From: a virus
IMG/VR virus record: IMGVR_UViG_3300042691_035869
Coordinates: 1 to 24,899 of that record
DNA length: 24,899 nucleotides
Direction: 5' to 3' (one strand)
Under the pieces are notes generated by a model that was not told the origin of the DNA, did no database searches, and saw only the letters and a list, made by a program, of their open reading frames with translations. The position numbers and the translations under genes were made by a program. Each line of letters starts with the position of its first letter. Positions within the stretch are counted from its first letter, which is position 1. This document shows, one piece after another, positions 1 to 24,899 of this stretch.

Positions 1-1449
1 AGTAGGGTCATTAATTTTATTCTCTTATCAATATTTATTAAATATGCGTATGCTACAGAAAATTCACACGAACCACCAAAAAAATCGATATTAATTTGCA
101 TACATGATATTTTAAATGATTGTCAATCTGATTGGTCAAGAGAGATAGCTAAAAATTTATCCGACTATATGGTTAATCGTTTCTTAAAATACGGTTATGA
201 TGTGTGTATAGGAACCGATGAAAATGAATTATTGAGCCATGGATTAGACCAATATAGTCATGCTGTCATTATAGCTACTGGTACTAGCCCTAAGTTGTCG
301 GATAGACTGATAGGTGCAATAGAAGACAAGTGTATGGAAGATTTTTACCTAGCAGGACATGTATTAGATAGAAAAGAAAAGTATTTTGAACTACACCATC
401 AATTCTATATAGTAAATTTAAAAACCCATGCTGAGTTAGGATGCCCAATTATTGGTGATGTATCTGATAATACACATACCTTAACTAAACCCATATCAGA
501 TAGTAATGATGATTATATTGCCCAAGTACTGAAATGTGGCACAGAAGACTACTCATACTCTGGGGTTATGCATGGTTGGAATATATTATCTACTGCATTA
601 GAACATAATAAACCTATTATTGATTTGGGCAATGATATACGAAACAACAAGAAATATTTCTATTATGAATACGACCATGTATTTTTAAAAGAGTCTACGT
701 CTTTATATTACAATCAGTATTTCTTCAATAACTTTGTAGTCCCGTTCAACAGCGATAGATTAAGCGAAAACTTAGTATTTGAAGGACCAATAGAACAATA
801 TATAACTTTAGGTACAGGTATTAATTGGGTTGAAAATCTACACAAGGTTGGCTTTACAGAATCTACCGTTGTGTATTTTACAGATATCAATCCATTGGTT
901 TTACAATTTATGCAGTCTATGGTAAAAGAATGGGACGGGGAAGATTATGTAGATTTTTACATGTCAAAGAATTTTATAATCCCAAATAATATTCAGTATG
1001 ATTATGATAGCTATATGGAACAAACTAGAAGCCAATGGCTTGCATTCAGAGTTAATAATCCCGACTGGTTGACTAAATGGAATAATATACGCGGTCTTAC
1101 TTTCAAATTCATATCTATTGATTACATGAGTGAATACAACTTTGATTGGTTTGATAGTAACAAAAAAACAATTTTTAATGCCAGTGATATGTTTGACCAT
1201 GTCCCGGTTATCTTTCAGCAAAGTATGAAGTATAGAATAGCGGCAGAGAATCGCTTTATTACTAGGCTTCAAGAAAAAGATCCCAACTTATACTTACTTT
1301 GGACAAGTCGAGCCTGCACTGAGTTTATGAAAACTAGTGATGCCCCTAAGTTTCAAACAATATGTGAAGTTAATGTAGTTGACATAGAACAAATTGTTCG
1401 ACCATATTGGCATAAGGACGATTGGAATACATTAAGACCATTGGTCTAA
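1..1449 (+). CDS. Unrecognised large protein, 5' end outside the window
   Basis: No function recognised. The frame is open from base 1 and reads as ordinary protein upstream of the first ATG (169), for example SILICIHDIL, so the true start lies before the window and about 482 residues are visible. The N-terminal half has an alternating hydrophobic stretch HAVIIATGTSPKLSD and the phrase FYLAGHVLDR. The second half has VVYFTDINPLVLQFM, which could be the end of a Rossmann-type strand, so a methyltransferase-like fold is a weak possibility. No signal peptide, membrane segment or zinc site is seen. It converges on the minus-strand SGNH gene with a 4-nt gap and no obvious terminator. Real gene: confident. 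Function: unknown. Confidence 0.8.
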   Translation, partial: SRVINFILLSIFIKYAYATENSHEPPKKSILICIHDILNDCQSDWSREIAKNLSDYMVNRFLKYGYDVCIGTDENELLSHGLDQYSHAVIIATGTSPKLSDRLIGAIEDKCMEDFYLAGHVLDRKEKYFELHHQFYIVNLKTHAELGCPIIGDVSDNTHTLTKPISDSNDDYIAQVLKCGTEDYSYSGVMHGWNILSTALEHNKPIIDLGNDIRNNKKYFYYEYDHVFLKESTSLYYNQYFFNNFVVPFNSDRLSENLVFEGPIEQYITLGTGINWVENLHKVGFTESTVVYFTDINPLVLQFMQSMVKEWDGEDYVDFYMSKNFIIPNNIQYDYDSYMEQTRSQWLAFRVNNPDWLTKWNNIRGLTFKFISIDYMSEYNFDWFDSNKKTIFNASDMFDHVPVIFQQSMKYRIAAENRFITRLQEKDPNLYLLWTSRACTEFMKTSDAPKFQTICEVNVVDIEQIVRPYWHKDDWNTLRPLV

Positions 1450-1453
1450 TGTT

Positions 1454-2125
1454 TTATATTAGTGAAGACTCAACTAAACATTCTTTAATGTCTTTTGCTA
1501 TTTGTTCATGTGTTAGTGGACCTGGGTGACAATTATCTAATGCGTAATCTACAAAATTCCCTACTATTAACTTAATATCCTTATAAGGTATTTTAACGTA
1601 TTTGGGTTTATAATCTCTTAAGCTGTCATAATCTACAAAGAAATTATAATGCGGAACATTTATACTAGATAGATATAAATTAGCATGATGTACATGTAAC
1701 CAAGTCCTCATTATTAAATCAGTGTCATTGTGGGCCAACATCCAGTCTTTTGATAGACCATCATGGGCCCAAGATCCAACATGCACTGCCATATCAGCGT
1801 GGTCTATTTTTTTACTAAAAAACTCTAACGTCGGGTTGTACTTTTCGTGGAATATCATATCCCTACTATGAAAACTCCACATTACCACACATAGTGAGTC
1901 ATTATTAAAGTTAGTGTTGAGTATTCTATGCAATATTGCAAGATTGCTAAACCCCGGCCCACTACGGTTGACCATGTTGTATTCTAAATCTTTTGCTAGT
2001 AAAGACGGCCACGCATATTGACTACATACTGAGCCAACCGTATAATCATTACCCTGCTTCATCCAGCAGTCTTCTAAGCCGTGACCGTATGTATATGAAT
2101 CTCCAAAAGCAAATAGTGTTCTCAT
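1454..2125 (-). CDS. SGNH/GDSL-family hydrolase
   Basis: Probable serine esterase/lipase-type hydrolase of the SGNH family, 223 aa. Block I is at the N-terminus (FAFGDSYTYG, nucleophile Ser10), and the C-terminal block V is seen as DNCH (Asp197, His200). Members remove acyl groups from sugars, lipids or peptides; phage versions often act on surface glycans, but the substrate here is unknown. There is no signal peptide, so it is cytoplasmic or virion-bound. Its ATG overlaps the stop of the upstream radical SAM gene in an ATGA (2122-2125), so translation is probably coupled. It is the last gene of a three-gene minus-strand operon that starts with a glycosyltransferase-like gene. Confidence 0.85.
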   Translation of the reverse strand: MRTLFAFGDSYTYGHGLEDCWMKQGNDYTVGSVCSQYAWPSLLAKDLEYNMVNRSGPGFSNLAILHRILNTNFNNDSLCVVMWSFHSRDMIFHEKYNPTLEFFSKKIDHADMAVHVGSWAHDGLSKDWMLAHNDTDLIMRTWLHVHHANLYLSSINVPHYNFFVDYDSLRDYKPKYVKIPYKDIKLIVGNFVDYALDNCHPGPLTHEQIAKDIKECLVESSLI

Positions 2126-3114
2126 AATTTTTCTTTTGGTATCTTACTGTCAGCACTAGAGACACATGAAGGTGTAGTACAAATTACCGGTTTGTCAAAG
2201 ATAGTAAAACCTTTACTTAGTGACCCTAACGGTGTATCACTGCAACTATAACTACGTTTTACTTCATCACTGCGTATCACTATGCCCTGATACCCACTAT
2301 TACACATCCATCCTTCAAACTTGTTGAATCCAAATGCATTGAATCGTTCTGCTTGATCTAGCCAGTGCACCTTGTTTGTATCATCTATTAGTTTAACTTG
2401 TAGTACAGGCTCATCATTTGCCTGTTGAGGAAATCCATTACGCATGATTTGTATCATTTCATCAGTATACCCACTAACAACAAAACTAGCAGTAGGATCA
2501 CTCTGTGGCTTAAGTGTGACATTGATCCCACGTTTATGAAAACGTTGTAGTCGTTCATAGCTTTCCCAAAAGAATTCAGGAACCATAACTTGATTGACTG
2601 TTACATAGACTTGTTCCTGCATCAATGCTAGAATCTTATCTCCAAACTCGTTCTCTTTGGCAAACTCTGCATGAAAACTAGCAGTTAGGCTTCTACGTTG
2701 TAATAGACTAGTAGCTTTATCCCAACGTAGCCACCAATTGATACTGGGCGACAGATTGGTAGTCATGTGGACACTTTGATAACCTTCGACTGGACCTTCA
2801 TCTAAGTGTTGAGTGAGTTCTAGCAAATGCTTATATGCTGTGGGTTCTCCACCACTAAAGCTCCAGTGAAACTTGTTAAACCCATTACGTCTAGCTTGTT
2901 CTTTGATACTGTCAATAGAGTTCTTGTATATTTGTAAATCTTGATGGTCTGGCACATTGCTATTAGCATATGGCCAGCAATAGCTACAGCTATAATTACA
3001 GAATCTTCCAAGTATCCAGCTAACGGTGAATAAGTCCATGTCAAGCATATTTGCTTGCCCAAACTTAACTATCCTATCGAATGGAATATCACTGAAGTTG
3101 TTTTGTGTACTCAT
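2122..3114 (-). CDS. Radical SAM enzyme with C-terminal cysteine cluster
   Basis: 330-aa radical S-adenosylmethionine enzyme. The [4Fe-4S]-binding CxxxCxxC is at Cys39/Cys43/Cys46 (FCNYSCSYC), followed by the SAM-contacting FSGGEPT. The C-terminal 60 residues carry four further cysteines (MCNSGYQG, SYSC, ICTTPSC), resembling a SPASM/twitch auxiliary cluster as in enzymes that modify peptides or sugars. The substrate is unknown. The gene overlaps the 3' end of the upstream glycosyltransferase-like gene by 26 bp and hands over to the SGNH hydrolase through ATGA, so the three products are probably made together. I cannot choose between peptide maturation and carbohydrate chemistry; the glyco-type neighbours favour the latter by context only. 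Confidence 0.9.
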   Translation of the reverse strand: MSTQNNFSDIPFDRIVKFGQANMLDMDLFTVSWILGRFCNYSCSYCWPYANSNVPDHQDLQIYKNSIDSIKEQARRNGFNKFHWSFSGGEPTAYKHLLELTQHLDEGPVEGYQSVHMTTNLSPSINWWLRWDKATSLLQRRSLTASFHAEFAKENEFGDKILALMQEQVYVTVNQVMVPEFFWESYERLQRFHKRGINVTLKPQSDPTASFVVSGYTDEMIQIMRNGFPQQANDEPVLQVKLIDDTNKVHWLDQAERFNAFGFNKFEGWMCNSGYQGIVIRSDEVKRSYSCSDTPLGSLSKGFTIFDKPVICTTPSCVSSADSKIPKEKL

Positions 3115-4630
3115 CGTGTAGCCATTCGTAGTTGTTGATTAGTTTAAGTTTTTCGTTATCGTTTTTGTTTGCTTCGCCATATAGCTTGCCCATCAATGCA
3201 CCTCGAATTGTCTCACGACCGTATTGTTCTTCAGCACCAACACTGCACCACGTGAACAGTCTGTCTAATGTTTCACTTGATTGTTGCCTGTCAATAACTT
3301 GGCTAGATAGTTTGACACATTCACGGAAAGCAGTACGCCAAGAACTAAACTCATCTGTGTTAAACTTGTGTATGTTGCTTATGATGTGTACAGGCTCATA
3401 CAGTGTGCTAATGCTGGTAGTCATATCTACTTTATCAGTACTCATACGCATGGTAGCAAGACGAGGAAGCAGTTTAATTCCACCGTGACCGTATACTAAT
3501 TTGTTTACAGGATTGATAGAACGAAATACTCTGACAGTAGGTTGTTCGTAAAACTTCACATCATTGTATACAAAGTTAAAATCATCGTGTATGATTGCAT
3601 CACCATCTACTACCCAAAAGTAATCAGTCTGACACATCTTTGCCGCACGTATGTGTGCATTGTGTATACCCTGAACCCCACTCAATACTTTAGTACGGGG
3701 GAAACGTTCTTTAACTTTGTTGAAATTTTCTTCTGCTTCGGGTTCGTTGTTGTGAATGAATACAATATCATACTTTGGGGTATAGTTTACAGGGCTACGT
3801 GTTGGGTTAGTAATACGGGTCCTGTAATCACTACATACCCAACCTTGTAGTGCTATCCCGATGTTATTATCGTTGGTCTTTTCTTTTATCAATATACCTA
3901 GTACATTTACTTCTTCTAATAATGTCCCAGGCATTACATTTGTCATATGCTCAAACAGTTTATCAAGGAATGAAAAATTCTTAACGTTGTTTGAACCGTC
4001 CCAGTAATTGACCTTGAGCATAAAGTAAGCTAGTCTTGCACCATAAACAGCGTATAGTCCGTTCTCTATATCTTCGCCAATGTGCATCCAACGCCATATC
4101 CTATCATAATTACGCCAGTCTATGTTATCATCACGTGTGAGTTTTATGACTTCACGGAAGCCTGCACGCCATGCTTGTAGTGGGCTAGCATTAATGTGCA
4201 AATCGCTACCTATATTGTTTAGTTCTATGTACTTGTTTAACACAAAGTCAATGCTATCGTCATCACCGTTTTCGTGTGTACGCATTTCTATGATATGTTT
4301 AACAGGCCAGCATTTGATACCACCATTTCCATAACTAGTGCCATTGACAATGTTATATCCTGCATAGCTTATAACATCCTCATCCGAATACTCTATATCA
4401 ATATCAGTTGTATAGAAGTCATCTCTGACCCAATTGTCTCCGTCAATGATGACAACACGGTCAGTTGTTGCTAGTTTAGCACATTCTTTGTGTGCAGTAT
4501 CACTACCCTCTACCCCATGCACTCTTAGAGCATTTGGGTTTAGAGTTAATAAATGTTGATAGTTTTCTTCACAGTTTGGTTCATCATAGCTTAGAAACAC
4601 TGTGGTATAGTCTGAGGGATTAAATCGCAT
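3089..4630 (-). CDS. Tandem-duplicated glycosyltransferase-like protein
   Basis: 513 aa, built from two homologous halves. Matching landmarks are VVIIDGDNWVRDDF (about 59-72) and FWVVDGDAIIHDDF in the second half; YGNGGIKCWP and YGHGGIKLLP; AWRAGFREVIKL and SWRTAFRECVKL. Each half opens with a beta-strand (TTVFLSYDEP, DIVFIHNNEP) and keeps a DGD motif, as expected for a GT-A type nucleotide-sugar-binding fold with a metal-binding DxD. The donor and acceptor are unknown. First gene of the minus-strand operon (overlaps the radical SAM gene by 26 bp). The ATG at 4630 follows a TATAAATA element by 5 nt and has no Shine-Dalgarno, so it may be leaderless. The intragenic duplication is seen directly; the catalytic assignment is inference. 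Confidence 0.8.
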   Translation of the reverse strand: MRFNPSDYTTVFLSYDEPNCEENYQHLLTLNPNALRVHGVEGSDTAHKECAKLATTDRVVIIDGDNWVRDDFYTTDIDIEYSDEDVISYAGYNIVNGTSYGNGGIKCWPVKHIIEMRTHENGDDDSIDFVLNKYIELNNIGSDLHINASPLQAWRAGFREVIKLTRDDNIDWRNYDRIWRWMHIGEDIENGLYAVYGARLAYFMLKVNYWDGSNNVKNFSFLDKLFEHMTNVMPGTLLEEVNVLGILIKEKTNDNNIGIALQGWVCSDYRTRITNPTRSPVNYTPKYDIVFIHNNEPEAEENFNKVKERFPRTKVLSGVQGIHNAHIRAAKMCQTDYFWVVDGDAIIHDDFNFVYNDVKFYEQPTVRVFRSINPVNKLVYGHGGIKLLPRLATMRMSTDKVDMTTSISTLYEPVHIISNIHKFNTDEFSSWRTAFRECVKLSSQVIDRQQSSETLDRLFTWCSVGAEEQYGRETIRGALMGKLYGEANKNDNEKLKLINNYEWLHDEYTKQLQ

Positions 4631-4635
4631 GACTG

Positions 4636-4643
4636 TATTTATA
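4636..4643 (-). promoter_or_regulatory. T4-late-type promoter element TATAAATA
   Basis: Exact TATAAATA on the minus strand, 5 nt before the ATG of the tandem glycosyltransferase-like gene. By T4 geometry transcription would begin at the A of ATG. Confidence 0.65.
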
Positions 4644-4646
4644 ATG

Positions 4647-4652
4647 TAAATA
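4647..4652 (+). promoter_or_regulatory. Late-type promoter element TAAATA
   Basis: TGTAAATA on the plus strand, 4 nt before the ATG at 4657. It sits back to back with the minus-strand element, so a 26-bp intergenic region holds two divergent promoters. Confidence 0.55.
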
Positions 4653-4656
4653 TGTC

Positions 4657-6015
4657 ATGCTTAAGATTATTAGTTCGCCACCATTTGATGATTATAGTAA
4701 AAAACTGTTCTTTCAATTATTCGGTCAAAAGAAAAAATTGGGTCTGGATAGTGCTAGTTTTATATACTTGTGGACTGGACCATTAACTAATAACAACACC
4801 TATTCATACAGCAATTCTATATCGTTTAATACAAACCCTACATCATTGCCCAAATTTGTTGATTTTATGTTATCTCATGCACGGATGCTAGCCGGTAAAA
4901 AAAGATTTTTTAACTCACGTGATGAAATGTTTTCTTTATATCTTGAGTATGTTGGGGTAGATGTTTCACGTGAAATATTTGACCAGTACTATTCTACCTA
5001 TGTAGAAAGCATCATAGACCGTAGTACAATGGAAGATATGATTCAAGAGGCATGCATAAATGACGTTATAGTATTATTTGTCAAAGATCACTTTAGAATA
5101 AATTTTAAAAATTCTTGGATTGATCCAATACCCGAACTGGTTACTTACTTTGCAAATTTGTGTAATTACTTCCCTGATAAAAAATTTATCATTGTTACTA
5201 GTTTGGAAAACTTAGATAAAGAACTAAAATCTAGCAATTGTAAAATAGTGAACATGGGCGGAGATATAACTAATCAGATATCAAGTTATATGAATTTTAC
5301 CCCTTTGATAGAAAAATCCGCAACTAAGAATTTTATATCATTGAACCGAGGAGATAGACCCCATAGGGTGTATCTGGTTTCAAATTTATATGCTAAAAAT
5401 TTACACAATCACGGGCAGATTAGTTTATTAACCCCGCAGAACCCGAATGCAAAACTCAATGAAGCAATTATCTATAACTATAAAAATGACCAAAATTATG
5501 AATTATCAAACATTGGTTTCAGTAAGTATGTGGCCGAACATAACCATCAGATAGCCGATAGCTATAATATTTACCCTCAGCGTGGTAATGACAATTTACG
5601 AAATTTCCAAGATTCTTTACAGAGTAAGTATCTTAATAGTTATGTGGAATTTGTTTCGGAAACCAGTTTCAATGAAAAGAGCTTTAACATAACGGAAAAA
5701 ACACTACATTTCATATACGGTTGCAATTATCCTATAATGATTTCTAGTCCCGGCGTAGTCAAATTTCTGCGAGAAATGGGAATAGATATGTTTGATGATA
5801 TAATTGACCATTCATATGATGATATAGAAGATCCTTGTGACCGCATAGTCCAGGCTATAAACAAAAATATAAAAATTTTAACTATGGATCTGAATTCTCT
5901 ACGGAAACAGTGGGAAAATGATAAATACAGAATGGAGCAAAATATTAAATTTGTCCAGACCAAATTAGCTAAATTCTATCAGGATAGATTTTGGCAACAG
6001 ATTAAAGGATTATAA
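4657..6015 (+). CDS. Glycosyltransferase-like protein (GT10/exostosin-style C-terminus)
   Basis: 452 aa. Two signature regions stand out: SLNRGDRPHRVYLVSNLY near residue 228, and NITEKTLHFIYGCNYPIMIS near 343, followed by SSPGVVKFLREMGIDMFDD. The pattern of a TEK motif, then a hydrophobic turn, then a small-residue strand resembles the donor-binding C-terminal half of fucosyltransferase/exostosin-like GT-B enzymes (known family feature); the donor cannot be told here. No signal peptide. The gene is divergent from the minus-strand glyco operon and followed after 1 nt by the next gene, so the two are likely co-transcribed. The start is chosen because the late-type TAAATA lies 4 nt upstream; there is no Shine-Dalgarno. 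Confidence 0.65.
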   Translation: MLKIISSPPFDDYSKKLFFQLFGQKKKLGLDSASFIYLWTGPLTNNNTYSYSNSISFNTNPTSLPKFVDFMLSHARMLAGKKRFFNSRDEMFSLYLEYVGVDVSREIFDQYYSTYVESIIDRSTMEDMIQEACINDVIVLFVKDHFRINFKNSWIDPIPELVTYFANLCNYFPDKKFIIVTSLENLDKELKSSNCKIVNMGGDITNQISSYMNFTPLIEKSATKNFISLNRGDRPHRVYLVSNLYAKNLHNHGQISLLTPQNPNAKLNEAIIYNYKNDQNYELSNIGFSKYVAEHNHQIADSYNIYPQRGNDNLRNFQDSLQSKYLNSYVEFVSETSFNEKSFNITEKTLHFIYGCNYPIMISSPGVVKFLREMGIDMFDDIIDHSYDDIEDPCDRIVQAINKNIKILTMDLNSLRKQWENDKYRMEQNIKFVQTKLAKFYQDRFWQQIKGL

Positions 6016-6016
6016 C

Positions 6017-6619
6017 ATGGTACATTACACACTGATGCAAGACGCAATCCCTTCAGTATTCAACATTGATTTTCTACAAGCATGTAGTCAAAAATTAGAA
6101 TATTTTATAGATACTAAAACCCTATTAGGGGGAGAAGCTATTCACCCTATTAATGAAATAGATGAAATATTTGATTTATCAAACTCAGAGGAGTTTAAAA
6201 CTATTGCAGTCAAAATTAATCCATTCAAGCGAGTAGTACTACACTATTTTGCATATAATAACTATCCTGCTGAAGAATACTCTGACTCTGAATATTACAC
6301 TCAATTTACTGATACTGATGATTTTGATAAGTTTGTGGAACATTATTTTTCACCAGATAACCTTGAAGGACCGTTAGTGAACTCAAGTGACTACTACTTC
6401 ACTGACAAGTTGTCGGTTACGTATTTGTTAGAATTTGACACTTTTGCCACCGACATAAAACAAATTCCAGAATTCAGTACAGTAGAAAATACTGATTATT
6501 TTCACGTAGCTCAAGACTTATCTGCCGATTACCGTAGCTATTACACTACACAAGCTACAATTGATAAGGTCGCTCAAGTTTATGCTAAAGACCTTGCCAA
6601 ATACGGATATACATTCTAA
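6017..6619 (+). CDS. Unknown protein with weak sulfotransferase-like features
   Basis: 200 aa, acidic, beginning 1 nt after the upstream stop. The segment AVKINPFKRVVLHYFAY resembles the NPFxRxxSxY segment that contacts PAPS in carbohydrate sulfotransferases, and the end (IDKVAQVYAKDLAKYGYTF) resembles their usual last helix (a Y..D...FGY pattern). The N-terminal P-loop-like PAPS motif is not visible, so this may be a truncated or non-catalytic relative, or something else. A clearer sulfotransferase relative lies at 8410-8985. A 7-bp hairpin follows the stop codon. Confidence 0.6.
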   Translation: MVHYTLMQDAIPSVFNIDFLQACSQKLEYFIDTKTLLGGEAIHPINEIDEIFDLSNSEEFKTIAVKINPFKRVVLHYFAYNNYPAEEYSDSEYYTQFTDTDDFDKFVEHYFSPDNLEGPLVNSSDYYFTDKLSVTYLLEFDTFATDIKQIPEFSTVENTDYFHVAQDLSADYRSYYTTQATIDKVAQVYAKDLAKYGYTF

Positions 6620-6623
6620 CAGT

Positions 6624-6641
6624 AGTCACCAATGGGTGACT
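6624..6641 (+). other. Hairpin after the stop codon
   Basis: AGTCACC / GGTGACT, 7 bp with loop AATG, 4 nt after the stop at 6619. There is no T-run, so an intrinsic terminator is not supported. It may mark an mRNA 3' end or processing site. Confidence 0.4.
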
Positions 6642-6656
6642 GTATAAAGTTACGTG

Positions 6657-7257
6657 ATGCTAAACCAACCCAGTCTGGCAATTCTTATTGATTTTTGGAA
6701 TCCAATAGCAATCAAAAGGGTTAACAATACTATTGAATTTTTGAGTACCAATGATACTATCAAAACTGTAGTATTATCAACTTATAATTCCCGCTCTGAG
6801 TTATTTTTTAATAATACTATTTGGTACCGTAATCGAAAAGAATGGTATAAAAAATCACCAACATGGGCCCAAAATAAGTCAACGGTAGAAGACACTGCAT
6901 ATATAAAAAACAACAGTTTAAAAAATGTAACCACTGATACGCATATACTTCAGTATTATAATTCAAAACAATATCAAATTGCAATGCTCCAGTTACTGGG
7001 AACTAGAGTATTATTTGTCTATGCACCCGGAAATAAAAAACGTATATATATTTGGTTGTGCATGGGAGGACTGTGTTAAACATAGACCGATTGGTTATTT
7101 GGCACTGTCACAGCTACAAAATGTTAACATATTAACTAATACTACTTTAGTAAGTAACATTGCAATGAAACGTCCCGATTTATCTTTAGATCGTGACTGG
7201 ATCAATGTAGAGGGAAACGTATATAGGTATTTGGGCAACGAGAAGGTTGACTCTTAA
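6657..7257 (+). pseudogene. Unrecognised gene split by an apparent frameshift
   Basis: Two overlapping frames appear to encode one protein. The first runs from ATG 6657 (a GTG sits just before it at 6654) through LAILIDFWNPIAIKRVN to about SKQYQIAMLQ near 6990, then degrades into a low-quality tail that stops at 7079. The second becomes protein-like at the same place (YWELEYYLSMHPEIKNVYIF) and runs to 7257, ending ...YRYLGNEKVDS. Joining MLQ to YWELEYYL by removing one base near 6990 restores a single frame of about 199 codons. This may be a recent mutation, a sequencing error or, less likely, programmed frameshifting; no classic slippery heptamer is visible. Function unknown. No Shine-Dalgarno; TATAAAG lies upstream at 6642-6648. 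Confidence 0.6.
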
Positions 7258-7275
7258 TCGATATTCTGTTATACT
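7247..7275 (+). promoter_or_regulatory. Sigma70-type promoter (TTGACT-17-TATACT)
   Basis: -35 TTGACT 7247-7252, 17-bp spacer, -10 TATACT 7270-7275. It overlaps the end of the preceding gene and points at the palindrome and the small peptide gene at 7350. Confidence 0.65.
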
Positions 7276-7292
7276 TCACATATGAATTAAAA

Positions 7293-7320
7293 AGTGTAAA
7301 TAACATATGTTAATTACACT
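7293..7320. promoter_or_regulatory. 28-bp near-perfect palindrome, possible operator
   Basis: Arms AGTGTAAATAACAT and ATGTTAATTACACT pair at 13 of 14 positions, with one A.A mismatch. It starts about 11 nt after the expected transcription start of the promoter at 7247-7275 and precedes the small gene at 7350. It fits a dimeric repressor site or an RNA hairpin. Confidence 0.5.
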
Positions 7321-7349
7321 AATTTGAAACCAGGACTAAATAACTTACT

Positions 7350-7487
7350 ATGATGAATAAAACTTGTAACACGCTGAAACATATGGGACTATGGCTGTCA
7401 ATAGCCAGTGTATCCTTTACGCCAGTGTATCCAACAAGTATTCGCGGCTTAAATGATAACCAAGAGAGAGGCCCCGGGACTAGGTAA
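7350..7487 (+). CDS. Small hydrophobic peptide, possibly secreted or membrane
   Basis: 45 aa, too short for most gene callers. The start MMNKTCNTLK is followed by a hydrophobic segment (MGLWLSIASVSFTPVYP) that resembles a short signal peptide or single membrane span, then a polar tail ending ERGPGTR. A TAAATA element (7337-7342) lies 7 nt before the ATG; the AGGA at 7332-7335 is too far away for a normal ribosome site. ATG 7353 is an alternative start. A sigma70-type promoter and a 28-bp palindrome lie upstream, which supports a regulated transcription unit. No family is recognised. A lysis-, immunity- or exclusion-type membrane peptide is only a guess. Confidence 0.45.
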   Translation: MMNKTCNTLKHMGLWLSIASVSFTPVYPTSIRGLNDNQERGPGTR

Positions 7488-7507
7488 CAAGTTAACATCA
7501 TAACTAA

Positions 7508-7555
7508 AATTATCTAACCCCTGGGAAACTAAAAAGTCTCTGGGGTTTCCAGTTA
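7508..7555 (+). other. Two mutually exclusive hairpins
   Basis: AACCCC can pair with GGGGTT, or the overlapping CTGGGAAAC can pair with GTTTCCAG (one bulge). The two pairings exclude each other, an arrangement seen in attenuators. A weak A/T hairpin with T-runs follows at about 7572-7598 and could act as a terminator. Speculative. Confidence 0.3.
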
Positions 7556-7600
7556 ATGAAAGAAGCAAAATAAAAAACACTTGTTTTTTTACTTTTTTGA

Positions 7601-7606
7601 TAAATA
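7601..7606 (+). promoter_or_regulatory. Late-type promoter element (GATAAATA)
   Basis: TAAATA 18 nt before the ATG at 7625. Initiation would fall near 7612, leaving a very short leader with GAAGGA as the ribosome site. Confidence 0.5.
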
Positions 7607-7624
7607 AAATGAAGGAATCATTTT

Positions 7625-7999
7625 ATGAACAAAGAACAAAAAAGCGAGTATGCGAAAGAAAGATATAAAAAGAATAGAGAAAGGTTACTAGAGTATCAGA
7701 ACAAACGATACAACGAAACATTGGATATCTTCCAGCAATGGAGAAAAACTTTGAAGTGTTGTAGATGTGAGGAGAATGATGTTGCTTGTTTAGAGTTTCA
7801 TCATAGCGATCCAGAGACAAAGGAAAATAATGTCGTAAGGATGGTATCTCGCAGTGTGAAGTCTGTTATCAAAGAACTCAAAAAATGTGTTGTAGTTTGT
7901 GCTAATTGTCATCGCAGGATACATGCGTATGACATAAAAACAGACCCTAACACCGAGGATCTAGGAACAAGTTTTGAAAATTTTTTGAAAGAAATTTGA
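7625..7999 (+). CDS. HNH endonuclease (homing type)
   Basis: 124 aa. The N-terminus is a highly basic helix (KSEYAKERYKKNRERLLEYQNKRY), likely for DNA contact. The HNH core follows: CCRC zinc-ligand pair, LEFHHSDP (first catalytic His), then VVCANCHRRIH with the second Cys pair and final His. Small HNH proteins of this kind nick or cut DNA and are common as free-standing homing endonucleases in large phages. The start is set by GAAGGA 8-13 nt before ATG 7625. The stop TGA lies inside the -35 box of the next promoter (7996-8001). Confidence 0.88.
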   Translation: MNKEQKSEYAKERYKKNRERLLEYQNKRYNETLDIFQQWRKTLKCCRCEENDVACLEFHHSDPETKENNVVRMVSRSVKSVIKELKKCVVVCANCHRRIHAYDIKTDPNTEDLGTSFENFLKEI

Positions 8000-8024
8000 C
8001 AATAAATGGACAAAAAGATACAAT
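7996..8024 (+). promoter_or_regulatory. Sigma70-type promoter with TTGACAATAAATGG box
   Basis: -35 TTGACA 7996-8001, 17-bp spacer, -10 TACAAT 8019-8024. First of four promoters sharing TTGACAATAAATGG. Confidence 0.7.
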
Positions 8025-8173
8025 ACAAAACTTCTGAAACAAAACGTGATTGGTATTCTACTCACACATTGACGAAGGAACAATACGCACAGTTGATACA
8101 AAATAAGATCGACCGTGTAAAGTCTTATCAAGAGGCTACCAAGAAAGCTAACAAGCTAGCAGGTATCACTTGA
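8006..8173 (+). CDS. Small unknown protein
   Basis: 55 aa (MDKKIQYKTSETKRDWYSTH...), lysine-rich, with a helical, polar C-terminal half. No family recognised. It begins 6 nt after the HNH stop without a Shine-Dalgarno. The ATG lies inside the conserved spacer of the promoter at 7996-8024, so a transcript from that promoter would start after this ATG. Translation would need read-through from the HNH gene, or a later start such as TTG at codon 22. Codon-by-codon it looks coding, but the start is doubtful. Confidence 0.45.
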   Translation: MDKKIQYKTSETKRDWYSTHTLTKEQYAQLIQNKIDRVKSYQEATKKANKLAGIT

Positions 8174-8409
8174 TAGGCAGCGTGAACAGGCAACGAGAGC
8201 CGTAATACAGCGCAAAATGTATAGAATGGGCGGACAGGAAACATGAACGAGTGGCGATAACACTCTTAGTAAGACTCCTGGGTAGGGTATCAACCCTATC
8301 ATGTCGTGTAGCAATACACGGCATTCTAAAACATACGTAGTGAAACACTTTAGCTTACAACGCTATACCCACACGACTCGGGAGTACTAGGTGTGTTTTA
8401 GAATGCCAC
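8174..8409 (+). other. Structured non-coding segment with a 17-bp stem
   Basis: No ORF of note. Seen: TAGGGT/ACCCTA hairpin (8284-8299, loop ATCA); CGTGTA-GCAA-TACACG hairpin (8305-8320) with a GNRA loop; and 8320-8336 pairing with 8391-8407 over 17 bp with one G.T. The 54-nt loop of the long stem holds a further AGTG/CACT pairing. It lies between the 55-aa gene and the 3' end of the minus-strand sulfotransferase gene, and neither side ends in a T-run. Candidate small RNA transcribed from the promoter at 7996, or a 3'-end structure. Confidence 0.45.
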
Positions 8410-8985
8410 TTAAGTATTTGGTGTATTATAGATTCTTTCTATATATTTTTTTATATTGTATATGTTAACAGGCTCTATGATCTTAGCATTATGTGACCCC
8501 AACAGATTATTGTTTAACAAATATTCATAAGTTAATTCTTCGTCAAATTTTATAGCTAAGTCATTGATTAATTTATCATTTTTGTTTATTATATCGATTG
8601 ATTTTCTAACCGAATCAGCTAGAAATTTTACTGTATATTTTTCACCTCGGGCAAGACTATTCTTTGAGTTCCATATTGTTGTCATCTCGGCTACATAGTA
8701 GCTAGCAATTTGTTCAATTTTATTTTCTCTGGTCAATTTTATTTTATAACAATCGCTGTTTAAAATTTCTTGATAAAGTAAATGTTTATCAATTTGGTCA
8801 GGCATAAATTTTACTACAAATGGTTCGTTATTTACAAACAACTTTTCTAAAAGATTGTATTCTTCTTCATAAAGATGCGGTTCAGGAAAACATTTGGCTT
8901 CATTGTCTTTTGATAATTTGAAAGTGTAGTCACTAGAACCTGTTCTATAATTTGCCAATAGTAATATACGATTTTTTGTTGTCAT
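8410..8985 (-). CDS. Sulfotransferase-like protein (Stf0-like)
   Basis: 191 aa. The start RILLLANYRTGSSDYTFKL carries the RTGSS loop that binds the 5'-phosphosulfate of PAPS in sulfotransferases. The middle segment CYKIKLTRENKIEQIASYYVAE matches the 3'-phosphate-binding region (Arg then Ser, R.N...Q..S). Such enzymes transfer sulfate from PAPS to sugars or lipids. This one is shorter than typical (about 250 aa) and its acceptor is unknown. Monocistronic on the minus strand. ATG 8985 lies 4 nt after a TAAATA element with no Shine-Dalgarno. With the glyco genes to its left it suggests sulfated sugars, by context only. Confidence 0.75.
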   Translation of the reverse strand: MTTKNRILLLANYRTGSSDYTFKLSKDNEAKCFPEPHLYEEEYNLLEKLFVNNEPFVVKFMPDQIDKHLLYQEILNSDCYKIKLTRENKIEQIASYYVAEMTTIWNSKNSLARGEKYTVKFLADSVRKSIDIINKNDKLINDLAIKFDEELTYEYLLNNNLLGSHNAKIIEPVNIYNIKKYIERIYNTPNT

Positions 8986-8989
8986 TCGA

Positions 8990-8995
8990 TATTTA
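8990..8995 (-). promoter_or_regulatory. Late-type promoter element (CTAAATA)
   Basis: Minus-strand TAAATA, 4 nt before the ATG of the sulfotransferase-like gene. Confidence 0.5.
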
Positions 8996-9023
8996 GTTAT
9001 TGTCTTTCAACCACGTTAATAAT

Positions 9024-9100
9024 GCGACCTTAGCTCAGATGGATAGAGCACCAGGCTACGAACTTGGGGGTCAGGAGTTCGAATCTCTTAGGTCGCACCA
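9024..9100 (+). tRNA. tRNA-Arg(ACG)
   Basis: Acceptor GCGACCT/AGGTCGC, D-stem GCTC/GAGC, anticodon loop CTACGAA, T-loop TTCGAAT, CCA encoded. A34 would need conversion to inosine (host TadA) to read CGU/CGC/CGA. First tRNA of the array. Confidence 0.95.
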
Positions 9101-9102
9101 AT

Positions 9103-9177
9103 GGATGTATAACACAGCGGTAGTGTATCTCCTTCATACGGAGCAGGTCAGTAGTTCAAATCTACTTACATCCACCA
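9103..9177 (+). tRNA. tRNA-Met(CAT), probably elongator
   Basis: Acceptor GGATGTA/TACATCC, anticodon loop TTCATAC, T-stem AGTAG/CTACT, CCA encoded. G1-C72 rules out an initiator-type end. One of three CAT tRNAs in the window. Confidence 0.92.
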
Positions 9178-9185
9178 AACAATAT

Positions 9186-9262
9186 AGCCTCATAGCTCAG
9201 TTGGTTAGAGCACCGTCTTGATAAGGCGGGGGTCCTGTGTTCGAGTCACAGTGAGGCTACCA
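9186..9262 (+). tRNA. tRNA-Ile(GAT)
   Basis: Acceptor AGCCTCA/TGAGGCT, anticodon loop TTGATAA, T-stem CTGTG/CACAG, CCA encoded. Confidence 0.95.
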
Positions 9263-9269
9263 AATTTAT

Positions 9270-9343
9270 TCCCGGATTGTGTAATGGTAGCACAACAGAC
9301 TTTGACTCTGTTAGCCTAGGTTCGATCCCTAGTCCGGGTGCCA
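9270..9343 (+). tRNA. tRNA-Gln(TTG)
   Basis: Acceptor TCCCGGA/TCCGGGT with T1.T72 unpaired, as fits the weak first pair of glutamine tRNAs. Anticodon stem ACAGA/TCTGT with loop CTTTGAC, G73, CCA encoded. Confidence 0.93.
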
Positions 9344-9385
9344 GTTTATGGGATAGACGATAGGTTCGAGTCCCTGTCAATCTAG
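9344..9385 (+). pseudogene. Possible tRNA remnant (T-arm only)
   Basis: GATAGG and CCTGTC flank TTCGAGTC, an 8-nt T-loop-like sequence, directly after tRNA-Gln. No anticodon arm or CCA is found. It looks like a decayed tRNA 3' half. Confidence 0.3.
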
Positions 9386-9391
9386 TCACAG

Positions 9392-9416
9392 TGGGGTTAA
9401 CTGTGATGACACTATA
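9392..9416 (+). other. Hairpin in tRNA spacer
   Basis: TCACAGT / ACTGTGA, 7 bp with loop GGGGTTA. The rest of 9386-9510 has no gene; it ends with the AAGGAG of the next gene. Confidence 0.35.
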
Positions 9417-9513
9417 GTATGATTGATGGGTGTATAAACTTGCCTATACGAGACAATCTAACGAGGCTTATTAACAATAAGATAGTTAGGCGCCCAATCT
9501 ATAAGGAGTTATG

Positions 9514-9882
9514 ATGTTAAAACAATTTACTATTGATGAAAAATTTATATGTGATGTTACTGTTAGAACTGAATTCGATTTAGTCAAAGATAGAAACAAT
9601 CCCACATATGATGATCTTATCAAAGTCCTTAAAGGATGGGATAAGATGACTAGCACTAGTAACAAAGACCACGATGAATTTACCAAGTTACGTAATCAAT
9701 TAGAAGAACTGGGTTATATCAAAATTGAACGTGGATGGTGGAACGGTGACAGAGTATTAAAATCGTTCAAGTTAAACGAATGGACTTTTCGTAAAGGACA
9801 TAAATTTTCTTGTGCGGCAGCAATGAACAACAGTATTCATTGTGCTAGAAAATTCGGATGGAAGACTATTTCATCTTTATAA
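9514..9882 (+). CDS. Unknown protein
   Basis: 122 aa, mixed charge (MLKQFTIDEKFICDVTVRTEF...). The middle (HDEFTKLRNQLEELGYIKIERGWWNGDRVL) reads like a helix followed by a strand-turn-strand, as in winged-helix or small RNA-binding proteins, but no family is recognised. AAGGAG at 9503-9508 is 5 nt from ATG 9514 and 2 nt from ATG 9511, so the second is preferred; choosing 9511 adds one Met. The stop is 3 nt before tRNA-His, so it is co-transcribed with the tRNAs. Confidence 0.8.
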   Translation: MLKQFTIDEKFICDVTVRTEFDLVKDRNNPTYDDLIKVLKGWDKMTSTSNKDHDEFTKLRNQLEELGYIKIERGWWNGDRVLKSFKLNEWTFRKGHKFSCAAAMNNSIHCARKFGWKTISSL

Positions 9883-9885
9883 TAT

Positions 9886-9961
9886 GGTGTTGGTAGCTCA
9901 ATGGTAGAGCAACGGATTGTGATTCCGTTGGTTGTGGGTTCGAGTCCCATCCTTCACCCCA
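9886..9961 (+). tRNA. tRNA-His(GTG)
   Basis: Anticodon loop TTGTGAT. The extra G-1 (9886) faces C73, the histidine identity pair. Acceptor GTGTTGG/CCTTCAC has two adjacent T.T mismatches (4-69, 5-68), unusual for a functional tRNA. CCA encoded. Confidence 0.88.
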
Positions 9962-9965
9962 ATAT

Positions 9966-10041
9966 GCAACTTTAGCTGATGTGGTCATAGCGGCGGTCTG
10001 AAGAACCGTTGAACGTGGTTCGATCCCACGAGGTTGCACCA
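9966..10041 (+). tRNA. tRNA-Phe(GAA)
   Basis: Acceptor GCAACTT/AGGTTGC (one T.G), anticodon loop CTGAAGA, T-stem CGTGG/CCACG, A73, CCA encoded. Confidence 0.94.
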
Positions 10042-10046
10042 GACAT

Positions 10047-10133
10047 GCCCCCATAGACAAATTGGCAAAGTCACTCTCCTCAAAAGGGAGTATCTTAAAG
10101 GAAATCTGAGTTCGAATCTCAGTGGGGGCACCA
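10047..10133 (+). tRNA. tRNA-Leu(CAA)
   Basis: Class II, 87 nt. Acceptor GCCCCCA/TGGGGGC, anticodon loop CTCAAAA, long variable arm, T-stem CTGAG/CTCAG, CCA encoded. Confidence 0.93.
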
Positions 10134-10137
10134 ATAG

Positions 10138-10166
10138 TTGACAACAAACACATTTTGTGTTATGAT
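10138..10166 (+). promoter_or_regulatory. Sigma70-type promoter (TTGACA-17-TATGAT)
   Basis: -35 10138-10143, -10 10161-10166. The start would fall at the first base of tRNA-Arg(TCG). Confidence 0.7.
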
Positions 10167-10173
10167 ATATTAA

Positions 10174-10248
10174 GGGTCTTTAGTTCAATGGATAGAATGC
10201 CATGCTTCGAACTTGGAGATGTGGGTTCGATTCCTGCAAGACCCGCCA
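10174..10248 (+). tRNA. tRNA-Arg(TCG)
   Basis: Acceptor GGGTCTT/AAGACCC, anticodon loop CTTCGAA (one T.T in the anticodon stem), G73, CCA encoded. Its first base is about the predicted transcription start, so there may be no 5' leader to trim. Confidence 0.93.
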
Positions 10249-10256
10249 ATACGTGT

Positions 10257-10262
10257 TAAATA
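10257..10262 (+). promoter_or_regulatory. Late-type promoter element (TTAAATA)
   Basis: TAAATA 32 nt before the ATG of the HNH gene, leaving room for a Shine-Dalgarno-led leader. Confidence 0.4.
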
Positions 10263-10294
10263 CTAATAGTGACAAAGCAGAAAAGGAGTACATA

Positions 10295-10855
10295 ATGGCT
10301 GTTCTAGCACTAGATATCTCAGGAGTTCCCCGGCAGTGGATCTCAAATGATGACGCAATTACCTATAAAGCAAAAGATGCCATCGCATGGTCAATGGGGA
10401 ATATTGTGGCTAGATATCGCGGTGGTATTCAAAATGACGGCACATTAAGTTACTTAGAAGCATCTAGTATCATTGCTATCAAAGGTCACGGATTTAATCC
10501 ATACAAACATGCATGTGTCGCACTAAGTAACAAAACATTGTTTGGTCGTGATAGACATGTGTGTGCTTACTGTGGTGAACAGTTTCCTAATTACCATATG
10601 TTAAGTCGTGACCACATTGTTCCGAAGAGCAAAGGTGGTGAAAACACTTGGATGAACGTAGTTACCGCATGTAAAGATTGCAACAGTAATAAAGGTCATA
10701 AAAGTTTGAAGGAAGTGCGTATGGAATTATTGTATGCACCTTATGTACCTAATCATTACGAGAATATGATTCTACAACATAGAACAATTCTCGCAGACCA
10801 AATGGAATACTTGTTAGCAGGTGTTCCCAAGCATAGTAGAATTCTCCTAAGCTAG
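10295..10855 (+). CDS. HNH endonuclease (homing type)
   Basis: 186 aa from ATG 10295, chosen for AAAAGGAG 6 nt upstream; a longer frame from 10202 would run through tRNA-Arg and is not real. The N-terminal 75 residues are of unknown fold (MAVLALDISGVPRQWISND...). The HNH core then follows: VCAYCGEQF zinc pair, LSRDHIVPKSKGG with the catalytic His, and ACKDCNSNKG with the second Cys pair and Asn. It probably cleaves DNA near its own locus to spread among related phages. It sits between tRNA-Arg(TCG) and the Thr/Asn tRNAs, a usual kind of position for free-standing homing genes. Confidence 0.9.
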   Translation: MAVLALDISGVPRQWISNDDAITYKAKDAIAWSMGNIVARYRGGIQNDGTLSYLEASSIIAIKGHGFNPYKHACVALSNKTLFGRDRHVCAYCGEQFPNYHMLSRDHIVPKSKGGENTWMNVVTACKDCNSNKGHKSLKEVRMELLYAPYVPNHYENMILQHRTILADQMEYLLAGVPKHSRILLS

Positions 10856-10859
10856 AAAG

Positions 10860-10900
10860 ATATCACAATGAGGCTTGACAAAAAAGTTTTGTTGTGATAT
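10860..10900. promoter_or_regulatory. Inverted repeat overlapping a promoter
   Basis: ATATCACAA (10860-10868) and TTGTGATAT (10892-10900) are perfect 9-bp arms, the second running into the -10 box. Possible operator with two half-sites around the -35. Confidence 0.4.
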
Positions 10901-10903
10901 ACT
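10875..10903 (+). promoter_or_regulatory. Sigma70-type promoter (TTGACA-17-TATACT)
   Basis: -35 10875-10880, -10 10898-10903. Drives the tRNA-Thr/Asn block through a leader of about 90 nt. Confidence 0.75.
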
Positions 10904-10906
10904 CTC

Positions 10907-10914
10907 TATAAATA
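10907..10914 (+). promoter_or_regulatory. T4-late-type promoter element TATAAATA
   Basis: Exact TATAAATA just downstream of the sigma70-type -10, so early and late polymerase forms could both transcribe the same tRNAs. Confidence 0.5.
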
Positions 10915-11000
10915 TTCAAGTCAGTTCCGAGATGACATTAAAAATGTCGGCTACTCAATCGTCAACGGAAAGAGTGTAAGGTCACAGTTGAAAGTTTTTC

Positions 11001-11075
<75 letters not shown>

Positions 11076-11082
11076 AAATTAT

Positions 11083-11158
11083 TCTCCTATAGCTCAGTCG
11101 GTAGAGCGTTTGACTGTTAATCAAAATGTCCGTGGTTCGAGCCCACGTAGGGGAGCCA
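11083..11158 (+). tRNA. tRNA-Asn(GTT)
   Basis: Acceptor TCTCCTA/TAGGGGA, anticodon stem TTTGA/TCAAA with loop CTGTTAA, G73, CCA encoded. Confidence 0.95.
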
Positions 11159-11177
11159 AATTTATAATGGAGTAAGT

Positions 11178-11372
11178 ATGTTAGTAAGTAATAACGCAGG
11201 TTATAAATTGTATTGTGAAGTGCGCAAACTTGACGTACACCCACAAGACAATCATGTACGTATATTCACCACATATGACTGGTCTAAAAATCCGGAAGCA
11301 GAACAAAACAAAATTGAGTTGTTCCTTAGTGACATTGAACTTGATGCACTTAGGAAGGCACTTGCATCATGA
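11178..11372 (+). CDS. Small unknown protein
   Basis: 64 aa (MLVSNNAGYKLYCEVRKLDV...), looks like two or three beta-strands followed by an acidic helix (IELFLSDIELDALRKALAS). No family recognised. GGAG lies 5 nt before ATG 11178. It follows tRNA-Asn by 19 nt and is probably co-transcribed with it. The last 6 bases overlap the end of the convergent J-domain gene. Confidence 0.75.
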   Translation: MLVSNNAGYKLYCEVRKLDVHPQDNHVRIFTTYDWSKNPEAEQNKIELFLSDIELDALRKALAS

Positions 11373-11954
11373 TTGGATCATTAACTGCCATTCTTCTAAA
11401 CTAAAGTGGTAGTCTTCTAAGGTTTCTAACATTTTTGCAAAAACTATCAATGTTCTTCTATGAGTGGTTAATTCATTTTGACGTTGAGTAATTTTTTCTT
11501 CTACTAGGGTTTTTAGTAAATTCTCACCCTCTTTTTTCATTTTGATTTTTTGAGCAATGGTGTTTAACTTTTTTATTGTGTTATTACATTCTAGTATGAC
11601 ATTGTTTGCTTGATGTTGTGCCTGATGAATGTCAACTTTCATTCTTAAAATCAAATCATCAACATCAGGATTTATATGTTGAGTAAAATGAGTTATCATA
11701 TTAGACAGTCTAGTGTATACCTCATTGTCAATATTTGTATCGTCATAATGTTCACCGGTAGAATCGTAATGGGCACGTTTTGTAGGATCACCTAGTGTTT
11801 CATAAGCTAATTTAATTCGTTTGAATTTTTCTTCATTTCCACCTGGCCTGTCTGGGTGATGAATTTGTGCTAGAATTCTATATTTTTGTTTGATTTCTTC
11901 GGAAGTACAATTTTTAGGTAATTCTAGTTCATCATATAAGGTAGGTTGTTCCAT
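11367..11954 (-). CDS. J-domain (DnaJ-like) protein, copy 1
   Basis: 195 aa. N-terminal J domain (residues 5-65) with the HPD motif at His33-Pro34-Asp35, preceded by the basic helix EEIKQKYRILAQIHH and followed by FKRIKLAYETLGDPTKRAHYD. There is no G/F region or zinc finger. The remainder is mostly predicted coiled helix rich in Gln/Lys/Glu. J domains stimulate ATP hydrolysis by Hsp70 (DnaK), so this probably recruits host DnaK to a phage target. A paralogue of equal length lies at 20143-20730. ATG 11954 is 5 nt after a TAAATA element and no Shine-Dalgarno is seen. Confidence 0.9.
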   Translation of the reverse strand: MEQPTLYDELELPKNCTSEEIKQKYRILAQIHHPDRPGGNEEKFKRIKLAYETLGDPTKRAHYDSTGEHYDDTNIDNEVYTRLSNMITHFTQHINPDVDDLILRMKVDIHQAQHQANNVILECNNTIKKLNTIAQKIKMKKEGENLLKTLVEEKITQRQNELTTHRRTLIVFAKMLETLEDYHFSLEEWQLMIQS

Positions 11955-11959
11955 ACGAA

Positions 11960-11965
11960 TATTTA
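11960..11965 (-). promoter_or_regulatory. Late-type promoter element (GATAAATA)
   Basis: Minus-strand TAAATA 5 nt before the ATG of J-domain copy 1; the extended 8-mer reaches the first base of the divergent tRNA-Arg(TCT). Confidence 0.55.
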
Positions 11966-11966
11966 T

Positions 11967-12041
11967 CTGGGGTTAATATAATGGATAATATAGTTGCCTT
12001 CTAAGCAATCAATACAGGTTCGATTCCTGTACCCCGGACCA
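11967..12041 (+). tRNA. tRNA-Arg(TCT)
   Basis: Acceptor CTGGGGT/ACCCCGG (one T.G), D-stem ATAT/ATAT, anticodon loop CTTCTAA, T-stem ACAGG/CCTGT, CCA encoded. Confidence 0.92.
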
Positions 12042-12045
12042 GAAT

Positions 12046-12074
12046 TTGACAATAAATGGATTTGGCTATACAAT
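12046..12074 (+). promoter_or_regulatory. Sigma70-type promoter with TTGACAATAAATGG box
   Basis: -35 12046-12051, 17 bp, -10 TACAAT 12069-12074. Drives the 177-aa gene. Confidence 0.75.
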
Positions 12075-12102
12075 AGCATCTTAATTACTTGAAAGGTACT
12101 TT

Positions 12103-12636
12103 ATGTTAGATAAAATTCAATCTTTAATTGACGCTGGAAACACTGTAGTTTATCAATGCATCAGATACAATTATGCTTTTGTAATTGAACGTGTTATTAC
12201 ACCTGATGACAATGATCTATCTATTGGGTTTAAACATCGTGGCACTTTTACTAGGCCCGAGCAGTCCGCGGGCAAACAAAGTGTTGGCACTATGAAATCA
12301 GTGGCAAAAATGTTCTTAGTTCAAACTGGCGAAAAAGAGTATGAAGTATTTGATACTGAAAAAAATTATCGTAGCGGCAAACGCATTGAAAAATGTGCTG
12401 ACTATGATAAAGTTCGTGCTTTATATGAGACACAAGTTGTTCACACATTCACATTCAAACACAATGTGGGCCGTAAAGTAATTGATCGTTCAATGTCATA
12501 TATATGTCTGCCTGATACAAAAATCCCAGACCCACTGAATGAAAGCAATTTTACGTCAAACTATAATATCAATGATATCATTGATTTTAAGTATCTGGGC
12601 ACTAAGTCTATCATTGAGCATGAGAACGAAATTTGA
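12103..12636 (+). CDS. Unknown protein
   Basis: 177 aa (MLDKIQSLIDAGNTVVYQCIRYNYAFVIERV...), a mix of strands and charged loops with an acidic end (SIIEHENEI). No signal peptide or membrane segment, and no family recognised. GAAAGG lies 6 nt before ATG 12103, about 20 nt after the expected start of its own promoter, so it has a clean monocistronic layout. The stop TGA (12634-12636) is embedded in the -35 box of the next promoter, as with the HNH gene at 7625-7999. Confidence 0.82.
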   Translation: MLDKIQSLIDAGNTVVYQCIRYNYAFVIERVITPDDNDLSIGFKHRGTFTRPEQSAGKQSVGTMKSVAKMFLVQTGEKEYEVFDTEKNYRSGKRIEKCADYDKVRALYETQVVHTFTFKHNVGRKVIDRSMSYICLPDTKIPDPLNESNFTSNYNINDIIDFKYLGTKSIIEHENEI

Positions 12637-12661
12637 CAATAAATGGAGCCTATGATACAAT
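12633..12661 (+). promoter_or_regulatory. Sigma70-type promoter with TTGACAATAAATGG box
   Basis: -35 12633-12638, 17 bp, -10 TACAAT 12656-12661. No gene follows within the next 550 bases, so its product should be RNA. Confidence 0.72.
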
Positions 12662-12725
12662 CATAGCATGAGTTGAGAAAAAGAGTTAGTTGGTGAAGTT
12701 AGTGATAACGACACAAACAAAGTTC

Positions 12726-12754
12726 TTGACAATAAATGGTAAAGGTTTTATAAT
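12726..12754 (+). promoter_or_regulatory. Sigma70-type promoter with TTGACAATAAATGG box
   Basis: -35 12726-12731, 17 bp, consensus -10 TATAAT 12749-12754. Second promoter in tandem facing the structured non-coding segment. Confidence 0.78.
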
Positions 12755-12760
12755 AGACAC

Positions 12761-13160
12761 ATAGCAACAAACGATAGAGTCAGTTGTAAAACAGTTCTTT
12801 AAAATTTAGAATTCATATATCCCTGTTAAGTTCAGGGCTCTATATGAAAATACATTAAGGTCACCTAATCCGTTAGGTAGGTCTATGAGGTCAGCCGGTG
12901 GACGACGCCGGGTCGCATAGGATACAAGAAGCGTACCGACAATAGTAATATTGTTTAACGTGACGGGAAGTTAGGCAGTAATGACAGAAACAACGATCCA
13001 GTAGACGGTACTGGTAGATACAGTTTAAGTTCCTTAATGTTTTTTCATATAGTGTAAAACTATTATTAAGTGTTATCAAGGTATCGTGTATGGACCCATA
13101 CACTATTCGGGCCTAACTGTGCGAGGAACAGGTCCTGATATAACTGCTATTCGCTTGTCA
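12761..13160 (+). ncRNA. Candidate structured non-coding RNA
   Basis: About 400 nt without a credible ORF, behind two strong promoters. Seen in order: a boxA-like GTTCTTTAAAA (12794-12804); hairpin 12814-12846 (CATATA, CCCTG / CAGGG, TATATG); ACCTAA-TCCG-TTAGGT (12863-12878, UNCG loop); CCGGT/GCCGG near 12895; ACAATA-GTAA-TATTGT (12939-12954, GNRA loop); GTGTATG-GACC-CATACAC (13086-13103). Stable tetraloops in a row argue for a folded RNA rather than spacer. It does not match tmRNA, RNase P RNA or 6S RNA as I know them. A 70-codon minus-strand ORF in this segment (12891-13103) lacks a start signal. Confidence 0.5.
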
Positions 13161-13175
13161 GTGCTAGCTACATTT

Positions 13176-13204
13176 TTGACAAATTGGTAGATAATACTTA
13201 ATAA
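13176..13204 (+). promoter_or_regulatory. Sigma70-type promoter, weak -10
   Basis: TTGACA 13176-13181; TAATAA at 17-bp spacing (13199-13204). Directly before tRNA-Glu. Confidence 0.5.
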
Positions 13205-13213
13205 TATTTTTAT

Positions 13214-13289
13214 GCTCGGTTCATCTAGCGGCCTAGGATAGTGCCCTTTCACGGCATTCACACGGGTTCAAATCCCGTACCGAGCTCCA
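13214..13289 (+). tRNA. tRNA-Glu(TTC)
   Basis: Acceptor GCTCGGT/ACCGAGC, anticodon stem GTGCC/GGCAT with loop CTTTCAC, T-stem ACGGG/CCCGT, CCA encoded. Discriminator is T73 where G73 is usual. Confidence 0.94.
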
Positions 13290-13564
13290 GTATCCCGTTA
13301 CTACTTTCGTTAAAGTAGCGTTTGATTAGCGATAGAGATCCGGTGGCAGAAAACCGTAAGCGCAAGCGATGAATCACATCCTGCAGGCTCTGATAGGCAG
13401 AATCTCAACTGCACACAGACTTTGAATAAATGGAGATGGACAGAGTAACTGCTCAATTAAGGGCTTGTGTGGAAACAAGTAGCTTATACTAATTTTTTGA
13501 GTTACATCGCCCTGATACTTCTCTCAGTAATGAGACACTAGGTCTTGCAACCGTAACTCATCTT
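13290..13564 (+). other. Non-coding tRNA spacer with folded element
   Basis: No ORF. Contains CTACTTT/AAAGTAG hairpin (about 13302-13319), CTTGT/ACAAG hairpin (about 13464-13479), and a compact 63-nt element 13498-13560 closed by TGAGTTAC/GTAACTCA with an inner TCTCA-GTAA-TGAGA (GNRA loop). TTGAATAAATGGAG at 13422-13435 looks like a decayed copy of the TTGACAATAAATGG promoter box lacking CA; no -10 follows. Confidence 0.45.
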
Positions 13565-13650
13565 GGAGATGTAGGAAAATTGGTAACCCCAGGAGACTGT
13601 AAATCTTCCGCCTTATGGCACTACTGGTTCAACTCCAGTCGTCTCCACCA
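13565..13650 (+). tRNA. tRNA-Tyr(GTA)
   Basis: Class II, 86 nt. Acceptor GGAGATG/CGTCTCC, anticodon loop CTGTAAA, long variable arm, T-loop TTCAACT, CCA encoded. Confidence 0.93.
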
Positions 13651-13657
13651 AGAATAT

Positions 13658-13734
13658 GCACCGTTAGCGCAGTTGGTTAGCGCACCGCCCTGTCACGGCG
13701 GGGGTCAGGGGTTCGAGTCCCCTACGGTGCGCCA
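13658..13734 (+). tRNA. tRNA-Asp(GTC)
   Basis: Acceptor GCACCGT/ACGGTGC, anticodon stem CCGCC/GGCGG with loop CTGTCAC, G73, CCA encoded. Confidence 0.96.
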
Positions 13735-13951
13735 AGTTTTGTTAGAGTGTTAGCAAGAGAAAGACACACTACTATGGATTCTTCGAAGGTCCTTGTAGTG
13801 TAGAGCAGAGAGCGGGGTCAGTACCCGTCTAAGAGCATAATGGAATGCACTGGTTAAGTATCCCAAGTGACGTACCGAGTCCCGGTCGACTTTATTACAC
13901 GGGTGAATGATGTCTATAACTATGGAGATATTACTTTAACAAATTTAATAT
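13735..13951 (+). other. Non-coding tRNA spacer with hairpins
   Basis: 217 bases without an ORF. The main structure is 13766-13801: ACACTAC/GTAGTGT closing over GGA/TCC and an inner CTTCGAAG. Weaker: CGGG/CCCG near 13813. No T-run terminator or promoter seen. Confidence 0.4.
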
Positions 13952-14039
13952 GGAGTATTGGCCGAGCGGTTAAGGCAATGGATTGCTAATCCATCACTGG
14001 GCAACCGGTGGGTAGGTTCGATTCCTACATACTCCGCCA
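13952..14039 (+). tRNA. tRNA-Ser(GCT)
   Basis: Class II, 88 nt. Acceptor GGAGTAT/ATACTCC, anticodon stem ATGGA/TCCAT with loop TTGCTAA, long variable arm, G73, CCA encoded. Confidence 0.95.
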
Positions 14040-14100
14040 GAACGTTCTGAGTGTCTCCGGATACTGTGACCCGCAAAGTAGTAGTATGACCCGTTAGGCA

Positions 14101-14106
14101 TAAATA
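14101..14106 (+). promoter_or_regulatory. Late-type promoter element (CATAAATA)
   Basis: TAAATA 5 nt before the ATG of the GIY-YIG gene. Confidence 0.55.
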
Positions 14107-14111
14107 ATAGT

Positions 14112-14648
14112 ATGAAAGAATACTATGTTTATGCCTATTTGAGAGAAGACGGAACTCCTTACTATATTGGTAAAGGTAAAGAAAGACGTGCCTGGGAGCA
14201 ACATCGTTCTAACGGAAAAGGAGTTCATACTCCATCTGATTATAAACGAATAGTGTTATTATATGAAGATTTAGATGAACCCGCCGCATTTAATTTAGAA
14301 ACTGAATTGATTTCAAAGTATGGAAGACAAGATTTAGGAACAGGTATATTAAAAAATATGACCAATGGTGGCGAAGGATCTGCAGGAACTTCACCAGAAA
14401 CTAATTGGAAAAAAGGTAGTTCGAAAAGAAGTAAAACGACTAGTAGTAAAACTAGACAAAAAATAAGCAAAGCAAATAAAAATCGTGATTACCCAAACAA
14501 TCATACCGAGGAAGTTAGACAAAAGTTAAGCGAGACAACAAAGAAATCTTGGGAAACAAGACCGAGAACAATGTCCGAAGAACAAAAGAAAAAGATATCA
14601 GACGCCGCAAAAGAACGCTGGCGTTTGAGGAAGAACCCGCCCAGGTAA
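14112..14648 (+). CDS. GIY-YIG homing endonuclease with NUMOD3-type repeats
   Basis: 178 aa. The GIY-YIG catalytic domain is at the N-terminus: YYVYAYLR stands for the GIY strand and YYIGKGKERRAWEQH for YIG, with the conserved Arg in that stretch; a Glu/Asn-containing TNGGEG lies near residue 83. The C-terminal half carries repeated basic helices (TRQKISKANKNR, VRQKLSETTKKSW, QKKKISDAAKERW), the NUMOD3-type DNA-binding modules of phage GIY-YIG enzymes. It likely cuts an allelic tRNA spacer in related phages. No Shine-Dalgarno; possible leaderless start. A GCCCAG/CTGGGC hairpin spans its stop codon, and a folded non-coding segment follows. Confidence 0.92.
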   Translation: MKEYYVYAYLREDGTPYYIGKGKERRAWEQHRSNGKGVHTPSDYKRIVLLYEDLDEPAAFNLETELISKYGRQDLGTGILKNMTNGGEGSAGTSPETNWKKGSSKRSKTTSSKTRQKISKANKNRDYPNNHTEEVRQKLSETTKKSWETRPRTMSEEQKKKISDAAKERWRLRKNPPR

Positions 14649-14831
14649 CGCTGGGCTAGTCTGATCCAGACGAAGGAGAAGTAAGTTCGTAACTTACGGG
14701 TGGTAGTCTTTAAACCCAAAGGCCGCTGGCAATGCGAGAACGGTCCCTGTCGGGAAGCGGGTGGAAGGAGTGTGTGATGGGTATGATAGCGTCATATCTT
14801 TCTGTACTATAATTACCGCCGGGGGATGCAG
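14649..14831 (+). other. Non-coding segment after the GIY-YIG gene, several hairpins
   Basis: No ORF. GTCTG-ATC-CAGAC (14659-14671), GTAAGTT-CGT-AACTTAC (14681-14697), TATGA/TCATA near 14784. GC content is visibly higher than in the adjacent coding DNA. A group I intron was considered but no P7/P3 core or split exon was found. Confidence 0.35.
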
Positions 14832-14919
14832 AGCATATTGAAGCACATTAAAGATAGGGTAGTAGCGGTTCATATGAACCTTAGTACATACCGAGGTAGT
14901 TAGTGTGTTTCAATATGCT
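14832..14919 (+). ncRNA. Candidate small RNA with a 20-bp closing stem
   Basis: 14832-14851 pairs with 14900-14919 over 20 bp with two G.T pairs. The interior holds GGTTC-ATAT-GAACC (14867-14880), and GGTA...GTA facing TAC...TACC extends it. TTTTA follows the stem, so it could be a stand-alone RNA with its own terminator, or the processed end of a longer RNA. It ends 5 nt before tRNA-Cys. Confidence 0.5.
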
Positions 14920-14924
14920 TTTAT

Positions 14925-15000
14925 GTAGGTGTGTACTGAAAGGCTAGGTAGCGGATTGCAAATCCGTGCTATGCAGGTTCGAATCCTGTCACCTACTCCA
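14925..15000 (+). tRNA. tRNA-Cys(GCA)
   Basis: Acceptor GTAGGTG/CACCTAC, anticodon stem GCGGA/TCCGT with loop TTGCAAA, T73 (cysteine identity), CCA encoded. Short D-stem TAC/GTA. Confidence 0.93.
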
Positions 15001-15050
15001 AATTTTTTAACAAAGGAAACGATATGAAGCGCAGTAAGCGATAGTGTCGT

Positions 15051-15072
15051 CATAGACTTCCGTAGGTCTATG
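15051..15072 (+). other. Hairpin in tRNA spacer
   Basis: CATAGACTT-CCGT-AGGTCTATG, 9 bp with one G.T. Upstream, AAAGGAA precedes a 6-codon mini-ORF (15024-15044), perhaps a gene remnant. Confidence 0.35.
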
Positions 15073-15103
15073 ATTGGCACGTAAAATCAAACATACGACT
15101 TAT

Positions 15104-15180
15104 GGAAGTATAGCTCAACTGGCTAGAGCAACCGGCTTTTAACCGGTAGGTTCAGGGTTCAAGTCCCTGTGCTTCTACCA
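15104..15180 (+). tRNA. tRNA-Lys(TTT)
   Basis: Acceptor GGAAGTA/TGCTTCT with G1.T72, anticodon stem ACCGG/CCGGT with loop CTTTTAA, T-stem CAGGG/CCCTG, CCA encoded. Confidence 0.95.
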
Positions 15181-15256
15181 TATAAAAACATATTTGACTA
15201 AACTCGGGTTCATCCGTGATAGTAATTGCTACTATATCAAGTGTGTTTCTATATGG

Positions 15257-15264
15257 TATAAATA
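15257..15264 (+). promoter_or_regulatory. T4-late-type promoter element TATAAATA
   Basis: Exact TATAAATA 5 nt before ATG 15270; the predicted +1 is the A of ATG. Confidence 0.6.
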
Positions 15265-15269
15265 TTTAC

Positions 15270-15458
15270 ATGATAGTTCAATCGATTCATAGCTCTTGGG
15301 ATATGGTGTACAACCAATATCGCAATACAGAGTTTAAAACTCTTGTAGACCCAGTGTCTCATAAGAAAATAATAGAGATTGTTCAATACCTTTATGATAA
15401 GACGGGTCAAATAGAACCCACTAATACTAAAGGAAACAATGTTGATACCAAAGCGTAA
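15270..15458 (+). CDS. Small unknown protein
   Basis: 62 aa (MIVQSIHSSWDMVYNQYRNTE...), helical, with KKIIEIVQYLYDKTGQIEP as the longest helix. No family recognised. A longer frame from GTG 15216 exists, but ATG 15270 sits exactly 5 nt after TATAAATA, the spacing seen at other genes here, so the short form is preferred. The stop is 3 nt before tRNA-Trp, so gene and tRNA share a transcript. Confidence 0.65.
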   Translation: MIVQSIHSSWDMVYNQYRNTEFKTLVDPVSHKKIIEIVQYLYDKTGQIEPTNTKGNNVDTKA

Positions 15459-15461
15459 TAT

Positions 15462-15537
15462 ATCTCGGTAGCTCAATTGGCAGAGCACTGGTCTCCAAAA
15501 CCAGGGGTTGTAAGTTCGAGGCTTACCCGGGATGCCA
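15462..15537 (+). tRNA. tRNA-Trp(CCA)
   Basis: Acceptor ATCTCGG/CCGGGAT, anticodon stem CTGGT/ACCAG with loop CTCCAAA, G73 (tryptophan identity), CCA encoded. Confidence 0.95.
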
Positions 15538-15545
15538 AAAATATT

Positions 15546-15638
15546 GCCCCTGTAGTTTAATGGTTAAAACGGCGGATTTATATCCCGTAAGCAACAGATA
15601 ATTGGTTCATGTGGGTTCGATTCCCTCCAGGGGTACCA
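15546..15638 (+). tRNA. Unusual tRNA, probably Ile(TAT), with long variable region
   Basis: Acceptor GCCCCTG/CAGGGGT (G1.T72), D-stem GTTT/AAAC, T-loop TTCGATT, CCA encoded. The anticodon loop reads TTTATAT, giving TAT (isoleucine, AUA), but the stem GCGGA/CCCGT has an A.C and a G.T pair. The 22-nt variable region is class II length, which isoleucine tRNAs do not have, and forms only a weak arm (AAC/GTT). Either an insertion in an ordinary tRNA or a class II tRNA with a switched anticodon. Confidence 0.7.
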
Positions 15639-15644
15639 AACAGT

Positions 15645-15673
15645 TTGACAACATGTAGCAAGTGCTATATAAT
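15645..15673 (+). promoter_or_regulatory. Sigma70-type promoter (TTGACA-17-TATAAT)
   Basis: Full consensus: -35 15645-15650, -10 15668-15673. Drives tRNA(CAT) at 15685. Confidence 0.82.
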
Positions 15674-15684
15674 AAAAGAATGTT

Positions 15685-15761
15685 GCGCTTGTAGCTCAGT
15701 TGGTTAGAGCAGAGGACTCATAATCCTTTGGTCGCGGGTTCAAGTCCCTCCGAGCGCACCA
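15685..15761 (+). tRNA. tRNA(CAT): Met or Ile2
   Basis: Acceptor GCGCTTG/CGAGCGC, anticodon stem GAGGA/TCCTT with loop CTCATAA, A73, CCA encoded. The run TTGGTCG before GGGTTCAAGTCC resembles tRNA-Ile2, whose C34 is turned to lysidine by TilS to read AUA; elongator Met is the alternative. Confidence 0.93.
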
Positions 15762-15762
15762 A

Positions 15763-15924
15763 TTATAATGAGCGTATGAATTCCATTGCATCATTGACAT
15801 TAGTGAAAAACTTCATTGTCAATTCGTGATTATAAATATCACGTGAAAAGATGTAACAGGCGTCATCACTCATTGATAAGTGAATGTGCAGTCCTGATCT
15901 AGTGATAGCGTCATACGTGTGCAT
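15763..15924 (-). CDS. Small unknown protein on the minus strand
   Basis: 53 aa (MHTYDAITRSGLHIHLSMSDDACYIF...), below usual length cut-offs. Reads as two or three strands and a C-terminal helix (VNDAMEFIRSL). No family recognised. Support for a real gene is the exact TATAAATA 4 nt before its ATG, the element used by the other minus-strand genes here, and a frame that fills the whole gap between tRNA(CAT) and tRNA-Gly. Convergent with tRNA(CAT), ending 1 nt from its CCA. Confidence 0.65.
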   Translation of the reverse strand: MHTYDAITRSGLHIHLSMSDDACYIFSRDIYNHELTMKFFTNVNDAMEFIRSL

Positions 15925-15928
15925 TATG

Positions 15929-15936
15929 TATTTATA
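15929..15936 (-). promoter_or_regulatory. T4-late-type promoter element TATAAATA
   Basis: Exact TATAAATA on the minus strand, 4 nt before the ATG of the 53-aa gene and 1 nt from divergent tRNA-Gly. Confidence 0.6.
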
Positions 15937-15937
15937 T

Positions 15938-16011
15938 GCGGGGTTCGTATAGTGGTAATACCTTAGCCTTCCAAGCTAATGCTGACAGTTCGATTCTGTT
16001 ACCCCGCTCCA
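15938..16011 (+). tRNA. tRNA-Gly(TCC)
   Basis: Acceptor GCGGGGT/ACCCCGC, anticodon stem TTAGC/GCTAA with loop CTTCCAA, T73, CCA encoded. Confidence 0.95.
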
Positions 16012-16022
16012 ATAACAAGGCC

Positions 16023-16075
16023 CAGACCTCTGTGATAACTAACCGGTAAATGGTTATCATACGTCTGAGTTTTTC
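16023..16075 (+). terminator. Intrinsic terminator-like hairpin
   Basis: CAGAC/GTCTG and TGATAAC/GTTATCA (12 bp in two helices around a small internal loop) followed by AGTTTTTC. It closes the tRNA-Gly transcript just before the next promoter. Confidence 0.65.
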
Positions 16076-16089
16076 TTACCCTAATATAG

Positions 16090-16118
16090 TTGACAGATAT
16101 GTATTTCTCTGTTATACT
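16090..16118 (+). promoter_or_regulatory. Sigma70-type promoter (TTGACA-17-TATACT)
   Basis: -35 16090-16095, -10 16113-16118, followed at 16125-16137 by the boxA-like TGTTCTTTAAAAA. Drives tRNA-Leu(TAG) and the genes after it. Confidence 0.8.
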
Positions 16119-16143
16119 ATAGTCTGTTCTTTAAAAAGTTAAT

Positions 16144-16227
16144 GCGCAAGTGGTGGAATGGTATACACGATGGTCTTAGAAGCCATTGCCGAAGGGATTG
16201 AGAGTTCGAGTCTCTCCTTGCGCACCA
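16144..16227 (+). tRNA. tRNA-Leu(TAG)
   Basis: Class II, 84 nt. Acceptor GCGCAAG/CTTGCGC, anticodon stem ATGGT/GCCAT with loop CTTAGAA, T-stem GAGAG/CTCTC, CCA encoded. Confidence 0.95.
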
Positions 16228-16232
16228 ATATT

Positions 16233-16397
16233 ATGATAACAGAATACAAAGTTATAAACGCTACATATGAAGAATTTCATAAAGAAGTAGCAAAGTTATT
16301 GTCTGAAGGCTGGCAACCGCAAGGTGGTGTTAGTGTAGTTCGTAGTTGGTATAGTAATGATCCAACAACTTATTACTTTCAGGCATTTGTTAGATGA
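16233..16397 (+). CDS. DUF1737-like small protein
   Basis: 54 aa from ATG 16233 (MITEYKVINATYEEFHKEVAK...). The centre EVAKLLSEGWQPQGGVSV matches the signature of DUF1737 proteins, small cytoplasmic proteins of unknown role common in bacteria and phages (family known; match by eye). An aromatic tail (TTYYFQAFVR) follows. A longer frame begins inside tRNA-Leu and is not real. It starts 5 nt after the tRNA CCA with no Shine-Dalgarno, so translation may depend on processing of the tRNA 3' end. Confidence 0.8.
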   Translation: MITEYKVINATYEEFHKEVAKLLSEGWQPQGGVSVVRSWYSNDPTTYYFQAFVR

Positions 16398-16424
16398 TTT
16401 TAACTGAAAATTTCGTCTACCGCA

Positions 16425-16430
16425 TAAATA
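16425..16430 (+). promoter_or_regulatory. Late-type promoter element (CATAAATA)
   Basis: TAAATA 17 nt before the HNH gene, leaving a leader of about 12 nt with AGGAG (16437-16441). Confidence 0.5.
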
Positions 16431-16447
16431 CATCATAGGAGACTATT

Positions 16448-17050
16448 ATGTATTGTGATTATGGATGCGGTCAAGAATCATCTTTCAAATTGAAGAATGG
16501 TAAAAATTGTTGTGCTACGAGAACAGCAAGTTGCCCTGAACAAAAAAGAAAAAATTCAGAAGCAACAAAGAAAGTTTATGATGACGGTAAGAGATTACCG
16601 GCAGCTCTGGTATATGAAAATTTATCAGAAGAAGTTAAAAAACGAATGAATTGGAATAAGGGAAACTTTTCTAATACATTGTTTGTTTATAATGGTGTAG
16701 GTAATCATAAAGCTGTGTTGATTCAAGAAAAAGGTCACCAGTGTGAAGATTGTAGATTGACTGAATGGAAATCTAAACCTATACCGTTAGAGTTAGAACA
16801 TGTTGATGGTGACAACAAAAATAACACAAGAGAAAATCTTAAGTTGTTATGTTGTAATTGTCATGCTTTGACTCCAACTTGGAGAGGTAGAAATATTAAT
16901 TCAGGTAAAGTTAAAGTAAGTGACCAAGAACTATTGACAGCATTGCAAGAATGTAGTAATATACGTCAAGCATTGCAGAAAGTGGGGTTATCTCCGAAAG
17001 GTGGTAACTACCAAAGAGCAAATAAATTAAATGCGACCTTGGTGAAATAG
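16448..17050 (+). CDS. HNH endonuclease next to the intron-bearing tRNA-Leu
   Basis: 200 aa. N-terminal zinc-finger-like YCDYGCGQ...NCCATRTASCPEQK, then a basic linker, then the HNH core (about 97-145): QCEDCRL, LELEHVDGDNKNN (catalytic His), LLCCNCHALTPTW. The C-terminus (QELLTALQECSNIRQALQKVGL) looks like a helix-turn-helix. AGGAG 6 nt upstream sets ATG 16448. Its last six codons, including the stop, are the first 18 nt of tRNA-Leu(UAA). It is outside the intron, so it may be a free-standing enzyme that mobilises the neighbouring intron by cutting intronless tRNA-Leu (collaborative homing); this is inference. Confidence 0.9.
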   Translation: MYCDYGCGQESSFKLKNGKNCCATRTASCPEQKRKNSEATKKVYDDGKRLPAALVYENLSEEVKKRMNWNKGNFSNTLFVYNGVGNHKAVLIQEKGHQCEDCRLTEWKSKPIPLELEHVDGDNKNNTRENLKLLCCNCHALTPTWRGRNINSGKVKVSDQELLTALQECSNIRQALQKVGLSPKGGNYQRANKLNATLVK

Positions 17051-17330
17051 GTAGACACAAGAGACTTGAGAGTAAAATTTGAGTGCCCTAGTGGAAATGC
17101 TAGGAGTAGAACCCGTCAAATTCGGTGAAGGCTGTAAAATGCTAATACCGAGCGAAGCCTAAGTAGAAATACTTTTGAACGTGTAGAGACTAGACGGCGG
17201 GCATCTAAAGCAGTAATGCTATGATGAAGGTATAGTCCAGACCACAAAACTGTAAAGGTAGTGAAAACTATAGTGGTAAGAAAATCTCTCGCCGAAAGGC
17301 ATCCCGGTTCGATTCCGGGAGGTCGCACCA
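17033..17330 (+). tRNA. tRNA-Leu(TAA) interrupted by a group I intron
   Basis: Exons 17033-17067 and 17281-17330. Joined, they give an 85-nt class II tRNA: acceptor GCGACCT/AGGTCGC, anticodon stem AGAGA/TCTCT with loop CTTAAAA (anticodon TAA), variable arm GCCGAAAGGC, T-stem CCCGG/CCGGG, A73, CCA encoded. The interruption lies between U34 and A35. The first 18 nt also encode the end of the upstream HNH protein. Confidence 0.94.
17068..17280 (+). ncRNA. Group I self-splicing intron (213 nt)
   Basis: Core elements in order. P1: exon ACTT (17064-17067) with GAGT (17081-17084), giving the required U.G at the 5' splice site. P2: CCTAG/CTAGG (17087-17104). P3: CCCG/CGGG (17112-17115, 17198-17201). 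P4: TTCGGT/ACCGAG (17121-17126, 17147-17152). P5: GGC/GCT. P6a: AAGTA-GAAA-TACTT. P7: GACTA/TAGTC (17188-17192, 17233-17237). P8: CATC/GATG with inner AGCA-GTAA-TGCT. P9: ACCAC/GTGGT with inner TAGT-GAAA-ACTA. Terminal omega-G is 17280. Three GNRA loops fit tertiary docking. AGAGACTAGACGG and GTATAGTCC align with the equivalent core of the Anabaena tRNA-Leu intron as I recall it. No intron ORF. Confidence 0.93.
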
Positions 17331-17336
17331 GAATTT

Positions 17337-17410
17337 GGGGGATTGATGTAATGGGAGCCTGGGACCTTTGCAAGGTTTTCGTGGGAGTTCGATTCTCCCA
17401 TCCTCCACCA
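17337..17410 (+). tRNA. tRNA-Ala(TGC)
   Basis: Acceptor GGGGGAT/ATCCTCC (one G.T), anticodon stem GGACC/GGTTT with loop TTTGCAA, T-stem GGGAG/CTCCC, CCA encoded. The D-stem is poor, with one mismatch. Confidence 0.88.
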
Positions 17411-17417
17411 AATACGA

Positions 17418-17423
17418 TAAATA
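17418..17423 (+). promoter_or_regulatory. Late-type promoter element (GATAAATA)
   Basis: TAAATA 18 nt before ATG 17442, leaving a short leader with AGAGGA. Confidence 0.5.
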
Positions 17424-17441
17424 CTGCATAGAGGAAACAAT

Positions 17442-17615
17442 ATGCAATTAAAAGTCTTTATCAATGATAAACTGTATAAAACGGTAACAGTACCGGGAGA
17501 AACATATAATCCTAATTTCATCTGGCCTGAAATAGAAGCTGACAGAGATTCAGGATTATTGACAACATTTAATCTAAACAAAGGTTTATCAATTCGCTAC
17601 GAAAAAGTAGCATAA
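17442..17615 (+). CDS. Small unknown protein
   Basis: 57 aa (MQLKVFINDKLYKTVTVPGETYNP...), probably a small all-beta fold: strands LKVFIN and YKTVTV, then FIWPEIEADRDSGLL. No family recognised. AGAGGA 7 nt before the ATG and a late-type element support it. It lies between tRNA-Ala and the initiator-like tRNA. Confidence 0.75.
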   Translation: MQLKVFINDKLYKTVTVPGETYNPNFIWPEIEADRDSGLLTTFNLNKGLSIRYEKVA

Positions 17616-17622
17616 CAGTTTA

Positions 17623-17698
17623 CGCGGGGAGGGCCCGGTCACCACTTCGGTCTCATAAGCCAGGAGCATCGGCAGTTCAAATCTGTCCCCCGCATCCA
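17623..17698 (+). tRNA. Initiator-like tRNA-fMet(CAT)
   Basis: Acceptor CGCGGGG/CCCCGCA has C1.A72 unpaired, the hallmark of bacterial initiator tRNA that allows formylation and blocks EF-Tu. Loop CTCATAA, T-loop TTCAAAT, T73, CCA encoded. The anticodon stem (TCGGT/GCCAG) lacks the three consecutive G-C pairs of a classical initiator and has a C.A mismatch (or a bulged A). Confidence 0.82.
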
Positions 17699-17712
17699 AA
17701 TAGGAAAATTAT

Positions 17713-17862
17713 ATGCCAATGTATGAAACGACAGTTCGCACACCACAGGGTGAAATTAAAGATAAAGTCTTTGCACCAAATGTACAAGAAGCTAAAAAGC
17801 TACTTGAACAACGTCATGGTCCACGAAACGTTCCATATATACCGCATATAATACCAAGTTAA
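17713..17862 (+). CDS. Small unknown protein
   Basis: 49 aa (MPMYETTVRTPQGEIKDKVFAP...), basic, with a helix VQEAKKLLEQRHG and a Pro/Ile-rich end (PYIPHIIPS). Resembles small phage proteins that pair a short beta hairpin with a helix; no family recognised. AGGAAA 6 nt before ATG 17713 is a weak ribosome site. It ends 2 nt before tRNA-Pro. Confidence 0.7.
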   Translation: MPMYETTVRTPQGEIKDKVFAPNVQEAKKLLEQRHGPRNVPYIPHIIPS

Positions 17863-17864
17863 TT

Positions 17865-17941
17865 CGGAGTGTAGAACAGCCCGGTAGTTCGCATCGTTTG
17901 GGACGATGAGGTCCAAGGTTCGAATCCTTGTACTCCGACCA
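17865..17941 (+). tRNA. tRNA-Pro(TGG)
   Basis: Acceptor CGGAGTG/TACTCCG, anticodon stem CATCG/CGATG with loop TTTGGGA, T-stem CAAGG/CCTTG, A73, CCA encoded. Confidence 0.95.
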
Positions 17942-17964
17942 ATTTTTTAAAAAGGAAAAATAGT

Positions 17965-18126
17965 ATGACATGTAGAGGTTATGACCCAAAAGCCGTTAAA
18001 ATCGGTAAGTTAGTAAAGATAGCAGGATCTTCGATTCTTGATCCACACAAACGTGGTGATTTTTTTCGTAGCTATACTAAGGTTGCGCAAGAAAATTTGC
18101 GTTCCGGTGGTAGAAAAGAAAAGTAA
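17965..18126 (+). CDS. Small basic unknown protein
   Basis: 53 aa (MTCRGYDPKAVKIGKLVKIAG...), very basic with an Arg/Lys tail (RSGGRKEK), so it could bind nucleic acid. No family recognised. AAAGGA lies 8 nt before ATG 17965. It lies between tRNA-Pro and tRNA-Val, continuing the alternation of tRNA and small gene. Confidence 0.75.
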   Translation: MTCRGYDPKAVKIGKLVKIAGSSILDPHKRGDFFRSYTKVAQENLRSGGRKEK

Positions 18127-18136
18127 TTTTTAAAAG

Positions 18137-18211
18137 GCATCGTTAGCTCAGGGGTAGAGCGTCTCCTTTACACGGAGAGGGTCCGCGGTTCGAAACCGTG
18201 ACGATGTACCA
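18137..18211 (+). tRNA. tRNA-Val(TAC)
   Basis: Acceptor GCATCGT/ACGATGT with G1.T72, anticodon stem TCTCC/GGAGA with loop TTTACAC, A73, CCA encoded. Confidence 0.95.
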
Positions 18212-18217
18212 AATACA

Positions 18218-19381
18218 ATGAGTAATTACATACCCTTACCACAAACAATATCAGCTTTGCCTATGGCAGGGTGTGAGTGGTATTGGTATGACATTTACGA
18301 TATAATAAATTCATCTATATACAGAGAGAACTTATTCAATAGTGTTGGTAGTTCTGCTAAAGATTATTTTTTGTTTCGAAAAGGAACAACCATGCGTGGA
18401 TCGTACAGTAGATATGATAGACTTGACTTTCCGCAAAAATTACTGACAAACAGTGTTTATTGTATCCAACCTGATTTATCGGATACATGTGCTACATCAT
18501 TTGAAACCATTACTAATAATAGAGCATTGATACTATTAGAAGTTGCAAAAAAATACAGGCAAGTTTTTTTATTTTATAGCGGCGGACTTGATAGTACTAC
18601 TATACTATGCTCTCTGTTAAAAAATTGGGGTAGTCAAGACTTAGCTAGAATTACATTGGTTATGAATCAATATTCAATAGATGAAAATAAAAACTTTTAT
18701 GAAAATTTTATTCAGAATAAATTTACTACCGTTAGCACAACTGATTATTTTAGCAATAGATTAATGAACAATGAATCGCTGTATATTACAGGTGACCTCG
18801 GTGGTGCTCTAATGAATAGTGATAACTCTGACGTTACTAAAATATTTTCAAAAACATATAATAAACCCTGGAAGTCTAACGTAGATAGTATACTTAAATA
18901 TTTTACTGATAATTCTACAACTGCAAACGGCATTAAAACGTTTGAAAAGATAACACAAACCTTTGACAAGCTACACTATGAAGTTGAATCAATTAACGAT
19001 TTCTTTTGGTGGGTCAATTTCAATTGGGGTTGGGATATAGAATTGTATTACGCTATTTGGTACTGGAGACTTTCACCCGAAACTGATACAAAAGATTTTT
19101 TAGAAAAAAATCTGTTCTTGTGGTTTAATACTATGGAATATCAAGTATGGGCCATCACTAATAGTGAACCGAAGATAGGTGATTTGGTTAGTATGGACAA
19201 ACTACCTATGAAAAAATATATTTACGATTTTAATAATGATCGTGATTATTTTTTGTATAAAAAAGATGAGGCCTCAGTTTCAAAAAATAAATCGTTAATA
19301 ACTACGAGGCTCTGCGGGGTCGATAGTAATTATAACATTTATTATCGCAAGCTAAATAATAGTATACCTTCAAGGAAATAA
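18218..19381 (+). CDS. PP-loop ATPase-like protein (asparagine-synthase/ATP-pyrophosphatase fold)
   Basis: 387 aa. The middle carries SGGLDST (Ser121-Thr127) after the hydrophobic strand QVFLFY, the PP-loop that binds ATP in N-type pyrophosphatases (asparagine synthetase, NAD and GMP synthetase, tRNA thiolases). It is followed by TTILCSLLKNWG, and later LYITGDLGGALM. Family members adenylate a carboxylate or carbonyl for amidation. There is no N-terminal Cys glutaminase domain, so it would use ammonia or another nucleophile. The C-terminal 180 residues are aromatic-rich (FFWWVNFNWGWDIE). The substrate is unknown; surface-sugar amidation or tRNA modification are both possible. The start is 6 nt after tRNA-Val with no Shine-Dalgarno. 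Confidence 0.78.
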   Translation: MSNYIPLPQTISALPMAGCEWYWYDIYDIINSSIYRENLFNSVGSSAKDYFLFRKGTTMRGSYSRYDRLDFPQKLLTNSVYCIQPDLSDTCATSFETITNNRALILLEVAKKYRQVFLFYSGGLDSTTILCSLLKNWGSQDLARITLVMNQYSIDENKNFYENFIQNKFTTVSTTDYFSNRLMNNESLYITGDLGGALMNSDNSDVTKIFSKTYNKPWKSNVDSILKYFTDNSTTANGIKTFEKITQTFDKLHYEVESINDFFWWVNFNWGWDIELYYAIWYWRLSPETDTKDFLEKNLFLWFNTMEYQVWAITNSEPKIGDLVSMDKLPMKKYIYDFNNDRDYFLYKKDEASVSKNKSLITTRLCGVDSNYNIYYRKLNNSIPSRK

Positions 19382-19383
19382 TC

Positions 19384-19689
19384 ATGAGCTACCAAATTAC
19401 AATAACTTTCAAAAAAACTACAGAGACTCCGGAAAATGCATTCAGTACTATTCCGATTCGTGAACCTAATGAAAATGTTACACAAGCACAAATTACTGCA
19501 TTAGATAGTGCTTATCCGCACCAATTTGAAATGCGTATGATACAGGATCAACTAACGATCACTTATACATATAACTCAAAAGAAGATTATGACGCAGTAG
19601 TTAATCATGCTGTTACTCAGGATTTACGTACAAGACGATTAGCTTGGGCGGAACTCAATAAAGTTACAATCTCTACAAGAGAAGTGTAA
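19384..19689 (+). CDS. Unknown protein
   Basis: 101 aa. Begins ITITFKKTTETPENAF and contains LTITYTYNSKEDYDAVVNHA, i.e. two strand-helix units typical of a small ferredoxin-like alpha/beta fold (inference). No family recognised. AAGGAAA 6 nt before the ATG; it starts 2 nt after the PP-loop gene, so it is co-translated. It ends just before tRNA-Gly. Confidence 0.8.
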   Translation: MSYQITITFKKTTETPENAFSTIPIREPNENVTQAQITALDSAYPHQFEMRMIQDQLTITYTYNSKEDYDAVVNHAVTQDLRTRRLAWAELNKVTISTREV

Positions 19690-19695
19690 TTAATT

Positions 19696-19771
19696 GCGGC
19701 TGTAGCTCAGTTGGTAGAGCATCACGTTGCCAACGTGAATGTCACCGGTTCGAACCCGGTTAGCCGCTCCA
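19696..19771 (+). tRNA. tRNA-Gly(GCC)
   Basis: Acceptor GCGGCTG/TAGCCGC, anticodon stem TCACG/CGTGA with loop TTGCCAA, T-stem ACCGG/CCGGT, T73, CCA encoded. Confidence 0.96.
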
Positions 19772-19796
19772 AATTTTTTAACCAAAGAAAGAAACT

Positions 19797-20030
19797 ATGA
19801 CAGATACAAGAATACAATATTCAAGTGAAGCAGCCGTTACCATGGTCGAAAACAGATTCGACCTAGTACTCATTGCCTCAACAAGAGTTAGAGAATTAAA
19901 GAGTGGCCACAAATCTACACTTGGTAGTAAGAGTGGACCAGTAACTACGGCACTTCAAGAAATTGAACAAGGTCTAATAGGTCGTGAGTATCTAAAACGA
20001 GTTAGAGAAAACGCAAGAGCCGGAAAATAA
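19797..20030 (+). CDS. rpoZ: RNA polymerase omega subunit (RpoZ-like)
   Basis: 77 aa, close to bacterial omega (about 70-90 aa). NRFDLVLIASTRVREL (residues 19-34) matches the family core NRF-DLV-A--RAR-L, and TTALQEIEQGLI (50-61) matches the second conserved helix (T-AL-EI-EGLI). Omega wraps the C-terminus of beta-prime and aids assembly of host RNA polymerase. A phage copy could replace host omega and adjust sigma or promoter use, which fits the two promoter classes in this window (inference). A weak AAAGAAAG ribosome site precedes the ATG. Placed between tRNA-Gly and tRNA-Ser. Confidence 0.88.
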   Translation: MTDTRIQYSSEAAVTMVENRFDLVLIASTRVRELKSGHKSTLGSKSGPVTTALQEIEQGLIGREYLKRVRENARAGK

Positions 20031-20035
20031 TATAT

Positions 20036-20125
20036 GGAAGATAGGCTGCATGGCGCGGACACGGTCTTGAAAACCGTCCCACTTATGATGAATAGGTGAC
20101 AGTTCGATTCTGTTATCTTCCTCCA
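20036..20125 (+). tRNA. tRNA-Ser(TGA)
   Basis: Class II, 90 nt. Acceptor GGAAGAT/ATCTTCC, anticodon stem ACGGT/ACCGT with loop CTTGAAA, long variable arm, T-stem ACAGT/TCTGT region, CCA encoded. Last tRNA of the array. Confidence 0.93.
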
Positions 20126-20142
20126 AATTCTATTAATGAAAA

Positions 20143-20730
20143 TTATTGACTAACTTCGGTTAGTGTCGCTGCAAGCTCGATAAAACCATATTGATAATCT
20201 TTTAATAAAACTATCATATGTTCAAGTGTTTCTTTCCGATGTTGAAAGTTTTTTAAATCTTTGTTGCGAGTTGATAGTTGAGTTTCTAAAAATCCTAAAA
20301 GAAGATTTTCTTCTTGTGGATTTTTATGTATCAATTTTTTCTTTGCAACATTCAGATTTACAATCTGTTGATTACATTGTGCTATGCTCAATTCATTTCG
20401 AGTTAACTCTCCGTTAACTTCATAACGCATAGTGTCTATTAAATTTGCATGGTGTAAATCAATATTAGCAATTACGGTAAAGAAAACGTTAGCTAGTTGT
20501 GAAATTGCCTCAGCCCCTACATTTAGGGATTCTGCGGTAGAGTTAGTTTCATCATATAATTTCCTGCGACTTGGGTCAATTAAAACCTCGTATGCAAATT
20601 TTATTCGTTGAAATTTTTCAGTATTTCCTCCTTTATCGGGATGGTGTATATTAGCTAAATGACGATATTGGTGTTTGATTTCTTCAATCGTGCAATTTCT
20701 GGGTAATTCTAGTTCTTCATAAAGAGTCAT
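20143..20730 (-). CDS. J-domain (DnaJ-like) protein, copy 2
   Basis: 195 aa from ATG 20730, the same length as copy 1. J domain with HPD at His30-Pro31-Asp32 (NIHHPDKGGN) and FAYEVLIDPSRRKLYD. The first residues LYEELELPRNCTIEEIK are nearly identical to copy 1, while the helical tail has diverged, as expected after duplication with a change of client. It would act through host DnaK. A longer frame from 20766 adds 12 residues, but 20730 is preferred because TAAATA lies 5 nt upstream and it gives the same N-terminus as copy 1. Confidence 0.9.
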   Translation of the reverse strand: MTLYEELELPRNCTIEEIKHQYRHLANIHHPDKGGNTEKFQRIKFAYEVLIDPSRRKLYDETNSTAESLNVGAEAISQLANVFFTVIANIDLHHANLIDTMRYEVNGELTRNELSIAQCNQQIVNLNVAKKKLIHKNPQEENLLLGFLETQLSTRNKDLKNFQHRKETLEHMIVLLKDYQYGFIELAATLTEVSQ

Positions 20731-20735
20731 ACTAG

Positions 20736-20741
20736 TATTTA
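20736..20741 (-). promoter_or_regulatory. Late-type promoter element (CTAAATA)
   Basis: Minus-strand TAAATA, 5 nt before the preferred ATG of J-domain copy 2. Confidence 0.55.
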
Positions 20742-20893
20742 GTTTGTCCAAATAAGTAGTAAACATTAGCGATGAATGTTATAATTTATGTTAACAATAA
20801 AGTAAAGTGAAATGACTACAGCAATTTAAAAAATTCTAAAGTAAAATACCCATAGAAAGCGGTTGTAGAACAGTAGCAGACATTATTAATTAT

Positions 20894-21688
20894 ATGAAAA
20901 TTTTAATCACAGGCACCACAGGTTTTATAGGCAGTAATGCAGTAAAGCACTTTGAATCAAATCATACAATTGACTGTTACGAATGGTCAAATGAGAAACC
21001 AATCATAAGCAATTATGATTGGGTTCTCCACTTCGGTGCCATATCTAGTACTACTGAACGTGATGTAGAAAAGATTATGCGACAAAATCTAGACTTTAGT
21101 TGCTGGTTACTAAGCGAATGCAATCGTACAGGAGCCAACTTACAATATAGTAGTAGTGCTAGCGTATACGGCATGACCAGAAGTTTTGTAGAGACAGATC
21201 CAGTTTCACCGCAAAGTCCATATGCATGGAGCAAGTATTTGTTTGAGCGTCATGTCAAACAAACTAAACTAGACATTATTGCACAAGGATTTAGATACTT
21301 CAATGTATATGGGCCGGGAGAAGATCATAAGGGAAAACAAGCTAGCCCATATCATCAATTCACACAACAAGCAATAAACAACGGTGTCATTAAGTTATTC
21401 GAAAACAGTAACCTCTATCTTAGAGATTTTGTGCCTGTTAGCAGTATAATAGACATACATGAAAAATTCTTGTCTGTTAAAAATTCAGGTGTATGGAATA
21501 TCGGTACCGGAGTTACTAAGAGTTTTTTAGATGTTGCCACTGAAGTTATACAAAAACACCCGGCACGAATAGAATATATACCAATGCCTTATATACTAAA
21601 ACAAAGCTATCAGACATACACCTGTGCAGACCTAACGCACTTACATGAGACATTAAATGAAAACAATATTTGTAAATGGTACATTTGA
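20894..21688 (+). CDS. hldD: NAD-dependent sugar epimerase, HldD (RfaD)-like
   Basis: 264 aa short-chain dehydrogenase-type epimerase. N-terminal Rossmann motif TGTTGFIG (6-13); catalytic SSS (86-88) with YAWSK (Tyr110, Lys114); and GFRYFNVYGPGEDHKGKQAS, the segment typical of ADP-L-glycero-D-manno-heptose 6-epimerase. It inverts C6 of ADP-heptose, the last step in making the LPS inner-core sugar donor. About 45 residues shorter than E. coli HldD. First gene of a five-gene operon in which every neighbour overlaps; the next starts 32 nt before its stop. No clear promoter or Shine-Dalgarno before ATG 20894. A generic GDP/UDP-sugar epimerase is the alternative. Confidence 0.85.
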   Translation: MKILITGTTGFIGSNAVKHFESNHTIDCYEWSNEKPIISNYDWVLHFGAISSTTERDVEKIMRQNLDFSCWLLSECNRTGANLQYSSSASVYGMTRSFVETDPVSPQSPYAWSKYLFERHVKQTKLDIIAQGFRYFNVYGPGEDHKGKQASPYHQFTQQAINNGVIKLFENSNLYLRDFVPVSSIIDIHEKFLSVKNSGVWNIGTGVTKSFLDVATEVIQKHPARIEYIPMPYILKQSYQTYTCADLTHLHETLNENNICKWYI

Positions 21689-22055
21689 TTTACTACACCC
21701 GGGTCACCTTGTACTACTAAATACGGCACGAAGCATGGGTGACTATCTAATAGTTGCTATTGATAGCGACCGCCGCGTCAAGGAATTGAAGGGAGATGAT
21801 CGGCCAATAAATTCTCAACAGGACAGACAAACCTTGCTAAGTAATATAAAAGTAGTAGATTTAGTTGACATATTTGACACTGATGAAGAACTAATTGAAT
21901 TGATCAAACTATACAAACCTGATATCATGCTTAAGGGCAGTGATTGGAAAGGTAAGCCTATTATAGGTGAAAGCTACTGCAAGAAGATAGAATATTATGA
22001 CAGAATTGAAGAATACTCAACCACCAAAACGATTCAACGTATTACTAATAGGTGA
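21657..22055 (+). CDS. Heptose-1-phosphate adenylyltransferase (HldE C-domain-like)
   Basis: 132 aa nucleotidyltransferase of the cytidylyltransferase superfamily. NGTFDLLHPGHL (7-18) holds the HxGH ATP-binding motif. The rest follows the HldE C-terminal domain: DYLIVAIDSDRRVKELKG, RPINSQQDR, LLSNIKVVDLVDIF, KPDIMLKGSDW. The family transfers AMP to D-glycero-beta-D-manno-heptose 1-phosphate. In most Gram-negatives this is fused after the kinase; here it is a separate gene placed before the kinase. Overlaps the upstream gene by 32 nt and the downstream gene by 59 nt. Confidence 0.88.
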   Translation: MKTIFVNGTFDLLHPGHLVLLNTARSMGDYLIVAIDSDRRVKELKGDDRPINSQQDRQTLLSNIKVVDLVDIFDTDEELIELIKLYKPDIMLKGSDWKGKPIIGESYCKKIEYYDRIEEYSTTKTIQRITNR

Positions 22056-22776
22056 TAGTTGTGTTGATGAATATTGTTATGGTACAATTGATAGATTAAG
22101 TCCTGAGGCGCCTATACCTGTATTAAAGTTTGTCACTACCGCTAGTAACCCGGGCATGGCGGCAAATGTAAAAGAGAACTTACTGGCATTCGGTTTAGAT
22201 GTTGACTTTGTAACCAACAACGAGCAAATTACTAAAACTCGCTATGTTGAAATTAAATCAGGCCAGCACTTGTTGAGGGTCGACACCGATACTGAATTGC
22301 TTCCGTGGAGAGGTCACGTACCGTTCCCCCTAACAGATTATGATGCAATAGTTATATCAGATTATAATAAAGGCTTTGTTACTTACGAGGTAATTGAAAA
22401 ATTAAGAATCGATTTTCAAGGCCCTATCTTTGTTGACACTAAGAAACAAGACTTAGCACGATTCAGTGGTTGTTACGTTAAAATTAATGAATCAGAATAC
22501 AAGGTAAGCACCAGTCAGTGTGAGACACTGATTGTTACAAAAGGTGGTAAGGGTGCAATGTACAAAGATATACTATATGCTACGGTTAAACAAGATGTAG
22601 TTGATGTATGTGGTGCAGGGGATACCTTTCTGGCTGCATTGACCTATGAATTCTTAAACACAAATTGCATAGTACAAGCCATAGACTTTGCTAATAAGTG
22701 TTCAGCTATTACTGTTGGTCACCGAGGTGTGTATGCATTATCATACGAAGACATACAGAAAGTTACATCAAAATGA
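21997..22776 (+). CDS. Heptose-7-phosphate kinase (HldE N-domain/PfkB-like)
   Basis: 259 aa PfkB/ribokinase-family sugar kinase. LLIGDSCVDEYCYG and SPEAPIPVLKF are typical of the HldE kinase domain, as is the NPGMAANV substrate segment. The C-terminal DVCGAGDTFLAAL holds the anion hole and catalytic base (GAGDT 206-210, Asp209). It would phosphorylate heptose 7-phosphate at C1 with ATP. About 55 residues shorter than the E. coli domain, mostly missing between NPGMAANV and the ADP-binding half. The ATG overlaps the adenylyltransferase by 59 nt and the stop overlaps the cupin start as ATGA. Confidence 0.86.
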   Translation: MTELKNTQPPKRFNVLLIGDSCVDEYCYGTIDRLSPEAPIPVLKFVTTASNPGMAANVKENLLAFGLDVDFVTNNEQITKTRYVEIKSGQHLLRVDTDTELLPWRGHVPFPLTDYDAIVISDYNKGFVTYEVIEKLRIDFQGPIFVDTKKQDLARFSGCYVKINESEYKVSTSQCETLIVTKGGKGAMYKDILYATVKQDVVDVCGAGDTFLAALTYEFLNTNCIVQAIDFANKCSAITVGHRGVYALSYEDIQKVTSK

Positions 22777-23129
22777 GATTAGAAGGCTTTGTAGAGAAGG
22801 GTTGGGGTTCAGAATTTATTTTTGCTACCAATGACAAGTACTGCGGCAAGCTATTGAAATTTAATACTGGTTCTAAATTCAGTATGCACTTTCATGCTGA
22901 GAAAGATGAAACGTGGTATGTGTTAAGTGGGAAGTTCCTGATAAAGTGGATAGACACTATTAATGCAAAACAGTACGAAGAAGAAATATCAGAAGGCGCG
23001 GCTTGGCGTAACATGCCATTGTCCCCGCATCAAGTCATATGCATTGAAGAGGGAATATTAATTGAGGTAAGTACACCCGATTCAGTGGAAGACAATTACC
23101 GAGTATTGCCCGGAGACAGTCAAGCATGA
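22773..23129 (+). CDS. Cupin, sugar-phosphate-isomerase-like
   Basis: 118 aa from ATG 22773, chosen because it makes an ATGA overlap with the kinase stop. Cupin motif 1 is SMHFHAEKDETWYVLSGKF (two His and a Glu as metal ligands) and motif 2 lies near PLSPHQVICIEEG. Opens KGWGSEFIFATNDKYCGKLL, as in small cupins related to the C-terminal part of mannose-6-phosphate isomerase. Possible sugar isomerase or epimerase supplying the operon; the substrate is not proven. Its stop overlaps the HAD gene start. Confidence 0.82.
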   Translation: MRLEGFVEKGWGSEFIFATNDKYCGKLLKFNTGSKFSMHFHAEKDETWYVLSGKFLIKWIDTINAKQYEEEISEGAAWRNMPLSPHQVICIEEGILIEVSTPDSVEDNYRVLPGDSQA

Positions 23130-23428
23130 AATATATTGTTGACATTGACGGAACCATTTGCACCAATACATTTGGAGACTATTCGTCTGCTGAACCATAT
23201 GTTGAAAGAATCAAACGCTTCAATCAGCTATTCGATGAAGGCCACGAGATTCACTATTGGACTGCCCGTGGTAGTACCAGCAAAGTAGATTGGACTTCCC
23301 TCACACAACAACAGATTGCTAATTGGGAAGTAAAATATACAAGTATTAAATTGGGTAAACCATCATACGACATTTGGATAGATGATAAAGCTACCAACTC
23401 AGAGATTTTTTTCAAGCAAGCGCCTTAG
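23126..23428 (+). CDS. Small HAD-superfamily phosphatase
   Basis: 100 aa. Motif I VDIDGTI (Asp6, Asp8), motif II YWTARG (Thr), and the acidic motif IV DIWIDDKATN. A minimal HAD fold without a cap, as in small sugar-phosphate phosphatases of polysaccharide loci. It could do the GmhB step (removing the 7-phosphate of heptose 1,7-bisphosphate), which is otherwise missing from the operon; true GmhB is larger and binds zinc, so this is inference. Starts 4 nt before the cupin stop (ATGA). Confidence 0.83.
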   Translation: MKYIVDIDGTICTNTFGDYSSAEPYVERIKRFNQLFDEGHEIHYWTARGSTSKVDWTSLTQQQIANWEVKYTSIKLGKPSYDIWIDDKATNSEIFFKQAP

Positions 23429-23498
23429 ACGAACATTCGCATACCTTACGTTCTTTATTATATTACTTAGACTATATTTGAGCAACTAGGGCGTTTAT

Positions 23499-23527
23499 TT
23501 GACAAATATCCTACACTATGCTATAAT
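23499..23527 (+). promoter_or_regulatory. Sigma70-type promoter (TTGACA-17-TATAAT)
   Basis: Full consensus: -35 23499-23504, -10 23522-23527. Drives the phosphoesterase. Confidence 0.85.
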
Positions 23528-23547
23528 AGTATCAACAGGAGAAAATT

Positions 23548-24162
23548 ATGCCAGCTGTATTCTTAGTCAGCGACACCCACTTTGGGCATGTAGGCGTTTG
23601 TAAATTCACAAACAAAGATGGTGCTAAAATGCGTCCATGGACTGATCCGGATGAGATGGATGAAGAAATGGTTAAGCGTTGGAACGAAACTGTTCGACCT
23701 AACGACAAAGTTTATCATTTAGGTGATGTGGTTATTAACCGCAAAGCAATGAAAACACTGTCACGTTTGAACGGTGATAAAGTATTGATTCGCGGTAACC
23801 ATGATATCTTCCGTGATGATGAGTATAGAGAACACTTCCGTGAACTACGTGCTTATCATGTAATGAATGGTATGATATTAAGTCATATCCCAATCCATGA
23901 GGCATCGTTGGGTCGTTTTGGAACTAACATCCACGGGCACTTACATGCAAATCGTGTAATGAAAAAAGCCTGGGTTGACAAAGTTAGTATGCATGATCCT
24001 AGACCATACATAATTGAAGAAGAAGTAGTTGACCCAAGGTATCATTGCGTATGCGTTGAGCATACTAACTTTAGACCCATACTGTTCGAGGATGTTATCA
24101 AACGTATTGAAGCAGAAGGTGGGAGTGTTGGGTTTAAGAATGGCAACGGTCCTACTATGTAA
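23548..24162 (+). CDS. Calcineurin-like metallophosphoesterase
   Basis: 204 aa. Full set of metal-binding motifs in order: DTHFGH (Asp9, His11), LGDVV, RGNHD, SHIPIH and NIHGHLH. This two-metal fold cleaves phosphomonoesters or diesters. The layout with DTHFGH and GHxH resembles small cytoplasmic phosphoesterases often found in phages, where a role in nucleotide metabolism or in clearing cyclic or ADP-linked signals is possible but unproven. Own sigma70 promoter and AGGAG 7 nt before the ATG give a well-translated single gene. The next gene starts 11 nt after its stop. Confidence 0.92.
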   Translation: MPAVFLVSDTHFGHVGVCKFTNKDGAKMRPWTDPDEMDEEMVKRWNETVRPNDKVYHLGDVVINRKAMKTLSRLNGDKVLIRGNHDIFRDDEYREHFRELRAYHVMNGMILSHIPIHEASLGRFGTNIHGHLHANRVMKKAWVDKVSMHDPRPYIIEEEVVDPRYHCVCVEHTNFRPILFEDVIKRIEAEGGSVGFKNGNGPTM

Positions 24163-24168
24163 TAAATA
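24163..24168 (+). promoter_or_regulatory. Late-type promoter element (AATAAATA)
   Basis: TAAATA 4 nt before ATG 24173, immediately after the phosphoesterase stop. Confidence 0.5.
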
Positions 24169-24172
24169 ATCA

Positions 24173-24899
24173 ATGAAAAACTTTTTAATTTCATTACTAC
24201 TATCGCCACTGATAGCTATGGCTACTACGAATACAATTGTTTACAATGTAACTAGTAACCAAGTTATCAGTGGCGACCTCATTGAAAAAAAGGTTAGTAT
24301 TGCAAGCATTAGTAAATTGATGACTGTTTACACTGTATTGACACAAAATCAACCATTGAATGAAAAGTTAACTGTTAAAAGTAACAAAGTACCTAATACT
24401 AGAATTAGTAAAGGAATGGTGTTGACCAGACATGACCTTCTTAAATTAGCACTAGTTGGCAGTGATAATCTAGCGGCAGTAACACTATCTGAAAACTATC
24501 CGGGCGGAAGAATCAAATTCATTGAAGAAATGAATCACAATGCAAGGGCACTTGGAATGGTCAACAGTGGATTTGTCGAGCCGACCGGACTAAGCCCCAT
24601 GAACTACAGTACCATCCAAGATGTTATTAGATTAACCACAGTTGTTAGTAGTTTTGAGATTGTCCAATTAGCGGCACAATCTCACGGGGAAGTAACTCAG
24701 TATTCCAAAGGTAAAAAGAATGCTAAATTTTCTAGCAACCCAACTAGTAAGTACTTTGGGCAACAGGGCATTATTGCTATCAAAACTGGATTCACTAAGG
24801 CCGCGGGATTTTGCATTACAATGTTAGTTAACGTTAACAATCAGTTATACAACATAACCGTTCTGGGTGCAAAGACAAAACAAGAACGAGAGACACTCA
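24173..24899 (+). CDS. Secreted D,D-carboxypeptidase (peptidase S11, PBP5/7-like), 3' end cut
   Basis: 242 residues visible and still open at the right edge. Signal peptide at 1-17 (MKNFLISLLLSPLIAMA). All three penicillin-binding motifs are present: SISK (Ser45 nucleophile, Lys48), SDN (97-99) and KTG (204-206). Flanking phrases such as SKLMTVYTVL, LTRHDLLKLALVGSDN, LGMVNSGFVEPTGLS and IKTGFTKAAG are typical of peptidase S11. Such enzymes trim the terminal D-Ala of peptidoglycan stem peptides or cut cross-links in the periplasm. The leaderless-type TAAATA start and lack of Shine-Dalgarno match other late-type genes here. A phage copy would remodel the host wall. Confidence 0.92.
   Translation, partial: MKNFLISLLLSPLIAMATTNTIVYNVTSNQVISGDLIEKKVSIASISKLMTVYTVLTQNQPLNEKLTVKSNKVPNTRISKGMVLTRHDLLKLALVGSDNLAAVTLSENYPGGRIKFIEEMNHNARALGMVNSGFVEPTGLSPMNYSTIQDVIRLTTVVSSFEIVQLAAQSHGEVTQYSKGKKNAKFSSNPTSKYFGQQGIIAIKTGFTKAAGFCITMLVNVNNQLYNITVLGAKTKQERETL

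Follow-up and report, generated by a model that had tools for sequence, protein, structure and literature searches.

The window analysed here, a stretch of 24,899 bases from a virus record, carries a tRNA gene array on the plus strand between positions 9024 and 20125, in which ARAGORN identified 28 uninterrupted tRNA genes and a split gene makes 29. A 5.6-kb section of the window (13948-19547) recurs at 100% identity within a 124,442-base viral contig encoding a T4-type gp23 capsid protein (E 3e-102), the best named matches to which are Vibrio phage 2.275.O (66.8%), Sinorhizobium phage Phosso (65.0%) and the 121Q-like coliphages (64.2%). As such the split gene comes from a T4-type phage, and probably a large one. 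Among the contigs of six relatives gp23 matches were found in three, two of them above the cut-off, with no terminase match in any of the six. DnaJ-domain proteins are encoded on the minus strand both within the array (11367-11954) and just past its end (20143-20766).

The split gene, tRNA-Leu(UAA), occupies 17033-17330 on the plus strand and is interrupted between U34 and A35 by an insert of 213 nt. Exon 1 (17033-17067) ends in AGAGACTT with U34 as its last base, the insert runs from 17068 to a terminal G at 17280, and exon 2 (17281-17330) starts AAAATCTCT and includes an encoded CCA at 17328-17330. In intron mode ARAGORN reported tRNA-Leu(taa) with a 213-nt intron over the whole of 17033-17330 and read the joined exons as a normal 85-nt tRNA-Leu(taa), while with default settings it did not detect the split gene. 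The exon and intron boundaries proposed in the first-pass annotation were exact to the base, as were its terminal G and its placing of the insertion between U34 and A35, the position known from cyanobacteria and plastids. EBPR podovirus 3 has a homologous gene that lacks the intron and shows the site uninterrupted; it agrees with the joined exons at 66 of 82 positions, an unbroken identical run of 40 spanning the junction. No second tRNA-Leu(UAA) was found by ARAGORN within the window. The intron contains no plus-strand ORF of 60 aa or more, and hence no endonuclease ORF, with two minus-strand reading frames traversing it.

Immediately upstream, and overlapping exon 1 by its last 18 nt, lies a free-standing F-TflIV-like HNH endonuclease gene (16448-17050, plus strand), recognised by its match to PHROG HNH families (phrog_14736, E 2.1e-29), its similarity to intron-encoded HNH proteins and the context of its relatives; a Pfam search of the protein found nothing at 0.001. 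In BLASTP comparisons the protein resembled HNH proteins that other phages encode within their tRNA-Leu introns (63% at most across 52-54 residues, E as low as 2e-21), with a small IRQ...GGNY domain that is C-terminal in the window protein and N-terminal in several of the intron-encoded relatives. The three other endonuclease candidates of the window gave no such match to intron-encoded HNH proteins. These are 7625-7999, HNH-like by eye with no Pfam match, 10202-10855, an HNH protein by both Pfam and PHROG, and 14112-14648, a homing endonuclease by PHROG.

A covariance search with the Rfam group I model, suggested as a check in the first-pass annotation, matched RF00028 to 17064-17255 with 57.4 bits (E 2.3e-12) against a gathering cut-off of 50. 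The fold was followed in an alignment (A1) of 66 phage genes, the window and 65 others, drawn from 69 non-redundant genes of which three were removed by hand. In P1 (17065-17083, plus strand) C17065, U17066, U17067 and G17068 pair with G17083, A17082, G17081 and U17080 (alignment columns 41-44 and 58-61), with U17067.G17081 as the splice-site wobble pair, which is U.G in all 66 genes. The guanosine-binding helix P7, placed within the P3/P7 pseudoknot from the alignment and its covariation, is formed by GACUA (17188-17192) and UAGUC (17233-17237), both on the plus strand, and an A-U pair in it is replaced by U-A in 13 of the 66 genes.

RNAalifold predicted 67 pairs on A1, 52 of them with two-sided changes, and the structure used for counting, to which P7 was added as a pseudoknot and from which the variable-arm stem and two outer P8 pairs were omitted, again held 67 pairs. 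In this structure 98.2% of base-pair cells paired and two-sided changes were seen in 49 of the 67 pairs, scores that are favoured by the structure having come from A1 itself with P7 placed by hand. The covariation score was 0.580 against 0.172 in shuffles; on each of five measures all 500 shuffles scored lower, and slid controls gave just 32-41% paired cells. By helix the paired cells were 97.7% in P1, 87.9% and 92.0% in the two parts of P2, 97.5% in P3, 98.0% in P4, 98.5% in P5, 99.0% in P6, 99.7% in P7, 100% in P8, and 98.8% and 100% in two P9 helices. Two-sided changes in each of P3, P7 and P8 indicate that the P3-P9 core and its P3/P7 pseudoknot have been kept by compensatory change. Covariation over the 66 genes thus backs the P1 with its splice-site U.G and the P2-P9 helices that had been read from the window by itself; the GNRA loops noted there are present, although by eye they number four (three GAAA and one GUAA) and not three. 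Judged from its sequence, the insert that splits this phage tRNA gene is a well-formed group I intron. It is compact, with GNRA loops on P2 and P9 and without a large P5 extension, a general build like that of subgroup IC3, to which it may or may not belong. Five related loci (L002, L003, L005, L438 and L439) gave no RF00028 match even at E 0.01.

Split genes of this kind were sought among 325 viral loci, the window included, gathered by pattern scans of viral contigs, mostly with intron-directed patterns, and by searches of phage records, and among 117 bacterial loci gathered via a P7 pattern. A strict finder, demanding acceptor, anticodon and T stems, a P7-like motif, an intron-final G and the loop YTT|AAR, accepted split tRNA-Leu(UAA) in at least 176 of the viral loci (136 distinct introns) and at least 53 of the bacterial loci, cyanobacterial ones among them, counts that describe enriched sets rather than natural frequency and include loci that repeat one another (L091 and L461 duplicate the window sequence) and so are not independent cases. 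Fisher tests on the locus counts were set aside. All 176 phage genes and all 53 bacterial genes accepted have the register CTT|AAAA, an agreement only partly independent because the finder itself required TT before the intron, AA after it and G at its end. Among named phages, Agrobacterium phage Atu_ph07 carries the split gene with a 278-nt intron, a 735-kb huge phage carries it in LR756501 with a match at the equal place in LR756503, a 595-kb huge phage has a 700-nt intron, and the Lak megaphages have it in Lak-B1, with matches covering 94% or more of the query in ten Lak-B and Lak-C1 records. At the split gene nothing but hypothetical proteins is annotated in the Atu_ph07 record, and the huge-phage and Lak records are unannotated there. 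The same tRNA-Leu(UAA) site is also split in proteobacteria and other bacteria besides cyanobacteria, such that the earlier description of it as the cyanobacterial/plastid site was right as to position and too narrow as a label. The first-pass annotation had likewise missed these other bacterial carriers, the other phage contigs with the split gene and the HNH gene overlapping the tRNA.

In Lak-B1 (L438, 1171-1916) two group I-like introns seem to interrupt the tRNA-Leu(UAA), the D-loop one (GGT|AGAC) measuring 309 nt and the anticodon-loop one 348 nt; once both are removed ARAGORN reads a normal tRNA-Leu(taa), and Rfam at E 0.01 matches neither. Several candidates were discarded. At least 13 viral pattern-scan matches, counted in the first 60 misses, were chance matches in intronless tRNA-Leu genes, ARAGORN introns longer than 1000 nt were set aside as probable false joins, and ARAGORN calls of Tyr(ata), Ser(aga) and similar proved to be tRNA-Leu(UAA) with a shifted boundary. 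In four phages with unannotated matches to exon 2 only (L440-L443) ARAGORN found no split gene.

Introns of this kind seem to be present in other phage tRNAs too, with that of Met(CAU) in L423 passing the RF00028 cut-off (61.5) and those of Thr in L431 (49.6) and Lys in L367 (38.3) and L354 (38.2) falling under it, while Arg(UCU) genes are candidate carriers only. On the minus strand of L367, at 3451-3721, there is a permuted tmRNA match (RF04321, 70.4 bits, cut-off 47), the tRNA-Lys with its group I-like intron lying elsewhere on the contig. In Microcoleus phage My-WqHQDG (L439, 1311-1596) part of an annotated 286-bp tRNA-Arg resembles the 3′ part of the window intron; ARAGORN with a P7 filter found no split gene there, and Rfam at E 0.01 matched nothing. 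Outside tRNA genes, phage group I introns have core blocks matching the window intron and are flanked by genes for capsid (L004, L009), DnaB helicase (L006, L010), DNA polymerase (L007), primase (L490) and hypothetical proteins (L008, L011); L008, L009 and L011 pass the RF00028 cut-off, which L004, L006, L007 and L010 do not reach. The primase intron of the crAss-like phage cr116_1 matches the Lak tRNA-Leu intron in two blocks, at 78% and 85% identity, and shares with it the CTT exon end and the TTTGAGTGC guide. This sharing of exon end, guide and core blocks suggests movement between protein and tRNA genes.

Relatives of the window HNH were found inside 22 of 33 long phage tRNA-Leu introns, some of which are near-duplicates. 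Around the 143 short-intron genes the family lay within 900 nt upstream of 20, within 900 nt downstream of 16 and only farther off in five, and the remaining 102 had no HNH relative in the stretch examined, so that the HNH is not required for the presence of the intron. An HNH was inside, or within 200 nt of, 57 of 176 split tRNA-Leu genes (41 of 136 distinct introns) compared with 39 of 1273 other intronless tRNAs. A first contrast of these 57 of 176 with 0 of 23 intronless tRNA-Leu(UAA) genes came from intron-seeded scans. In an HNH-seeded scan of 37 loci, which include the window's own contig (L461) and several near-duplicates, 22 lay within 30 nt of tRNA-Leu(UAA), 15 with the intron and seven without it, and 15 did not. 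Intronless tRNA-Leu(UAA) genes are adjoined by close relatives in L454, L455, L459 and L460 (two near-duplicate pairs), by distant relatives in L466, L473 and L476 and, among the matches listed, by relatives in the T4-type coliphage ACG-C40 and Aeromonas phage avDM5. The matches listed also include relatives beside Leu(UAG) in SmurfNell and the 484-kb huge phage LR756508, beside Asn in Lozinak and beside Tyr in BlueNGold, and the family adjoins tRNA-Leu(CAA) and Arg genes as well.

The tie between HNH and tRNA is therefore independent of the intron, and HNH proximity alone was rejected as proof of intron homing once the HNH-seeded scan had placed the family beside intronless tRNA-Leu(UAA). In the gene contexts compared, the HNH family goes together with tRNA genes, most of all tRNA-Leu, irrespective of the intron. 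Since its relatives sit both inside tRNA-Leu introns and beside intronless tRNA-Leu genes, the window HNH probably serves the tRNA-Leu locus. In L454 and L455 (2501-3100, translated in L454 and with the same letters in L455) the HNH frame runs through the 5′ half of the intronless tRNA-Leu(UAA), where the anticodon TAA serves as its stop. The bacterial tRNA-Leu introns L277 (687 nt) and L331 (677 nt) encode the same HNH family and thus the endonuclease-bearing form would seem not to be confined to phages in this data set.

The highest identity of the window intron is 94.1% with any other non-redundant phage copy, 71.5% with a tRNA-Leu intron from bacteria other than cyanobacteria and 59.6% with any of the 10 cyanobacterial introns. 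In a tree of 240 cores the window fell in a 112-row group of phage tRNA introns and other phage introns that included three bacterial rows (SH 89). In a 116-row tree of whole tRNA-Leu introns it fell in a phage-only clade of 46 rows (89/80), with 33 of the 37 non-cyanobacterial bacterial rows and one phage row forming a separate clade (98/99) and the 10 cyanobacterial rows forming one clade (100/100) on a long stem. The cyanobacterial introns stood apart from the window's clade in both trees, whereas in a third tree of 89 rows, from which 24 long or oddly composed rows had been removed beforehand and in which the window, L002, L003, the 10 cyanobacterial and three phage non-tRNA rows were fixed and the others drawn at random by group, the cyanobacterial clade was nested among phage introns. 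AU tests rejected neither the exclusion of the cyanobacterial introns from the phage group (p 0.365) nor their union with the bacterial introns (p 0.175).

Taken together, these observations argue with considerable confidence for a tRNA-Leu(UAA) of a large T4-type phage, split at U34/A35 by an ORF-less group I intron of a phage-borne family and accompanied by an HNH endonuclease of a family associated with tRNA genes. From the anatomy, the pre-tRNA would fold such that P1 arises from pairing of the exon 1 CUU with the internal guide GAG, a guanosine docked in P7 would attack after U34, and exon 1 would then attack after the terminal G, restoring the anticodon loop. The family to which the intron belongs appears to occupy tRNA-Leu(UAA) in many phage contigs, with relatives in phage protein genes and other phage tRNAs. 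The HNH would most likely cut alleles of the locus, in which case gene conversion could carry endonuclease, tRNA and intron together, a scenario for and against which the balance is roughly equal.

That the gene is instead a dead tRNA holding an unremoved remnant is very improbable. Phage tRNA genes can decay, but here the exon stems, core and guide are intact and compensatory change is seen in the tRNA and intron helices alike across the 66 phage genes. A more serious alternative, rated somewhat short of an even chance, is that the neighbouring HNH is incidental, a free-standing endonuclease of tRNA clusters that spreads itself and renders no service to the intron. The relatives adjoining intronless tRNA-Leu(UAA) in ACG-C40, avDM5 and L454, L455, L459 and L460 are in keeping with such a self-serving element; the homologues inside 22 of the 33 long tRNA-Leu introns of other phages argue against it, since an HNH located inside the intron must move with it. 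Whether the window HNH itself mobilises the intron would seem about equally likely either way.

As to descent, the first-pass annotation had raised a special tie of the window intron to the cyanobacterial lineage, and this was not supported. Were the intron an offshoot, carried by phages, of the old cyanobacterial/plastid tRNA-Leu lineage, the identical tRNA and position and the nesting of the cyanobacterial clade inside the phage group in the 89-row tree would follow naturally, but identity to the cyanobacterial introns is lower than that to other bacterial introns, the window lies in the all-phage 46-row clade, and two of the three trees keep the cyanobacterial introns away from it, making this descent improbable. 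It is less improbable, though still unlikely, that group I lineages struck the same anticodon-loop site several times independently, the CUU exon end and stable stem offering a good target. Related introns in bacterial tRNAs called Arg(CCU), Met(CAU) and Thr by ARAGORN, and the use of the same CTT/guide pairing by the cr116_1 primase intron, are consistent with such repeated hits, although phage and bacterial tRNA-Leu introns have core sequence, guide and register in common, and many independent hits are unneeded because the phage label requires only six changes in the 116-row Leu-only tree. Beyond the preferred reading of a phage-borne intron family, a broader and rather doubtful proposal is that phages form a reservoir of tRNA-Leu(UAA) group I introns, an endonuclease-assisted family that shuttles between genes for tRNAs and genes for proteins and was separately captured by proteobacteria and by cyanobacteria, and hence plastids. 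The cyanobacterial/plastid tRNA-Leu intron is usually regarded as an old vertical trait. Its origin is open to testing because copies with, beside and without an endonuclease exist, as do loci with and without the intron.

In the available part of a 2014 review the phage introns seen to that date were all in protein-coding genes, despite the many phage tRNA genes (PMC3984707), and another paper describes the preference of phage group I introns for genes of nucleotide synthesis and DNA metabolism (PMC12350094). Introns in Lak phage tRNAs were described as 'enigmatic' and, to the knowledge of those authors, unreported before, with no class given in the accessible sections (Devoto 2019; PMC6784885), and tRNA introns in Lak and other jumbo phages are mentioned without a class in the passages available from two further papers (PMC8346664; PMC13037316). 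The word 'intron' is absent from the main text of both the Atu_ph07 paper (PMC6102473) and the huge-phage paper (PMC7162821). Among the papers listed by a literature search, with preprints and most subscription papers outside its scope, none dealt with group I introns in phage tRNA-Leu, though one may exist. The window intron is thus one member of a large phage family that is only partly known in print. The phage tRNA introns described here are group I introns and are present in many large-phage contigs, where they are easily missed because default ARAGORN skips the window gene and RF00028 misses several relatives. Decoding of UUA by such a phage tRNA would depend on RNA splicing during infection.

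Among known systems the cyanobacterial/plastid tRNA-Leu(UAA) intron shares with that of the window the tRNA, the U34|A35 position and the CTT|AAAA register. The window intron differs from the 10 cyanobacterial copies in being no more than 59.6% identical to them and phage-borne, with several of its phage relatives enclosing an HNH gene, something not known from cyanobacterial tRNA-Leu introns. Other bacterial tRNA-Leu(UAA) introns have the site and register of the window and mostly form a clade separate from its phage clade. Of the phage introns outside tRNA genes, that of pYD6-A (L008) is 90.7% identical over 75 nt and, unlike the window intron, is not in a tRNA gene. The Lak tRNA introns are likewise in phage tRNA genes, with no class given in the accessible part of the report, and the Lak-B1 Leu(UAA) insert differs from the intron in tRNA-Tyr that those authors name for the baboon genomes (PMC6784885). 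The HNH of the window is 46% identical over 98 aa to the F-TflIV-like HNH proteins of T4- and T5-type phages, which are annotated as F-TflIV or HNH, and in ACG-C40 the F-TflIV-like gene ends just before a tRNA-Leu(UAA) that, unlike that of the window, is intronless.
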